From assembly GCF_002019635.1 (NCBI RefSeq), contig NZ_KV917372.1, positions 248,001 through 312,000 of the forward strand: a stretch of 64,000 nucleotides of DNA, given 5' to 3'. The notes under the pieces were generated by a model, which did not search any database, was not told the origin of the DNA, and worked only from the letters and a program-made list of their open reading frames with translations. Below, piece by piece: positions 1 through 64,000 of the stretch (within the stretch, counting starts at the first letter, position 1; the number at the start of each line of letters is the position of its first letter). The translations under genes were made by a program, and so were the position numbers. The DNA comes from Metabacillus halosaccharovorans. Lineage in GTDB: Bacteria > Bacillota > Bacilli > Bacillales > Bacillaceae.

Positions 1-34
1 GGCAGCTGCTATTGATCTTGAAACAGGTAAAGAA

Positions 35-3000
35 ATGAAAATAACCAGAAATCCCATTCGTCAATATCCTAAGAAAGAAGTATACGATTTGGCTCCAGTT
101 CAATTGCCTGAATGGTATCTTCACGAGCTTGAACCAGAAAATCCGTTTTACAATGTGAGCTTTGAATTAATGTTTACCGGTGAGATGAATTTAGCAGCAT
201 TTGAGAAAGCATGGCAGCATCTGATAAATCGACATTCGGCATTACGCATACGTTTTCGAAATGCAGATGGAGTACCTCAGCAAATCGTAACTGGTGAGCT
301 ACCGTTTAAACTAGATAACATTTATGAAAATCGGAACCATGTATTAGAGAATGAAATGAATGACGATATTCGAAAAGTTGCGTATACCCATAATAATCAG
401 GTGTTTGATTTTGAAAAGGGACCATTATTTTCAGTTAGATTAGTGGAATATAGACAAAAGCAATTTTTGATGATGTTTGCTGCACATCACATTATTTGGG
501 ATGAGACTTCTTCTATGAATCTTGTTTCAGAACTTAGCGAACTATATAATGCTTATTCATTAAACAGAATACCAGATTTACCCCAACTGCAAATTGAATA
601 TACTGATTACGCTGAATGGATGAATTCATCAATCCGTGATGGGTCTCTTGAGAGAGAACGCCAATATTGGTTGAACAAATTTGCTGATGTTCCTCCTCCA
701 CTTGAGCTGCCGACAGATTATCAGCGGCCTCCAGTCGTTACGTTTAATGGGGGAACGATTCTTGCCAATATTGACAATGATTTACAGAAAAAGATTGAAG
801 ACTACTGTCAGCAAAATGGCATGACACTGTATATGTTTTTGCTATCGGTACTCAATTTACAGCTGCACCGACTTAGCGGACAAAATCGTTTCACCGTCGG
901 TTCGCCAATCGTCAATCGGGATGACATTAATCTTGAGCATATGATCGGATTATTTGCTACTGCTATTCCATTATCTTGCAACATTACAGAGAAAATGACA
1001 TTTGCACAATTGGCTGAACACAGTAAACAAACAGCCATTGAAGCATATGAAAATCATCTTTATCCGAGTAATTTCGTCATCGACCAGTTGCAAATAGATC
1101 GGGATTTATCACGATCTAAGCTATTTTCTGTTATGTATGGATTGCAGAATAATAAACAGAAATTATTAACATCACTTCATTTTGAAGGCTTGAGCTTTAA
1201 CCCGCGTATCTTTGACTTTGTTGAAGATAGCTCACGATTTGATCTTTCATTTGCATTTGATGAGCTGGAACATGGTATCGAAATCAATTTGAATTATAAT
1301 AGTGATCTTTTTAAGAAATCGACAGCAGAGCGTTTGGTCGAGCAATTCATTTTGCTAACAGAGCAGGTAATTGCTTCGCCTGAATTGGCAATCAAAAAGT
1401 ACCAAATGGTTAATGAGATTGAGAAGCACAAAATGACGGTTGAGTGGAATAAAACCGAACAACCATACGAGAATCAACTGTGCATTCATGAACTAATTGA
1501 AAAACAAGCAGCAAAAACGCCGGATATACCTGCGTTGTATAAACAAGGGAATACGTTAACGTACAATCAGCTAAACGAGAAGGCAAATCAATTTGCTCAT
1601 TATTTGGTTAGTGTAGGTGTGAAGGCTGAAGAAAAGATCGGAGTCATATTCGAACATTCTGCTGAGCTAATCATTTCACTTCTTGCCATCATGAAGGCAG
1701 GAGCAGTGTATGTACCGCTCAACCCAGAGTTGCCAGGCGCTCGGAAGCTGGAAATCTCGAAAACAGCAACACTATCATACATTGTTACAAATAGCTTTAA
1801 TAGCTCTAGCATAGAAGAGTTCAATGGAAGAATTCTAGAATATGATCGTATTCAGCTACCACTGTCTACTATGCCAAAAAATAACGTCGATAACCAGATA
1901 AGTTCTCATAATCTTGCGTACGTATTGTTCACATCAGGTACGACGAATAAACCTAAAGGAATAGAAATTGAACATCGGGGTGTTGTTAATCTTTTCACAT
2001 GGTTAACGCAAGAGTATCCGCTTAAATTAAAAGATTCAGTGCTGATGATGACACCATATTCTTTTGATGCCTCATTATTAGAAATATTTTGGCCTTTAAC
2101 TCAAGGGGCTAAAATTGTTATTCCACAGCAGAACGAATTGAAAAATGTGATTGCACTAGGTGAGCTGGCCTATCAACATCAAGTAGCATTTCTACAATTT
2201 GTTCCGATCATGTTGGAGGAATTTATACATGCACGACGAAATAACGACATTCCTGAGTTACCGTTTTTACGGTATGTCATTTGTGGCGGAGCACCATTAA
2301 CCCGAAAAATACATGACAAATTCAAGGAGCAGTTCAATTGCCGATTAAGCAATCATTATGGGCCAACCGAAGTCACTATTGATTCAGCTGTATTTGTATG
2401 TAACAGGGAATTTGAAGGTGATATCGTGCCAATTGGCAAGCCGATCGCTAACACAAAAATGTATGTGTTAGACGAATGGTTAAATATTGTACCGGTCGGT
2501 GTACCAGCTGAGTTATATATTCAATCCGATGGTCTGGCCCGCGGCTACTTGAACGATCCTATAAAAACGGAAGAAAGCTTTATTGATCACCCATTTTCTA
2601 ATGAACCAGGTAGCAGACTTTACAAAACTGGAGACATTGTCCGCTATTCGAAAGATGGAATGATCCAGTATATCGGACGAAAAGATAATCAAGTAAAGGT
2701 CCGCGGCAATCGGGTGGAATTAGAAGAAGTGGAAACCGTGCTTATGCAGCATCCTGAAATCGGCCGTTCAGCTGTCTTACATCAGAAGGACGAACGTCAA
2801 GATGGACTGATTGCTTATGTCGAGCTTGCAGATGAAATGAAACTGTTCAATGACGACAAAAAGCTCAATCTGTTTACGATTTCACAAATGCCTGGGTTAC
2901 AGGATGGGATGAATCGTCTGCATAGACAAGCTTGGCCTGCTTATTTCTTCGGAGATGAAATCATGGTAGCAAATTGGCCGAAATTATTTCATAGATTTCC

Positions 3001-4093
3001 AGATTATCAGTTTACTTTAACACTGGAAAATGGGGATATTGCAGCTGTCGGGAATACCATACCGATCAGATGGGACGGCACACTTGAAGATCTTCCTGAT
3101 GGGTGGGATGACGGACTGGTACGCGGCATTGAACAATCGGATAAGAATACCATCCCAGACACCTTACTTGTGTTAGCTGGTGTTGTTAATGAAAACTATC
3201 AAGGTCAAGGCTATGCATCCTTACTTATCGAAGCATTCAAGAAGATTGCTGCTGGACATAAGCTGAAACGTATCATCCTGCCTGTTCGTCCAACGGGTAA
3301 AAGCTTATATCCTAAACATTCATTTTCTGAATATTGCCATCTTACTAGAGAAGATGGATTACCTGTTGATCATTGGTTGCGAACACATATCAAAGCAGGC
3401 GGGGAAATCTTGAAAAATGCGGAAACCTCACAACAAATTGAGGGTAGTATAGAGGATTGGGAACATTGGGCAAATACGACATTCACAAAAACCGGCTATT
3501 ACCACCTAAAGGATACGTTACAACCAGTTTGGATTGACATTGAAAAGGGATGTGGAATCTACCAGGATCCAAGTGTATGGTTCCAACACTTTCTACCAGC
3601 TAAAAAAGAAGAAGGTGGCTGGACACCAATAAACCCTGAAGGACTGCTAGATGATATAAAACAAAGGCTACCGGATTACATGGTGCCACAGCAGATCATC
3701 TTCGTTAAGAAAATGCCGTTAACAGCAAACGGTAAAATAAACAAAAAAGCACTAATTAAGCAGGAAACCATCCAGGAACAAACACGGGAATTGGTAGCTC
3801 CTCAAACAGAAACAGAAGCAGTTATTATGAAAATTTGGAAAGAAATATTACAACTAGAAGAGATCGGAGTAACTGACAGTTTCTTTGAACTAGGGGGACA
3901 TTCCTTAAAAGCAACTGCAGTTGTCGCTCGGATTAATTCAACATTTGAATGTGCGCTCTCACTTCGGGAAATGTTTGAAGCTCTCACGATCCGAAGCTTG
4001 GCACAAGTTATTGAAAACAAAAAGACCGAACCGAGCAATGACACAGGGATTCGTTTTAAAAAGGTCGAACGTCGTGTAAGAACAAGAAATTAA
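35..4093 (+). CDS. NRPS, C-A(GNAT-interrupted)-PCP module
   Basis: Nonribosomal peptide synthetase module, cytoplasmic. The condensation domain spans about residues 15-450, with active-site motif HHIIWDE at 151-157; the usual final Gly of HHxxxDG is Glu. The adenylation domain starts near 470, with LFTSGTTNKPKG around 631, NHYGPTE, YKTGD and GRKDNQVKVRG around 880. About 245 residues (roughly 945-1190) then interrupt it; they resemble a GNAT acyltransferase (YQGQGYA near 1054). The A domain resumes at LPDYMVP and ends with NGKINKKAL. The carrier domain has LGGHSLK with phosphopantetheine Ser1290. My manual alignment to the GrsA pocket gives D-A-L-Q-I-G-H-I-D-K, which I cannot assign to a substrate. 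The frame is open from the left edge to this ATG and the upstream Shine-Dalgarno is weak, so the protein may begin outside the window. Confidence 0.93.
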   Translation: MKITRNPIRQYPKKEVYDLAPVQLPEWYLHELEPENPFYNVSFELMFTGEMNLAAFEKAWQHLINRHSALRIRFRNADGVPQQIVTGELPFKLDNIYENRNHVLENEMNDDIRKVAYTHNNQVFDFEKGPLFSVRLVEYRQKQFLMMFAAHHIIWDETSSMNLVSELSELYNAYSLNRIPDLPQLQIEYTDYAEWMNSSIRDGSLERERQYWLNKFADVPPPLELPTDYQRPPVVTFNGGTILANIDNDLQKKIEDYCQQNGMTLYMFLLSVLNLQLHRLSGQNRFTVGSPIVNRDDINLEHMIGLFATAIPLSCNITEKMTFAQLAEHSKQTAIEAYENHLYPSNFVIDQLQIDRDLSRSKLFSVMYGLQNNKQKLLTSLHFEGLSFNPRIFDFVEDSSRFDLSFAFDELEHGIEINLNYNSDLFKKSTAERLVEQFILLTEQVIASPELAIKKYQMVNEIEKHKMTVEWNKTEQPYENQLCIHELIEKQAAKTPDIPALYKQGNTLTYNQLNEKANQFAHYLVSVGVKAEEKIGVIFEHSAELIISLLAIMKAGAVYVPLNPELPGARKLEISKTATLSYIVTNSFNSSSIEEFNGRILEYDRIQLPLSTMPKNNVDNQISSHNLAYVLFTSGTTNKPKGIEIEHRGVVNLFTWLTQEYPLKLKDSVLMMTPYSFDASLLEIFWPLTQGAKIVIPQQNELKNVIALGELAYQHQVAFLQFVPIMLEEFIHARRNNDIPELPFLRYVICGGAPLTRKIHDKFKEQFNCRLSNHYGPTEVTIDSAVFVCNREFEGDIVPIGKPIANTKMYVLDEWLNIVPVGVPAELYIQSDGLARGYLNDPIKTEESFIDHPFSNEPGSRLYKTGDIVRYSKDGMIQYIGRKDNQVKVRGNRVELEEVETVLMQHPEIGRSAVLHQKDERQDGLIAYVELADEMKLFNDDKKLNLFTISQMPGLQDGMNRLHRQAWPAYFFGDEIMVANWPKLFHRFPDYQFTLTLENGDIAAVGNTIPIRWDGTLEDLPDGWDDGLVRGIEQSDKNTIPDTLLVLAGVVNENYQGQGYASLLIEAFKKIAAGHKLKRIILPVRPTGKSLYPKHSFSEYCHLTREDGLPVDHWLRTHIKAGGEILKNAETSQQIEGSIEDWEHWANTTFTKTGYYHLKDTLQPVWIDIEKGCGIYQDPSVWFQHFLPAKKEEGGWTPINPEGLLDDIKQRLPDYMVPQQIIFVKKMPLTANGKINKKALIKQETIQEQTRELVAPQTETEAVIMKIWKEILQLEEIGVTDSFFELGGHSLKATAVVARINSTFECALSLREMFEALTIRSLAQVIENKKTEPSNDTGIRFKKVERRVRTRN
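2868..3600 (+). other. GNAT-like domain nested in the adenylation domain
   Basis: Part of the first NRPS coding region, about residues 945-1190. It sits between core motif A8 (GRKDNQVKVRG) and the A10 lysine motif (NGKINKKAL). It contains AGNTIPI-like and WDGT segments (here VGNTIPIRWDGT), then VVNENYQGQGYASLL, which fits GNAT motif A (Q/RxxGxG/A) for acyl-CoA binding, then REDGLPVDHWLR and later VWIDIEKGCG. From memory this resembles stand-alone proteins of about 260 residues annotated as GNAT-family transferases. Placement between A8 and A10 is the same site where methyltransferase, reductase and oxygenase domains interrupt other A domains. It may acylate the amino acid on the neighbouring carrier; that function is inference. 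Confidence 0.75.
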
Positions 4094-4202
4094 AGACTTT
4101 TTTTTAGAATAGTTTGGTTAGATTTTGATTTCTAGAGAAAGAAAATAAGGAACACAAAAATTAGATCCGGAAGATAACGGTGAATTGAAGGGAGAATAAC
4201 CA

Positions 4203-7200
4203 TTGAATTCTCCATTTTTACAAAAACTAACAATCTGTTTTTTAATGATGATTCTATTTCTGTTATTTCCTCAAAAAGCATTCACCATTGCAGATGTTCA
4301 ACCAAACGTATCACCTGAACGGATAAGTGAAATCGAGCAGTGGGTAGAGGAACAAATGATGAAAGCAGAAATACCCGGCATGTCTGTCACGATTGTAAAT
4401 GGAAAAGAGACATTGTATCAGCAGGGATTTGGTTATTCTGATCTATCCGAAAAGACACCAGTGTCAGATGCAACTGTTTTTGAAATCGGCTCTAATAGCA
4501 AGGCCTTTACAGCTCTTGCGGTGCTGAAGCTTGAGAAAGAAGGAAAGCTGAAACTAAATGATCCTGTTGATCACTATATCCCTTGGCTAAAGGCTACGTT
4601 TAATGGAAAACCTGCGGTGATTACAATCGAGCAATTGCTTCATCATACCAGTGGGATTCCATTTGAGACAATAGGAAAGCTCCCAGAAGGCTATGGTGAG
4701 GATGCACTAGAGAATACGGTACGTATCATCGAAGATTACCAGTTAAACAGGGAGCCTGGTGAAAGTTTTGAATATGCAACAATCAATTATGATGTTCTTG
4801 GTCTTGTGATTGAAAAGGTTACAGGACAAGCCTTTGCCGATTATTTGGGGGAACAAATCCTTAAACCTTTAGGACTGACAGATACATTTGTATTGAAAGA
4901 ACCTGGTGTACTTGAGGAAGCAGCGACAGGATATAAATTTGGCTATACAGATCCACGTCCATATGAACCTCCATTTTATGTAGGGAATGCACCAGCGGGA
5001 TATGTCATGAGCAATGCTCGGGATATGGCTTTATGGCTTAAAATTCAACTTGACACTGTACGTGAAGGAAGCTTCGATTTCTCTCTAATCGATGCTTCCC
5101 ATCTTGCAAACCGCTCTGTCAAACCGGACTTCAATGGTTCCTCTTATGCTGCAGGATGGGATGTGTTTCAGAAGGGTGAAGGTGAAATCTCACATGCAGG
5201 AAATAACCCTACTTTTTCATCGTTTATTAGTATGCGTCCAGGAGAGGAAATTGGGGTTGTTGTTTTAGCGAACATTAACACAGATTACACCCAGGTCATT
5301 GGTCAAGGAATACTTCATCAATTGATTGGAGAAGAACCACCATTGTTAACGTCAGACACATACAAAAAAGTAGATTCCATTGCAGTTGGACTAATTGTTG
5401 CCTTGCTGCCGATTAGCATCATTGTCTTTATATATGTGCTTACAACAATTAGAGCAATTATTAGAGGAGAACGACACGGAGTTTTTAACAAGATCCGATC
5501 TTATTTCTCTCTTTTGCTTCATTTGCTTGTGCTCGGAGCTGCGGCAATGGCTATTTATAAAGTGCCTGACATTTTGTTTTATAAGCTGACATGGCGGTTT
5601 ATCCAAGTATGGATGCCAGAAACAGTATTTACAGCTGTTTGGCTTATCATCATAGCGGGAGGCTTATATGCGATTTATTCATTGCTTCTCACCTTTTTTC
5701 CAAAGAAAAAGGAGAAATCTTTTTTAAAACCCATTGTCCTTGGAGTGGTAAGCGGAGTAGGGAATGCCTTTGTTATTTTTATCATTAATGAATCAATCGT
5801 CCGAACAAACAACTTAACAAATGGCTTGCTTTTCTACTTTGTCATAGCCATTTTGATGTATGTGGTCGGACAACGCTATGTAAGGGCTATACTCGTGAAT
5901 CTGACTAACGAAATTATATATGAAAAAAGGATCGAGCTAATTGATAAGATATTGAATACACGTTTCTCAATATTGGAAGGAATTGAACGCGGACGTGTTG
6001 AGGCAACACTTAACAATGATACTGAGGTCATTAGCCGTTCTATCGGTATTGTGATTTCAGGTGCAACGAACTTAATAACACTTGTTTTTTGCTTTCTTTA
6101 TCTAGGTGTGATGAATGTATACGCGTTGTTTCTTTCCATTGCAATCATCGTCTTTTTAGCCATTCTGTATTTAGTAGTCGGTAACCGGGCCAACAAAATC
6201 ATGGAGGAAACACGTGATTTGCAAAATGTATTTTTCGGATTTATCGCAGATATGCTGAGTGGTTTCAAAGAGCTTACACTGAACATCAAGAAACGTTGTG
6301 ATTTCCGCAAAGGACTTCAGGAAAGCTGTAATAGTTACAAAGAAAAGCGAAATATATACCAGTTGCGTTATTCCGATATTTTCGTATTAGGTGAACTGTT
6401 ATTTGTCCTGGTCATTGGCTGCGTTGTTTTTGTTTTTCCAGAGATCTTTAAGCAGATGGATCAAATCATGCTTAGTAACTATGTATTTGTTTTTTTGTAC
6501 ATGACAGGCCCTGTCAATCAGCTGCTTGATAGTGTCCCTCATTTTGCGCAAATTCGAGTAAGCTGGGACAGAATCAAGCAGATGAATAAAGAGTTGAATT
6601 CACTGGAGGAACATCCAACTGATGGCCTTAATTTCAATGAATCTGAGTCTGTTCAATTGAGGATGAATGACGTGACATACAGCTATAATGGGGCAAATGA
6701 TATAACTCATTCAAGCTTTGAGGTAGGTCCGATCAATTATGAGTTTCGAAGTGGAACCATTGTTTTTATTACAGGGGGAAATGGAAGTGGGAAATCCACA
6801 CTCGCTAAGCTTCTTACAGGATTGTATGAACCAGATGCTGGTCATATAACCCTAAATGGAGACTCGATTTCACCTATTGAATTAGGGCAATACTATTCTG
6901 CAATTTTCGGAGATTACCATTTGTTTGATCGTTTTTACGGAATAGATTGGCAAGCGAAGGAAGTTGAAATGAATTACTACCTGGAACGTTTGGAATTACA
7001 AGATAAGCTTAAGATACACAATGGGGTGTTCAGTACGACGAAGCTATCAACTGGTCAGAAAAAAAGGCTGGCCCTCCTCATCACCTATCTTGAGGACAAG
7101 CCGATCTGTCTTTTTGATGAATGGGCCGCAGATCAAGATCCTGAATATCGTCGTTTCTTTTACGAAGTCCTATTGCCGGAAATGAAAGCCGACGGGAAGT

Positions 7201-7313
7201 GTATTATTGCTATTACCCATGACGATCATTATTTTCATCTTGCTGATCACATGATTAAGATGGACATGGGACAAATGTCGGTAATGGAACCGGCAGCTCA
7301 GAGATCTTTTTAA
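4203..7313 (+). CDS. Serine hydrolase (beta-lactamase fold) fused to cyclic-peptide ABC exporter
   Basis: Membrane protein of 1036 residues starting at TTG, with GAAGGGAG just upstream. An N-terminal signal or anchor segment is followed by a class C beta-lactamase/D-Ala-D-Ala-peptidase-like domain (about 40-380). It has the catalytic SNSK tetrad at 97-100, YAT where related proteins have YxN, and HAG near 330 in the place of the KTG box. Hydrophobic segments run from about 390 to 800. A PvdE/SyrD-type ATPase follows: Walker A GGNGSGKST near 860, signature STGQKKRL, Walker B CLFDEWAADQDP and the switch motif THDD. The serine hydrolase part should face outside. Position inside the NRPS operon suggests export of the peptide coupled to a final hydrolysis or acyl transfer. 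The architecture is clear; the substrate is inferred. Confidence 0.9.
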   Translation: MNSPFLQKLTICFLMMILFLLFPQKAFTIADVQPNVSPERISEIEQWVEEQMMKAEIPGMSVTIVNGKETLYQQGFGYSDLSEKTPVSDATVFEIGSNSKAFTALAVLKLEKEGKLKLNDPVDHYIPWLKATFNGKPAVITIEQLLHHTSGIPFETIGKLPEGYGEDALENTVRIIEDYQLNREPGESFEYATINYDVLGLVIEKVTGQAFADYLGEQILKPLGLTDTFVLKEPGVLEEAATGYKFGYTDPRPYEPPFYVGNAPAGYVMSNARDMALWLKIQLDTVREGSFDFSLIDASHLANRSVKPDFNGSSYAAGWDVFQKGEGEISHAGNNPTFSSFISMRPGEEIGVVVLANINTDYTQVIGQGILHQLIGEEPPLLTSDTYKKVDSIAVGLIVALLPISIIVFIYVLTTIRAIIRGERHGVFNKIRSYFSLLLHLLVLGAAAMAIYKVPDILFYKLTWRFIQVWMPETVFTAVWLIIIAGGLYAIYSLLLTFFPKKKEKSFLKPIVLGVVSGVGNAFVIFIINESIVRTNNLTNGLLFYFVIAILMYVVGQRYVRAILVNLTNEIIYEKRIELIDKILNTRFSILEGIERGRVEATLNNDTEVISRSIGIVISGATNLITLVFCFLYLGVMNVYALFLSIAIIVFLAILYLVVGNRANKIMEETRDLQNVFFGFIADMLSGFKELTLNIKKRCDFRKGLQESCNSYKEKRNIYQLRYSDIFVLGELLFVLVIGCVVFVFPEIFKQMDQIMLSNYVFVFLYMTGPVNQLLDSVPHFAQIRVSWDRIKQMNKELNSLEEHPTDGLNFNESESVQLRMNDVTYSYNGANDITHSSFEVGPINYEFRSGTIVFITGGNGSGKSTLAKLLTGLYEPDAGHITLNGDSISPIELGQYYSAIFGDYHLFDRFYGIDWQAKEVEMNYYLERLELQDKLKIHNGVFSTTKLSTGQKKRLALLITYLEDKPICLFDEWAADQDPEYRRFFYEVLLPEMKADGKCIIAITHDDHYFHLADHMIKMDMGQMSVMEPAAQRSF

Positions 7314-7381
7314 ATAGAATTTATAGTTGAGAGGATAGATCTTTTTGTATCTCCTCATTGGAGAAATAGAGGTGAAAACGA

Positions 7382-8095
7382 ATGAAAACCATTTTGTTTT
7401 GCATTCCTTATGCGGGTGATTCAGCGACCATTTATATGCAATGGAAACAACTACTTGGAAACCATATTGAACTTTATCCACTTGAACTAGCCGGGAGAGG
7501 AGCCAGATATGACGAACCTTTTGATTCGAATTTCACCAGCATGATGAACGATCTTGCAGCACAGATTAAGCAATATGCAAAAAATAAACAATATGCGATA
7601 TTTGGTCACAGCATGGGGGCGGTCTTGGCTTATGAACTCTATTATTTGCTAAGTGAAGAGAGGTTTCCACAGCCTCGGCATTTATTTCTTTCCGGCCGGC
7701 CGGCACCTGCCCAAAATGTCCGAAAAAAAAGTTTTTTATCCAAGCTTGTTCATGAGAAGGTTGGAGAGTTATTTCAACAAAGTAGAGATATACCAAATGA
7801 GATCGCGAAACACCCGGAACTGGCTAAAAAATTCAGACAAGTACTTAAATCAGATCTTCGCATTATGAATACATATAATTCTATGCCCAAACAAGAAAAA
7901 ATGAAGTGCCCCGTCACCATTTTTAGCGGGAAGAAGGATGAAATCAGTGAGGAAGAAATACTAGCGTGGAGAGATCATTCTAACAATGATTGCAAGATTG
8001 TATGGGTAAAAGGTGATCATTTTTTCCTGCATACCAGAAAAGAAGAATTGGTCTCAGTCATCAATCAGTCGATTCCTGAAATAATTTCTAGTTAG
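7382..8095 (+). CDS. Type II thioesterase (GrsT/SrfAD family)
   Basis: Alpha/beta hydrolase of 237 residues, the usual size for external thioesterases of NRPS clusters. The nucleophile elbow is GHSMG with Ser77; the likely triad partners are Asp186 (SGKKDE) and His213 (KGDHFFLH). Such enzymes remove misprimed or stalled acyl groups from carrier domains. It begins with ATG after GAGGTG and ends 12 bases before the next NRPS gene, so it is cotranscribed. Because no integral thioesterase domain is visible on the three synthetases, it might also take part in product release, which is inference. Confidence 0.93.
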   Translation: MKTILFCIPYAGDSATIYMQWKQLLGNHIELYPLELAGRGARYDEPFDSNFTSMMNDLAAQIKQYAKNKQYAIFGHSMGAVLAYELYYLLSEERFPQPRHLFLSGRPAPAQNVRKKSFLSKLVHEKVGELFQQSRDIPNEIAKHPELAKKFRQVLKSDLRIMNTYNSMPKQEKMKCPVTIFSGKKDEISEEEILAWRDHSNNDCKIVWVKGDHFFLHTRKEELVSVINQSIPEIISS

Positions 8096-8107
8096 GAGAA
8101 TGACAAG

Positions 8108-11100
8108 ATGGAAATGAAACAATGCTACGAGACTTCGTCTGCACAGAGACGAGTGTATATTCAGCAACAATTCAATCCGCAAAGCACTGCTTATAATCTT
8201 CCTACTGTATTTAAAGTAGAGGGGAAATTGGATAATAACCGTCTGGAAGAAGCGATGGTGAAGCTGATCAGGCGACATGAATCATTGAGAACCACTTTTG
8301 AAGCTGATCTTAAAAATAACGATATTTCTCAAATTATATTAGATAGCGTGTCTTTTAAGTTAGACGTGTTGAATGCAGAAGAAGATAAACTTCATGAATG
8401 TATAGACCAGTTAATTAAACCCTTCCAATTGGATCAAGCACCACTATTTTGTGTGAAAATCATTTACACATCAGAGGATAACTGTTACCTGTTTTTTGAT
8501 ATCCACCACATTATAGCGGACGGCATTTCCATTCAAACAATCATGAAAGAAATGATGCTGCTATATAAGGGAATGGAACTGCCACCTGTTGAAGTACAAT
8601 ATGTCGATTATGTTATGTGGCAAAACGATTTGTTTAACCAGCAAGGAATCCGCAGCCAAGAATGTTATTGGATGAGGCAATTCAATGACGAACTCCCAGT
8701 TTTAGATTTACAAACTGACTTTTTACGTCCGGTTAAAAACGAAGGGTTTGGCAAGTATGTTTATTTTCAAATAGAAAAACCGGTCATCAATCAGTTGAAA
8801 GAGCTTGCCCGCAAGGAAGATGCGACATTGTTCATGGTCCTTTTCAGTTTATATACAACCCTACTGCAGCGATATACATCCCAAACTGACATTGTTATTG
8901 GAACACCAATTGCAGGTCGCAGGCATGCAGAGCTGGAACCAGTGATTGGGATGTTTGTCAATACGCTCGCCCTTCGTATTAAATCAAGGGGGACGATGTC
9001 ATTTCGCCAATTGCTATCAGAAGTGAAGCATACAGCACTAGCAGCATATGAAAATCAAGATTATCCATTAGATCAAATGGTCGAAAAGCTTAAGATCAAT
9101 CGTTCGTCTGACAGACATCCTTTGTTTGATACCATGTTTGTTTTGCAAAATATGGATACAGCTCATGTTGATATGGATGGCTTACACTTTCAACCTTTTG
9201 AGCTAAAGACATGCAGTGCCAAATTCGATCTTACCTTAGAGTTAACGGAAAAAGACGGATTGATATCTGGAAAGCTGGAGTATAATGCGGAATTGTTCGA
9301 AAAACAAACAGCAGAAAGGATCACACAGCATTTTACGAATATTGCCGAACAAGCTGCTGAAATTCCTGATCAACTTCTCCATCAGTTTGAAATCATGGGC
9401 TTTGAAGAGAAGAAGGAGATTCTTGAAGAATTCAATGATTCAGCAACAGATTTTCCACTTAAAACAATTTCGCAATTATTTGAGGAACAGGTAACTCTTC
9501 ATCCTGATCAACCTGCTGTACTTTACGATGGGGATAGTTATACATATCGTGAATTAAATGAAAGAGCTAACCAACTCGCTCGTACATTACATGCTAAAGG
9601 AATCTCGAATTCAAAGGCTGTTGGAATAATGGCTGAGAGATCCATGGAATTAATCGTTGGTATGCTTGCCGTTAGTAAGACAGGAGCTGCTTATGTTCCA
9701 ATTGAACCGGATTATCCTAGTCAAAGAATTTCAAATATGCTAGAAGACAGCGGAAGCGAATGGCTTTTAGTACAAGGAGCAATCAAGCAGGATATTCCTG
9801 ATCATTTGGAGATCATTGATTTACAAAACCCAATGCTGTACACAGGAGAGAAGTACAATCATAACTTATCCACTGATCCAGATAGCACTGCGATTATGAT
9901 CTTCACTTCAGGAACATCTGGCAGACCAAAAGGAATTATGGTGACGAACAGGGGGATATCCCGTCTTGTCAAGGAAACTAATTATGTAGAATTAAATCAC
10001 CAAACACGAATGCTTCAAACCTGTGCATTAGGATTTGACGTTTTTACATTTGAAACATGGGCACCGTTACTAAATGGAGGACGTCTTTATTTAACAAATA
10101 AGGAAATATACCTTGATGCTGAAAAATTAAATCCCTTTTTATTAGAACATAAAATCAATCTCATGGTTCCAACTACAGCGCTCTTTAATCACTTGCTAAA
10201 TCAAGACCCGAATATTTTTAATACACTCGATACCATTATAGTTGGTGGGGAAGTGATGTCACCTCCACATGTTCGCTTACTTAAACAGAATCATCCAACT
10301 GTGAAGCTAAAGAATGGTTATGGACCAGCTGAAAATACAACATATACGAGCATTTATGATGTAACAGGTTTCGAAACGGGAAGTATTCCAATCGGAAAAC
10401 CTATTTCGAATACGAGCTGTTATGTTTTAGATCCTTTTCTTCAACCTGTACCAGTTGGCGTGGCAGGAGAATTGTTTATTGGCGGTGATGGAGTAGCGAG
10501 CGGGTATGCGAATCGAAATGACCTATCAGAAGAAAAATTCATCACTGTTCCTTCTCTTCAAGGGAAAAGGGTTTACCGGACTGGAGATTTAGTGAAATGG
10601 CGTTCTGACGGTCATTTAATCTACCTTGGTCGACAAGACGATCAGGTGAAAATTAGAGGGTATCGAATCGAGCTAGAAGAAATTAATCAACATGTATTGG
10701 GGCTCCCGAACGTTTTGGAATCTGTTGTGATACCGATAAAGACAGCGAATAAAGAAACAAAGCTATGTGCTTATTATACTGCAGAATCATTGATTACCTC
10801 TTTGGAAATGCGAAATATGCTTTTGCAGCAACTACCTGATTTTATGGTTCCTGAACTTTACATGCAGGTAGAAAAAATGCCATTGTCAGCGAATAACAAA
10901 ATTAACAAAAAGGCATTGCCAATTCCTGAATTTGCACCAATTCCTACAGAAAAGCAACAAGTTGAGGATGAATTGGAACGAGCCGTTGCACAAGTGTGGC
11001 AGGAGGTACTAGCAATAGATGTAATCGGTGTTAACGATAATTTCTTTGCAGTCGGAGGACAATCCTTAAAAGCTACTCTTGTTGTAGCAAAACTCCGTAA

Positions 11101-12568
11101 GGTATTAAATGTGGACATTGGCTTAAATGATTTGTTTCTACATCCAACAATCAAAGATTTAGCTAAGCTGCTTCGAAGTAGAGAAAAAGTGAGTGCCGGG
11201 ATAGAAGTAAAATCAGTTGAGAAACGAGAGTATTACCCTGCAACATCTCAACAAACACGAATGATGATTGTTGACAAAATGAAGCGGGTCTCTGATACAA
11301 GCCAAAACATTACAGATATCTATTGGGTAGAAGGAAAACTGGATATTAATCGGGTGAGAGATGTATTTCAACAATTGATCGACAGGCATGACTCGCTAAG
11401 AATGTCTTACCACCTAACGAAGAAAGGTCTGATGTTTAAGGTAATCGAAAAGCTAGAATCAGAACTTACAATGTTCAAGGGAACGGAGGAGCAAATACCA
11501 GATCTTATCAATACTTTCGTTCAACCGTATGTTCTTTCGGAAGCTCCTTTGTTCAGAATCGGTCTGATTGAAGTAGCTGATGATAAGCATCTACTAATCT
11601 TTGATATTCATCATAGTATTTCAGATGGTTTTTCTTTGGGTTTATTAGTTAAAGAGTTTGTTACCTTGTTCCATGGAGGTCAACTGCCTAGATTAGAATT
11701 TCAGTATAAGGATTATGCAATATGGCAACAGTCCTTTACCAAAACAGAAAAATGGGAACGACAAGAAGAATTCTGGTTAGAGGAAATGGATGGGACCATC
11801 CCAACCATGAATTTGCCACTGGATTTTCAGCGTCCATCTGAAAAAACGTATGAAGGGAAATTGTCGGATTTCCAAATTTCAGAAAAACTAACAGAACAAT
11901 TAAAGCAAGTGGCAGTGAATGAAAACACCACACTCTATACCGTATTACTTACTGCTTACTATACATTATTATACAAATATTCAGGTGCGGAAGATATGAT
12001 CATTGGTGCTCCTGTTGCAGGGCGCAATCAAGCGGAATTTCAGCAAATGTTTGGTTTGGTGACAAATACACTGCCGCTCCGTAATTACCCTTCCGCACAC
12101 AAAACATGGCGGCAGTTTTTACAAGAAGTACGGCAAAATACAATCCAGGCATTTGAAAATCAAGATTATCAGCTAGAACAGTTGTTAGAAAAATTGGGAA
12201 TTAGCCCTTCAGTTAATCGTAACCCTTTATTTGATACACTCTTTGTTTTGCAAAATATGGACATTCCACCAATTAACCTGGAAGGATTGCGTTTTGTTCC
12301 ATATCTTCAACAACGAAACACAAGTATTATAGATTTGATTTTAGTCGCGAAAGAAGAATCAGGCAGAATCACTTTTACATTTGAATACTGTACCCAGTTA
12401 TTCAAAAGAGAAACGATTAAACAAATGGAAGTACATTTTATCACCCTCTTAGAAAGTATGGGACAAGGTGATTTAGACAAAACGCTGATTCAGCTCCAGC
12501 TCAATGCTGACAAAACTGTAAACAATGATCAATACAGGAATAATTTAGCCGATACATTTTCGTTCTAA
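8108..12568 (+). CDS. NRPS, C-A-PCP-C
   Basis: Synthetase of 1486 residues. Order: condensation domain with HHIIADG (His133-His134); adenylation domain with MIFTSGTSGRPKG, NGYGPAEN, YRTGD, RQDDQVKIRG and SANNKINKKAL; carrier domain with VGGQSLK (Ser986); second complete condensation domain with HHSISDG (His1168-His1169). The protein stops after this second C domain, which must act with a carrier on another protein. Manual pocket reading gives D-V-F-V-I-G-G-T-Y-K. That shares the I-G-G-T pattern of known valine-type pockets such as DAFWIGGTFK, so a branched or hydrophobic residue is a weak guess. An AGGAG sits ahead of ATG, and the gene follows the thioesterase by 12 bases. Confidence 0.95.
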   Translation: MEMKQCYETSSAQRRVYIQQQFNPQSTAYNLPTVFKVEGKLDNNRLEEAMVKLIRRHESLRTTFEADLKNNDISQIILDSVSFKLDVLNAEEDKLHECIDQLIKPFQLDQAPLFCVKIIYTSEDNCYLFFDIHHIIADGISIQTIMKEMMLLYKGMELPPVEVQYVDYVMWQNDLFNQQGIRSQECYWMRQFNDELPVLDLQTDFLRPVKNEGFGKYVYFQIEKPVINQLKELARKEDATLFMVLFSLYTTLLQRYTSQTDIVIGTPIAGRRHAELEPVIGMFVNTLALRIKSRGTMSFRQLLSEVKHTALAAYENQDYPLDQMVEKLKINRSSDRHPLFDTMFVLQNMDTAHVDMDGLHFQPFELKTCSAKFDLTLELTEKDGLISGKLEYNAELFEKQTAERITQHFTNIAEQAAEIPDQLLHQFEIMGFEEKKEILEEFNDSATDFPLKTISQLFEEQVTLHPDQPAVLYDGDSYTYRELNERANQLARTLHAKGISNSKAVGIMAERSMELIVGMLAVSKTGAAYVPIEPDYPSQRISNMLEDSGSEWLLVQGAIKQDIPDHLEIIDLQNPMLYTGEKYNHNLSTDPDSTAIMIFTSGTSGRPKGIMVTNRGISRLVKETNYVELNHQTRMLQTCALGFDVFTFETWAPLLNGGRLYLTNKEIYLDAEKLNPFLLEHKINLMVPTTALFNHLLNQDPNIFNTLDTIIVGGEVMSPPHVRLLKQNHPTVKLKNGYGPAENTTYTSIYDVTGFETGSIPIGKPISNTSCYVLDPFLQPVPVGVAGELFIGGDGVASGYANRNDLSEEKFITVPSLQGKRVYRTGDLVKWRSDGHLIYLGRQDDQVKIRGYRIELEEINQHVLGLPNVLESVVIPIKTANKETKLCAYYTAESLITSLEMRNMLLQQLPDFMVPELYMQVEKMPLSANNKINKKALPIPEFAPIPTEKQQVEDELERAVAQVWQEVLAIDVIGVNDNFFAVGGQSLKATLVVAKLRKVLNVDIGLNDLFLHPTIKDLAKLLRSREKVSAGIEVKSVEKREYYPATSQQTRMMIVDKMKRVSDTSQNITDIYWVEGKLDINRVRDVFQQLIDRHDSLRMSYHLTKKGLMFKVIEKLESELTMFKGTEEQIPDLINTFVQPYVLSEAPLFRIGLIEVADDKHLLIFDIHHSISDGFSLGLLVKEFVTLFHGGQLPRLEFQYKDYAIWQQSFTKTEKWERQEEFWLEEMDGTIPTMNLPLDFQRPSEKTYEGKLSDFQISEKLTEQLKQVAVNENTTLYTVLLTAYYTLLYKYSGAEDMIIGAPVAGRNQAEFQQMFGLVTNTLPLRNYPSAHKTWRQFLQEVRQNTIQAFENQDYQLEQLLEKLGISPSVNRNPLFDTLFVLQNMDIPPINLEGLRFVPYLQQRNTSIIDLILVAKEESGRITFTFEYCTQLFKRETIKQMEVHFITLLESMGQGDLDKTLIQLQLNADKTVNNDQYRNNLADTFSF

Positions 12569-12597
12569 TTCAAATGGCGAAACGGGGGAAGGAAACG

Positions 12598-15120
12598 ATG
12601 TTTGTTTTAACAGAAGAAACGGTCAAAATGAGAGAGTTTTGGGTGGAGCAGCTCTCAGGTGAAAAGCCATCAAACATGCTTTTACCTGATGAACTCAGGA
12701 CGCCCAGCACGATGCAGCCTGCAATCGGTATGGTAGAAACGAATATAGTTGATGATACATTTAGAAGCCTTACACAATACTGTAAAGAATCAGACTTTCT
12801 CTGGTATTGCTTTTTGTTCTCCGGTCTAAACGTGTGCTTATATAAATACTCAGGCTATCAGGACTTTCTAATAGGTTCGCCTCATCAAGATAAAATGAGC
12901 AAGAATGAAAGCATCCTGCCAATCCGTAGCGAAATAGATTCGGAAATGAGTTTCAAAGAATGGGTGCTTCAAGTGAGAGAAAGGCTGGCTGTTGCATATG
13001 AATTTCAGCAGTTTCCATTAGATATGCTGGTAAGTGAGCTTGGATTATCTGTAGATAGTGGAACAAATTCTTTGATTAATTTGGTCGCTTCATTTGAAGG
13101 GTTACACGCTCCATTTTCAAGTGAAATAAATGGACAAACAATCCAGATTTTATTCAGTCGAAGTGGGGGAAAGCTGGGGATCAAGCTGCAGTATCCTTCT
13201 GAGTATTATGCGAAAGATTCCATCAAACGATTCGTACACTCTTTTAAACATGTTCTTCAATCAGCAGTACGTCATATCGACAAACCTATCAAGGAATTGT
13301 CGATATGCCTGCCAGAAGAAGAACATATTATCTTGAACGAATTCAACATACAACTTCCGAAGGCTGAAGGAAAAAAGACAATAGTTGGATTTTTTGAACA
13401 GCAAATCGCCAATCATGTTGACAAGGTCGCTTTAATTGATAAGAACAGACAGATGACTTATAGTGAGCTAAATCATCAATCCAACAAGTTAGCGGCTGTT
13501 CTTAAAAAAAATTGGAACATCAAGCCTAATGAATTTGTAGCAGTTTACATGAATCGCGGGATAGATTATATCGTATCGATTTTGGCTGTCTTAAAAGCGG
13601 GTGGAGCTTATGTCCCACTTGATATCGATTATCCAAATGAGCGGATTCAATATATTTTAAAAGATAGTAAGGCAAAATTATTACTTACTGATCATGAAAC
13701 GGAAAACCTGTCAACTGATTCAATACCTATCTTACAAGTCTTTGATTTACTGGATGGAGAAGAGCAACAACTAGACATCTCGTACTCTACTAAATCAGAG
13801 GATTTGGCTTATCTGTTATATACTTCGGGAACAACAGGATTTCCAAAAGGGACATTGATTGAACAGCGCAATGTCATTCATTTAGTAGTTGATCAGGACT
13901 ATTTAACATTCAATTCTCAAACATGTATGTTACAGGCATCATCTGTTGTGTTTGACTTATCAACTCTCGAAATATGGGGGACCTTACTAAATGGTGGTAC
14001 CCTGGTGCTCGTAGACAAACAAACCTTAATAGAACCTATGAAATTAGAAACTGCCATACAGAATTATAAGGTCAACTCAGCTATTTTAACAACTGCCCTT
14101 TTTCATCATGTAGCAAGCCATCGACCGGAGTTATTCAAAGAACTTACCCAATTATTAACAGGAGGAGAGACCCTATCAGCTGTATTAGCAGACAAAGCTC
14201 TCCAAATGAACCCTGAACTTAAACTGGTTAATGCTTACGGACCAACAGAATGTACAGTGTTAACAACAGCACATGATGTGAAAATTGGTGAAAAAGGGAA
14301 TATTTCAATCGGCAAACCAGTCAAGGGTACAAATGTCAAGATAATCGGGGTAGACGGAAAGATTCAGCCGATAGGGGTTCTTGGAGAATTGTGCATAGTA
14401 GGTAATGGTGTAGGTCGAGGTTACTTAAATAAACCAGAAACAACCTGCGAATGTTTTATACCAGATACGGATCAGGAAAATCGCTTGATGTACAAAACAG
14501 GTGACCTTGCAAGATGGCGTGAAGATGGCAGCATTGAATTTCTAGGACGTAAAGACCGACAAGTGAAGTTACGTGGATATCGCATTGAACTTGGTGAAAT
14601 TGAAAATTGTCTCCTTAATCACAAGGATATCCTTGAAACAGTCGTTCTTCCAATTGAAGTAAACAAGGAACAAATACTGTGTGGGTATATCGTTCAAACA
14701 GCTCAATCGGATGCGGATGTCTACGATCTACAAATGTATTTAAAGCAAACCTTACCAGAATATATGGTTCCTGCTGCATTTGTTCCGGTTCACCGAATTC
14801 CATTAACAGTAAGTGGCAAATTGGATGTTACTAAGCTTCCAGTACCGACTGAACTTCATTTTGGTATCCAACAAGAAAAGGATGATAGATTACCCCAAAG
14901 TGAGGAAGAAAGAAAGATTGCAGCAATTTGGTCCGATATATTAGGGATTCACCAAATCACACTTGATCACAATTTCTTTGAATTAGGCGGGCACTCACTC
15001 AAGTTAATTCTGCTTGCTGAACAGCTGCAACAAGCCGGATATCCCGTCAATACAATGGATTTGTACAAATACCCGACTATTGGTAGTTTCCTGGAAAACC
15101 ACTGGAAGCAGAGAAATTAA
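12598..15120 (+). CDS. NRPS, half condensation domain-A-PCP
   Basis: Synthetase of 840 residues. I start it at ATG 12598, which has GGGGGAAGG five bases upstream, rather than at the in-frame ATG 12574. The first 220 or so residues match only the C-terminal lobe of a condensation domain (FWVEQL...DFLIGSP...AYEFQQFPLDMLV). The lobe carrying HHxxxDG is absent, so this part should be inactive alone. Then come adenylation motifs LLYTSGTTGFPKG, NAYGPTE, YKTGD, GRKDRQVKLRG and TVSGKLDVTKL, and a carrier with LGGHSLK (Ser800). No thioesterase or reductase follows. Manual pocket reading: D-L-L-I-L-G-A-V-L-K, not assigned. The complete C domain ending the preceding protein may serve this module. Confidence 0.93.
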   Translation: MFVLTEETVKMREFWVEQLSGEKPSNMLLPDELRTPSTMQPAIGMVETNIVDDTFRSLTQYCKESDFLWYCFLFSGLNVCLYKYSGYQDFLIGSPHQDKMSKNESILPIRSEIDSEMSFKEWVLQVRERLAVAYEFQQFPLDMLVSELGLSVDSGTNSLINLVASFEGLHAPFSSEINGQTIQILFSRSGGKLGIKLQYPSEYYAKDSIKRFVHSFKHVLQSAVRHIDKPIKELSICLPEEEHIILNEFNIQLPKAEGKKTIVGFFEQQIANHVDKVALIDKNRQMTYSELNHQSNKLAAVLKKNWNIKPNEFVAVYMNRGIDYIVSILAVLKAGGAYVPLDIDYPNERIQYILKDSKAKLLLTDHETENLSTDSIPILQVFDLLDGEEQQLDISYSTKSEDLAYLLYTSGTTGFPKGTLIEQRNVIHLVVDQDYLTFNSQTCMLQASSVVFDLSTLEIWGTLLNGGTLVLVDKQTLIEPMKLETAIQNYKVNSAILTTALFHHVASHRPELFKELTQLLTGGETLSAVLADKALQMNPELKLVNAYGPTECTVLTTAHDVKIGEKGNISIGKPVKGTNVKIIGVDGKIQPIGVLGELCIVGNGVGRGYLNKPETTCECFIPDTDQENRLMYKTGDLARWREDGSIEFLGRKDRQVKLRGYRIELGEIENCLLNHKDILETVVLPIEVNKEQILCGYIVQTAQSDADVYDLQMYLKQTLPEYMVPAAFVPVHRIPLTVSGKLDVTKLPVPTELHFGIQQEKDDRLPQSEEERKIAAIWSDILGIHQITLDHNFFELGGHSLKLILLAEQLQQAGYPVNTMDLYKYPTIGSFLENHWKQRN

Positions 15121-15264
15121 TGAAGCTTTTCTAAAAACGTTACCTTTTGACTCTGGATAAAGGAGAAAGAGATAGCACTGGATTTAGAATACTAGCTTTC
15201 TAAAGTAGGTCTTTATCTTTCTTCCATTTTTTAATCTTCTTTAGAGAGCGGGGATAAATCTCTC

Positions 15265-15783
15265 ATGATTTTACTAGTAAAACTGGTAATTTATTTTTTA
15301 ATCTGGAGTTTATATTCATATTTGATACACAGAATTGCCCACATCCCTAGTAAGAAAAATCCATTGCTAAAAATCCATCTTGTTCATCACAGGGTAAAGT
15401 ATGATGATTCATTTCTCCCTGAATGGCCAAATTTTTTCTTCTGGTTCGGATCATGGCGCGCTTCACTGGATGTTTGGATCACGTTGACACTTCCAGTTGT
15501 CATCATTGCAATAATAGACCCTGTACCCGGTGTGATTTTACTCGTCTTTCATTATATTTACGAGGTATTTTTGGCTGGAAATGTTGTCGATCATAACCCG
15601 AATATTAAAGGAAGGATTACGCGTTACTTTGCAATTGGGCAGTATCATGTCAGACATCATGAGGTTTATCGTGCTAATTACGGTTTTTTTATTACCTTAT
15701 GGGACCGTCTATTCGGTACAGTTCATCAGAAGCCAAGTCATTCACAAAAAATGAAAAATAAAGACATGACACAAATGAAATGA
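15265..15783 (+). CDS. Fatty acid hydroxylase/sterol desaturase family membrane protein
   Basis: Integral membrane protein of 172 residues with the histidine clusters of the di-iron hydroxylase superfamily: HRIAH near residue 23, HLVHH near 38, DHNP near 112 and YHVRHH near 130. Several hydrophobic helices separate the clusters. Family members hydroxylate or desaturate lipids, carotenoids or small substrates using two iron atoms and O2. It lies 145 bases after the last NRPS gene and 17 bases before the lyase-like gene, all on one strand, so it probably tailors the peptide, its acyl chain or a precursor. Substrate unknown. Confidence 0.85.
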   Translation: MILLVKLVIYFLIWSLYSYLIHRIAHIPSKKNPLLKIHLVHHRVKYDDSFLPEWPNFFFWFGSWRASLDVWITLTLPVVIIAIIDPVPGVILLVFHYIYEVFLAGNVVDHNPNIKGRITRYFAIGQYHVRHHEVYRANYGFFITLWDRLFGTVHQKPSHSQKMKNKDMTQMK

Positions 15784-15799
15784 ATGGAGGGAGAATGGG

Positions 15800-17257
15800 A
15801 TGAAAGTAGATAATTTGTTACATGATGAGACACTATCAGGAAGAATTTCGGCTTCTCCAAGCATGCTATTGCATGAAGAGATATTAAAACCCCAATTTGA
15901 TTATGAACTGAAGCATTTATTACCTTATTATATTCAGATCGAAGAAGTCATGACAATTGAATATGAACGATTGGGCCTGATAAGTAAAGAATCGATGGTT
16001 GAAATCGTCAATCTGCTAAATCAAATAACAAAAGAAAATATCACGGCAGATCCAAAAAGTAATATGTCTGACATCTGCTTTGCTATCGAACAGTATGTAG
16101 AATCAAGAATGGAACATCCTGTCCCTAATTGGCATGTTGACCGCAGCAGGAATGATGTACAAGCAACTGCACAGATCATGTTTGCTCGTGAAAATTTAGT
16201 GACTATCATGGAAGAAATAACAGAACTTATTGAAGAAGTGTTGGCACTATCCAACGACAATTTGTCTGTTCCTATGCCAGGCTATACCCACTATCAATCA
16301 GCCCAAATTATTACAGTTGGTTTTTACTTTACAGCTGTTAGTGAAGTCCTGCATAAGTCCTTGAATAGAATGATAAAACTCTATGATGAAATTAATAAAT
16401 GTCCATTAGGGTCTGGAGCAATGTCAGGCATGGAGCTTGAATGGAATCGAGCAGAAATGGCAACTAAACTAGGCTTTCAAGATTCATCACATGCATTAGT
16501 ATCTGTAGCTTCAAAGGAATGGATGCTTCAAATTGCTGCAGAATGTTCGAATTTAGCAACTGTAATAAGTCGATTTATCACAGACCTCATTACTTGGGGC
16601 AGCAGTGAATATAAATTCTTTGTTTTGCCTGATGAAATGTCAGGGATATCATCAGCTATGCCGCAAAAAAAGAATTATCCGATTCTTGAACGAATCCGCG
16701 GGCGTAGCGTACATATCAATTCCTATTATTATGACATGCTAAATGCCCAGCGTAATACACCTTTTACAAATCTTGTAGAGACAGCTAAAGAAGGGGGAAG
16801 CAATTTTTACCCGATGATTACTTGTATGAAAAGTGTGTTAAAGCTTTATACGGCAGTGATCAAAGCGATGAAGTTCAATAAAGAACATATGTATGAAATG
16901 TGTGCAAATGATTTTTTTGGAGGTTTTTCTCTAGCAAATTTATTAACTTTGCAATGTTCCATTCCATATCGTCAATCCCAAATTATATCAGGAAAATATA
17001 TAGTAGCCATGAATGCACAAAATCGTAAGCCAAATGAAGTAGAGCTTTCATTTTTAAATGAATTATGCGAAAAGTATGGGTATAAATCGTCACTCACAGA
17101 AGATCAGTTAATAGAAATCTTTAGCATCACGGAAAGTCTTTCAAGAAAAAAGACTAAAGGCTCAACAAATCCACTTGAAATCAAGCAATTGATTGACCAA
17201 CAAAAAGCTATTTTAAGAGAACAGAAACAGCAAATTGTTGACCTTAAAAGGAAATAA
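15800..17257 (+). CDS. Argininosuccinate lyase/fumarase superfamily enzyme
   Basis: Cytoplasmic enzyme of 485 residues. It carries the conserved regions of the superfamily: DRSRNDVQAT (region 1), PGYTHYQSAQ (region 2) and the signature GISSAMPQKKNYP (region 3, with the catalytic serine loop). Typical members eliminate fumarate from an N- or O-linked succinyl adduct. Placement in the NRPS cluster next to a cysteine-synthase-like gene suggests a biosynthetic rather than arginine-pathway role; there is no argG nearby. GGAGGGAGAA precedes the ATG. The C-terminal 30 residues are rich in Lys, Gln and Glu and look like a short coiled coil. Real ArgH remains possible but is less likely from context. 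Confidence 0.85.
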   Translation: MKVDNLLHDETLSGRISASPSMLLHEEILKPQFDYELKHLLPYYIQIEEVMTIEYERLGLISKESMVEIVNLLNQITKENITADPKSNMSDICFAIEQYVESRMEHPVPNWHVDRSRNDVQATAQIMFARENLVTIMEEITELIEEVLALSNDNLSVPMPGYTHYQSAQIITVGFYFTAVSEVLHKSLNRMIKLYDEINKCPLGSGAMSGMELEWNRAEMATKLGFQDSSHALVSVASKEWMLQIAAECSNLATVISRFITDLITWGSSEYKFFVLPDEMSGISSAMPQKKNYPILERIRGRSVHINSYYYDMLNAQRNTPFTNLVETAKEGGSNFYPMITCMKSVLKLYTAVIKAMKFNKEHMYEMCANDFFGGFSLANLLTLQCSIPYRQSQIISGKYIVAMNAQNRKPNEVELSFLNELCEKYGYKSSLTEDQLIEIFSITESLSRKKTKGSTNPLEIKQLIDQQKAILREQKQQIVDLKRK

Positions 17258-17334
17258 AAAACAAGAGTGGAATTTCGATTGCCTAGCTTCTGGGTAGAAA
17301 AAGTAAGAAAAATATGACTGAGGGTGTGAGGATC

Positions 17335-18366
17335 TTGTATCAAAACATTATTGAAACCATTGGTAATACTCCTTTAGTAAAACTTCGTCTTGATAAACAG
17401 TCGATTGGGGAAGTTTACGCAAAATTAGAACTACAGAACCCATTTGGTATGAAGGATCGAGTGGCAAAGAACGCAATTCTTGCAGCAAAGGAATCCGGTG
17501 AATTACAGGATGGCCAACCTATCTTTGAAAGTTCATCAGGCACATTGGCATGCGGAATCGCACTAGTCGGTACTTCACTTGGCCACCCTGTCCATATTGT
17601 CACAGATCCAAGATTAGATTCCATCACTCTAGCAAAATTACACTCTCTAGGTTGTCATGTGCATGTGGTGGATAAAATGGGAGCTCAAGGTTGGCAAGGA
17701 GGCCGCTTGGAATTATTACATAGATTGTTGGAGCAACACCCGGATGGATATTGGTTAAGACAATATGAAAATCCCTCTAACCCTGAATCATATACCGGTT
17801 TAGCCCAAGAGTTGATTGATGATCTTGGACAAGTAGATATCTTGATCGTTGCAGTCGGAACTGGAGGATCCATCTCCGGGACAGCTAGGGAATTAAAAAA
17901 ATACAATCCAAATTGTAAAGTAATCGCTGTTGATGCAACGGGAAGTGTTATTTTTGGACAACCAGATAGGCCAGACCGCCTGCAGGGCGGTATTGGGAAC
18001 TCATTAGTTGCCAGAAATGTTGATCATACTTTAATTGATGAGGTACACTGGCTAAATGATCAAGAGGCATACGCTGCTACACATGTGCTCGCAAGACACG
18101 AAAAAATATTTGCAGGCAATTCTTCCGGTTCTGTTTATGCTGTTGCACGGTGGGTAAGCCGCTTTGTCGAACCAAACACGAAAATAGCTGCTATATTTCC
18201 GGATCGCGGTGACCGTTATGCAAACACTATTTACAATCATGATTACCTTAAAACGAAAGGAATTAATGTGGAACTCACCTTTGATCCAAAACAAGTAGAT
18301 AGAAATGATGTTGTTCATTCATGGTCTTACGCATCATATCGTGAAAATACAGTTTTGAAAATATAA
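17335..18366 (+). CDS. Cysteine synthase family PLP-dependent enzyme
   Basis: Fold-type II PLP enzyme of 343 residues. I choose TTG 17335 (LYQNIIETIGNTPLVKL, the usual family start) with GAGGGTG eight bases upstream; an in-frame ATG lies at 17314 without a good site. The PLP lysine is in NPFGMKDR; the phosphate loop is VGTGGSISGTA. The substrate loop reads ESSSGTLACG, lacking the Asn of the classic SGNTG motif, so the nucleophile is probably not simple sulfide. The family performs beta-replacement on activated serine. With the neighbouring fumarate-lyase-like enzyme it could build an amino acid such as 2,3-diaminopropionate by an aspartate adduct; that is a hypothesis. Confidence 0.87.
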   Translation: MYQNIIETIGNTPLVKLRLDKQSIGEVYAKLELQNPFGMKDRVAKNAILAAKESGELQDGQPIFESSSGTLACGIALVGTSLGHPVHIVTDPRLDSITLAKLHSLGCHVHVVDKMGAQGWQGGRLELLHRLLEQHPDGYWLRQYENPSNPESYTGLAQELIDDLGQVDILIVAVGTGGSISGTARELKKYNPNCKVIAVDATGSVIFGQPDRPDRLQGGIGNSLVARNVDHTLIDEVHWLNDQEAYAATHVLARHEKIFAGNSSGSVYAVARWVSRFVEPNTKIAAIFPDRGDRYANTIYNHDYLKTKGINVELTFDPKQVDRNDVVHSWSYASYRENTVLKI

Positions 18367-18400
18367 ACCCGACTACAATTAGAAATGAGTTGATGTATAA

Positions 18401-18838
18401 ATGAAAATAACATTATTTGAAGAAAAGGACCTCCTGGCATGTACGAACACATTTATGGAAGTCTTTAATCAGGAACCATGGAATGATAAATGGACAAAGG
18501 AAACGGCTAACAATTATTTAGCAGACTTCACACATACACCCGGCTTTAAAGGGATTGTCGCTTATGATGAGGAAGAAATGATAGGATTTCTTTTCGGAAC
18601 TCTAAAACATTGGTGGAGTGGAGACGAATTTTTCATCAATGAAATGTGTGTAGTGGCAGACAAACAAAATTCAGGCATTGGATCAAAGATGATGAATGAC
18701 TTAATAAAAGAATTAGAAAAAGATGGGGTAAGCATGATCTCACTATTAACTGACAGAGGGATACCGGCTGAAGACTTTTACAAAAAACACGGATTTTCTG
18801 AAATAGACCGATTAGTGTTTTTAAGCAGGAGCATGTAA
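18401..18838 (+). CDS. GNAT family N-acetyltransferase
   Basis: Single-domain acetyltransferase of 145 residues. The core has ADKQNSGIGSKMMNDLI, fitting motif A (Q/RxxGxG) that binds the acetyl-CoA pyrophosphate, and a closing AEDFYKKHGFSEIDRLVFL segment typical of GNAT C-termini. It begins 34 bases after the PLP enzyme and is the last gene on this strand before the insertion sequence, so it is probably the last gene of the NRPS operon in this direction. It could acetylate a product, a precursor amine or give self-protection; the sequence does not decide. Confidence 0.85.
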   Translation: MKITLFEEKDLLACTNTFMEVFNQEPWNDKWTKETANNYLADFTHTPGFKGIVAYDEEEMIGFLFGTLKHWWSGDEFFINEMCVVADKQNSGIGSKMMNDLIKELEKDGVSMISLLTDRGIPAEDFYKKHGFSEIDRLVFLSRSM

Positions 18839-18840
18839 GG

Positions 18841-18896
18841 GACAGAGGGAAAGGGACAGAGGGACAGGTTTGTTGTCCCAATTTGGGACAACAAAC
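18841..18896. repeat. Left arm of a GGGAC hairpin repeat, split by the IS
   Basis: GGGACAGGTTTGTTGTCCC, loop AATTT, then GGGACAACAAAC up to the IS left end. The rest of the second arm (CTGTCCCC) lies immediately right of the IS at 20333. Joined, the arms pair over 19 bases without mismatch. A direct GGGACAG repeat precedes the stem. Confidence 0.85.
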
Positions 18897-18948
18897 TGAG
18901 GTGCACCCCAATTGTTAGACACACTTAACAATTGGAGGTGCTTTTTTC

Positions 18949-19437
18949 ATGAAGAAATATCGCTTAGAAATTAAACTACAAGCTATAAATACCTACCTGG
19001 AAAGTGCGGAATCCATAAGAAAAATAGCTAAGAAATATAAGATTAGTAAATCTATGTTACATAGGTGGATAGTGAGATATCAAATTCATGGCGCAGCTGG
19101 CTTACAAGAATCCTATACAAATTACTCTGTTGAGTTTAAAATGAACGTACTTACCTATATGAGAGAGATGGGAGCGTCCATCGAAGAAGCTACGGCAGTA
19201 TTTAATGTTTCTTCCTCTTCTGCGGTGCAACGCTGGAAGGATTTATTTGAAACACACGGAATTGACGCTCTTCAACCAAAGAAAAAGGAGCGTTCAATGT
19301 CTATGAGTAAAAAATCTAAGAAAAAACCAGTAGAAGGATCAGAAGAAGCACTACGTGCTGAAATAGAACAGCTTAAGATGGAAAATGAATATTTAAAAAA
19401 GTTACAAGCCTTAATTCAGGAAAAGAAAAACTTATAG
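18949..19437 (+). CDS. IS3 family transposase OrfA
   Basis: DNA-binding half of the transposase, 162 residues. Two helix-turn-helix segments are visible (SIRKIAKKYKISKSMLHRWI near 25-45, and EEATAVFNVSSSSAVQRWK near 80-100). A leucine-zipper-like tail follows (EIEQLKMENEYLKKLQ) that mediates OrfA/OrfAB assembly in the family. The slippery run at 19395-19401 lies in this tail, before the stop, and allows -1 frameshifting into orfB. Confidence 0.93.
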   Translation: MKKYRLEIKLQAINTYLESAESIRKIAKKYKISKSMLHRWIVRYQIHGAAGLQESYTNYSVEFKMNVLTYMREMGASIEEATAVFNVSSSSAVQRWKDLFETHGIDALQPKKKERSMSMSKKSKKKPVEGSEEALRAEIEQLKMENEYLKKLQALIQEKKNL

Positions 19438-19454
19438 ATAAAGACAAAGCGCAA

Positions 19455-20297
19455 GTGATCTATGAGTTAAGGCAAAAATATAAAATTATTGAGTTAATAA
19501 AAATCGCTGATATACCACGTAGTACATATTATTATTGGATAAAGCAAATAGATCGACCAGATAAATATAGTGAAGTGAAAAAAGAAATCCAAAAGATTTT
19601 TGGAGAACATGAAGGACGGTACGGCTATCGTCGTATTACGTTGGCATTACGAAATAAGAAAATTACCGTAAATCATAAAACGGTCCGTCGCTTAATGAAT
19701 GAGATGGAATTAAAGTGTTTAGTTCGCGTGAAAAAATACCGCTCATATCGGGGAGAAGTAGGTAAAATTGCACCTAATATTTTAAAACGTAATTTTAAGG
19801 CAACTAAACCCAATGAGAAGTGGGTAACTGATGTGACAGAATTTCATTTACATGGGGAAAAGCTATATTTATCTCCTATTCTGGACCTGTACAACGGTGA
19901 AATTATCGCTTATAACATTGAAAAGCGCCCTGTTTATTCCTTAGTATCTAAGATGTTAGAAAAAGCTTCTGAGCAATTAAAAGACGGAGATACACCTATC
20001 CTACATTCAGACCAAGGATGGCATTATCAAATGAAAAAGTATCGACATGTATTAAAAAAACAAGGGATTATACAAAGTATGTCTCGAAAAGGGAATTGTT
20101 TAGATAACGCAGCTATAGAAAACTTTTTTGGTTTATTAAAGAGTGAATTACTTTATTTAAAAGATTTTGAAAGTATGGAGCATTTCAAACTAGAATTAGA
20201 GAAATATATTTATTATTACAATCACAAGAGGATTAAGGAGAAATTAGATGGTATGAGTCCGGTTGATTACCGAACTCATACTCAAAAAGTCGCTTGA
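19455..20297 (+). CDS. IS3 family transposase OrfB (DDE integrase core)
   Basis: Catalytic half of the transposase, 280 residues from a GTG codon, but normally made as an OrfAB fusion by -1 frameshift. The HTH_21-like segment with YGYRRIT leads into the rve core. The DDE residues lie in WVTDVTEFH, HSDQGWHY and NAAIENFFGLLKSE; the C-terminus has the usual YNHKRIKEKLDGMSPVDYR. No disruption seen. Confidence 0.95.
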   Translation: MIYELRQKYKIIELIKIADIPRSTYYYWIKQIDRPDKYSEVKKEIQKIFGEHEGRYGYRRITLALRNKKITVNHKTVRRLMNEMELKCLVRVKKYRSYRGEVGKIAPNILKRNFKATKPNEKWVTDVTEFHLHGEKLYLSPILDLYNGEIIAYNIEKRPVYSLVSKMLEKASEQLKDGDTPILHSDQGWHYQMKKYRHVLKKQGIIQSMSRKGNCLDNAAIENFFGLLKSELLYLKDFESMEHFKLELEKYIYYYNHKRIKEKLDGMSPVDYRTHTQKVA

Positions 20298-20349
20298 TAA
20301 CTTATGTCTAACTTTTTGGGTTCAGTTCAAACCTGTCCCCTCGTCCCTC

Positions 20350-21360
20350 TTATTCACTTCCTTTAATAATTCTGTTTCGGTTTTCCATTTGTGGAGGTTC
20401 TTCAAACCATCCGTGTCTGAATTTAATTTCAATTCCTTCTTGGGCATAAGTATAAACATCTTTTGCGATAAACATGGTTTTCATCACAATGTCATTTCTC
20501 ATACTGAAAAAAGCACCTGTTCCGGCACCTACAAGGCCAAATCCATTAAGGATGTAGATACAATGCATCATAAGCTTATCAGAAAAAGGAGGGACAGTGG
20601 AGGTAGTGACTGTTGCTCCAGAGACTGCAGAAAGTTGAACATCACTCTCCAAAAGAATTTTTTCCATGATACTCACTTGTTTTTTTGCAAGTTCTTTTCC
20701 TTTTAAAAAGTATTTTCTAACTTCTTTGTTTTGTGCACATTGAGCAAAACCTGTTATAAGATGCATTCCAATATTATTTACTTCAAGATTGTGATGAATG
20801 ATACCAACTTCAAGGTCATTTAAAGGTCTCTTGTCGCCAAAGAGCTTGAAGCCTTCTTTATATTTTTTATCTTTAATAAATTCCGTCTTTTTCGGCATAG
20901 TTACTTTCGGAGGAAGCGCAAGAATGCCCCTTTCAAGTAAATAAGTAGTTGATAACTTATAAATCTTTTGAGTAACGGTGGTAAGGCCCTCATAAATCGC
21001 CATCACTCTTTTATTGTAGGTCATATTCATACCTAAAGTGTAAAGACCCATACTCACTTCCTTTAATACACGGACAAACATTATATCAAAACCATTGTCG
21101 TATAATTTGGGAGCATCTAAAAAAACATCCTCTTTTGAAAAACCAATTGGTTTAACCATTCCTTGTTCAGAAAATAATTCTTCCATCTCGTTTACATAAA
21201 AATTTAGCTCCTGCCATAATCCTCCCAAAATATTCCTAGCTTGTGGGTCATCTGATTTTTCAATAAAGTATTCCAAAAATCTCATAATCAAGGTCTTTTC
21301 TTGATAGGTCTGCCAGATTGATCCTATTTCGGATACATTAATGGGATTCGTTTGAACCAA
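20350..21360 (-). CDS. DUF3231 family protein
   Basis: Protein of 336 residues translated from TTG 21360, with AAGGAGG eight bases upstream. Composition and length match the DUF3231 family of Bacillaceae, built of two similar mainly helical halves (each about 160 residues; compare MRFLEYFIEKSDDPQAR and the C-terminal FSDKLMMHCIYILNGFGLVGAG segment). No catalytic motif is recognised. Some family members are associated with sporulating bacteria, but a function is not established. It converges on the insertion sequence, whose right end is 21 bases from the stop codon. Confidence 0.8.
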   Translation of the reverse strand: MVQTNPINVSEIGSIWQTYQEKTLIMRFLEYFIEKSDDPQARNILGGLWQELNFYVNEMEELFSEQGMVKPIGFSKEDVFLDAPKLYDNGFDIMFVRVLKEVSMGLYTLGMNMTYNKRVMAIYEGLTTVTQKIYKLSTTYLLERGILALPPKVTMPKKTEFIKDKKYKEGFKLFGDKRPLNDLEVGIIHHNLEVNNIGMHLITGFAQCAQNKEVRKYFLKGKELAKKQVSIMEKILLESDVQLSAVSGATVTTSTVPPFSDKLMMHCIYILNGFGLVGAGTGAFFSMRNDIVMKTMFIAKDVYTYAQEGIEIKFRHGWFEEPPQMENRNRIIKGSE

Positions 21361-21556
21361 ATAGAATACCTCCTTACTTAAATGACTGAGTATGTATAGT
21401 TACCTTATAAAATTCCCAATAAAAAGGAAAACATACTCGTGGACGGGGTCCTTGTCAATAGCTCACAACTTTTATTTCATTTACACATAAACATTTCAAT
21501 GGTTGAAGATATTAAAAACTATCAACTCAACGTAATAAATAACTAGGAGGATTTTG

Positions 21557-23182
21557 ATGGATGAACAAAAGAATGAACATCGTGTGTCAGCGAAAATTAG
21601 TCCATTCGAATTAAAGGACAAGCTAATTGATTTAGCTAAAGGAAAAATGAGAATAACGAGAACAATGCTTGATGCTGGTCGTGGAAATCCAAACTGGATT
21701 GCAGCAGCTCCCCGGGAAGCGTTTTTTGCCCTTGGTCAATTTGCTGTGACAGAATCCAGAAGAGTATGGGATGAAGGCGATTTAGCCGGAATGCCAAGCC
21801 GAATTGGAATAGCTGAACGTTTCAATCAATATGTACAGGAAAATAATCACGTACCGGGAATTACATTGCTCAAAAATATCGTTGATTACGGAATCAATAC
21901 AAAACAGTTTGAACCAGATGAATGGGTATATGAGTTGGTAGATGGAATCATTGGTGATAATTATCCTAATCCTGACCGGATGCTTGTTAGAACCGAAAAA
22001 GTTGTACATGATTTCATATCTCAAGAGCTGTGCGGTAGTGACACTTCATGTGGTTCGTTTGATTTATTTGCTGTTGAAGGAGCAACGGCAGCGATGTGCT
22101 ATACGTTTAACACTTTATATAAAAATCACTTGTTACCTATAGGATCGAAAATAGCAGTAATGGTCCCGATTTTTCCGCCATACATAGAAATTCCGGAGCT
22201 ACCGGACAATGATTATGAACTTGTCAATATTAACGCAACTGAAATAGATGAAGAAGGACACCATACATGGCAATATCCATATGAGGAATTAGAAAAGTTA
22301 AAAGATCAGGACATCAAAGCGCTCTTTTTAGTAAATCCAAGCAATCCACCGTCTGTTGCAATCAAAAAAGACTCGATCGAACAAATCATTCAAATAGTAA
22401 AACAACATAACCCTAATTTAATGATTATATCCGATGATGTGTACGGTACGTTTGTTGAAGGGTTTCGTTCGCTAATGGTAGATTTACCTTTTAATACGAT
22501 CGGAGTATATTCATTTTCCAAATATTTTGGTGTAACAGGTTGGCGATTAGGTACGATCGCGATTAACAAGAAAAATGTGTTTGATAAATTGATTAATGAG
22601 CTACCGGAAGAAGAGAAAGTTGTTTTAAATAAGAGATACGCTTCCCTTACCCAAAATCCGGAAAACCTTACCTTTATAAATCGAATGGTAGCAGATAGCA
22701 GGGACGTAGCAATGAACCACACAGCTGGTCTATCTACACCACAACAAGTGCAAATGGCGATATTCTCGATCTTTGCTTTGCTCGATACAAAAAATGAATA
22801 CAAGCAAAAAACAATAGATATCCTACACAGAAGAATGAATCTATTATATGAAGGACTAGGATTACCGAAGAAGCATTTACCGAATGATGCAGACTATTAC
22901 ACAGAGATTGATTTGGAAATCTGGTGCCATCATCATTATGAAAAAGGATTTATTGATTACCTGAAAGACAATTATAAACCGGTCGATATCTTATATCGCC
23001 TTGCCGAAAAGTCAGCCATTGTCTTATTAAGCGGTGAAGGATTTTTAGCCCCAGAATGGTCTATTCGTGTGTCACTTGCTAATTTAAATGATGAAGCATA
23101 TTCACGTATTGGTCAGGAATTAAAAAATGTGCTTGATGAGTATGTGGTTGAATGGAAAGAGAAAGAGGGAATCAGAAATTAG
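21557..23182 (+). CDS. asdA: Aspartate 4-decarboxylase (bifunctional aspartate aminotransferase)
   Basis: PLP enzyme of 541 residues, the family's usual length and longer than ordinary fold-type I aminotransferases. It converts L-aspartate to L-alanine and CO2. Visible motifs: LVNPSNPPS, SDDVYGTF, and the PLP lysine in SFSKYFGVTGWRLG. AGGAGG at 21545-21550 sits six bases before ATG 21557, preferred over the adjoining TTG 21554. It stands alone, with about 200 bases of promoter space. In other bacteria this reaction feeds a proton-motive aspartate:alanine exchanger; no exchanger gene is visible here. Confidence 0.9.
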   Translation: MDEQKNEHRVSAKISPFELKDKLIDLAKGKMRITRTMLDAGRGNPNWIAAAPREAFFALGQFAVTESRRVWDEGDLAGMPSRIGIAERFNQYVQENNHVPGITLLKNIVDYGINTKQFEPDEWVYELVDGIIGDNYPNPDRMLVRTEKVVHDFISQELCGSDTSCGSFDLFAVEGATAAMCYTFNTLYKNHLLPIGSKIAVMVPIFPPYIEIPELPDNDYELVNINATEIDEEGHHTWQYPYEELEKLKDQDIKALFLVNPSNPPSVAIKKDSIEQIIQIVKQHNPNLMIISDDVYGTFVEGFRSLMVDLPFNTIGVYSFSKYFGVTGWRLGTIAINKKNVFDKLINELPEEEKVVLNKRYASLTQNPENLTFINRMVADSRDVAMNHTAGLSTPQQVQMAIFSIFALLDTKNEYKQKTIDILHRRMNLLYEGLGLPKKHLPNDADYYTEIDLEIWCHHHYEKGFIDYLKDNYKPVDILYRLAEKSAIVLLSGEGFLAPEWSIRVSLANLNDEAYSRIGQELKNVLDEYVVEWKEKEGIRN

Positions 23183-23407
23183 GAAATTCTTATTCAGCGT
23201 AATGACATGATTGGAAGCGATTTTCATTTTCAATATAGTAGAATTCATCATGCACTAATCCTCACTTTATTCTTGATTCTATTAATTAAAGGATAAAATA
23301 GTGGGTGATGTGGTGCATTTTTTATTTCTCGGAAATGTGATAAAATGAGACAGCTTTCATTCACAGAAACAAAATTTCAATTTAGGGAAAAATAAGGAGA
23401 TCATTAT

Positions 23408-23893
23408 ATGGATAATAACGATATATTAATTCGGTTGAGATATGCGCTGGAAATAAAAAATAAAGAAATGGCAGAAATATTTAAACTCGGTGGAGAGGAG
23501 GTATCTGTACCAGAGGTTATTCAGATTCTCACCAAGACCGATGAAGATGATGAAAATAGTAATCAAATACTATGTACAAATACTATGTTAGATTCATTTT
23601 TAAATGGCCTTATTGTTTTCAAAAGAGGGCCAAAACCGGGACAGCCTGATTCACCTGCACCAACCCCATTTAACCGTGAAAATGTGAATAATCTTCTGTT
23701 GAAAAAAGTCAAAATAGCATTGTCATTAACAACAGAGGATATGATAGATCTTTTTGCAGGTGCTGGAATAAGGGTTACAAAGGGTGAACTTGGCGCTTTA
23801 TTACGTAAAGAAGGGCATAAGAATTACATGGAGTGTGGAGATAAATTTGCCAGAAACTTCTTAAAAGGGCTAGCTATCAGATACAGGGGATAA
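23408..23893 (+). CDS. DUF1456 family protein (YehS-like)
   Basis: Cytoplasmic protein of 161 residues with two related halves, each beginning with a 'LLRLRYAL/LLLKKVKIAL' helix followed by acidic and Gly-rich turns (residues about 5-70 and 95-160). This internal repeat and the closing GLAIRYRG are typical of DUF1456. Function unknown. AAGGAGATCATT precedes the ATG. A strong hairpin terminator lies about 85 bases downstream. Confidence 0.8.
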   Translation: MDNNDILIRLRYALEIKNKEMAEIFKLGGEEVSVPEVIQILTKTDEDDENSNQILCTNTMLDSFLNGLIVFKRGPKPGQPDSPAPTPFNRENVNNLLLKKVKIALSLTTEDMIDLFAGAGIRVTKGELGALLRKEGHKNYMECGDKFARNFLKGLAIRYRG

Positions 23894-23977
23894 TAAGCGT
23901 TACGTAATGCAGGTTGTGTCATCATACATATTATTACGAAGGTGCGGCAATACAATAATGTGAAACTATATGGATTA

Positions 23978-24014
23978 GACTGTTTAGTGTTAAAGCACTG
24001 AATAGTCTTTTTTT
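23978..24014 (+). terminator. Rho-independent terminator
   Basis: GACTGTTTAGTGTT, loop AAA, then GCACTGAATAGTC and a T7 run. Close relatives of this hairpin occur at 37412 and 56117. Confidence 0.8.
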
Positions 24015-24047
24015 ATTCCTCAATTATTTTTGGCTTCCAGTTCATGC

Positions 24048-24073
24048 GGGACAAGGGACCTGTCCCTCTGACC
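24048..24073. repeat. GGGAC/GTCCC hairpin repeat
   Basis: GGGACAAGGGACCTGTCCC followed by TCTGACCC. Same sequence family as the stem split by the insertion sequence and the copies at 33765, 46560 and 50602. Confidence 0.65.
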
Positions 24074-24165
24074 CATATTTTTAGATAAAATTGCTAGAAA
24101 TACCTAAGAAACTGAGTGGAATAGTAAAGGTAAACCCTCAAAAAAGAATGTTAGGAGGATTTTGA

Positions 24166-24798
24166 ATGAAAAGATATATTTACTTATTCATGATGTTATT
24201 GTCCTTGTTACTAGTAGCTTGCGGAAATAATGATCAAGAAAATAATGCGAGTAATGATAAAGAGTCTGCGAAACAAAAAGAAGAACAAACAGAAGATGAA
24301 TCAGTGGATGTTAAGAAAGGCCTTTTAAATGTGGAAGTTACATTACCAGCTTCTATGTTTGAGGGCGAAGATATTGACACGGTTATAGCTGATGCAAAAA
24401 AAGAGGGCGTCAAAGAAGTAACAAAAAATGAAGACGGTTCTCTTACTTATAAAATGTCGAAAGCGAAACATAAAGAAATGATGGAAGAATTAAAAACAGG
24501 CATTCTTGAAACAATTGAGGAAACAAAAAACAGTGAAGATTATGTATCCATCAAAGATATTACTCATAACGATTCTTTTTCAGAGTTTACTCTAGTGGTA
24601 GAAAAAAGTGCTTATGAAGACAGTATGGACGGGTTTGCTGCATTTGGTTTAGGTATTTCAGGCATGTACTATCAACTTTATAATGGTGTAGATCCCGATG
24701 ATTACAAAGTAACCATTTCCTTAAAAGACGAAGCTAGTCAAGAAGTATTTGATGAAATTGTCTATCCGGATGATTTAGAAGAAGAGGGTACCGAATAA
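24166..24798 (+). CDS. Putative lipoprotein
   Basis: Exported lipoprotein of 210 residues. The signal peptide MKRYIYLFMMLLSLLLVAC ends in a LVAC lipobox with Cys19, followed by an Asn/Glu/Lys-rich tether of about 35 residues and a mixed alpha/beta domain. No family recognised with confidence. AGGAGG lies seven bases before ATG. The gap to the next lipoprotein gene is 21 bases, so the two are cotranscribed and probably act together at the cell surface. Confidence 0.8.
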   Translation: MKRYIYLFMMLLSLLLVACGNNDQENNASNDKESAKQKEEQTEDESVDVKKGLLNVEVTLPASMFEGEDIDTVIADAKKEGVKEVTKNEDGSLTYKMSKAKHKEMMEELKTGILETIEETKNSEDYVSIKDITHNDSFSEFTLVVEKSAYEDSMDGFAAFGLGISGMYYQLYNGVDPDDYKVTISLKDEASQEVFDEIVYPDDLEEEGTE

Positions 24799-24819
24799 AA
24801 AGGAAAGGGTGGATGCAAA

Positions 24820-25456
24820 TTGAACAAACAAACATATAATCTTTTCATCATCTTGGTGTTGATCATTTCTATCCTAGGTGGTTGTGGACAAGATACTAAA
24901 GATATATCGGTTAATGAAGAAGAGACAGAACAAGGTGAGACAGAAAATACAGAAGCATCAGAGAAGAAGGAAGAAACAGAAGCAAAATTAGGATCCAGAT
25001 CCAACCCGGTGCCGTTCAAAAAAACAGCAACAGTTGACGATGAGTTATACAATGACGAAGGTGAAGCTTTTCCAATTAAATTTGATTTAACAGTAGTTGA
25101 AGTAGAACGTGGTGACGCTGCCTATAAAAAAATTAATTTCTATGAATGAATACAACGAAGCTGCTCCAGAAGGATATGAGTGGGTGTTAGCAAAAACAAA
25201 AGTAAAATTTGTTGAATCTGAAACAGAAGACTTGGCCTTTCATATTGATGGAATCATGAATTTTACAATGGTAAGCGAAAACGGAGATATTTATAGTGGT
25301 GATATCATTGGTACTACTGATCCTGACTTTAGCTTTGAAATGTACGTAGGAAGTGAAAAAGAAGGCTATATATCAGGGCTGGTAAAAACAGGAGAAAAAG
25401 CACAACTTCGGTATGAAGAAATGTTAGGTGGAGAAGTTTTCTTTAATTTGCAATGA
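24820..25456 (+). pseudogene. Frameshifted DUF4352-like lipoprotein
   Basis: TTG start after AAAGGGTGG, signal peptide with LGGC lipobox (Cys23), acidic Glu-rich tether, then a beta-rich domain. The first frame ends at a TGA at 25147-25149; the second frame, entered around 25126, continues to 25456. Removing one A from the seven-A run at 25126-25132 fuses them as ...GDAAYKKLISMNEYNEAAPEGYEW..., a continuous DUF4352-type domain (compare the family's 'APEGYEWVLAKTKVKF' strand). Either the gene is inactivated by a one-base insertion, it is phase-variable by slippage, or the base is a sequencing error. Confidence 0.75.
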
Positions 25457-25473
25457 CTCATAATGTCCCTTTA

Positions 25474-25504
25474 AAAACAGCAGATAGATCCTGCTGTTTT
25501 TTAT
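25474..25504 (+). terminator. Rho-independent terminator
   Basis: AAAACAGCAG, loop ATAGATC, CTGCTGTTTT and further T bases; 18 bases after the lipoprotein reading frame. Confidence 0.85.
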
Positions 25505-25588
25505 TCATCATTTTTATAAAAATTATATTGAAAAATAGCATTGTTTTAATTTCTTGATAGAAACTACAAAAAAGGGGGTTGATTTCAT

Positions 25589-27403
25589 ATGGATAATAAT
25601 CCTAGATTTAAACTCGAGAGAATGAACAATCAAAAGGATGAGTATAAAATTGTCCTTTATTTAGATAACTTATCTGAGTTTTCTAATGAATTAGGAACAA
25701 TACCAAGAGAAAGAAAAGATGTTATAACAATAGCTAAACAGATTGTAAAAGTAAATTATCCAAATCTTAAAGTAAAGATGGTAAAAGTAATTATTGGCGG
25801 AATTGCGGTTACTTCCTTGCCTTTAGTTAGTGACAATTCACCTAGAGTCCAAGCAGAGGAACGAACAAAATCCACTATTACACAAGATGGTTCGGTTTAT
25901 TATCAAGTTTTGTCTGGTGATACTCTTTGGAATCTATCTAAAAAATTTAATACGACTATTGATCATATCAAAAGAGCGAATCATTTAACATCTGATATCT
26001 TACGATTAAACCAACAATTAATTATTCCTAAAGCCTTCCATACTGTAGAAACTGGAGATTATTTAACAGTACTAGCGAAGGAATACGGAACGACTGTTCA
26101 TGCGATAAAAACAGCAAATGGGTTAACATCAGATTCGACTCGACTCGGTCAAATTTTGACGATACCTATTGTTATGAATGCTCAAGGTAGTAATTCAGTA
26201 TCTTCACAATCTCCACCGGTTGCGACAAACAAAAACCAGCCAACAACGTATACGGTGGTTCCAGGTGATACACTCTCCCACATTGGAAAGCGGTACGGAA
26301 CAACAGTAGAAGCCTTGCGTAGTACCAATCAATTAACATCAGATTTATTGAGAGTGGGACAGACAATCACGATACCTAAAAGTGGAGTCTCAACACCAAA
26401 ACCAGACAATAAAACTCCTGGACCGGAAACAAGTAGGTACACAGTTGTTTCAGGTGACAATCTTTCAACAATCGCAAAACGATTTGGCACAACTGTGGAT
26501 GTGTTACGTAGAACGAACAATTTAACAACAGATCTGTTAAGAATTGGACAAATACTAACGATTTCAACTGGAACTGCAGCCAAACAAGAACCTGTGCAAA
26601 AACAGCCAACTATACCCTCTATAACTGAGCAAGCACGATCTACTTTTACTTATAAAGTTCGCTCAGGTGAAAGCCTTTCAGTTATTGCGAAACGGTTTGG
26701 AGTCACGGTAGATGCTATCCGTTCAGCAAATAGATTAAAATCCAATGTTTTACAAATAGGTCAAGCATTAAAGATACCAAATGGCATCAACGGGCCGACT
26801 AATACCAGTGGAAACTCGGTTACGTATAAGACACATACAGTGGTTTCGGGAGATAATATATGGGATTTAAGTGTTCGTTATGGAATCCCGCAAACCGAGC
26901 TTTTAAAAGCCAATAAATTGACTTCAAGCAGTAGGCTCAGCATAGGCCAAAAATTAAAAATTCCAGTTCACAAAATAGGTGTTAAAGAAGTGGTAAGTGC
27001 AAAACATGGTGAATACCTTGATTGGTTCTCTGAAGCTCAATATGTTTTCCCAATCGGTAAAATCGCCAAAGTTACGGATTTGAGTACAGGAAAGAGTTTT
27101 AGTATTAAGCGGACCATCGGCTCTGGACACGCTGATTGTGAAACATTAACTGTAAATGACAGTAAAATAGCTAAATCTGTTTGGGGTGGTTATTCATGGA
27201 TTCCCAGAGCCATTCTCGTTGAAGTAAATGGAAGAAAAATTGCTGGGAGCATGACGTTTTACCCTCACGAGCGAGAATATATAGCTGGTAACGGGATAAC
27301 AGGTCACTTTGACGTTTATTTTGGAGATAGTATTAGACATAAAGACGGATTGCTGGATCGATCACATCAAGTACAAGTTGAACGAGCAGCTGGACTGAGG
27401 TAA
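25589..27403 (+). CDS. Secreted six-LysM protein with C-terminal conserved domain
   Basis: Protein of 604 residues. Residues 1-95 form a cytoplasmic start plus one membrane segment (VIIGGIAVTSLPLVS), ending at an AEE-like site, so it is exported or anchored. Six LysM peptidoglycan-binding repeats follow, starting near 105, 150, 221, 283, 355 and 416, each with (Y/H)xV(x)SGD and a closing LxIP. The last 135 residues form a separate domain with IGSGHADCETL, GGYSWIPRAILVEV, MTFYPHE and GHFDVYFGDSIRHKDG. I have seen the pattern in other LysM proteins of Firmicutes; conserved His and Asp residues suggest metal binding and a cell-wall role. Function not established. Confidence 0.88.
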   Translation: MDNNPRFKLERMNNQKDEYKIVLYLDNLSEFSNELGTIPRERKDVITIAKQIVKVNYPNLKVKMVKVIIGGIAVTSLPLVSDNSPRVQAEERTKSTITQDGSVYYQVLSGDTLWNLSKKFNTTIDHIKRANHLTSDILRLNQQLIIPKAFHTVETGDYLTVLAKEYGTTVHAIKTANGLTSDSTRLGQILTIPIVMNAQGSNSVSSQSPPVATNKNQPTTYTVVPGDTLSHIGKRYGTTVEALRSTNQLTSDLLRVGQTITIPKSGVSTPKPDNKTPGPETSRYTVVSGDNLSTIAKRFGTTVDVLRRTNNLTTDLLRIGQILTISTGTAAKQEPVQKQPTIPSITEQARSTFTYKVRSGESLSVIAKRFGVTVDAIRSANRLKSNVLQIGQALKIPNGINGPTNTSGNSVTYKTHTVVSGDNIWDLSVRYGIPQTELLKANKLTSSSRLSIGQKLKIPVHKIGVKEVVSAKHGEYLDWFSEAQYVFPIGKIAKVTDLSTGKSFSIKRTIGSGHADCETLTVNDSKIAKSVWGGYSWIPRAILVEVNGRKIAGSMTFYPHEREYIAGNGITGHFDVYFGDSIRHKDGLLDRSHQVQVERAAGLR

Positions 27404-27460
27404 GTAAACAAATTAAAAAGGCTTAGGTAATAGGGAATTCGTTTAAATAATTGAATCAAT

Positions 27461-27489
27461 AATGCGCAAGTTTCCATCGAGGACTTGCG
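27461..27489. repeat. Inverted repeat AATGCGCAAGT / ACTTGCG
   Basis: Stem 58 bases after the LysM gene, with no strong T run after it. A second stem using the same TAATGCGC word (27567-27574 and 27596-27603, the second followed by TTTT) lies 80 bases further on. Possibly a weak terminator pair. Confidence 0.45.
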
Positions 27490-27799
27490 TATTATAAAAA
27501 TTGAGATGAGGTTTCTTTTTACATTTGTGTTTGTGCTGTTTTTTGCTTGACATAATGTTTTATTTTAATGCGCTTGTATATACCTATATAAATTTGCGCA
27601 TTATTTTCACATAAGAAACCTTTTGTATCAAACTTTACAGGTGAGATAATTGTTGGACAAATTAAAAACAAAAAGCATAGGGGAGTTTAATTAACCTGTT
27701 TAGAGTCAAAACATGTTAAGTAGTAGTTTTAGACTCCACATTAAAAATTGGAAAATTCTTATTGAAAAATAAAACAAAATATTATAATATGAACCTATC

Positions 27800-27836
27800 G
27801 TTTTATAATATAATTGAATGTTCTATATTATAAAAC
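27800..27836. promoter_or_regulatory. Perfect 13-base inverted repeat, likely operator
   Basis: GTTTTATAATATA at 27800-27812 and its exact complement TATATTATAAAAC at 27824-27836, 11 bases apart. A third copy lies at 28044-28056, just before the ribosome binding site of the FAH-family gene. Arrangement suggests a repressor that can bridge two sites; the regulator gene is not in the window. Confidence 0.6.
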
Positions 27837-27858
27837 AACATATTTTGTAATGTCCAAA

Positions 27859-27872
27859 TGTAAGCGTTGCAA
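27859..27872 (+). promoter_or_regulatory. Possible CcpA cre site
   Basis: TGTAAGCGTTGCAA resembles the consensus TGWAARCGNTWWCA, with mismatches near the 3' end. It lies about 200 bases upstream of the sugar-acid operon. Confidence 0.45.
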
Positions 27873-28043
27873 TACTTAATTTTTAAGTAAGTATATTTTT
27901 TTTATTAGTAGTAAGATCATAAGTTAAGAGAATGGGAAGTATTCCTTAGGCTTCGAAATGGTTGAATGAGGTAATTAGGGTATGGATACAAAAGGATATG
28001 ATAAATGGGCCTTAGCCTATTTTTATCTATATAACAAAACCTA

Positions 28044-28056
28044 GTTTTATAATATA
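28044..28056 (+). promoter_or_regulatory. Third copy of the GTTTTATAATATA element
   Basis: Identical to the left arm of the operator-like repeat at 27800 and nine bases or less from AGGAGGG of the next gene, so protein bound here would block transcription or initiation. Confidence 0.5.
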
Positions 28057-28073
28057 AAATAGGAGGGTTTTTA

Positions 28074-28970
28074 ATGAGAATTATCCGTTATAAGAAAAAT
28101 GAAGCAACACTTCAATTAGCAGTCGTTACTAATGAAAGTTTTGTATTTGATTTACCATACCCGGATTTTATGTCTTTTGTTCACGAAGCAGAGAAACAAG
28201 GGAAGACAGTATTAGCATTGGCTCAAGAGTTTACTATTAATGAGCCAGTTGAAAAATATGAAAATACGATTCTAACAACACCGCTTGATGCACCAGAAGT
28301 ATGGGCAGCTGGGGTTACATACGAAAAAAGCCGTGATGCTAGAAATTATGAGGCAACAGAAGGGAAACTGGATGCTACGACATTTTATGATAAGGTTTAT
28401 GATGCTGAACGTCCTGAGATTTTCTTTAAATCAACTGCAGCACGAACGGTTGGTCCGGGGCAGGAAGTTTATCTTCGATCAGATTCGAATTGGCAAATCC
28501 CTGAGCCAGAATTAGGATTAGTTATAAATAAAGACGGAAAAATTCTAGGGTACATTGCTGGGAACGATATGAGTTGCCGTGATATTGAAGGAGAAAATCC
28601 TCTTTATCTTCCACAAGCGAAAATGTGGAAAAATTCATGCTCAATTGGACCAGCAATCTTACTAGCGGATGCAGTAGATGACCCGTATGAATTAACCATT
28701 ACTTGCCGCATTTTCCGTCAAGATGAAAAGGTGTTTGAGGGAATGGCTTATGTAAATCAATTAAAAAGAAAGCTTGATGAATTAGTTTCATACTTGGTAC
28801 TTGATAATGAAATCTATGATGGCACAGTACTATTAACTGGAACTTGTGTCGTTCCTCCTAATGAATTCACATTAAATGACGGGGATATCATTGAAATTGA
28901 AATTTCAGGAGTTGGCACTCTTAGAAATCCGGTTAAACAACTAGTAAAAAAAGAATCTGTTGCTAACTAA
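28074..28970 (+). CDS. FAH-family 2-keto-3-deoxy-sugar-acid dehydratase
   Basis: Protein of 298 residues of the fumarylacetoacetate hydrolase superfamily. Metal-binding PEPELGLV, then GNDMSCRDIEGENPLYLPQAK and SCSIGPAI, are those seen in 2-keto-3-deoxy-D-arabinonate dehydratases. The reaction would convert 2-keto-3-deoxy-pentonate to alpha-ketoglutarate semialdehyde and water. The next gene encodes the dehydrogenase for that semialdehyde, which supports the call. A 2,4-diketo-3-deoxy acid hydrolase is the alternative. AGGAGGG sits six bases before ATG; operator-like repeats and a possible cre site lie upstream. Confidence 0.8.
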   Translation: MRIIRYKKNEATLQLAVVTNESFVFDLPYPDFMSFVHEAEKQGKTVLALAQEFTINEPVEKYENTILTTPLDAPEVWAAGVTYEKSRDARNYEATEGKLDATTFYDKVYDAERPEIFFKSTAARTVGPGQEVYLRSDSNWQIPEPELGLVINKDGKILGYIAGNDMSCRDIEGENPLYLPQAKMWKNSCSIGPAILLADAVDDPYELTITCRIFRQDEKVFEGMAYVNQLKRKLDELVSYLVLDNEIYDGTVLLTGTCVVPPNEFTLNDGDIIEIEISGVGTLRNPVKQLVKKESVAN

Positions 28971-29014
28971 GGGAGATTTTAATAAATTAATTTTTTAATA
29001 GGGAGTGGAATTTT

Positions 29015-30487
29015 GTGAGTCAAACAAAAACAGCAGCAAAAACATTTTTAAATTTTATTAATAATGAATGGAAACAATCTTCTGATCATGATATAATTGC
29101 AAGCTTTAATCCAGCAAATAAAGAAGAGGTTGTCGGTCTTGTACAAAAATCTTCTGACGCTGATTTAGACGAAGCTGTAAATGCAGCACATAATGCCAAA
29201 AAAGGGTGGCGTAAGTTAGGCCAAGTTGCTCGCGGGCAATTGCTATATAAAGTGGCCAATATTATAGAGGAAAATCTTGAGGATATCGCAGAAACGATGA
29301 CTCGTGAAATGGGTAAAACATTACCAGAAGCAAAAGGGGAAACAGCAAGAGGAGTGGCTATTCTCCGTTATTATGCAGGAGAAGGAATGCGTTCAGATGG
29401 GGACACAATTCCATCAACAGATCCTGATGCACTTATGTTTACAAGAAGAACTCCATTAGGTGTTGTCGGTGTTATAACACCATGGAACTTCCCAGTAGCT
29501 ATACCTATTTGGAAAATTGCACCTGCATTAGTATATGGAAATACCGTTGTGTTCAAACCAGCTACAGAGGCTGCAGTAACTGCTGCGAAAGTTGTTGAAT
29601 GCTTTGCAAAAGCAGGATTCCCACAGGGGGTTCTTAATTTCATTACAGGTTCTGGATCCGTTATTGGCCAAGGACTTATCGATCATCCATTACTTAATGG
29701 CATTACGTTTACCGGCTCTGAAGGTGTTGGCAAAAATGTTGCAAAATCAGCAACAGAAAGAGGGATTAAATTCCAACTTGAAATGGGTGGTAAAAACCCA
29801 GTAATCGTAGCAAAAGATGCCGATTTACAATTAGCTGTTGATGCTGTATTAAGCGGCGGATTGAAGTCTACTGGACAAAAATGTACGGCAACAAGTCGTG
29901 TGATTGTAGAAGCAGATATTTATGATCAATTTAAAGAATTACTGCTGAATAAAATCGATGAAATTACAATTGGTGATGGATTAAAAGATGGTATTTGGAT
30001 GGGACCTTGTGCGAGCGAGAGCCAATTCAACACCGTATGCAGCTATATTGAAAAAGGGAAGCAGGAAGGCGCCTCACTTATTTATGGTGGTGAAGTGCTA
30101 ACTGATGACGAATATCAAAATGGTTTCTTTGTTCGTCCAGCAGTCTTTGAAAATGTAAACTCTGACATGAGCATTGCACAAGAAGAAATTTTTGGACCTG
30201 TATTAGCGTTAATGAAAGTAGATTCGTTAGAAAAAGCAATTGATGTTGCTAATGATTCTAAATACGGTTTAAGTGCGTCCATCTTTACAAGAAATATTAG
30301 CTCCTTCCTAAGTTTTATTGATGATATGGAGGCAGGTCTTGTTCGTGTCAATGCGGAAAGTGCTGGTGTTGAGCTGCAAGCTCCGTTTGGAGGAATGAAG
30401 GCTTCAAGTACAGGCACTCGTGAACAAGGTGAAGCAGCGAAAGAATTCTATACTTCAATTAAGACTGTTTTTGTGAAAGGTTCTTAA
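29015..30487 (+). CDS. gucD: 2,5-dioxovalerate (alpha-ketoglutarate semialdehyde) dehydrogenase
   Basis: NAD(P)-dependent aldehyde dehydrogenase of 490 residues starting at GTG. It follows B. subtilis YcbD/GucD closely in my recollection, for example [18 protein letters not shown] and [16 protein letters not shown]. Catalytic motifs: general-base LEMGGKNP and nucleophile GQKCTATSR (Cys). [12 protein letters not shown] and FTGSEGVGK mark the cofactor site. It would oxidise alpha-ketoglutarate semialdehyde to alpha-ketoglutarate, completing a Weimberg-type route with the upstream dehydratase. The two genes are 44 bases apart; a terminator follows. Confidence 0.88.
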
Positions 30488-30520
30488 AGCTAAAAATGTA
30501 ATTATCAAATGACTCCTTAA

Positions 30521-30557
30521 GCCTCAGGTTGATTCTTGCTCTGAGGCTCTCTTTTTA
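30521..30557 (+). terminator. Rho-independent terminator
   Basis: GCCTCAG at 30521-30527, loop of 13 bases, CTGAGGC at 30541-30547, then TCTCTTTTT. It closes the dehydratase-dehydrogenase operon. Confidence 0.85.
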
Positions 30558-30682
30558 AGCTTAATCCAAAATTGGAACAAAACAACAAAAGAATGGCAAA
30601 GAAATTTTAATCTTCACAGCAATTGTTAATTGCGCTTGTTCCAACCAGCTATTTTAAAATAAAAGAATAGAGAGGTGTTATT

Positions 30683-31441
30683 ATGGATTCATTTAAAGGC
30701 CAAGTCGTATGGATTACTGGTAGCAGCACAGGTATCGGAAGATCTGCAGCTATAGAATTTTCTGAAAACGGAGCAGATGTTATTGTTCATGCAAACAGTA
30801 ACATTGATCAAGCACAATCTTTAGTAGAAGAAATTCTATCAAAAGGCAAAAGAGCTTTTTTAGTACAAGGTGATGTTTCAAACAAAGAACAAGTGGAATC
30901 AATGGTTCAAAAAATTGATCAAGAATTTGGAAAAATTGATATATTAGTAAATAATGCGGGTGCATTAATTAAAAGATCTAGATTAGAAGATTTAGATGAA
31001 GAGTTATGGGATCAAATTATGGATGTAAACTTAAAATCTGTCTATCTCGTAACGAAAGCAGTGCTTCCACTTATGAAAAAGCAAGGAAAAGGCAGAATTA
31101 TTAATATTACTTCGATCGCGGCAAAAAATGGAGGCGGCGCAGGTAGTATTGCATATGCAGCATCAAAAGGTGGAGTAAGCACATTAACAAAAGGGTTAGC
31201 CAAGGATTTAATTGAATATAATATTTTGGTTAATGCAGTTGCACCCGGAGTAATTACAACTCCATTCCATGACAAGTATTCTACATTAGAACAAAGAGCA
31301 AAAGCGGTGGAACAGATCCCAATGGGAAGAGAAGGAACCGCTGAAGAGACTGTAGGTTCTATCTTATTTTTAGCATCAAAATATGCTAATTATATAACTG
31401 GAGAAATAATAGAGGTTAATGGCGGACAGTTAATGAGCTAG
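30683..31441 (+). CDS. SDR family oxidoreductase
   Basis: Classical short-chain dehydrogenase of 252 residues. Cofactor loop GSSTGIG near residue 11, NNAG near 90, catalytic Ser in NITSIAAKNGG and YAASKGG (Tyr-Lys) near 155, and the closing GGQLMS. The family includes sugar 1-dehydrogenases and 3-oxoacyl-ACP reductases. Placement after the sugar-acid genes makes a sugar or sugar-acid dehydrogenase more likely. It has its own ribosome binding site (GAGAGGTG) and lies beyond the upstream terminator, so it may have its own promoter in the AT-rich gap. Confidence 0.85.
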   Translation: MDSFKGQVVWITGSSTGIGRSAAIEFSENGADVIVHANSNIDQAQSLVEEILSKGKRAFLVQGDVSNKEQVESMVQKIDQEFGKIDILVNNAGALIKRSRLEDLDEELWDQIMDVNLKSVYLVTKAVLPLMKKQGKGRIINITSIAAKNGGGAGSIAYAASKGGVSTLTKGLAKDLIEYNILVNAVAPGVITTPFHDKYSTLEQRAKAVEQIPMGREGTAEETVGSILFLASKYANYITGEIIEVNGGQLMS

Positions 31442-31538
31442 TTAGATTATAGAAGATTGGAAGAACATGTTGAAGTTATAATGAAGAAATATTGAGGAAC
31501 AATAACTGGAAATAAATGAATGTAAGGTGAGGAATTCT

Positions 31539-32282
31539 GTGAAAGCCATTACAATATTTTTTCTTTGTTGTCTCATCATCATGCTTCCATCAAAAACTAA
31601 TGCACAACGAAAAGTCCCAATTTTAATTTACCATTCAATCGACGAGTTTAAAGGCAGTGGTTCAAAAGAATTATATGTAACCCCGCAAAACTTTGAGAAA
31701 CAAATGATTTATTTACGAGATCACGACTTTACTTTGTTAACGTTTGATAGGTGGAAAGACATTGAGAAAGTGAAAAAACCTATTTTTATTACCTTTGATG
31801 ACGGATACAAAAATAATTTACATGCATTTAAAATCCTTCAAAACCTAACAAATGAACACTTTAAACCAACGGGAACGATTTTTGTTATATCGGATTTTAT
31901 TGGAAGTTCAAATCGATTATCGGAAGCTGAAATAAAAATGATGGTCGATTCAGGTATCATCTCCATTCAATCTCATACGGCAACACATCCAGATTTAACG
32001 AAAATAAATGAATTTGAAGAAGAGCTAAAAGGATCTAAAGATAAAATTCAAAAAATAACAGAGAAACCTGTCATTGCACTTTCATATCCATACGGCAATA
32101 CAAACGACAAAGTTATTGCAGAAACTAAAAAGTATTATTCGTTTGGACTCACAACAACTCCTGAATTATTTTCGGAAGAGGGATATAAAGATGAACTTTA
32201 TCTTTTACCACGTCTTTATGTTAAATATTCAACGACCATTGATGAGTTTGAAAAGGTTGTTGAAGGTAGGAAGATGGAGTAA
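31539..32282 (+). CDS. Secreted polysaccharide deacetylase (NodB fold)
   Basis: Exported protein of 247 residues. I choose GTG 31539, with AAGGTGAGG six bases upstream, which gives a clean signal peptide MKAITIFFLCCLIIMLPSKTNAQ. The NodB domain has the metal/catalytic motif TFDDGYKNN (FDDG), SHTATHPDL (HxxxxH metal ligands), and SYPYGNTND near the C-terminus. It starts with VPILIYHSID, as in PgaB/IcaB-type and YheN-like enzymes. Likely substrates are N-acetylated cell-wall or surface polysaccharides. Confidence 0.9.
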   Translation: MKAITIFFLCCLIIMLPSKTNAQRKVPILIYHSIDEFKGSGSKELYVTPQNFEKQMIYLRDHDFTLLTFDRWKDIEKVKKPIFITFDDGYKNNLHAFKILQNLTNEHFKPTGTIFVISDFIGSSNRLSEAEIKMMVDSGIISIQSHTATHPDLTKINEFEEELKGSKDKIQKITEKPVIALSYPYGNTNDKVIAETKKYYSFGLTTTPELFSEEGYKDELYLLPRLYVKYSTTIDEFEKVVEGRKME

Positions 32283-32315
32283 GGGTTTGTACAACAGGTT
32301 CTATAATAACTTTTT

Positions 32316-32366
32316 GTTTACATTAAGGTGTAGTCTTTAAGTGAACTAGAATAATATTATGTAAAC
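32316..32366. repeat. Spaced inverted repeat GTTTACAT / ATGTAAAC
   Basis: Arms at 32316-32323 and 32359-32366 in the 355-base gap between the deacetylase and the dioxygenase genes. Otherwise I see no gene or clear promoter in this gap. Confidence 0.35.
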
Positions 32367-32637
32367 TAAATTTTAAAATAATGTCTGGATGATATATAAA
32401 ACGATCGTTACTCTTGGGCTATAAACGGCAATAGGTTGGGTTATTTGCTTTGCTCAACTAAGCTAATACCCTTGAAGTAAGTAACTATGTATGTCTGTTT
32501 AGTGTTTGTTATATGCTTTCAAAACAGGGAGAATCATCAAAAAAAGAGAAATATTGTAAAAAATGATAAGTTAACAACTGTTGTAAGCACTTCATTATTT
32601 TGGATCTGTTCAAACTTAAAAGTAAGGGGGATAAAAA

Positions 32638-33561
32638 TTGACGAAATATAAGGTACTAAATCAAGAACAAGTCAATCAGTTCATTGAATTAGGTTGGGTA
32701 AAGGTTGAACAAGCTTTTCCTAAAGAGGTGGCGTTGGAAGCTCAAAAAATTGTATGGGAGAATGTTGAAAAACGAGGAGTACTAAAGAATGATCGATCAA
32801 CTTGGACTGAAGAAATGGTTCAATTAAATGAAAACTATGAACATGATGAATTCCAGAAATGTAATACAAAAAGATTTGCAGATGCAATTGAAGATCTTGT
32901 CGGTGAGGGGCGATGGGCGGACAAGACAGTATATGGTGAGAGTGAAAAGAAGGTTGGCTATGGATGGTGGCCAGTTAATTTTTCTCAAGGTGCTGAGAAA
33001 CCATGGAATGTAGCGAATACAGGCTGGCATTGGGATGGTATTCATTTTCGTCATTATATTGACAGTCCGGAACAAGGTCTGCTTTGCTTAAATTTATTCT
33101 CTGAAATAGGAAAACAAGGTGGAGGCACGCTTGTAGCAGAAGGTTCACATAAGGTTGTTGCAAAATTTCTTTCCAAGCAACCAGACGGAATTGAGCTTGG
33201 AGACGGCATTCGTACTCTGAATGAGCAGCACCCGTGGTTTTCCGAATTAACTGCCTCTAATGAGCGACAGGGTGATAATTTTGAACAGTATAGGATAGAG
33301 AAATTCATGGAAAATCCGTATTTTGATGAAGATGGAATCAAGCTTCAGGTCGTTGAGACCACCGGAAACCCTGGTGATGTCATTTTATGTCATCCGTTTT
33401 TATACCATGCTGCATCACAGAATCATTCAGGCGTTCCTCGTTTCATGTGTAATCGGACCACTCCACTAACTGAGAGAATAAACTTAAACCGGCCAGATGG
33501 GAACTATTCACCATTAGAGTGGAGTATTAAATCGGTTATACATAAAGAAGCTGCGATCTAA
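32638..33561 (+). CDS. Phytanoyl-CoA dioxygenase (PhyH) family protein
   Basis: Fe(II)/2-oxoglutarate-dependent oxygenase of 307 residues starting at TTG after AAGGGGG. The iron facial triad is visible as HWDGIHF (HxD, near residue 131) and the distal His in GDVILCHPFLYHAASQN, with the 2-oxoglutarate-binding Arg in PRFMCNRT. Family members hydroxylate acyl-CoAs, amino acids, ectoine and natural products. Not in an evident operon. Its substrate cannot be told from the sequence. Confidence 0.87.
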   Translation: MTKYKVLNQEQVNQFIELGWVKVEQAFPKEVALEAQKIVWENVEKRGVLKNDRSTWTEEMVQLNENYEHDEFQKCNTKRFADAIEDLVGEGRWADKTVYGESEKKVGYGWWPVNFSQGAEKPWNVANTGWHWDGIHFRHYIDSPEQGLLCLNLFSEIGKQGGGTLVAEGSHKVVAKFLSKQPDGIELGDGIRTLNEQHPWFSELTASNERQGDNFEQYRIEKFMENPYFDEDGIKLQVVETTGNPGDVILCHPFLYHAASQNHSGVPRFMCNRTTPLTERINLNRPDGNYSPLEWSIKSVIHKEAAI

Positions 33562-33764
33562 TTAAATTTGCACATCATATTAGTAGAGGAGATGCAAGTA
33601 TTTAGAAGCAGCCCCTCTATCTTTTAGATTAATACGATTAATTCTGCAAAAAGTAAAAACGCTATTATTATCCTTTAATATAATAAGTAGGATATACGAG
33701 ATGCATTTGTTGTGTAAGAAGTTTAAGCCATCACAAGTTTGGATACCACATAATGGATGAAGGG

Positions 33765-33789
33765 GGAGGGACAATTCACCTGTCCCTCC
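33765..33789. repeat. GGAGGGACA hairpin repeat
   Basis: GGAGGGACA (33765-33773), loop ATTCACC, TGTCCCTCC (33781-33789): nine perfect base pairs, 10 bases beyond the stop of the ThuA-like gene on the minus strand. It may act as a terminator for that gene although no T run follows. Confidence 0.8.
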
Positions 33790-33799
33790 GATCCAGTGT

Positions 33800-34447
33800 T
33801 TATTTAGATATGGTCCAATTAATTTTTTCTGCTAATAATTTAGAGACGTTTTCATTTAACATCCCATCTTTCGTATGAGCTGGAGTAAAACAGCAGACTT
33901 TTCCTTTTCCATAGGAATGTTTCCAGCCTGCAATGGAATCACCATCTACACCTGTACTCCAAAGGTCTACTTCTGTATTTGCTACATCACACTGGACAAA
34001 ATACTGCTCATCCGAAAGGGAAAAAGTATTATCTCCACTTTTTTCATTTTCCTTCAACATGTAGGTAACATCCTGAAGTCCTGGTGGGTGATAGTCAAAA
34101 TATCCGCGTAGCATTTGAATGTATTTGCTATCAGGTTCATATCCTGCTGAACCAGCATGCCAAGCTATGACATTCCCTCCATCTTCAACATAATTGACAA
34201 TCTTTTTATCCAATTCATCCGTTAGCCAAGTGAACACGCGTTCATCTTTGGGATTTAATTGATCCATTTTAGCATTGATGAATAAGTCAGGCTTTTCATC
34301 GAGGGTTTCTGAAAGCTCCTCATGCGTTATGAATTGAAGATTTACTTCCTTGTTTGCAAGTCGTTCTATTGCTGCTTCTAATCCAGCCTTTGCATCATCA
34401 GCATTATGCCAATAATCTCCTAGTAATGCTACTATTTTTACCATCAT
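33800..34447 (-). CDS. ThuA-like domain protein
   Basis: Protein of 215 residues with the class I glutamine-amidotransferase-like fold of ThuA: MVKIVALLGDYWHNADDA at the start, NVIAWHAGSAGYEPD near 110 and FTPAHTKDGM near the C-terminus. ThuA proteins act in sugar (trehalose/maltose-type) utilisation but lack the amidotransferase triad; here too no Cys nucleophile is seen at the elbow. It is the second gene of a pair with the SDR gene, 11 bases downstream of it. It may start at either of two consecutive ATG codons. Confidence 0.82.
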   Translation of the reverse strand: MMVKIVALLGDYWHNADDAKAGLEAAIERLANKEVNLQFITHEELSETLDEKPDLFINAKMDQLNPKDERVFTWLTDELDKKIVNYVEDGGNVIAWHAGSAGYEPDSKYIQMLRGYFDYHPPGLQDVTYMLKENEKSGDNTFSLSDEQYFVQCDVANTEVDLWSTGVDGDSIAGWKHSYGKGKVCCFTPAHTKDGMLNENVSKLLAEKINWTISK

Positions 34448-34458
34448 TTATATCACCC

Positions 34459-35172
34459 TTACCAATTCAATTTATTCCCTTGATAATCGATGTACATATG
34501 TTCTTCAATTGCAGGGGCCTTTAATATTTGCTCTTTAATTCCAGTTGCCGATTCAATTGCATCGATCGTTGCATCTGGATTAAACTCACCGAATATATAC
34601 GTTCTTACATATCCTGGATGGAATGCTAAAACCTTAACTCCAAATTCCGCTAATTGATTTTGTAATATCGTTAATTGCATGTTTAAAGCTGACTTGGACA
34701 TACAATAGCCATATTCCTTTTTACGCCAAGAATCTGTTAAGCTAGCAGCTTCTGAGGAAATATTCGCTAGTATTTTACGATTTCCTTTCATCAATAGGGG
34801 TACCACTGATTTTGAAACACGAAGTGGTCCAAATACATTCGTATCAAAAAGCTTCATCATATCCTCGTAATTGAACTCCCCAAATATATCTTCAGAACGG
34901 TCTTTGTACATGGCGGCATTATTAATAAGAATATCTAGTTGACCAGCTTCTTTTTCTATATAATTAGCGACCTCATCCACAGATTTCTGATCGGTAACAT
35001 CTAATGAAACAATGTCTAAATCCTCACCAAATTCCTTTTTTAAGTCATCAAGCTCTGTCCAATCTTTCATATAACGACCAGCAAATACTTTAAAATTTGA
35101 TTTTAGAAAAACCTCTGTCAAAGCTAGACCTAATCCTCTGTCAGCACCTGTTATGTAAACAGTCTGTTTCAT
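34459..35172 (-). CDS. SDR family NAD(P)-dependent oxidoreductase
   Basis: Short-chain dehydrogenase of 237 residues. Cofactor motif TGADRGLG (residues 6-13), NNAAMY near 86, catalytic Ser in ANISSEAASL and YGYCMSKSALN (Tyr and Lys). It resembles the carbonyl-reductase/CsgA-like branch. It is followed at once by the ThuA-like gene, suggesting joint action on a sugar or sugar-derived ketone. Confidence 0.87.
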   Translation of the reverse strand: MKQTVYITGADRGLGLALTEVFLKSNFKVFAGRYMKDWTELDDLKKEFGEDLDIVSLDVTDQKSVDEVANYIEKEAGQLDILINNAAMYKDRSEDIFGEFNYEDMMKLFDTNVFGPLRVSKSVVPLLMKGNRKILANISSEAASLTDSWRKKEYGYCMSKSALNMQLTILQNQLAEFGVKVLAFHPGYVRTYIFGEFNPDATIDAIESATGIKEQILKAPAIEEHMYIDYQGNKLNW

Positions 35173-35399
35173 TTTATTCCATCTCCCTATGTCTATATAA
35201 TGAAAACACTTACATCAATACATTATTCTCCCTTTGAGTAAATTTTCCTTGTTATTTCTAATAAAAAATGGACTTAAAACTTCAACTGATGAAAGAAATG
35301 GGGATGTTAGAAGGATTCCTAATAAAGGGATTAAATACATTGGGTATTTAGAAAGTTTTTTGTGACTTTAATATTAGGGCAAAATTGATTGTTGAGATT

Positions 35400-35477
35400 G
35401 TAAGTGAGGCGGAAGAAAATCTTCGAAGTGGAAGAAAATTTGATCGAGGCTGGAAAGAAGAAATTGAACGTGATTAA
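35400..35477 (+). pseudogene. Remnant of a von Willebrand A protein C-terminus
   Basis: The frame reads VSEAEENLRSGRKFDRGWKEEIERD and stops. This matches the C-terminus of the intact vWA protein at 38678-39334 (VSEAVINLRSGKEIDRSWKKGIERD) at 16 of 25 residues. No upstream part of the domain is recognised, so it is a decayed second copy or a recombination scar. Intergenic otherwise. Confidence 0.75.
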
Positions 35478-35524
35478 CTTGATCGTTCATGAAACTGATA
35501 AAACTGAAGAAAAACAGGGGCACG

Positions 35525-35572
35525 GTTCTCTTGTTTATAAAATAAAACATTTGAACCGTACCTCATTTTTAA
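35525..35572. repeat. ACGGTTC/GAACCGT hairpin repeat
   Basis: GCACGGTTCTCTTG, about 18 bases of loop, then GAACCGTACCTC. Relative of the second stem in the 50602 repeat and of the copy at 58741. It lies between the vWA remnant and the end of the esterase-like gene and could terminate the latter. Confidence 0.65.
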
Positions 35573-35638
35573 AATTTTATTAAGAATTCAAATGGGAAGT
35601 ATTAAAATAGAATATAAAAGCTCATTCTCCACCTAGTT

Positions 35639-36904
35639 TCACTCGATCACTTTAGTTGGTGTAGCTTTTTTCACTATGATTACACCGTCATAAGCCTGAT
35701 CAGGTACCATTTCAATCGTATAAAACATCTTTATAAACCTATACCATGTGCGAAAGTCGTCCCCTATATTCGCCATTTTTTGCTTCTTTGAAATGATGGT
35801 AGACAAATCATCTGACTCTCGGCTCTTTTCAAAATCAACATAAAAGATATTTTGCTCAACGTCACTGAATGCATCGACTAAATCATTATGACTTTCTAGC
35901 GTGAAAATTTTTCGTTCGTTAGAACCTCCGTTCTTTGCTAGAAATTCGCTGTTCATAAATTCAGTACCAATTGCAAAATACTTCTCTCCATATACCTCAT
36001 CTACATAATGTCCCATCGATTTATAGCCGGCAGGTGAGGCAGACGTTTTTTCAACATGGCCATTATGTCCAGAGAAGAATACTTTCTCATTTCCACGTTC
36101 TTTTTCAAATTCAATAATCCATTGTAAGTTTTCAGCTAAAAATTGATCGCGAAGATGTGTGTAATCTTTATCATTTAAAAACAGCTGTGTACGCTGCTTC
36201 ATATTTTGTGCATTAGCTGTGGCAAAAGCAAAGTCTTCTGGAGACGAATGTTCTACGTAAATTGTTTTATTTGATTGTAAGTCTTGTATGATATCATTGA
36301 TCGTCTGATCTAGTTTTTCTAATTGTTCAATTGTTAATTCACGCATTGTTTCGTTGGAGACATGTTTCAATTGATCTTCATACTTAGTTGCAGCGTTCTT
36401 GTTTATAATTGCAAAATAATCAAGCAGTTCCTTTTTAGTGAAGTCATAGCGCTGCATATCATTACCATAAAAACGAATTTTTTCATCCTCTTTAACCGAT
36501 TTGTTATAATCATGCATCCATTGAACTAAATCAATCATTTGTTCAGTTTTATAAATACTATAATCAAGTGTATTTACAGCATCCTCAGCAGTACCTTCAC
36601 CATTTATTATAAAGTTGTTAATCTGCTGCCCGCCTCCGAAATCTCCCTCCAAGATAAAGACGCGAACATTTTCCTTTTTCATTAACGTTTCAAAGACCTG
36701 TAGCTTTAACTCTTGAAATTCAACATTTCCATGTGTCGCTTCACCAAACCCTATAACTTCAACATCATCCGGAATGTCCATTTGATCCACTGTTGAAATA
36801 TATTGATCCGCGTTTTCTATGGCTTCGCCTTTCCCACAACCTGATAAAAAAGCAGTAAAAGAAAGCACTGCTATGAATAAAGTACAGCTTTTTAAAAATG
36901 TCAT
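35639..36904 (-). CDS. Erythromycin esterase family lipoprotein
   Basis: Exported lipoprotein of 421 residues. ATG 36904 is preferred over the in-frame TTG 36916, which itself is part of the TTGAGG ribosome binding site. The signal peptide ends with a LSGC lipobox. The domain shows GFGEATHGNVEF, RVFILEGDFGGG, FYGNDMQRYD, FFSGHNGHVEK and AIGTEFMNSEF, the conserved His/Glu patches of the Ere/EreA-like superfamily. True macrolide esterases share this fold but most homologues are of unknown function, so resistance should not be assumed. Confidence 0.88.
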   Translation of the reverse strand: MTFLKSCTLFIAVLSFTAFLSGCGKGEAIENADQYISTVDQMDIPDDVEVIGFGEATHGNVEFQELKLQVFETLMKKENVRVFILEGDFGGGQQINNFIINGEGTAEDAVNTLDYSIYKTEQMIDLVQWMHDYNKSVKEDEKIRFYGNDMQRYDFTKKELLDYFAIINKNAATKYEDQLKHVSNETMRELTIEQLEKLDQTINDIIQDLQSNKTIYVEHSSPEDFAFATANAQNMKQRTQLFLNDKDYTHLRDQFLAENLQWIIEFEKERGNEKVFFSGHNGHVEKTSASPAGYKSMGHYVDEVYGEKYFAIGTEFMNSEFLAKNGGSNERKIFTLESHNDLVDAFSDVEQNIFYVDFEKSRESDDLSTIISKKQKMANIGDDFRTWYRFIKMFYTIEMVPDQAYDGVIIVKKATPTKVIE

Positions 36905-37111
36905 TATTATCCTCAACTTTCTACTTTTTCTGAGAAATTCTTTGGATCCCCTTAATTAAATGTTACATCACTAATGTTAAATTTTGTTTAAATCTGGATT
37001 ATTTATATTTAAATAAGGTTAAGTGTTTAAAGATTGAGATGTTATGAATATTGATACATAAATAAAATAAATCATCTCGAAAAACAGGATATATTACTTA
37101 TCGTTAGATAG

Positions 37112-37117
37112 TATAAT
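37112..37117 (+). promoter_or_regulatory. Possible -10 box for the small ORF
   Basis: TATAAT in GATAGTATAATAG about 95 bases before the 54-residue ORF. No convincing -35 at 17 bases. Confidence 0.35.
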
Positions 37118-37210
37118 AGATCTATGGGGCGAGGAGTTTATATATAGTCAGAATAGGTCCTATCGCTCTTATAGGGGGCAAGGAAAATTAAATAAAAGGA
37201 GTTAATAAAC

Positions 37211-37375
37211 ATGAGTAAAGAGCAGGCAAAACCAATGTATTATGATGGTTCGGGTAATGCAAGTTTATCTCCAAAGCTAACGACGAATACTACATATATT
37301 ATTAAACCTGATTATGATCCAGACACTCTTGTGAAACATCCTTATTTTCCTTATATGAATCTGCCTAGATATTAA
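37211..37375 (+). CDS. Small protein of 54 residues, unknown
   Basis: ATG with AAAGGAG nine bases upstream and TAA at 37373. The product begins MSKEQAKPMYYDGSGNASLS and ends PYFPYMNLPRY; it is polar, Tyr- and Pro-rich, without a signal or membrane segment. It has a plausible -10 box upstream and a hairpin terminator 37 bases downstream, so it looks like a complete monocistronic unit. I do not recognise the family. Confidence 0.6.
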   Translation: MSKEQAKPMYYDGSGNASLSPKLTTNTTYIIKPDYDPDTLVKHPYFPYMNLPRY

Positions 37376-37411
37376 ATTATCATGATTGCAAGACAAGTTT
37401 TTGTATTGTAT

Positions 37412-37447
37412 GACTGTTTGGTGTATCAGCACTGAGCAGTTTTTTTA
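37412..37447 (+). terminator. Rho-independent terminator
   Basis: GACTGTTTGGTG, loop, CACTGAGCAGTTTTTTT. Preceded by ATTGTAT exactly as in the copy at 56110. Confidence 0.75.
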
Positions 37448-37597
37448 TATTCAAAAGCATAATAAAATTGGTTACATAGAAGGAAAAATGATTTACATGT
37501 TAAACTTATCTCAAGATATAACCAATTTTTAAATTACATAAAATCAAAAACGCATTATGTGTTTCAAAGAAAGCTTTAAAGAAAGGAGACTAAACCC

Positions 37598-38593
37598 ATG
37601 CCATTGGAACTTGTCCGCAATGACCTTACAAAGATGAACGTAGATGCAATTGTTAACGCTGCAAACACAGAATTGAAAATGAGTGGAGGTGTTTGTGGTG
37701 CTATTTTTCAAGCTGCCGGCATTAATGAGTTAAAAAAAGCATGTGATGAGATTGGGAGATGTGCTGTTGGACAAGCTGTCATCACAGATGGATTTAACGT
37801 ATCTGCAAAATACATCATTCATACACCAGGACCTATTTGGAAGGGTGGTTCACATCAAGAAGCACAACTGTTGAAGAAGTCATATGAGCATTCCCTGGAG
37901 CTAGCTGAAAAATATAACTGTGAGTCGGTTGCCTTTCCATTGATTTCGACAGGTATTTATGGGTATCCAAAAGAACAGGCATTACAAATTGCTGTTTCTA
38001 CAATCAGCACGTATTTATTGCACCATGACATGCTTGTATATTTAGTTGTGTTTGATAAAACTTCATTTAAATTAAGTCAAAAACTATTTACATCAATCAA
38101 TGAATATATTGATGAGCATTTTGTTGAGGAAGCAGAAGTTACGTTTAGTCGTCGCAATGACCGTTTTGGAATGGAGTCTGAGGCTATCTTAGATGATCTC
38201 TATGAAAAACAGAGTGAGCTGGATTTTAGTCTGGCACATCTGGTAGAGGAACTGGAAGAGTCATTTTCACAGCGTCTGCTTCGACTGATTGATGAAAAAG
38301 GGATGACAGATGTTGAGACCTATAAAAGAGCAAATGTTGACCGTCGGTTGTTTTCCAAAATACGAAAAGCAACGGATTACACACCAAAAAAGAAAACAGC
38401 CATTGCTTTTGCGGTTGCGTTAAAACTAAATGAAACTGAAACAAACGATTTACTGTCTGCAGCGGGTTATACATTGTCACGCAGTAGTAAATTTGATGTG
38501 ATTATTGAATTTTTTATCCAACAAGGCAAGTATGATATTCACGAAATAAATGAAGCACTATTTGCTTTTGATCAACCTTTACTAGGCGCTTAA
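37598..38593 (+). CDS. Macro domain protein with C-terminal helical domain
   Basis: Protein of 331 residues. Residues 1-165 are a macro (ADP-ribose-binding) domain: VDAIVNAANTELKMSGGVCGAI is the NAAN/GGGV-type loop, and PLISTGIYGYPKEQAL is the second ligand loop. A Glu/Asp-rich linker follows. Residues about 225-331 form a helical domain (LLRLIDEKGMTDVETYKRAN...FSKIRKATDYTPKKKTAIAFAVALKLN...YDIHEINEALFAFDQPLLG) that I have seen attached to varied partners and that looks like a degenerate XRE-type fold. Its partner, 84 bases downstream, is a vWA protein. Likely role: reading or removing ADP-ribosylation in a stress or defence setting (inference). Confidence 0.85.
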   Translation: MPLELVRNDLTKMNVDAIVNAANTELKMSGGVCGAIFQAAGINELKKACDEIGRCAVGQAVITDGFNVSAKYIIHTPGPIWKGGSHQEAQLLKKSYEHSLELAEKYNCESVAFPLISTGIYGYPKEQALQIAVSTISTYLLHHDMLVYLVVFDKTSFKLSQKLFTSINEYIDEHFVEEAEVTFSRRNDRFGMESEAILDDLYEKQSELDFSLAHLVEELEESFSQRLLRLIDEKGMTDVETYKRANVDRRLFSKIRKATDYTPKKKTAIAFAVALKLNETETNDLLSAAGYTLSRSSKFDVIIEFFIQQGKYDIHEINEALFAFDQPLLGA

Positions 38594-38677
38594 AATGTCG
38601 CTTTCAAAGCGACCAATTCATGTTGAAATCTTAGTATCCTACATTTATAAATAATGGATAAGTGGAGGATGCAGAAG

Positions 38678-39334
38678 ATGAAAAAAAATATAACAGAAAT
38701 CGTTTTTATTTTAGACAAAAGCGGGTCTATGGCAGGACTTGAAACAGACACGATTGGTGGCTTTAATTCGATGCTAAAAAAGCAGAAAAAAGCTGGAGGA
38801 GAAGCTTTTGTCACAACTGTATTATTTAACCATCATTATGAGATTTTACATGATCGCATCAATGTTAGAGGTATTTCTCCATTGGATGAAAAGGATTATG
38901 AAGTAGGTGGGACCACTGCATTACTGGATGCAATTGGCTTTTCTATTCAAAAAATCGTCAATGTACAAAAACACACAGGTAAGGAAGAACGGGCAGATAA
39001 GGTGCTTTTCGTCATTACAACTGATGGAATGGAAAATGCAAGTAGTGAATATTCCCATACCAAAATAAAGAAAATGATACAACATCAAAAAACGAAATAT
39101 GGATGGGACTTCATCTTCCTAGGGGCGAATATTGATGCCATTGCAACGGCTGCACAGTTTGGAATTGAAGAGGACTTTGCTGTTGACTATCTTGCAGACA
39201 GTTCAGGAACAAAATTAAATTATGAGTCTGTAAGCGAAGCTGTCATAAATCTTCGGAGTGGGAAGGAAATTGATCGAAGTTGGAAAAAAGGAATTGAGCG
39301 TGATTATGAGCGTCGTTCACAAAAAAATGATTAA
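38678..39334 (+). CDS. von Willebrand factor A domain protein (TerY-like)
   Basis: Single vWA domain, 218 residues from ATG 38678; TGGAGG lies nine bases upstream, and the in-frame ATG 38654 has no site. The metal-ion-dependent adhesion site is complete: DKSGSMAG (DxSxS), GGTTALLDAIG (Thr) and TTDGMENAS (Asp). No signal peptide, so cytoplasmic. Similar small vWA proteins (TerY family) accompany stress and phosphorylation systems. Its position directly after the macro-domain gene suggests they work together. A decayed copy of its C-terminus lies at 35400. Confidence 0.87.
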   Translation: MKKNITEIVFILDKSGSMAGLETDTIGGFNSMLKKQKKAGGEAFVTTVLFNHHYEILHDRINVRGISPLDEKDYEVGGTTALLDAIGFSIQKIVNVQKHTGKEERADKVLFVITTDGMENASSEYSHTKIKKMIQHQKTKYGWDFIFLGANIDAIATAAQFGIEEDFAVDYLADSSGTKLNYESVSEAVINLRSGKEIDRSWKKGIERDYERRSQKND

Positions 39335-39392
39335 ATAAAGAGGAGATCCTTATTTGTTATAAATTAGAGATAAATTTATATTAGAAGAAAGT

Positions 39393-39428
39393 AATTCCCC
39401 GCCTCGATATTAAGCGGGGAATTTTTTT
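39393..39428 (+). terminator. Rho-independent terminator
   Basis: AATTCCCCGC, loop, GCGGGGAATT and T7; closes the macro-vWA unit. Confidence 0.9.
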
Positions 39429-39500
39429 ATCCGGGTGAATCTAGTTCGTTTATTTAAAAATATAATTTATGTCTACCTAAGTTTACTGTTTCCAATAAAT

Positions 39501-39531
39501 GGTGGACCATTTGACCTGTCCCTCTGTCCCA
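39501..39531. repeat. Degenerate GGGAC-family repeat
   Basis: GGTGGACCATTTGACCTGTCCCTCTGTCCC shares the CCTGTCCCTCTG core with the other copies but its left arm has decayed. Confidence 0.45.
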
Positions 39532-39582
39532 ACTGGATATTTATGTTAAAATTTGAAATGAAGGTTGAAAGGGGGGATGTTT

Positions 39583-40341
39583 ATGTTAGTTGTTATTGCG
39601 GCTTTGTTTTTTATAGGTATTATATCTATTTCTTATCATCAAGTCGTTTTTTCGTCTTTTGTATTTATTGGATTCCTATTTTTGTTTATTACCAATAAGG
39701 AAAAGCGATTTATAACTTCTCTATTGTTATCATTTTTAATTAGTTTTGTCATATTTATCGTTTCTAATCATTTCATTGATGCGTTGACAATTTCAAAGGA
39801 ATTCAAGATTATTGTTAATCGTCTTTTGCTTGTTGTGATTCTAATAGGAATCGTATTTCATTTACTTCTCTACAAGAAGAAAGTGTCTTGGTATAATTCA
39901 AAACCTGATTGGAAAGATCCGATTATCTTGCCGTTTCATAAGATTAATATATTTTGGTTTTGGATGATTGGAATAGTAGTTAATGGAATAGTATATTTAT
40001 ATTTTATTGTTCAAAAAGATGTAGATTATATCGCATCGCTTTTCTGGTTTTGTCTATTTTTTTCTCTGATAAATGCAGTTTTAGAGGAAGTTATTTGGAG
40101 AGGGGTTATGCTTTCGGCTATCAGTGAAAACACATCGAGAGGGTTTGCTGTCTTAATTACAAGTGTTGGTTTTGGACTTCTCCATCTTGCAATTGGTTTT
40201 TCTATTCCCCTTAGTTTGTTGATTTCAGTTGCAGGAGTCATATACGCAATAATCACACTTAAAACAAACAGCATCTATCCGAGTATTATTTTTCATATCG
40301 TCATTAATATTGGAATGGTATACAGCGGATTTATTATTTAG
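39583..40341 (+). CDS. CPBP family intramembrane metalloprotease
   Basis: Integral membrane protein of 252 residues with about seven hydrophobic segments. I start at ATG 39583, six bases after AAAGGGGGG. The CPBP (Abi, Rce1-like) motifs are present: NAVLEEVIWRG (EExxxR) near 170, FGLLHLAIG (His, motif 2) near 205 and SIIFHIVIN (His, motif 3) near 240. Family members cleave within membranes and some give bacteriocin self-immunity; no bacteriocin gene is evident beside it. A terminator follows. Confidence 0.88.
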   Translation: MLVVIAALFFIGIISISYHQVVFSSFVFIGFLFLFITNKEKRFITSLLLSFLISFVIFIVSNHFIDALTISKEFKIIVNRLLLVVILIGIVFHLLLYKKKVSWYNSKPDWKDPIILPFHKINIFWFWMIGIVVNGIVYLYFIVQKDVDYIASLFWFCLFFSLINAVLEEVIWRGVMLSAISENTSRGFAVLITSVGFGLLHLAIGFSIPLSLLISVAGVIYAIITLKTNSIYPSIIFHIVINIGMVYSGFII

Positions 40342-40498
40342 GGTACATATATTAGCTAAAAAAATAAGCTCTGGCAGAAAGATGTTAACATTTTCAGTTA
40401 AAGTGAACAAATATAGGAAAGGACTCGGCAAGTACTCTACGAACTTGTGGTGTTTTATTTTAAAAAAGAACTAAATCTGATCTCGTTTTTGGACAATA

Positions 40499-40527
40499 AC
40501 AGCCATTATATTTGGCTGTGTTTTTTT
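40499..40527 (+). terminator. Rho-independent terminator
   Basis: ACAGCCA, short loop, TGGCTGT then GTTTTTTT, about 160 bases after the protease gene. Confidence 0.8.
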
Positions 40528-40659
40528 GTGAATTTTTCATCCTCAATCAGTATAGTTCCTCTTAAGACAGATGCTTTTCCTAATGAACGAGAGTAGGCTT
40601 TCTTAGAACATCCCATATGGTTTTCGAAAAAAAGTTATCAGAAAATTATAAACAAACCA

Positions 40660-40688
40660 TTGACCTATGACATCATATGATGTACTAT
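40660..40688 (+). promoter_or_regulatory. frl operon promoter
   Basis: TTGACC (40660-40665), 17-base spacer, TACTAT (40683-40688): sigma-A type. The perfect palindrome described next fills the spacer. The start codon lies about 100 bases downstream. Confidence 0.75.
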
Positions 40689-40718
40689 AACCTTATAGAT
40701 GATGTTATATGACATCAT
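40670..40718. promoter_or_regulatory. Tandem FrlR-type operators
   Basis: Site 1 is the perfect 14-base palindrome ACATCATATGATGT at 40670-40683, between -35 and -10. Site 2 at 40699-40718 has arms ATGATGT and ACATCAT around TATATG, covering the likely transcription start. Both share the ATGATGT/ACATCAT half-site. The GntR-type regulator at the end of the operon is the obvious ligand; binding would occlude RNA polymerase. Confidence 0.7.
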
Positions 40719-40793
40719 AATATCTTAGAGTGGTAGCTGAAGACAAAAAATTCACTACCAATCTAAGTTAAAACTAGAGGGGAGAGGTAAAGT

Positions 40794-41768
40794 ATGAAAA
40801 AAGAACATGTAGAACAAATTGAAAACGTTATCAGTGCTGTGAAAGGGAAGGATATTAAAAACATATTCTTCGTGGCTTGTGGCGGTTCAATGGCAGCGCT
40901 TTCGCTAGGGGATTATTTTATTACGAAGGATACTGACATGCCAAGCTTTGTTTATACATCAAATGAATTTATTCATCGTGCACCAAAAGCATTAGGTGAA
41001 AACAGTCTTGTCATACTAAGATCTCATTCAGGTACAACGCCGGAAACAGTTGGAGCTGCTACATATGCTAGAGAACAAGGTGCCCTAACTGTTACAATTT
41101 CAATGGAAGTTGAATCTCCTCTGTGTCAAGAATCAGAATATATTATTCATTACAATTACAAAGATGGCTCAGATGCAATTGATGGCGAAATAGGGATGTA
41201 CTACACGTTACTCTTTAAATTGCTTCATCAATTCACCGGGGAAGAAAAATACCTTCGTGGTGTAGACCAATTATCTAAGCTAGGTCAATTAATAGAAAGC
41301 AACCAGGCAAAGCATAAGGATGTTGCTGACGCTTTTGGAAAGAAATATAAGCGTGATAAAGTGATTTACACTATGGCAAGTGGAGCGTATATTCATCATG
41401 CTTATTCATTCACTAGTTGCTTGTTGATGGAAATGCTTTGGATTCACTCAAATGCTATTCATGCAGGAGAATATTTCCATGGACCATTTGAAGTCACGGA
41501 TGATGATGTACCATTTTTAGTTGTAGTTGGAGAGGGACCAAGTACACCACTTGATCAACGTGCTCTTGATTTTGTCACAAAATACAGCGACAAAATTGAG
41601 GTTGTTAACGTGAAAGAGTTTGATTACAGTGGCGTAGACGAAGATCTTAAAGAGTACTTTGGGTCAGCATTAGCAGGTCCTGTATTACGCTTATACGCTG
41701 ATGGTTTAGCTGAACATACTGGACACCCATTATCAGTACGAAGATATATGTGGAAAATGGACTATTAA
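40794..41768 (+). CDS. frlB: Fructosamine 6-phosphate deglycase (SIS domain)
   Basis: Sugar-isomerase-type enzyme of 324 residues with two SIS domains: FVACGGSMAALSLGDYF near 23 and LRSHSGTTPETVGAA near 78 (phosphosugar-binding Ser residues), then ASGAYIHHAYSF near 198. It splits fructosamine 6-phosphates (phosphorylated Amadori products) into glucose 6-phosphate and the free amino acid. The gene order SBP, permease, permease, PfkB kinase, GntR downstream is exactly that of the frl operon. GGGGAGAGG precedes the ATG. GlmS is excluded because the amidotransferase half is absent. Confidence 0.92.
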   Translation: MKKEHVEQIENVISAVKGKDIKNIFFVACGGSMAALSLGDYFITKDTDMPSFVYTSNEFIHRAPKALGENSLVILRSHSGTTPETVGAATYAREQGALTVTISMEVESPLCQESEYIIHYNYKDGSDAIDGEIGMYYTLLFKLLHQFTGEEKYLRGVDQLSKLGQLIESNQAKHKDVADAFGKKYKRDKVIYTMASGAYIHHAYSFTSCLLMEMLWIHSNAIHAGEYFHGPFEVTDDDVPFLVVVGEGPSTPLDQRALDFVTKYSDKIEVVNVKEFDYSGVDEDLKEYFGSALAGPVLRLYADGLAEHTGHPLSVRRYMWKMDY

Positions 41769-41803
41769 TAGAATAAAAATTGGTTACGGGGAGGAAATAA
41801 TGA

Positions 41804-43087
41804 ATGAGAAAGTTTTTAAGCTTTTTAGTTATTATTTTAGCTAGCTCTATGTTTTTAGCAGCATGTTCTTCCTCCAATGAAAGCAATGGCGAAGCATCTA
41901 ATGGTGATCAAGTGGTGATTGATTTCTTTCATAGATGGCCAAATGAACCTAGAAAATCATTTTATGATGAAAAAATTGCAGAATTTGAAAAGCTGCATCC
42001 TAATGTAAAAATTAATGTTGATTCTGTTTTGAATGATTCTTATAAAGAAAAGATTAGAGTACTTGTTTCAAATGATGATCTTCCTGATGTTTTCACCTCA
42101 TGGTCTGATACATTTGCCGCAAATCTAGTAAGTTCCGAACGTATTATGGAGCTAAATGACATCATGGCGGAGGATACAGAGTGGTCAGGAAATATTATTG
42201 AGTCCCAATATGCCGGATTTACATTTGATGATGTGACATATGGAATACCATTTACTGTTGATGGTAAAGCGTTCTTTTATAACAAACAGATATTTGAAGA
42301 ACATCATATAGCGGTACCAGAGTCATATGAGGAACTTATTAATGCGTTAGATCAACTAAAGAAAGCCGGCTATGAAACACCAGTTGTAGAAGGTTTAACA
42401 AATGGTTGGGCAATTTCTCATTACATGGGAACGATCTTTGATAGAGTTATAGAAAATGATGTCCTGCTTAAAGACTACAACATCGAGACGGGTGAATATA
42501 CAGATCCAGGATATATTCGCGGGCTGGAAATCTTTAAAGAATTAACCTCCTACATGGGTGAAGTTTCAACAGCTATTGACCATGAAGCAGCTCGAAACAT
42601 GTTTGCGGCTGGTGAAGTTCCAGTTCTTTATATGCAATTTGCAGAGGTTGGATATGTAGAAGAAGCTGGGGATGTGGAGTTTGGGTTCTTTAATTTCCCT
42701 GCAGTTGAAGATGGAGAAGGAAGACCTAAATCCCTTACTGGTGCACCTGAAGGATGGATGTTAAGTAAAAATGCTCCACCTGAAGCCGTAGAGTTTTTAA
42801 AATTCCTGACTTCAGAGGAAACGGCTAAAGCATTTACAAAAGCTGATGGACAGTTGAACGCGATTAAAGGAGGAGTAACGGAAGAAACCTCCAATCCAAC
42901 AAGTCTGGAAGCCTATCAAATTATTCTGGATGCATCCGATTCGACTCCTTGGTTTGATAATGCAGTGGATATAACAATTGCTGATATTTTCATGAGAGGT
43001 GGTCAAGAATTAGCAACCGGTCAAACGACACCAGAAGAAATTATGAAAAAAGTACAGGAAGCATCTGCTAAATTACGTAACCAATAA
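41804..43087 (+). CDS. frlO: ABC transporter substrate-binding lipoprotein (fructosamines)
   Basis: Extracellular solute-binding protein family 1 of 427 residues. The signal peptide ends in a LAAC lipobox with Cys21. The mature part has the sugar-binding features FHRWPNEPRKSF, GIPFTVDGKAFFYNKQIFEEHHI and LTGAPEGWMLSKNAPPEAVEFLKFL. Start ATG 41804 has GGGGAGG ten bases upstream. It follows the deglycase by 35 bases. It delivers fructosamines to the two permeases; as in B. subtilis no dedicated ATPase gene is in the operon, so a shared ATPase such as MsmX-type would be needed. Confidence 0.9.
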   Translation: MRKFLSFLVIILASSMFLAACSSSNESNGEASNGDQVVIDFFHRWPNEPRKSFYDEKIAEFEKLHPNVKINVDSVLNDSYKEKIRVLVSNDDLPDVFTSWSDTFAANLVSSERIMELNDIMAEDTEWSGNIIESQYAGFTFDDVTYGIPFTVDGKAFFYNKQIFEEHHIAVPESYEELINALDQLKKAGYETPVVEGLTNGWAISHYMGTIFDRVIENDVLLKDYNIETGEYTDPGYIRGLEIFKELTSYMGEVSTAIDHEAARNMFAAGEVPVLYMQFAEVGYVEEAGDVEFGFFNFPAVEDGEGRPKSLTGAPEGWMLSKNAPPEAVEFLKFLTSEETAKAFTKADGQLNAIKGGVTEETSNPTSLEAYQIILDASDSTPWFDNAVDITIADIFMRGGQELATGQTTPEEIMKKVQEASAKLRNQ

Positions 43088-43093
43088 AAAAAG

Positions 43094-43135
43094 AGAATTG
43101 CCCTAACTAAGATATGAAAAAGTTAGGGCAATTCT
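43094..43135 (+). promoter_or_regulatory. Intercistronic stem-loop between frlO and frlN
   Basis: AGAATTGCCCTAACT (43094-43108), 12-base loop, AGTTAGGGCAATTCT (43121-43135): 15 perfect pairs without a T run. Such structures usually stabilise or partly terminate the upstream binding-protein message. Confidence 0.85.
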
Positions 43136-43160
43136 TGAAAATAAGGGCGGGGGGTTTGAA

Positions 43161-44045
43161 ATGAAGCTAAAAAAGGCGAAAATAACACCAATCTTATTCA
43201 TGTTACCTACCATTTTATTTTTAGGACTATTTATCTACATACCACTTATTCAAAACTTTTATAATAGTTTTTTTGAATTTAGTGTATTTTCTCAGTCGAA
43301 AGAGTTTGTTGGTTTCAGTAAAATAAAAGAATTACTTGTTGATGAGGTAGTCTTCATTGCATTAAACAATAATGTCAAATATGCCATCATTTCCGTGTTA
43401 CTGCAAGTGTTCTTTGCGTTAGTACTAGCTGCTATTTTAGAGGATAAATTTTTTAGACGCTTCGCTCCAGCTTTACGGGTTATTTATTTTATGCCGGTTA
43501 TGATTTCAATCTCTGTTATTGCCTTATTATTTGGATTTGTCTATAATCCCCAAATTGGGTTATTAAATAGTTTCCTAGAACTCGTTGGATTAGATCATTT
43601 TGCAAAGCCGTGGTTAGGTAATTCAACAACGGCCATCTATAGTGTGATCGCCATGTCCCAATGGCAAAGTATTGGGCTTATTACGATGTTGTTTATCGTT
43701 GCGATTCAGAAAATTCCAAAGGATTTATATGAAGCTGCAGAGATAGATGGTGCTGGAAAAATACGAAGATTCTTTAGTGTAACAGTGCCACAAGTAAAAG
43801 AAGCGATGTTTGTTAACTTATTAGTGACTGTGACAGGATCGATTCTAGTATTTAATGAACCTTATATTCTCACAAATGGCGGCCCGGGAAATAGTTCTAT
43901 CACATTAGCGGTTCACATGTATCAAACAGGCTTCATTAAAGATGACATGGGCTATGCATCAACGCTAGCAACTCTTATCTTCTTACTATCTGCTGCATTT
44001 GCGCTTATACAAATCAAAGTATCGAAAACAGGGAAGGAGGATTGA
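43161..44045 (+). CDS. frlN: ABC transporter permease (fructosamines), MalF-like
   Basis: Inner-membrane permease of 294 residues with six predicted helices. The EAA loop is visible as DLYEAAEIDGAGKIRRFFSVTVPQ near 190, which contacts the ATPase. The N-terminal FMLPTILFLGLFIYIPLIQNFYNSFFEF is the typical MalF/UgpA-like start. It overlaps the start region of frlM. Confidence 0.92.
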   Translation: MKLKKAKITPILFMLPTILFLGLFIYIPLIQNFYNSFFEFSVFSQSKEFVGFSKIKELLVDEVVFIALNNNVKYAIISVLLQVFFALVLAAILEDKFFRRFAPALRVIYFMPVMISISVIALLFGFVYNPQIGLLNSFLELVGLDHFAKPWLGNSTTAIYSVIAMSQWQSIGLITMLFIVAIQKIPKDLYEAAEIDGAGKIRRFFSVTVPQVKEAMFVNLLVTVTGSILVFNEPYILTNGGPGNSSITLAVHMYQTGFIKDDMGYASTLATLIFLLSAAFALIQIKVSKTGKED

Positions 44046-44050
44046 AAGAC

Positions 44051-44941
44051 ATGTTAAAAACAAATATAAAGAAGTCAACATTCCCGAGTACCCTTCCTAC
44101 AAATAAAATGAAAACCTCAGTTCAATCAAGAATCACCAAAAATATCGTCTTGCTCGGTTTACTGAGCTTTGCGGTTATTATTCTCTATCCACTATTTTGG
44201 ATGTTGATCTCATCATTTAAAAGTTATCAGGAAATCTACAGTAATGTGTGGGCTTTACCAACAGAATGGAAATTTGAAAACTATTCGTTGGCATGGTCGA
44301 AAGGGATTTCGAGTTATTTTATCAATAGTGTTTATGTAACCGCTTTAACGATTATCTTAACTGTTATAATAGGATCGATGGCTGCGTTCGTCATATCCAG
44401 ATATAAAAATCGATGGGTTGACGCGTCACTCTTATTTATAATTGGCGGGTTAATGATGAACCCACAAGTTGCCTTAATCCCTTTATTTGAAATCTTAACA
44501 ATCACAAACTTATTAGATACACATTGGGCACTTATTTTGACCTATGTAGCCTATCGATTACCTTTAACCATTATATTGATTCGGGCTTTCTTTTTAACAG
44601 TACCAAAAGAGTTATCTGAATCAGCTTTGATGGATGGGTGTACGGAATTTGGTATTTATTGGCGTATTTATTTGCCAATATCATTACCTATTGTCGTAAC
44701 ATCTGTTATCTTAACCGCATATTTCGCTTGGAATGAATTCTTATTCGCGACCGTTTTCATTAATTCCAGTGAATTAAAAACGATTCCATCCGGTTTAATG
44801 GTCTTTCGAGATGCTCTCCGGACAGACTGGGGCGTATTGCTATCAGGTATGGTGATCGCAACAGTCCCAATGATTGTTCTACTTATCTTCTTACAAAAAT
44901 ATTTGGTTAGGGGTCTTGCAGAAGGATCTGTGAAAGGATGA
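44051..44941 (+). CDS. frlM: ABC transporter permease (fructosamines), MalG-like
   Basis: Inner-membrane permease of 296 residues. I choose ATG 44051, ten bases after GGAAGGAGG; the in-frame TTG 44042 is too close to that site. EAA loop ELSESALMDGCTEFGIYWRIYLPIS near 195; C-terminal FLQKYLVRGLAEGSVKG is the typical MalG/UgpE ending. Partner of the preceding permease; the site lies inside the 3' end of frlN, so translation is coupled. Confidence 0.92.
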   Translation: MLKTNIKKSTFPSTLPTNKMKTSVQSRITKNIVLLGLLSFAVIILYPLFWMLISSFKSYQEIYSNVWALPTEWKFENYSLAWSKGISSYFINSVYVTALTIILTVIIGSMAAFVISRYKNRWVDASLLFIIGGLMMNPQVALIPLFEILTITNLLDTHWALILTYVAYRLPLTIILIRAFFLTVPKELSESALMDGCTEFGIYWRIYLPISLPIVVTSVILTAYFAWNEFLFATVFINSSELKTIPSGLMVFRDALRTDWGVLLSGMVIATVPMIVLLIFLQKYLVRGLAEGSVKG

Positions 44942-44947
44942 TAAATT

Positions 44948-45772
44948 ATGAAACTAATAACAATCGGTGATAACGTAGTTGACTGCTACTTGGATCAAAA
45001 TAAATATTATCCCGGTGGTAATTGTGTCAATGTAGCCGTAAACGCCAAACGAAATGGGGCTAGTGAAGTTTCTTATATTGGTATATTTGGAAACGATGAG
45101 CCTGCGAATCATATTAAGTATGTACTAAGCCAAGAAGACATCGATTATCGTTTTTCACGCGACGGTTCGGGTATTACAGGACAGCCACAAGTGACATTAA
45201 CAGAAGATCATGACCGTGTATTTGTTGGAGGGCCTAAAAATACCGTACAGCATAGATTAAAAATTCAGCTCGTTCAAGAAGAGCTGGATTATATAAAAAC
45301 CTTTGATTTAAGTCATGTGAGCTGCTATTCCTCCATGGAAAGTGAACTACCTAAATTGTCACAAGTGTCCAAAATCTCGTTTGATTTTTCAAATAGGAAG
45401 GACCTACCTTATATTGAATCGATTGCTCCATATATTTCTTATGCTTTTTTTTCAGCTGCTGAGCTTTCAGAAAAAGAGGTCGAACGTTTCATTAAAGATT
45501 TAAGGACTTTTCAATTTGAAATCATTGGATTGACGAGAGGAGGAAGGCCGGCGATTTTTATCAAAAATGGAGAGACTTACGAGCAGAAGGTAAAGAAAAT
45601 TAATGTAGTTGACACAATGGGGGCAGGTGACAGCTTAATCGCAGGCTTTTTAACTTCTTTTATAAGTGGTGATGACATAGAAGTGGCGATTGCGAAAGGA
45701 ACAAGCTCTGCCGAAAAAACATGCCAAGAATACGGTGGATTCGGTTACCCAAAAGAAATACAAAAAGTTTAA
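44948..45772 (+). CDS. frlD: Fructosamine kinase (PfkB family)
   Basis: PfkB/ribokinase-fold kinase of 274 residues. N-terminal GDNVVDCYLDQNKYYPGGNCVNVAVNA contains the substrate-binding GGN; the C-terminal VVDTMGAGDSLIAGFL holds the catalytic Asp and anion hole. It phosphorylates imported fructosamines at C6 for FrlB. It begins six bases after frlM. Confidence 0.92.
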   Translation: MKLITIGDNVVDCYLDQNKYYPGGNCVNVAVNAKRNGASEVSYIGIFGNDEPANHIKYVLSQEDIDYRFSRDGSGITGQPQVTLTEDHDRVFVGGPKNTVQHRLKIQLVQEELDYIKTFDLSHVSCYSSMESELPKLSQVSKISFDFSNRKDLPYIESIAPYISYAFFSAAELSEKEVERFIKDLRTFQFEIIGLTRGGRPAIFIKNGETYEQKVKKINVVDTMGAGDSLIAGFLTSFISGDDIEVAIAKGTSSAEKTCQEYGGFGYPKEIQKV

Positions 45773-45831
45773 CGGCTATCCAAAGTTATTGTATAATTAA
45801 TGGTAACGTTAAACATATAGGAGCGAACGTA

Positions 45832-46557
45832 ATGAGTAACCGCGATCAAATTCAAAATTATTTATATGAAGAAATTATGACCGGTATTAAACAATATATT
45901 GAATCAAATCAGCTAAACCAAGGTGATCAGATTCCGACTGAAGCGGAATTATGTGACATTTTTCAGGCGAGCAGAATTTCCATTCGACGTGCAATAAAAG
46001 AATTAGTAGACGAAGGAGTTCTTCAAATTATTCGGGGAAAAGGTACATTTGTGAATACAGTCCGTAAAGAAATTCACCTTTTACATTTTCAGGGATACAC
46101 CGAAGGCTTGACGACAAAAAGTGATTTTATTAAAAAAGACATTATATCAATGGAGAAAATAAAGGGTACACCCCATATAAATCATAAATTTAACAATAAA
46201 TTCGATGAGTACATTGAATTGGTGAGAAAAGTCTATCGAAATGACCAAATTTTAAGCTTGGATTATGCCTATTTTCCAACAGCACTTTATCCCTCAATTG
46301 AAGATAAAATAACATCAGAATGTTCAACCTTTAAGATTATAAACGACGAGTATGGAATAAAGTTCAAAAAAGTGTGTAAAGATCTGGAATTTGTCCATCC
46401 AACAGAAGAGGTGCAAAAGCACCTAGAAGTCAATCGAATGACACCTATCATTCTAGTAGACAAAATTATTTACAACGAAGAATCAATCCCTGTCCATTAT
46501 TCAAACTACCATCTAATCGCAGATCGGGTGAAGTTACGACTGGAGACGGATTACTGA
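45832..46557 (+). CDS. frlR: GntR family (HutC/UTRA) transcriptional regulator
   Basis: Regulator of 241 residues. ATG 45832 with TAGGAG eight bases upstream is preferred over codons further 5' in the frame. The N-terminal winged helix (IPTEAELCDIFQASRISIRRAIKELVDEGVLQIIRGKGTFV) recognises DNA; residues 90-241 form a UTRA effector domain. In B. subtilis frlR is separate from the operon; here it is the last gene on the same strand, 59 bases after frlD, with a possible own promoter. It is the natural candidate for binding the ATGATGT/ACATCAT operators upstream of frlB. Confidence 0.9.
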   Translation: MSNRDQIQNYLYEEIMTGIKQYIESNQLNQGDQIPTEAELCDIFQASRISIRRAIKELVDEGVLQIIRGKGTFVNTVRKEIHLLHFQGYTEGLTTKSDFIKKDIISMEKIKGTPHINHKFNNKFDEYIELVRKVYRNDQILSLDYAYFPTALYPSIEDKITSECSTFKIINDEYGIKFKKVCKDLEFVHPTEEVQKHLEVNRMTPIILVDKIIYNEESIPVHYSNYHLIADRVKLRLETDY

Positions 46558-46559
46558 AT

Positions 46560-46677
46560 GTGGTACACGGGGACAGGTACATCGTCCCTAAAATTTTGGC
46601 AGGGTAATACGTAGAAGTAGGGAAGGTTCTTTTGTTTTCAATCATGGAGCAAAAGAATCGTCCCTCTGTTTTCCTAC
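46560..46677. repeat. 117-base hairpin repeat, copy A
   Basis: Starts at the base after the frlR stop: ACGGGGACAGGTACATCGTCCC, then a spacer GGCAGGGTAATACGTAGAAGTAGGGA, then GGTTCTTTTG...CAAAAGAATCGTCCCTCTG. Near-identical over its whole length to copy B at 50602, in the same orientation. The second stem has mismatches. Confidence 0.85.
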
Positions 46678-46889
46678 AGCGGATTTATCATTTAACGAAA
46701 GATAGGAAATAGGGTTCAGAAAGTAAATTCCTAATCTAACAATAAATGGTTCATGTAAATCACAACCGTTCCTTTTGGCGACTAGTTGGAAAGATAACGC
46801 CAGACTATAAGGGTAAATGGTTGACTTTATCAAATATGAATGTTTAAAAGCCAAGGATGTATTAAAATGTTATGTACAGCTTAATAAAA

Positions 46890-46925
46890 AATAGAGAAGT
46901 GATTTAGATATTTCATCACTTCCCT
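46890..46925 (-). terminator. Terminator of the dbpA gene
   Basis: GAAGTGAT / ATCACTTC stem (46896-46903 and 46915-46922). Read on the minus strand it is followed by TCTATTTTTTATT. Confidence 0.75.
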
Positions 46926-46968
46926 TATTTTATTTAGTTTGGTATTTCCTTCAGCTATATTGATTAAA

Positions 46969-48414
46969 TTATTTAATTGCTTTGCTCACTTTTAGTTTCT
47001 TACCTTTGATTGTTGCCTTTTCCATTGCTTGTAAAACAAGTGAGCCTTTTCCATTAAGAATATCAACGTATGACATATTATCATGGATAGTAATAATACC
47101 AATATCATCAGCTGTTACTCCAGGAATTTTCGCTATAGTTCCGACAAAATCTAGAGCTCGAATCTTCTTCTTTTTTCCACCACTGAAATGAAGTTTAATA
47201 ATATCTTGGTTAATTCGAGCAGTTTTATTGTTCTTCACGATCCTGCGTCCACTCATTTTTTCTTCGAAAGCGGCTGTTCCTTTAGCAACTTCCTGATTTG
47301 TAGGAGCTTCTCTTACAGGTATTTCAAAGCCAATGTACTTTTCTATTGCTTTTATAAATTTCTCTTCATAAGGTGTCGCAAATGTAATGGCTTTTCCTTT
47401 ATTACCGGCACGACCAGTTCTTCCTGTTCGGTGGACATAGCTCTCTTTTTCCATTGGAGTGTCATAATTGATAACAAGTGTTACATTATCAATATCAATT
47501 CCTCTTGCGGCAACATCGGTTGCGACAAGATAACGGAAATTCCCCATTTTGAAACCATCCATCACAGCAAACCGTTCCTCTTGCTCTAAACCTCCATGGA
47601 TTTTTTCACAAGAATATTGGGATCTTTCCAATTCGGTATACACTGTATCTACGTTTTCTTTAGTTCTGCAGAAAATGATACAGCTCTCAGGGTTTTCAAC
47701 GATTGTAACGCTTTTAAGAAGTGAAATCTTATCTCCCTCATTAACTTCAAATAATTGGTGTTCAATACTATCTGTGGTTATCGCAGTTGCTGCAATTTCG
47801 ATATTAATAGGATTTTTCATATATTTGTGGCAGAGATTTTCTACATTTTCAGGCAATGTTGCAGAAAATACCATCGTTACTCTGTCTAAAGGTAGCTCCT
47901 TTATTATTGTTTCCACATCGTCAATAAATCCCATATTAAGCATTTCATCAGCTTCATCAATGATAAGATACTTAACTTGGTCTAAAACAAGGGTTCCTCG
48001 TTCGATATGGTCAAGGACACGTCCGGGTGTACCGACCACAACATGATTTTTTTGTTTCAATTCTTCTTTTTGTTTCATAAAAGGCTCTTTTCCATAAACG
48101 GCCATAGCTTTAATCCGCTTTAACCTTCCAATATTCGTTATATCTTCTCGAACTTGAACAGCAAGCTCCCTTGTAGGTGTAAGAATTAATGCCTGTGGCT
48201 TTTTTTCTTCCCATTTAACCATTTCGCAGATAGGTATACCAAAGGATGCGGTCTTCCCACTACCTGTTTGAGATTTAACAACAAGATCTTGATTTTCCAA
48301 TGCTAATGGTATTACTTCATTTTGAACCTCTGTGGGGGTTTCATATTTTAACACTGCAAGTGCTCTTTTTATTTCATTGCTTAACTGATAATCCTCAAAA
48401 CTTTTTTTACTCAT
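46969..48414 (-). CDS. dbpA: DEAD-box RNA helicase DbpA/YxiN
   Basis: ATP-dependent RNA helicase of 481 residues for 50S ribosome assembly. All core motifs are present: SQTGSGKT (I), PTRELA (Ia), TPGR (Ib), DEAD (II), SAT (III), [11 protein letters not shown] (V) and [10 protein letters not shown] (VI). The C-terminal 75 residues ([27 protein letters not shown]...) are the DbpA RNA-binding domain that recognises hairpin 92 of 23S rRNA. AAGAGGTT precedes the ATG. Monocistronic. Confidence 0.93.
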
Positions 48415-48594
48415 AAATTAACCTCTTTTTTAGTATTATCCGATTTACGTATAGGATTCTCTTAAAAAAATCATCATATGCAAAATCTGAATATCGTTCA
48501 TTATACTTGAAACATCAAACAAATCATCTTTTATTTTGAATTTTATACGGATAATGAATATATTTTCCCTTTTAGCTTAATGGTATATGACAAG

Positions 48595-48615
48595 TATCAT
48601 ACCATGTACATGATA
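48595..48615. promoter_or_regulatory. Possible DesR-type operator
   Basis: TATCAT (48595-48600), nine bases, ATGATA (48610-48615), within a wider run of ATG/CAT-rich sequence about 80 bases before the desaturase start. Position fits the cold-induced des promoter of B. subtilis, but the match is weak. Confidence 0.35.
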
Positions 48616-48693
48616 CATGCTACTTACAAGTCCATTATTTTTCGTGTATCATTCACTTTAGCACACATAACAAGGAAGGAAATTTCAAATAAA

Positions 48694-49725
48694 ATGAACT
48701 TACAAAATACGAAAACTTTAAGAAAACAAGTTGCTCCATTTGAAAAAACAACAACAATGAAAAGTATATGGCAGATCACCAATACAATCGTTCCATTTAT
48801 TACATTATGGTATCTTGCCTATATATGTCTGTCCGTTTCTTATTGGTTAGCATTAGTGCCAATAGTGTTAGCAGCTGGGTTTTTGGTAAGAGTCTTTATT
48901 ATTTTTCATGATTGCACCCATCATTCCTTTTTTAAAAGCCGTCGCGTCAATCGAATAGTTGGAACAGCTATGGGTGTATTAACTTTATTCCCGTTTGATC
49001 AATGGGGGCATGAGCATTCTATTCATCACGCTACAAGTGGTAATCTGGATAAGCGTGGTACAGGAGATATTTGGACACTTACAGTGGATGAGTATTTGGC
49101 AGCACCGCTTAGACTTCGTTTAACATATCGTTTTTATCGTAATCCTCTCGTTATGTTTGGGTTGGGGCCAATCTATGTTTTCCTTCTAAAAAATAGATTT
49201 AATCGCAAAGGGGCCAGAAGGAAGGAACGCTTGAATACTTATTTGACGAACGTTTTATTCGTTGCATTAATGGGAATACTCTGCTGGACAGTTGGATGGC
49301 AGTCGGTGATTTTAGTTCAAGGATCTATTTTCTTGCTATCAGGGTCACTAGGCATTTGGCTGTTTTACGTTCAGCACACTTTTGAAGATTCTTATTTTGA
49401 GGAAAATAGTGAATGGGAATATGTAAAGGCAGCTGTGGAGGGAAGTTCCTTCTATAAGCTTCCAAAATTTATTCAATTCTTGACTGGAAATATTGGTTAT
49501 CACCATGTTCATCATTTAAGCCCTAGAGTCCCAAACTATAAATTAGAAGAAGCACATAATAATACAACTCCCTTACAAAGCGTACCAACCATTACACTTG
49601 CTACAAGTTTAAAGTCGCTCCGTTTCCGTTTATGGGATGAAAAAACTAAGAATTTCGTAAGCTTTAAAGACGTTAAAGCGTTAGCTAAAAAAAGAGTTTC
49701 TGTTCAAATAAAACCTGAATTGTAA
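48694..49725 (+). CDS. des: Fatty acid desaturase (Des, acyl-lipid type)
   Basis: Membrane di-iron desaturase of 343 residues. I start at ATG 48694 (MNLQNTKTLRKQVAPFEK), which aligns with the known Des N-terminus; GGAAGGA is 13 bases upstream, a little far. Histidine boxes: HDCTHHSFF, HEHSIHHATSGNLDKRGTGD and GYHHVHHLSPRVPNYKLEEAH. Two hydrophobic pairs span the membrane. It introduces a cis double bond in membrane phospholipid acyl chains to keep fluidity in the cold. A terminator and then a DesR-like gene follow, but no DesK kinase. Confidence 0.92.
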   Translation: MNLQNTKTLRKQVAPFEKTTTMKSIWQITNTIVPFITLWYLAYICLSVSYWLALVPIVLAAGFLVRVFIIFHDCTHHSFFKSRRVNRIVGTAMGVLTLFPFDQWGHEHSIHHATSGNLDKRGTGDIWTLTVDEYLAAPLRLRLTYRFYRNPLVMFGLGPIYVFLLKNRFNRKGARRKERLNTYLTNVLFVALMGILCWTVGWQSVILVQGSIFLLSGSLGIWLFYVQHTFEDSYFEENSEWEYVKAAVEGSSFYKLPKFIQFLTGNIGYHHVHHLSPRVPNYKLEEAHNNTTPLQSVPTITLATSLKSLRFRLWDEKTKNFVSFKDVKALAKKRVSVQIKPEL

Positions 49726-49737
49726 CTATAATAAATA

Positions 49738-49766
49738 GAGCTCCCCATTATTAATGGGGAGTTTCT
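49738..49766 (+). terminator. Rho-independent terminator after des
   Basis: CTCCCCATT, ATT, AATGGGGAG then TTTCT. Confidence 0.85.
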
Positions 49767-49800
49767 GCTTAATAGTAGCTTTCAGAAGGAGAGAACTAAA

Positions 49801-50343
49801 ATGATTCGAATTGTCATTGCTGAGGATCAGGAGATGCTGTTAGGTGTAATAGGTTCCCTTCTTAATTTGGAAGAGGATATGGATGTGGTTGGTCGGGCTA
49901 GGAATGGGGAAGAGGCTGTTACTCTTGTGTACCGATTGCAGCCTGATGTTTGTATCATGGATATAGAGATGCCTAAAATGAGCGGACTTGAGGCAGCTGA
50001 AGCATTAATGCCAGCGGGATGCAAGGTAATCATTTTAACTACATTTGCTAGGAATGGTAATATAGACCGTGCACTAAAAGCTGGTGTAAATGGTTATTTA
50101 TTAAAGGATAATCCAAGCAAGAAGTTAATCTGCTCGATCCGCAGTATTATGGATGGAAAACAAATTTACTCCCCCGAACTAATGGATGTTTCAAGAGATA
50201 GCAGACTTGGAACTGAAGTGTTAGAACTGTTTGACGATGGTCAAACTATAGATAAAACCTCTAATGGACCTAGAAACAAAAAGGGATCTGTGAGGAATTA
50301 TTTTTCAGCAATTATTGATAAAATAAAGTTACAGACTGGTTAG
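49801..50343 (+). CDS. DesR-like response regulator with eroded HTH
   Basis: Protein of 180 residues. The receiver domain is intact: acidic pocket AEDQ (Glu-Asp at 8-9), phospho-acceptor Asp in CIMDIEMPKMSGLEA (about residue 54), Thr in ILTTFAR and Lys in YLLKDNPS. The DNA-binding half is not: where DesR has a LuxR-type TxREKEVLEL...KEIA...GTVRNY...KLxxxN domain, this reads SRLGTEVLELFDDGQTIDKTSNGPRNKKGSVRNYFSAIIDKIKLQTG and stops about 20 residues short. The family is recognisable but the recognition helix is lost. Probably a decaying orphan, or a regulator working through its receiver only. Confidence 0.82.
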   Translation: MIRIVIAEDQEMLLGVIGSLLNLEEDMDVVGRARNGEEAVTLVYRLQPDVCIMDIEMPKMSGLEAAEALMPAGCKVIILTTFARNGNIDRALKAGVNGYLLKDNPSKKLICSIRSIMDGKQIYSPELMDVSRDSRLGTEVLELFDDGQTIDKTSNGPRNKKGSVRNYFSAIIDKIKLQTG

Positions 50344-50440
50344 GAATAGTTTTCTAGTTACCATAAAATAACAAACAGAACAGGCCTGCAAAATAAATTG
50401 ATCCCATCACAATCTGTGGTGTTCATGACATTAGTAGATT

Positions 50441-50492
50441 AGATAGTAAAAGGGACCTTCTTTAATAGTAAGAGAGAGTCCTTTTACTATCT
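50441..50492. terminator. Strong stem-loop after the DesR-like gene
   Basis: AGATAGTAAAAGGGAC and GTCCTTTTACTATCT pair with one bulged G across a 21-base loop. No T run follows. It is the main structure of the 374-base gap. Confidence 0.65.
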
Positions 50493-50601
50493 AAATATTA
50501 GTTTTTAACACTCTGCAACCTAATGTGTAGCTTAAAGAGATGAACATCTTTTCTCTCGGTCTTATAAAATATGGATAGAGTATACAGAAGGATGTTGAGT
50601 C

Positions 50602-50718
50602 GTGGGACACGGGGACAGGTACATCGTCCCTCTATTTTTGGTAGGGTAAGACGTAGAAGTAGGGACGGTTCTTTTGTTTTCAATTATGCAGCAAAAGAAC
50701 CGTCCCTCTGTTTCCTAC
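50602..50718. repeat. 117-base hairpin repeat, copy B
   Basis: Second, better preserved copy of the repeat at 46560. Its second stem is perfect: GGGACGGTTCTTTTG (50662-50676) with CAAAAGAACCGTCCC (50692-50706). It abuts the stop codon of the minus-strand metallophosphoesterase gene. Confidence 0.88.
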
Positions 50719-51656
50719 TATTGAATTTTTAAAATCCGATCTGTTTCACGTCCATACCCATCAACTTCCAATCGATCCTTGTAAACCCGAACAATTGAGT
50801 AGGAGTTTGTGTCATCGGTTTCGACCATTCCTTTGAGGTTTACATAGTGAATTCCGTTTTTCACTCCATAATTGCCTGCGTGATTATGTCCGTTGAAATA
50901 AGCAACAACATTTCCGGCTGCTTCTAGTTCTGCGATGACTGCTTCATCATTCCAAACATTGTGGTTATTTTCAGGGTACACAGGCATGTGGGACAATACC
51001 ACAACTTTTTCTTGTCTTTGTGACGCTTTTTCCAGGACTCCGCGAAGCCATATTAACTGTTCCTCGCTGACCCCGCCATTCCATGTTTGAGCATTGATTT
51101 CATTAGTAGCCTTTAACGAATTGTACATATCTTGGGCTTGTTGGTATTTTTCTGAATCTACCGGGTTCGCGTAAAGGCTAAGGTCATTGGTATCAAGCAC
51201 AACAAAGCGCCAGTTTTTGAATTTGAAGTCATAATATTGGTTCTTCATGCCGAGTATGTCAACCACTTCGTCGGTTGTCACAGGGAAGTCATGGTTGCCA
51301 AGGACATGATACTTCGGACCTTCTATAGTGTTGTAGATTGGAAGAATGTCTGAAAAGCTGGAAAGGTTTCGGTCGATTAAATCTCCCGTTTGAACAGTGA
51401 AATCAACTTTTTCATTGTTAAACGTTTGAACGGCTTCCATCAGCTTGTCCAATGAATTCGTATAGTAGCGCGTACCATTTATTTCACAGTCGCAATACTG
51501 GGCATCTGGAACAATCCCAAATTCGAGTTTTGGCTTTTCTTCGCTTTTAGCAAATGCGGATGTAGCACCTGTAAGGACCATCCCAAGTACAGCAGTTGCA
51601 GTTAGGTATTTCATTTTGGTTCCAAGTCCTTTTCTTCTTTTTTGCTCATTCAACAT
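50718..51656 (-). CDS. Secreted metallophosphoesterase
   Basis: Calcineurin-like phosphoesterase of 312 residues. I start at ATG 51656, seven bases after AAAGGAG; earlier in-frame ATGs lack a site. A signal peptide (KYLTATAVLGMVLTGATSAFA) is preceded by a basic stretch. Metal motifs: VPDAQY (DxQ variant of DxH), QTGDLIDR (GDxxD), LGNHDF (GNHD), LSHMPVYP and FNGHNHAGNYG (GHxH). The pattern resembles Mn-dependent ADP-ribose/CDP-alcohol pyrophosphatases. Follows another secreted phosphohydrolase in one operon, suggesting extracellular phosphate or nucleotide scavenging. Confidence 0.88.
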   Translation of the reverse strand: MLNEQKRRKGLGTKMKYLTATAVLGMVLTGATSAFAKSEEKPKLEFGIVPDAQYCDCEINGTRYYTNSLDKLMEAVQTFNNEKVDFTVQTGDLIDRNLSSFSDILPIYNTIEGPKYHVLGNHDFPVTTDEVVDILGMKNQYYDFKFKNWRFVVLDTNDLSLYANPVDSEKYQQAQDMYNSLKATNEINAQTWNGGVSEEQLIWLRGVLEKASQRQEKVVVLSHMPVYPENNHNVWNDEAVIAELEAAGNVVAYFNGHNHAGNYGVKNGIHYVNLKGMVETDDTNSYSIVRVYKDRLEVDGYGRETDRILKIQ

Positions 51657-51688
51657 AAACATTCTCCTTTCGTTATCACCAGTAATCA

Positions 51689-52555
51689 TCATTTATTTCC
51701 ATTCAAATATGGCTGTTCACGGTCCAATACAATTTCAGCCGTGATTGGGAGATGGTCTGAAGCCAGACTTTGAATTACTTCAGCACTCACTGTTTCGATG
51801 TCATTTGATGTAAAGATATAATCGATACGCTTTGTAGGATTTTTTGCAGAATAAGTAAAAGCAGTCGGCTGATCTGCAAAAACATCAAGATAATTATCAT
51901 ACAAAGATTTCATTTCATTGCTTTCTGGAGTTGCGTTTAAATCTCCTACAATCACTTTTGGTCCTGCTGATTGGTTTGCAATTTTGACAACTTCATTGAT
52001 TTGGATTTCGCGTTCAGCAGGTGTTAACGCCAAGTGGGTGTTATACACATGCAAATGGTTTCCCTTTACATTGATTGTTGCTTCTAACAGACCGCGCTGC
52101 TCCGTGTTTCCGATTTTTGTTAAGGAATGATTTTCAGATGATAGTATTGGATATTTACTTAAAATAGCTGTGCCATATTGACGACGCTCATCTCCATCAT
52201 TCAAAGGTTCATTGTCAAGATTTGCTGCATAGGTATAAAACATGCCAAGACGCTCTGCCAATAATTTTGCCTGGTCTTGAAAATCACTGCGGCTGGACCA
52301 ATGGTTGTCCACCTCTTGTAAGCCCACAATATCTGTATTGGATTCTTCGATGATTTTAGCAATTCGTTCTATGTCTAAAACATCGTCTTCACCTACAGCG
52401 TGATGAATATTATAGGACATCACGTTAATGTTTACTGGTTTACCATGTCCAAAGGCAAAAGTGTTATTGCTAAAACCTAAAACTAGCAAAAGCACCGCTA
52501 TTAAACTGAGTAAAGTCCATTTCCTACTTGTTATCCGATTTAATCCAACCACCAT
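51689..52555 (-). CDS. Secreted endonuclease/exonuclease/phosphatase family protein
   Basis: EEP-fold hydrolase of 288 residues with an N-terminal signal/anchor (TLLSLIAVLLLVLGFSNNTFAFG). Catalytic motifs: MSYNIHHA (Asn), VGLQEVD (metal-binding Glu), YNTHLALT (His region), VIVGDLNATPES (DxN), and SDHLPITAEI (closing Asp-His). The family includes DNase I-like nucleases, sphingomyelinases and phosphodiesterases. It precedes the metallophosphoesterase gene on the same strand with a gap of about 30 bases. Confidence 0.88.
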   Translation of the reverse strand: MVVGLNRITSRKWTLLSLIAVLLLVLGFSNNTFAFGHGKPVNINVMSYNIHHAVGEDDVLDIERIAKIIEESNTDIVGLQEVDNHWSSRSDFQDQAKLLAERLGMFYTYAANLDNEPLNDGDERRQYGTAILSKYPILSSENHSLTKIGNTEQRGLLEATINVKGNHLHVYNTHLALTPAEREIQINEVVKIANQSAGPKVIVGDLNATPESNEMKSLYDNYLDVFADQPTAFTYSAKNPTKRIDYIFTSNDIETVSAEVIQSLASDHLPITAEIVLDREQPYLNGNK

Positions 52556-52971
52556 TCATTACCTCCTTAATAAATTTTGATTACCATTTGATGCTATCAG
52601 ATGAAATTAAAGCCTTTATTGATTTAATGTAAAAACAGAATGTAGGTTCTATTACATGTTTGTTAAGACAAGTCGTATTGCCCGTGTATATATTCCTAAG
52701 GAAAGGGGGGAGTTACTATAACTAAAATTGCAATTAACCGAAATTGGACAAAAAAGTTACTAGCTTTATATAAAACAGATAAATGATTGTGTAACGATGG
52801 GACGGTTTGAGACCGGTGAAAATGTAGAAAAACAACCTTTAGAGGAAGAAGATTAAAGAGAATAGTTTGAAAGATAGAGCTAATTCTTTGATAAAAGCAA
52901 GCCAATTTATATACAATATGTCTTGAACAAACCTGGCTTTTGTAATCTATGAAGAAGAGGATGATTTCACC

Positions 52972-53646
52972 ATGAGTAATCATGACGCTAAAAAACAAGA
53001 TATCCTTGCTGCATTCAATTTCCGCCATGCAACAAAGGTATTTAACCCGACAAAGAAAATTTCCGAAGAAGATTTTAGATTCATTTTAGAAACTGGCCGT
53101 TTGTCTCCAAGTTCGGTTGGATATGAGCCTTGGAAATTCCTTGTTGTACAAAATAAGGAGTTTCGTGAAAAGCTAAGAGAGGTTTCATGGGGTGCCCAAG
53201 GACAGCTGCCGACTGCAAGCCATTTTGTTATTATTCTTGCACGTACAGATGTAAGGTATGATTCTGAGTATGTGCAGCAGTTGCAGAAGAATGTGAAGCA
53301 GATGCCTGATGATTTACTTGAGACACTGAAGCCAAGATATAGAAGCTTTCAAGAGGAAGATCAGCGTCTGTTTGAAAGCGACCGGGCATTGTTTGATTGG
53401 GCGAGCAAGCAAACATATATTGCGCTAGGCAATATGATGACAGCTGCGGCGCAAATCGGCATTGACTCTTGTCCGATTGAAGGCTTTAGTTATGACAAAG
53501 TAAATGAGTTATTGGAGAAGGAAGGATTTCTTGAAAATGGCAAGCTAGCCGTATCAGCTATGGTTGCCTTCGGCTATCGCAAAGAGTATCCGGCACGCCC
53601 GAAAACGCGCCGGGCTATAGAAGATGTTGTAGAGTGGATTAACTAA
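52972..53646 (+). CDS. NAD(P)H-dependent nitroreductase family protein
   Basis: FMN-dependent oxidoreductase of 224 residues. N-terminal FNFRHATKVFNPTKKISEEDFRFILETGRLSPSSVGYEPWKFLVV holds the FMN-binding R-A-x-R-like loop and the S/PSS loop; IALGNMMTAAAQIGIDSCPIEGF contacts the isoalloxazine; the C-terminus has AFGYRKE...RPKTRR. Similar to YodC/NfsB-type enzymes that reduce nitro compounds or quinones. GAGGATG lies upstream of the ATG; a terminator stem follows. Confidence 0.9.
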   Translation: MSNHDAKKQDILAAFNFRHATKVFNPTKKISEEDFRFILETGRLSPSSVGYEPWKFLVVQNKEFREKLREVSWGAQGQLPTASHFVIILARTDVRYDSEYVQQLQKNVKQMPDDLLETLKPRYRSFQEEDQRLFESDRALFDWASKQTYIALGNMMTAAAQIGIDSCPIEGFSYDKVNELLEKEGFLENGKLAVSAMVAFGYRKEYPARPKTRRAIEDVVEWIN

Positions 53647-53732
53647 CTAGTGATTAACTTGAAGGAATTTTGCATGTATTTAAGGTCTGACCTCAAAATG
53701 GATTAACGTTTCTGAACGGATGCAAATAGTTA

Positions 53733-53773
53733 GACATGAGTAAGGCTAAATGCCTGGCTCGTGTCCTTTTTTT
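53733..53773 (+). terminator. Rho-independent terminator
   Basis: GACATGAG (53733-53740), 17-base loop, CTCGTGTC (53758-53765, one G-T pair), then CTTTTTTTG. Confidence 0.8.
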
Positions 53774-53968
53774 GCCTTCATTCATTTTTGGGTTGTAATA
53801 GGGGGCACATCTTGAAAAGGGAAAATTGGAAAATTTACTGGGAATGGGGATATATTGAGTTATTTATTTCATTTCTAACTAAGTAACATGGAGTTTATAA
53901 TTTTAGTGCAAATTTTCAGATGGAAAATCTCCTTCCTCTTTGAGAATAGTGGATATTTTATATCTATA

Positions 53969-53982
53969 TGAAATCGATTTCC
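53969..53982 (+). promoter_or_regulatory. CcpA cre site upstream of the xylanase gene
   Basis: TGAAATCGATTTCC matches TGAAANCGNTTTCA at 13 of 14 positions. It is 55 bases upstream of the -10 box, consistent with glucose repression of a xylan-degrading enzyme. Confidence 0.65.
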
Positions 53983-54018
53983 TTTAGAAATTAAAGTAAA
54001 ATATTTAGTTTTTTGGTA

Positions 54019-54045
54019 TTGATGAAATCTAGTGGTTGATATAAT
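54019..54045 (+). promoter_or_regulatory. Xylanase promoter with extended -10
   Basis: TGATATAAT (TGn plus TATAAT, box at 54040-54045), with TTGATG at 54019-54024 only 15 bases away; the extended -10 compensates for the short spacer. Confidence 0.6.
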
Positions 54046-54154
54046 ATCTCTGTAATAAAAATTAGCAGATAATTAATGAAAACTCTAGTAAGCCTTTTTA
54101 TTATTTATCTACTAGCAAACTATTAATAGGAGGGAAGATTGCAATTTTTTGTAA

Positions 54155-55405
<1,251 letters not shown>

Positions 55406-55414
55406 GAGGAAAGT

Positions 55415-55447
55415 AAATCAGCTTCGTGTTAAACGGAGCTGATTTTT
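55415..55447 (+). terminator. Terminator of the xylanase gene
   Basis: AAATCAGCTTCGT, GTTA, then AACGGAGCTGATTTTTAA. Confidence 0.8.
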
Positions 55448-55772
55448 AAATTGAAAAGAACACATATATAATGGCACCATTTAGTATAACAAAAGATATC
55501 TTTATTGTGTAAGTGAGACCACTAAATAAACTCAATAAAAAGTTGAATAACCAATTGGACTAGCAATTAAGGACCACTTCAGTTCATTATTCAGATAGAT
55601 TTTTAGATTGGTAAGATAAATGGGTTGATCTAAAAAAACACTTTAACAAAATAAGGAAGAAAGAGATTCAAACATTTGAGAAGATCTCTTTCTGTTTCTT
55701 TGAGAAATAGGATTCCGCAAAAGAACAAGTGTTTTTGTTTGTGTTGTATTAGAATTGCAATAGTTAGGTAAA

Positions 55773-56044
55773 CTCAAGGGTGGTCAGCGTTACCCCGGAT
55801 TGAAAGGGAGGATGCTTATTATGTCAGTATTTCAAACGTTAATGCCAATGATTGCATTTGCAAGTTTGGTATTGTACAATCATATCTTTTAGAGATAAAG
55901 AAAACTCGCCGATTGGCGAGCCTGAAAGGCGAAGACAGAGGCGTAGTTGCCTTATACTTTATACTTAAAATTGGTCTCTACGTCGAGTCACCTTCTAGCT
56001 GCCAATTTATCTATTTTAACTACAAAAAATAACCCACCCTTGAG
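55773..56044 (+). ncRNA. BsrG/TxpA-like type I toxin-antitoxin locus
   Basis: CTCAAGGGTGG (55773-55783) and its complement CCACCCTTGAG (56034-56044) bracket a small ORF with a strong ribosome binding site, as in toxin mRNAs whose 5' and 3' ends pair. The sequence after the ORF (through GGCGATAGGATGAGTAATC and CCCCTTGATGGGAATC to the stem at 56117) matches what I recall of holin-like toxin loci in Bacillus. The antitoxin RNA would be read from the opposite strand over the 3' part; its promoter was not identified. Confidence 0.55.
55821..55892 (+). CDS. Putative holin-like toxin, probably frameshifted
   Basis: ATG with AAGGGAGG nine bases upstream. The product of 23 residues begins MSVFQTLMPMIAFASLVLYN, like the N-terminal membrane helix of the putative holin-like toxins (Hol_Tox family). 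The frame stops early, but the next frame over the same bases reads IISFRDKEN, the sort of ending the family shows, so a one-base change near 55870-55880 may have truncated it. Membrane peptide; toxicity of this short form is doubtful. Confidence 0.55.
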   Translation: MSVFQTLMPMIAFASLVLYNHIF

Positions 56045-56116
56045 CTTTTGCACGGCGATAGGATGAGTAATCTTCCAAGATCGCTGATCCCCTTGATGGG
56101 AATCTAGCTATTGTAT

Positions 56117-56154
56117 GACTGTTTAGTGTTCGAGCACCGAACAGTCTTTTTTAG
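56117..56154 (+). terminator. Terminator of the toxin locus
   Basis: GACTGTTTAGTGTT, CGA, GCACCGAACAGTC, TTTTTT. Related to stems at 23978 and 37412. Confidence 0.85.
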
Positions 56155-56276
56155 TTTATTCATATTACTACTATTAATATAACCAAAGATATTTATGTTG
56201 GAAAGTCATTTGTAAGTTAAACAATAAGTGTGATCGATTAAGTATAAAAAGGAATTTTGCGCTTCTTTATATAAAA

Positions 56277-56309
56277 AATGGCAATGTTTCGGGAACATTG
56301 CCATTTTTT
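56277..56309. terminator. Bidirectional terminator
   Basis: AATGGCAATGTT / AACATTGCCATT with T runs on both strands; ends the minus-strand aldehyde dehydrogenase gene. Confidence 0.88.
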
Positions 56310-56325
56310 TATTTCATTCAGTTCC

Positions 56326-57810
56326 TTACTTCTTAGAAATCCAAACGCTCTTAACTTCAGTATAGTTGTTCAATGCATAAGATCCCATTTCACGACCAAT
56401 ACCCGATTGCTTGTAACCGCCAAATGGTGATGCAGCATCGAAGACATTGTAGCAGTTTACCCATACCGTACCTGCACGTAAGTTTTCCGCAATATAGTGG
56501 GCTTTTGCCACATCCCTTGTCCAAACACCGGCAGCTAATCCATATTCACTATTGTTTGCACGAGCAATCAGATCATCTATATCATCATAAGGCATAGCTG
56601 AAATGACCGGACCGAAGATTTCTTCTTTCGCAATCGTCATGTCATCATTCACATTTGCGAAAATAGTAGGAGAAACGAAGTAACCTTCTTCATACGGTTT
56701 TGATCCACCTACTAATAGTACAGCACCTTCATTTACCCCTTTTTCAATATAGCCTAATACCCGGTTTTGTTGTTCGGTCGAAACAAGTGGACCAATTTCC
56801 GTATCAGCGTGGATTCCTGATCCTTGTTTGATTTTTTCTGCATGACTCACCATGTCTGCCACGACATTATCGAATTGTTTCTTTTGAACGAATACTCGGG
56901 ATCCAGCACAGCAAACTTGCCCCTGGTTAAACATAACTCCGTTTAATGCACCAGGAATGGCTTGTGAAAGATCTGCATCAGGTAAAATGATGTTCGGAGA
57001 TTTACCGCCTAATTCAAGCGTGACACGTTTTAACGTTTTCGCAGCCTTTTCCATAATAAGCTTTCCAACTTCAGTAGATCCTGTGAAGGCAATTTTATCT
57101 ACTTTTGGATGATCAACTAGCGGTTGACCTGCCGTCTCACCAAAACCAGGAACAATATTAAGAACTCCTTCAGGGAATCCAGCTTCTTGAACTAATTCTG
57201 CTAAGTATAGTGCAGATAAAGGTGTTTGTTCTGCAGGTTTTAATACGACTGTACAGCCAGTTGCCAAAGCAGCTCCCAGCTTCCACATTGCCATTAATAA
57301 TGGGAAGTTCCAAGGGATAATCTGCCCAACTACACCAACAGCCTCATGACGGGTATAGTTAAAATATGGCCCATTGACAGGAATGGTTTGTCCGACGATC
57401 TTTGTCGTCCAACCTGCGTAATAACGCATATGTTCTATCGCTAAAGGAATATCTGCATTTGTTGTTTCTCTAATTGGTTTACCGTTATCTAAAGTTTCTA
57501 ATTGCGCTAAATCATCTTTGTGTTCTTCCATTAAATCTGCCAGCTTGTACATTAAGCGGCTTCTCTCAGCAGTTCCCATCTTAGACCATGGACCTTCATC
57601 AAACGCTTTACGAGCAGCGTTAACAGCAAAATCGATGTCCTCAGGTCCTGCTTCAAATACATGTGCTAGCACTTCACCTGTAGCCGGGTTATATGTCTCA
57701 AATGTTTTTTGTGAAACACTCTCCACAAACTCTCCATTAATAAAGAGCTTCTTCTTTCCATTCAGAAACTTTTCTACTCTTTCTCTTAATTGAACTACTA
57801 ATTGGCTCAT
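56326..57810 (-). CDS. Aldehyde dehydrogenase (NAD+), DhaS/AldA type
   Basis: Aldehyde dehydrogenase of 494 residues from ATG 57810, with GAGGAGG eight bases upstream. [13 protein letters not shown] and FTGSTEVGK mark the NAD site; LELGGKSP carries the general base and [11 protein letters not shown] the catalytic Cys; EEIFGPV and [12 protein letters not shown] close the fold. This branch oxidises a range of aliphatic aldehydes including acetaldehyde. A cre-like site upstream suggests carbon repression. Monocistronic. Confidence 0.92.
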
Positions 57811-57919
57811 GCTATTCCTCCTCATGATTTGTATTATGTAATGGTCGACACAAGAAAAATAAGTGCCAAAATATTACACTTACAAAACTAGTTTTACATA
57901 GTAAGAGGAAGTAGCGCAA

Positions 57920-57933
57920 GGAAAACGCTTCCA
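57920..57933 (-). promoter_or_regulatory. Possible cre site for the aldehyde dehydrogenase
   Basis: GGAAAACGCTTCCA; on the minus strand TGGAAGCGTTTTCC matches TGWAANCGNTTWCA at 12 of 14 positions, about 110 bases upstream of the start codon. Confidence 0.5.
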
Positions 57934-58428
57934 AATATTTAGATATAATTTGACAAAGTGATTGAGGGTAGGTGACAGTTATCATGAAATTTTGTCGAAG
58001 TTGATAGAATATTAGATTGTAAGAGGTTGGTCGATTTGTTATGTAGACGGAAATTGTGATGGTGGTTGGTTATTTTACCAAAAATTCAATAGATCAAACA
58101 TAAGCTTCCTATAAAGAATTACACTTATCTTCTAAAAATATGAAGCAAAGGCATATTATTAAAAAATTCACTAATTTTTATAGAATTTTTGAAAACAGAA
58201 AATCTATATCACATGGAATATTTACTACATACTAATTACTAAAAATCATATAGGAGTAATCTTTAAGATTTCCAAATGTGAGTTTGTTTCTGCTATTTTA
58301 AATCGTTCTGCTTCCTCATCGTATATTACTTAGCACACAGAATCAAATAACTAGAGGTTCTGAAAACAAAACTAAAAATAAATTAAAATTCATCTTTATA
58401 GAATCTATTATTTTACATATTAGCATTG
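57934..58428. other. AT-rich spacer without recognisable gene
   Basis: Part of the 1.1-kb gap between the aldehyde dehydrogenase and the Z1 cassette. All six frames are broken into short pieces; I see no gene or RNA motif. Confidence 0.6.
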
Positions 58429-58457
58429 AAAAACCCTACATATAAAGTAGGGTTTTT
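58429..58457. terminator. Bidirectional hairpin terminator
   Basis: AAAAACCCTAC, ATATAAA, GTAGGGTTTTT. No gene is evident upstream on either strand within 500 bases, so it may be left over from lost genes. Confidence 0.75.
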
Positions 58458-58738
58458 ACTCTTTAACGCACAATCTTTTTCAACAATTAAGTTAGGTTCA
58501 AAATCAGCATTTAGTAGGTGTCTTATAACCTATTAAGAATAGATATAAATATTAATATATTTTGGTTTTTACCTACAGATATAATCAAGGCAATTTACAA
58601 ACAATTCTGGTCCAAGAAACTGTTTCTTTCATTAATATATAATTCTATTAGAAGAAGCATTCTCGGTATTAGACTCTAATTGAAACAACAATAATATCTA
58701 AAAAATATGGTCAAAAGCAGATGTTAGAATTAACGGAG

Positions 58739-58790
58739 GTGCGGTTCTCTTGTATCTAAAATGAACATTGGAACCGTCCTTGTTTCTTAT
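58739..58790. repeat. GCGGTTC/GAACCGT hairpin repeat
   Basis: GTGCGGTTCTCTTGTATC, then ATTGGAACCGTCC. Shares CGGTTCTCTTGT with the copy at 35525 and the second stem at 50662. Confidence 0.65.
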
Positions 58791-58887
58791 AAATAGCCTT
58801 AAAGTTTTCAAATGGTCACCTAATTGTTTTCTATTTGTTAAAATAGTACTTACGTGTCAGTCAAAAAGAGAGTAATTAGTCTGGAAG

Positions 58888-58896
58888 TGATATAAT
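58888..58896 (+). promoter_or_regulatory. Extended -10 promoter of the Z1 cassette
   Basis: TGATATAAT, identical to the xylanase extended -10, about 90 bases before the small ORF at 58976 and 465 bases before the Z1 gene. No good -35. Confidence 0.5.
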
Positions 58897-58975
58897 TAAC
58901 AATACCTTGCACTTTTGGTAACTTTTTCATTGAGCTTAGAAATGCTATTTTAGAAAATATACCAAGGTGGAATAT

Positions 58976-59035
58976 ATGTCAGAGGTAGAGATTGATACGT
59001 GGCCATTTGGAGAAGAAAGTTTAAATCTTATGTGA
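58976..59035 (+). CDS. Possible leader ORF or remnant gene start
   Basis: ATG with AAGGTGG five bases upstream, encoding 19 residues MSEVEIDTWPFGEESLNLM before TGA. The following bases in another frame read NYQSIYLLNNAKEGNIYETVYF, so this may be the broken start of a gene rather than a true leader. Between it and the Z1 gene only AT-rich sequence is seen. Confidence 0.35.
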   Translation: MSEVEIDTWPFGEESLNLM

Positions 59036-59359
59036 ATTATCAGTCTATTTATTTATTAAATAATGCTAAAGAAGGAAATATATACGAGACAGTATATTTT
59101 AAAAAATGTATGCGTGCACATGTATTTTGCAGGTGGAAAGCAGTAGGTAATTTGAGGTATTTTACTGCATTTGTATTCTTTATTTGAAAAACTAATTAAA
59201 AGTATGAAATTTGGAGAATTATGTTTAAAATGTAGGAACTTAGCAACTTTTATTTTAATCAGGTTCTCTCACTTATTTACTATTTTGAAATGGGAAATTA
59301 AGATTAATATTATATAAGGAATAATAAAGTATTTTAAAAGATATAAAGAGAGGTACATA

Positions 59360-62263
59360 ATGATGGCGATGAACATGAAGAACATAATAAATGATTTTTC
59401 TACCCCCAAATATGATGAGCATCGAATGGCAATCGAAAAGTTGCGTAATAAAGGACGAGACTGGGATTTTATTAAATATTACGGTAAACAGGATGAAGAA
59501 GGGCTGCAGTATAAACTTGAACAATTACAAGAAGATGATATGATTCCTGAAGATTTAAATGCACCAATCTGGTTAGCAATTGTAGAGTTTTTACGTGAAG
59601 CAGCAGAACGGGAACAAATGATTGAAGAGAAAATTGCCAATAATCGCATTTTAAGTCTTCGTCAAGATAATGATTTGACAATCCCAAGTGGAGCAGCGAG
59701 TAGCTGGCAATTATATAAGGACAAGCTAATCAGACAAGGTTGGACTGATGAATCTGTAAAAGATATTGAAAATACAACAATAAGCATTTTAAGAAAGCTA
59801 CGAGTAGAAACAGATAATCCTATTAAAGGGTTAACTATAGGGCATGTGCAATCTGGTAAAACAGCAAGTATGGCAGCATTAATGGCTATGGCTGCTGATT
59901 GGGAGTTTAACTTCTTCATTGTTTTATCCGGAACAATCGAAAATTTGCGTCAACAAACAGAAGATCGTCTAATGAGTGATTTAAAAATATCAGGCAACCT
60001 TTCTTGGGAACGTTTAAGTAAACTCTCATTAAAGGCAAGTTCTTCACATAAGGTAAGCAGTCTTTTATTAAATAAAGGATCACGTGAACGGTACTTAAAT
60101 GTATGCCTAAAAAATAAAACTCGTTTAAATGATTTAATTCTTTGGTTAAAATCCGATGGAAAAAAGCTTTCGCAAATGCGTATTTTGATCATTGATGATG
60201 AATCGGATCAGGGTGGAATCAATACAAATGATGTGAATGATTCATTGGCCGAACGAACAGCTTTGAATAAAGCAATTGTAGAACTGGTAGATATTCAGGC
60301 AAATGATGGCTCGAAACCTTTAAGTATGAATTACATTAGCTACACAGCTACACCTTATGCTAACTTTTTGAATGAGGCTTCAGAAAAGTCCCTCTATCCA
60401 CGTGATTTTATAGCAGTATTAAATCCAGCGAAAGAATATTTTGGAGCAAAACAAATTTTTGGGCTAGAAAAAAATGAATATTATCGCGGGCTGCCGATAG
60501 TACATGAAATAACAACAGATGAACGTGATTTAGTCGATAGTATTCATAAAGGAGAAGAATCATATTTACCGCAATCATTTGAAGATTCACTACATTGGTT
60601 TTTAATAGCAACTTCGATTATGCGCTATCGCAAATATAAAAAGCCGATTAGTATGCTTGTCCATACAAGTCAAAAACAGATACATCATCAAATTTTTGCG
60701 GAGTTAATAAACAGTTACTTCCGTAGTACACCTAAAGCTCAAATCATTGAATCTTGTCGAGTGCTGTATTACCAAGAACAAAAAAGGTTTACAAAAGAAG
60801 ATTTTGAAATGGAATTTGAGGAGTATCCAAATAAAGATGAGGTAAAGGGTTATCCACCTTTTGAAAAAATCGAAGAAGAGCTAAAACGATTAATCCGTAA
60901 TCATCCTTCGCACATCAATGTGTTAGAAGAGACAAAGAGCTTGGAATATCATGAAGGCCTACATTTATGTATCGATAACTGTGCAAATAATGGAATCACA
61001 GAAGATTTAGAGCATGTACGATTAGCATATCCTGATCCCAAATCACCGAATTACCCGGCACCGGCACCAGCATTTATTGTTATTGGTGGCAGTACGTTAT
61101 CTCGTGGATTAACAATTGAAGGGTTAGTGAGTACCTATTTCCTTCGTACTACTTCTCAAGCAGATACATTACTGCAAATGGGTCGTTTCTTTGGCTACCG
61201 TAAAGGTTATGAAATGTTACCGCGTATTTGGCTGACAACTGATACAGAGGCAAAGTTCAGGTTTATGGCGACTCTTGAGGAAGAATTGCGTGAGGATATT
61301 GAAACTTATATTTTAGAAGGAATGGATGCCAACGATTACGGGCCAAAAATTAAAAACTCACCAAAACTGTCATGGCTGCGTATTACAGCGAAAAATCGAA
61401 TGCAGAATGCAGAGGAAATCGATTTAGACTTCTCTGGGACGTCGAGTCAAACGATTTTATTTGATGATGATGCAAACATTCAGCGACAAAATATTGAAAT
61501 AACTGAGAACTTTTTACATCGCTTAGGTATGCCGAAGGAAACACGAAATGGTCGTGGTCTTTATTGGGAAGAAGTGCCGTACCAACAAATAATGGATGAC
61601 TTCTTCCATAAATTCTCTTTTAGTAAACAGAGCGAGTTTTCCAATATGAAAACCTTCTTTGAATGGTATCAAAGAAAAGAAGCTGAAGCAGGCTTTACTA
61701 ATTGGAATGTCGTGTTATCTGGTACCGGTAAGTTAGATGATGACTCACATAATCAATGGATTGTCGGTGGTCGTGGTGTAGGACTGGTTACACGTAGTCG
61801 TCGTGGTTCGGCAACTGGCGAAAAAATTAATATTGGTGTGTTACGTGCGCCATCTGATTTATATGCAGATATGACAAAAGAGATGTATGACTCAATTCCA
61901 GAGGAATTTAAGTTTACTAAGGCTGGGAAAGAAGAGCGTACACGTATCGAGGATCAATTAGATGAAATTGATCAAAAACAACCAAAGAAAAGTGTTGTCA
62001 ATGAAATACGTAAAGCCGCGGGTATTGGTTTAACTCCACAGCTGCTTTTATATCGAATTGATAAAAATTCGACATTTGGAAATAAACAAAGTCAAAATAC
62101 AAAAGAAGCTAATAGACGTTATGACTTAAATGCTTCAGAAGATCTGATTGGTGTTAGTTTATTTGTTCCGGGATATCGTACGGGCAGAAATTTAGCAACA
62201 AAACTGTCTGTTCGCATCGAAAATCCAATGGGAGAGTCTGAAACGGAAGAAGGAAAAGAGTAA
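59360..62263 (+). CDS. Z1 domain superfamily II-type helicase/ATPase
   Basis: Protein of 967 residues. Walker A-like GHVQSGKTASM near 159 and Walker B-like ILIIDDESDQGG near 273 mark the ATPase; SYTATPYANFL near 325 corresponds to motif III. The middle region with IVIGGSTLSRGLTIEGLVSTYFLRTT and TLLQMGRFFGYRKGYE (near 570-620) is the Z1 domain, equal to helicase motifs V and VI (QMGRFFGYR). From the work of Iyer, Abhiman and Aravind, Z1 proteins occur with MutL/MORC-like ATPases, cytosine methyltransferases and nucleases in predicted restriction systems. GAGAGG precedes the start. Its stop overlaps the next ATG (TAATG). Confidence 0.9.
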   Translation: MMAMNMKNIINDFSTPKYDEHRMAIEKLRNKGRDWDFIKYYGKQDEEGLQYKLEQLQEDDMIPEDLNAPIWLAIVEFLREAAEREQMIEEKIANNRILSLRQDNDLTIPSGAASSWQLYKDKLIRQGWTDESVKDIENTTISILRKLRVETDNPIKGLTIGHVQSGKTASMAALMAMAADWEFNFFIVLSGTIENLRQQTEDRLMSDLKISGNLSWERLSKLSLKASSSHKVSSLLLNKGSRERYLNVCLKNKTRLNDLILWLKSDGKKLSQMRILIIDDESDQGGINTNDVNDSLAERTALNKAIVELVDIQANDGSKPLSMNYISYTATPYANFLNEASEKSLYPRDFIAVLNPAKEYFGAKQIFGLEKNEYYRGLPIVHEITTDERDLVDSIHKGEESYLPQSFEDSLHWFLIATSIMRYRKYKKPISMLVHTSQKQIHHQIFAELINSYFRSTPKAQIIESCRVLYYQEQKRFTKEDFEMEFEEYPNKDEVKGYPPFEKIEEELKRLIRNHPSHINVLEETKSLEYHEGLHLCIDNCANNGITEDLEHVRLAYPDPKSPNYPAPAPAFIVIGGSTLSRGLTIEGLVSTYFLRTTSQADTLLQMGRFFGYRKGYEMLPRIWLTTDTEAKFRFMATLEEELREDIETYILEGMDANDYGPKIKNSPKLSWLRITAKNRMQNAEEIDLDFSGTSSQTILFDDDANIQRQNIEITENFLHRLGMPKETRNGRGLYWEEVPYQQIMDDFFHKFSFSKQSEFSNMKTFFEWYQRKEAEAGFTNWNVVLSGTGKLDDDSHNQWIVGGRGVGLVTRSRRGSATGEKINIGVLRAPSDLYADMTKEMYDSIPEEFKFTKAGKEERTRIEDQLDEIDQKQPKKSVVNEIRKAAGIGLTPQLLLYRIDKNSTFGNKQSQNTKEANRRYDLNASEDLIGVSLFVPGYRTGRNLATKLSVRIENPMGESETEEGKE

Positions 62264-64000
62264 TGCAAATCGAAATTGCAGAATTCGGGAAAATGTCCCA
62301 ATCTGGCAGTTCATTATTAAAACTTATTCAGAATAACGATTTACCTATTCTTGATTTACTTGTACGTGAAGCTGTACAAAATAGTTTAGATGCCGGTATT
62401 CGTGTAGAAGGCCTCAATTCTGTGTATGTGGACATTGGTATTAGGGATGTCAATGTCCAAAACTTTGCTAAGCATTTAGATGGAGTTACTGATTCGTTAA
62501 ACGAAAAGTTTGGAGCCTCGCCACAAAAGGCGATTTATATTGAAGATGCCAACACAACAGGATTAACGGGTTCATTAGACTTTAAGAATTCACCAAACGG
62601 GAATATTTTTAAACTAATTTATGGGATTAGTATGGCGCAGGATACACCAGGTGCAGGCGGGTCCTGGGGATTAGGGAAGACTGTCTATTTCCGTGTAGGC
62701 ATTGGCTTGGTTGTTTACTATTCACGTATTTTAAACGAAGACGGTCAGTTCGAGCATCGCCTAGCTGTGACATTAGTAGAAAACGAGAAATTACCAAATC
62801 CACTTATTCCAAAATCGGCTGGAAAAGTCCCGAGCGGAATTGCCTGGTGGGGGAAAAGTTTAGCACCAGATAGTAATGATACCATTCCAATTACAAATGA
62901 ACCAATGATTCATGATATTTTACAATCCTTATCTATTGAGCCATTTGAGGGAGAGCGGTTAGGGACTAAAATCATTATTCCATTTATCGATGAACAGCAG
63001 CTGCTTATTAAGCACGATATCAGTCCAGATGAAAAAAAACCGTGGGAATCGAATGCAGTAGATTATTTACGTATTGCAATGCAACGTTGGTATGCACCGC
63101 GCTTGGCTAATAATAAGTATACCTATGGCAAATATTTAGATGGACATATTAACGGAATGAGACTGGATAAGGATGATTTTTCACCATTATTCCTTGAGCT
63201 GCAATTAATGTACAATGCAGCTGTGTTGGGTGGTGAATCAAATCGTTACTTTGTTAACGATATTCAAATTCGTAATTATTTTGAAAACAATAAAGTAAAT
63301 AACGCGGGGCGGGTTGCATATAAAAAGTTCACGAAGAAGCAGCTGGATATGCTGGCGCCACTAAATGGTCCGAGTCCGTTTACATGTGTGAATGAAAAAA
63401 ATCCGATGGGCGAGCAAAATGCACCATTGATGACTTATGCGAGAAGACCAGGAATGATTGTCAATTATGAAACAAATGGTGAATGGTGTAAAGGAATTAG
63501 TGCAACAGAAGGACACGAATTCTTAGTGGCTATTTTTGTACCAAATTCCAATACCAAGCTACTGAATCCAGATAATGATGTCGTCGACTTAGAAGCGTAT
63601 TTACGAAAAAGTGAGATGGCCGATCACACCTCATGGTCAGACATTATTATAAAAAGTAAGCCATTTGATATTGTTGAGAAAATTCGCTCACAGATTCGTC
63701 GTAAAATTAAAGCTTCATATGAAAATAAAGAAGAAGTGAAAGAAAAGCAAGGTATGAACACACTAGCACGCAATGTTGGAAAGCTGCTATTACCACCGAC
63801 AGGATTTGGTCGTCGTGCTTCCAGTCGCAATCGGGCTGGAGGTACTAAGCTTTCAACTAATAAAGGAAGTGGTGGTGGCAATAGTTTTACGCTTGTATCA
63901 CAAAAATATTTAGATACCGGTGACCTAGAAGTTCATTTTCAAATGAAACTAGCGAAAAATGTCACTGCTTTTACAATAGAGTTATTTATTTCTTCTGAAG
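62263..64000 (+). CDS. GHKL ATPase, MutL/paraMORC-like, partial
   Basis: Reading frame from ATG 62263, overlapping the Z1 stop by one base, and open to the right edge (579 residues seen). The N-terminal GHKL ATPase has motif I LLVREAVQNSLDAG (Glu, Asn and Asp for ATP and Mg), motif II IEDANTTGL (DxGxG-like variant) and motif III GAGGSWGLGKTVYF (lid Gly box). A mixed domain (IAMQRWYAPRLANNK..., MSYAR-like) and a basic Ser/Arg/Gly-rich stretch (FGRRASSRNRAGG) follow. Fits the paraMORC partner of Z1 helicases. Methyltransferase and nuclease genes should lie beyond the window. Confidence 0.88.
   Translation, partial: MQIEIAEFGKMSQSGSSLLKLIQNNDLPILDLLVREAVQNSLDAGIRVEGLNSVYVDIGIRDVNVQNFAKHLDGVTDSLNEKFGASPQKAIYIEDANTTGLTGSLDFKNSPNGNIFKLIYGISMAQDTPGAGGSWGLGKTVYFRVGIGLVVYYSRILNEDGQFEHRLAVTLVENEKLPNPLIPKSAGKVPSGIAWWGKSLAPDSNDTIPITNEPMIHDILQSLSIEPFEGERLGTKIIIPFIDEQQLLIKHDISPDEKKPWESNAVDYLRIAMQRWYAPRLANNKYTYGKYLDGHINGMRLDKDDFSPLFLELQLMYNAAVLGGESNRYFVNDIQIRNYFENNKVNNAGRVAYKKFTKKQLDMLAPLNGPSPFTCVNEKNPMGEQNAPLMTYARRPGMIVNYETNGEWCKGISATEGHEFLVAIFVPNSNTKLLNPDNDVVDLEAYLRKSEMADHTSWSDIIIKSKPFDIVEKIRSQIRRKIKASYENKEEVKEKQGMNTLARNVGKLLLPPTGFGRRASSRNRAGGTKLSTNKGSGGGNSFTLVSQKYLDTGDLEVHFQMKLAKNVTAFTIELFISSE

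What the first reader, a model, noticed from the sequence alone, without database searches (positions are those of the whole stretch)
2868..3600. Adenylation domain interrupted by a GNAT-type acyltransferase
The A domain of the first NRPS is split between motifs A8 and A10 by about 245 residues with a GNAT acyl-CoA loop (YQGQGYA). Interrupted A domains with methyltransferase, reductase or oxygenase inserts are established; I do not know a characterised one with a GNAT insert. It could N-acylate the loaded amino acid in cis.
Basis: partly seen in the sequence, partly recalled or inferred. Interest (0 to 1): 0.85.

Follow-up and report, generated by a model that had tools for sequence, protein, structure and literature searches.

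The report
Acetyltransferase-like domain inside an NRPS A-domain
A peptide-antibiotic assembly enzyme carries a complete acyl-transfer-type domain inserted into its amino-acid-activating domain, and the same fused module recurs in unrelated bacteria, so it is probably a working part that decorates one building block, of a type we could not find described.

Summary
A complete, about 245-residue GNAT-family domain (window 2858-3592, +) sits between motifs A8 and A9 of the second A domain of a 2448-aa dimodular NRPS that starts 5' of the window. It passes Pfam's GNAT cut-off and is under purifying selection like the A core. Twelve distinct embedded copies were found in Bacilli and Burkholderia glumae, plus one cut by a contig end in Ca. 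Aminicenantes. The 11 put in a tree separate from 27 stand-alone homologues (100/100).

The insert marks a specialised module: code DALQIGH(V/I)D in 12 of 12, an altered C domain (HHIIWDE) in 11 of 11 seen, and an SbnA or SbnA-like diaminopropionate gene in 12 of 12 clusters. The best solved relative is the CurA GNAT. CurA's CoA-binding Arg and catalytic His are kept but its Thr is Val, so CurA-type decarboxylation is disfavoured. I favour side-chain acylation of a carrier-bound residue, in cis, from acyl-CoA; this is untested. Alpha-N-acylation is unlikely in an internal module. No structure model could be made. Seven aimed searches of open literature showed no GNAT-interrupted A domain.

The parts
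2..4093 (+). 3' part of a 2448-aa dimodular NRPS (C-A-T-C-A[GNAT]-T); its start lies outside the window at G000:C2:244747
74..1435 (+). Condensation domain of module 2; active-site motif HHIIWDE at 485-505 instead of HHxxxDG
   Evidence: Pfam PF00668 residues 14-467; motif
1472..2827 (+). Adenylation domain, core part up to the strand after A8 (LIAYVEL); code DALQIGHID
2858..3592 (+). Embedded GNAT-family domain, about 245 aa, acyl-CoA loop QGQGYA, conserved PVRPTGK and WLRTH
   Evidence: Pfam PF00583 26.5 bits; CurA GNAT by profile E=1.5e-9; alignments; coordinates
3635..3748 (+). Remainder of the A-domain C-terminal sub-domain, with A9 (3668-3688) and A10 (3728-3748)
   Evidence: PF13193 positions 43-76 only, at 3635-3736; motifs
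3821..4012 (+). Thiolation (carrier) domain of module 2, motif GGHS
   Evidence: PF00550 residues 1263-1326; motif
4203..7313 (+). Beta-lactamase-family peptidase fused to a cyclic-peptide ABC exporter (ZmaM-like, D-Asn prodrug type)
   Evidence: PF00144 and TIGR01194; family description in PMC9889268 passages
7382..8095 (+). Type II thioesterase
   Evidence: PF00975
8108..12568 (+). NRPS, C-A-T-C
   Evidence: code DVFVIGGTY
12574..15120 (+). NRPS, partial C (profile 189-453)-A-T
   Evidence: code DLLILGAVL
15800..17257 (+). Argininosuccinate-lyase-like protein, possible second enzyme of Dap supply where SbnB is not seen
   Evidence: PF00206 and TIGR00838 (265.4 bits, below its cut-off of 279.5); role inferred
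17314..18366 (+). SbnA-like PLP enzyme (2,3-diaminopropionate supply)
   Evidence: TIGR03945 262.6 bits, below its cut-off of 349.95 but above cysteine synthase 192.2
18401..18838 (+). Separate 145-aa GNAT, candidate self-resistance acetyltransferase
   Evidence: PF00583 E=8.8e-13; role inferred

Best explanation
The insert is an intact GNAT-family domain that most simply entered an A domain once, between A8 and A9, and then spread with its module (read from sequence and tree). It most likely binds an acyl-CoA and acylates, in cis, a side-chain nitrogen or oxygen of the residue carried on the adjacent thiolation domain: either the amino acid loaded by its own A domain or the diaminopropionate-type residue brought in by the preceding module (inferred). 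It works with a specialised C domain (HHIIWDE) dedicated to that modified acceptor (inferred from co-occurrence).
For: GNAT profile over cut-off; motif A loop QGxGxA in 11 of 12 embedded copies and QGHGLS in the twelfth. The CurA residue that binds the CoA 3'-phosphate (Arg387) and the catalytic His389 align to R1116 and H1118, invariant in 38 of 38 sequences, which favours CoA as donor. dN/dS of the insert is 0.06-0.15 in 7 pairs (not independent), the same as the A core. 11 embedded rows separate from 27 stand-alone rows at 100/100. Code DALQIGH(V/I)D in 12 of 12. HHIIWDE in 11 of 11 copies whose C domain was on the fetched contig; the twelfth genome (G086) has it at the end of another contig. 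SbnA over the TIGR03945 cut-off in 6 of 12 clusters and an SbnA-like protein (233-263 bits, SbnA still the best NCBIfam match) in the other 6; no SbnA-type hit in 11 of 11 stand-alone contexts from Bacilli. A-domain and carrier motifs are present.
Against: No structure, substrate or product is known. The nearest solved relative, CurA GNAT, was reported not to be an N-acetyltransferase. The usual GNAT Tyr general acid is His here, and no general base could be assigned. 9 of 38 family members do not reach E<=0.01 for PF00583. The link to Dap may concern the preceding module, whose code looks like that of a diamino acid, rather than the interrupted one; and in half of the clusters the SbnA-like protein is below the family cut-off.
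Confidence: 0.5

Rival explanations
1. A CurA-like enzyme that works on the thioester itself: it decarboxylates, or transfers an acyl group to or from the carrier arm, rather than acylating an amine.
For: CurA GNAT (2REE) is the best solved relative, E=1.5e-9 with alignment A3 and 3.7e-8 with A5; two further PKS GNATs (7uci, 7ucl) follow at 0.014 (A3) and 0.0039 (A5). Catalytic His and CoA-binding Arg are shared.
Against: The Thr of CurA's His-Thr dyad (Thr355; T355V drastically reduces decarboxylation, PMC3701320 passages) aligns to Val1084 of PVRP, conserved in at least 90% of 38 sequences (aligned by my own counting). No malonyl-type substrate is expected in this module.
Confidence: 0.15
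2. The insert acylates the alpha-amine of the loaded amino acid, so this module starts a chain (the literal form of the reader's idea).
For: The domain sits next to its own carrier; interrupted A domains with methyltransferases do act on the main-chain nitrogen of carrier-bound residues (PMC11355689 passages).
Against: A C domain that keeps HH and D precedes it, in the same protein as an upstream C-A-T module, in the own, J37, M. niabensis, G364, G382, G391 and G398 copies; an acylated alpha-amine could not be the usual acceptor.
Confidence: 0.1
3. A catalytically dead or regulatory domain kept for folding or carrier docking.
For: Six residues are fixed in 11 embedded copies and found in at most 2 of 27 stand-alone ones, two of them (L1045, G1049) a few residues before the acyl-CoA loop, so chemistry may have changed.
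Against: The 13 residues invariant across the family are kept, R1116 and H1118 included, as is the CoA loop, and dN/dS stays low.
Confidence: 0.15

Closest known systems
Interrupted A domains with embedded methyltransferase (e.g. TioS, KtzH, McyA; A8-A9 type)
   Same: Insertion at the same site between A8 and A9, with A-domain motifs kept on both sides; auxiliary domain next to its own carrier (PMC11355689 passages).
   Different: The inserted domain is GNAT-family, not methyltransferase, oxidase or ketoreductase; no activity has been measured.
CurA GNAT (curacin PKS loading GNAT, PDB 2REE)
   Same: Best solved relative by profile; shares LRxH with CoA-binding Arg and catalytic His in a DxxLRxHxxxGxxI-like region.
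   Different: Thr355 is Val; sits in an NRPS A domain rather than a PKS loading module.
Stand-alone GNAT homologues of about 250 aa (unnamed Bacilli genomes, streptomycetes, rhizobia, Proteus)
   Same: Homology over nearly the whole domain, 29-42% identity to the own insert for the 27 aligned, all 13 invariant residues.
   Different: Separate genes; the 11 Bacilli contexts checked held none of the query genes of the interrupted clusters. The embedded group is separate with six diagnostic residues. One sits in a streptothricin-like cluster and one beside an NRPS with a ParB-N gene in Sinorhizobium.
ZmaM/EdeA/PamJ prodrug peptidase-exporter clusters (zwittermicin, edeine, paenilamicin)
   Same: The window's cluster has the fused beta-lactamase-ABC protein and a starter NRPS with an Asn code and two C-family domains (PMC9889268 passages).
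   Different: A homologue was seen in 8 of 12 GNAT-interrupted clusters and not in the 30-50 kb fetched for each of the other four, so it is probably not essential to the interrupted module. No GNAT-in-A was mentioned in the passages read.
Fusadapamide NRPS Fda1 (Fusarium poae)
   Same: Dap is loaded, an A domain is interrupted, and the product bears beta-acetylated Dap whose origin is unresolved (PMC12751119 passages).
   Different: The embedded domain there is an N-methyltransferase; the acetyltransferase candidate is a separate gene whose deletion did not lower production.

Membership tests
Interrupted adenylation domain (A8-A9 type) | A-domain core motifs present on both sides of an inserted domain located between A8 and A9 | tested here: met
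   12 of 12 aligned copies
Interrupted adenylation domain (A8-A9 type) | Inserted domain is of a catalytic type already described (methyltransferase, oxidase, ketoreductase) | tested here: not met
   The insert is GNAT by profile; type list from PMC11355689 passages
Interrupted adenylation domain (A8-A9 type) | Both adenylation and auxiliary activity in one polypeptide | not testable with these tools
   needs enzymology
GNAT superfamily | Profile match over the curated cut-off | tested here: met
   PF00583 26.5 bits against 20.7; 29 of 38 family members match at E<=0.01, 9 do not
GNAT superfamily | Motif A (Q/R)xxGx(G/A) | tested here: met
   QGQGYA in own; 11 of 12 embedded copies, the twelfth ends in S; motif as given
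GNAT superfamily | Tyr general acid and Glu general base of canonical N-acetyltransferases | tested here: inconclusive
   The Tyr position is His as in CurA; the base was not assigned
GNAT superfamily | GNAT fold with acyl-CoA cleft | not tested
CurA/malonyl-CoA decarboxylase-type GNAT | Catalytic His (CurA His389) | tested here: met
   H1118, 38 of 38
CurA/malonyl-CoA decarboxylase-type GNAT | Catalytic Thr/Ser (CurA Thr355) | tested here: not met
   aligns to Val1084
CurA/malonyl-CoA decarboxylase-type GNAT | PKS loading context | tested here: not met
   inside an NRPS A domain
ZmaM-like prodrug cluster (own cluster only) | S12-type peptidase fused to an ABC exporter | tested here: met
   PF00144 + TIGR01194
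ZmaM-like prodrug cluster (own cluster only) | Starter module with Asn code followed by an epimerisation domain | tested here: inconclusive
   DLTKIGEVG (its reading as Asn is recalled); two PF00668 stretches in L034:3436-7956, but E was not told apart from C

The most novel reading that the evidence does not exclude
The HHIIWDE C domain and the embedded GNAT form one regiochemical switch. The GNAT masks one amine of a carrier-bound diamino acid (an in-line protecting group from acyl-CoA), and the altered C domain then joins the chain through the other amine, giving an isopeptide or a ring precursor; a further possibility is that the GNAT takes the aminoacyl-carrier thioester itself as donor.
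Probability: 0.12. Interest if true: 0.92.

Novelty: new variant of a known kind. Interest (0 to 1): 0.7.

Why it matters
Interrupted A domains are used as templates for engineering bifunctional NRPS modules, and the insert types named in the review passages read are methyltransferase, oxidase and ketoreductase. A naturally evolved, portable C-A[GNAT]-T module found in distant bacteria would add acylation to that set and supply a ready test system. It also gives a searchable signature (HHIIWDE + DALQIGHVD + GNAT) for a family of clusters whose products are unknown to me.

Tried and rejected
Rejected: that the insert is chance or an assembly artefact (12 distinct copies, one group in the tree, low dN/dS). 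Judged unlikely: that it is tied to the D-Asn prodrug system (exporter homologue seen in 8 of 12 clusters; clusters were fetched in part). Rejected as filed: CurA-type decarboxylase (Thr missing). Weak leads: PDB phmmer with the insert alone gave an ATP-grasp hit at 0.0062 that I take as chance, GNATs at about 0.1 and CurA at 0.83; tblastn for relatives of the interrupted A core in plasmids listed 25 of 2761 records, none above 45% identity, and their codes were not read, so whether an uninterrupted A domain with this code exists is open; searching papers for the code strings gave nothing; searching streptothricin papers for the GNAT gave no lead from the listing, and none of those papers was opened. 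Two further family searches found no new embedded copy: 1 of 3 genomes, G086 itself, and 0 embedded of 7. The substrate of DALQIGHVD could not be assigned; it matches no code I recall.

Controls: SbnA over cut-off occurs in 56 of 398 class genomes; among the 5 insert-bearing genomes of that sample, 4 have it inside the same cluster and the own genome does not reach the cut-off (Fisher p=0.0016; relatedness not corrected). At E<=1e-60 alone that search hits 393 of 398 genomes, which I put down to cysteine synthases, so only over-cut-off hits are informative there. The HHIIWDE DNA pattern hits 2 of 299 class genomes, both insert carriers; that sample left out G364, G382 and G391. In the loci scanned for HHxxxDx, 55 hits end in G and 12 in E; 11 of the 12 are HHIIWDE and one is a chance hit in the exporter gene.

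Correction: an early notebook entry says 11 of 11 for the code; it counted the own sequence twice (window and L035). The right count is 10 plus 2. In alignment A1 one B. glumae row had wrong coordinates; A3 replaced it. The tree used 11 of the 12 embedded copies (M. niabensis left out) and 27 of the 29 stand-alone rows kept after dropping near-copies (two partial rows left out). Its root is for drawing only, and the B. glumae row is on a long branch.
Full report
What is there. In the window the A domain runs from about 1472. Its motifs A3 (1928), A5 (2351), A7 (2621) and A8 (2675-2734) are followed by the strand LIAYVEL, then 245 residues of foreign domain (2858-3592), then A9 (3668-3688), A10 (3728-3748) and the carrier with GGHS (motif names recalled). 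Pfam splits accordingly: AMP-binding_C is matched only from position 43, after the insert, and in the B. glumae copy positions 2-37 are matched before it. The insert alone matches PF00583 at 8.1e-6, over the curated cut-off. It is collinear with stand-alone proteins of about 250 aa over nearly its whole length, so a whole domain was inserted cleanly.

How widespread. In 398 genomes of the class, 38 hold a homologue at E<=0.001, and 7 matches in 5 genomes (own, G086, G364, G382 twice, G391 twice) lie in open frames of 1182-2471 aa, that is, embedded. Family searches added G398 with two copies (embedded in 4 of 23 genomes of that family) and two genomes of the own genus (3 of 80 in the own family), which by equal contig lengths are Bacillus sp. 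J37 and Metabacillus niabensis; hence I call the host a Metabacillus. Two more small family searches added none. In plasmid records 38 matched; the three B. glumae records are annotated as adenylation proteins, and one of them was fetched and shown to be embedded. In all, 13 of the 38 plasmid records were fetched. That gives 12 distinct full embedded copies. A Ca. Aminicenantes contig starts inside the insert and shows the same downstream junction. In a tree, 11 embedded rows separate from 27 stand-alone rows at 100/100 (root not determined, B. glumae row long), so one insertion followed by spread is the simplest reading.

A specialised module. Read at nine usual positions, the interrupted A domains have the code DALQIGH(V/I)D in 12 of 12. 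The preceding module reads DVWEINADD (8) or DIWEITADD (3) in the 11 copies where it is on the fetched contig. Similar D(I/V)WExxADD codes occur in four plasmid clusters, one near a diaminobutyrate transaminase (Methylocystis) and one near an ornithine carbamoyltransferase (Streptomyces), two without annotation, so a diamino acid is likely for that module. The C domain directly before A[GNAT] reads HHIIWDE in 11 of 11 copies with sequence, while the module-1 C domain reads HHxxADG in the 9 copies where saw it. A degenerate DNA pattern for HHIIWDE hit only 2 of 299 class genomes, both insert carriers; the G086 hit is 91 bases from the end of contig C62, as expected if the gene continues on C67.

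Dap supply. All 12 clusters have an SbnA-type hit. Six are over the SbnA cut-off and lie beside an SbnB hit: G382:C20, G391:C16, G086, G364, G398:C1 and B. glumae. The other six (own, J37, M. niabensis, G382:C19, G391:C20, G398:C3) have an SbnA-like protein of 233-263 bits, below the cut-off but with SbnA as best NCBIfam match, and an argininosuccinate-lyase-like gene instead of SbnB. That this second set makes Dap through an Asp adduct is my inference. The B. glumae ParB-N protein matches the serine kinase SerK weakly (4.3e-7, far below its cut-off), which would feed O-phosphoserine to SbnA. None of 11 stand-alone contexts from Bacilli held any of the query genes. In the five plasmid records searched the same way (L037, L038, L039/L060, L064, L069) no SbnA-type hit was found, but the Sinorhizobium ones do hold NRPS, ParB-N and PPTase genes. 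Genome-level control: 56 of 398 genomes have SbnA over cut-off, against 4 of 5 insert carriers, each inside the cluster.

What the domain may do. A profile of 38 family members finds the CurA loading GNAT as best solved relative (2REE, 1.5e-9), then an N-acetyltransferase (4mbu, 0.0081) and PKS GNATs (0.014). From passages of PMC3701320: CurA uses His389 and Thr355, Arg387 binds the CoA 3'-phosphate, and CurA lacks N-acetyltransferase activity. By the printed alignment and my own counting, Arg387 and His389 correspond to R1116 and H1118, invariant in 38 of 38, while Thr355 corresponds to Val1084, a position at least 90% conserved. So the His and the CoA Arg remain and the decarboxylase dyad is broken. 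A kept 3'-phosphate Arg favours acyl-CoA over a carrier arm as donor. Six residues are fixed in the 11 embedded copies and found in at most 2 of 27 stand-alone ones, including L1045 and G1049 just before the acyl-CoA loop, which suggests changed substrate use. The insert's dN/dS (0.06-0.15, 7 pairs) equals the A core's, so it is maintained.

Mechanism, steps shown and inferred. Shown by sequence: A motifs, a GNAT-type CoA loop with Arg and His, a carrier Ser, an altered C domain, and their co-occurrence. Inferred: adenylation and loading; acyl-CoA binding; transfer to a side-chain amine or hydroxyl of the carrier-bound residue (own residue, or the upstream Dap-type residue after condensation); passage through the dedicated C domain. 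Alpha-N-acylation is unlikely because the module is internal. A chemical precedent for beta-acetylated Dap in a nonribosomal peptide is fusadapamide, where the acetyl source is unresolved (PMC12751119 passages).

The own cluster. Upstream lie a thioesterase-like gene, a PPTase-like gene (both by my reading), an ATP-grasp ligase, a starter NRPS with Asn code and two C-family domains, an aminotransferase and an NRPS-PKS; downstream, the beta-lactamase-ABC fusion. This matches the D-Asn prodrug logic of zwittermicin, edeine and paenilamicin clusters (PMC9889268 passages). An exporter homologue was seen in 8 of 12 GNAT clusters, so I take it as context, not part of the module.

Limits. The literature library holds only openly licensed papers; of the central works on interrupted A domains, Lundy 2020 is not held and Labby 2015 was not tried. 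Novelty is therefore 'not seen in seven aimed searches and in passages of 13 opened papers', not proof of absence; three neighbouring searches also showed nothing of the kind in their listings.

Noticed in passing
window 12574-15120 and L084:6690-9224: An NRPS gene begins with only the C-terminal half of a condensation domain (profile from 189), although the preceding gene ends with its own C domain; the same in Bacillus sp. J37, so not a local sequencing error.
   Followed up: partly
window 18401-18838: A separate 145-aa GNAT at the end of the cluster, conserved in J37 and M. niabensis (91-94%); possibly a self-resistance acetyltransferase.
   Followed up: no
window 18949-20297: IS3-family transposase genes directly downstream of the cluster.
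   Followed up: no
L034:7988-9406: A 472-aa PLP aminotransferase found in five of the clusters as fetched (own, J37, M. niabensis, G382:C20, G364; 70-98% identity to own), best family match an archaeal-type aspartate aminotransferase far below cut-off; its product is unknown.
   Followed up: partly
L064:9992-10741: A stand-alone homologue of the insert lies between an arginine beta-hydroxylase gene and an epimerase gene in a streptothricin-like cluster of Streptomyces globosus; its role there is unknown.
   Followed up: partly
L060:25626-26964: Sinorhizobium plasmids carry a stand-alone homologue beside a ParB-N gene, NRPS genes, a SagB-type gene and a PPTase gene; the annotated start seems to truncate the homologue, whose open frame is 262 aa.
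   Followed up: partly
L036:22372-23910 and L060:27122-28657: Proteins of about 510 aa beside the NRPS genes in B. glumae and Sinorhizobium match no Pfam family at E<=0.01.
   Followed up: no
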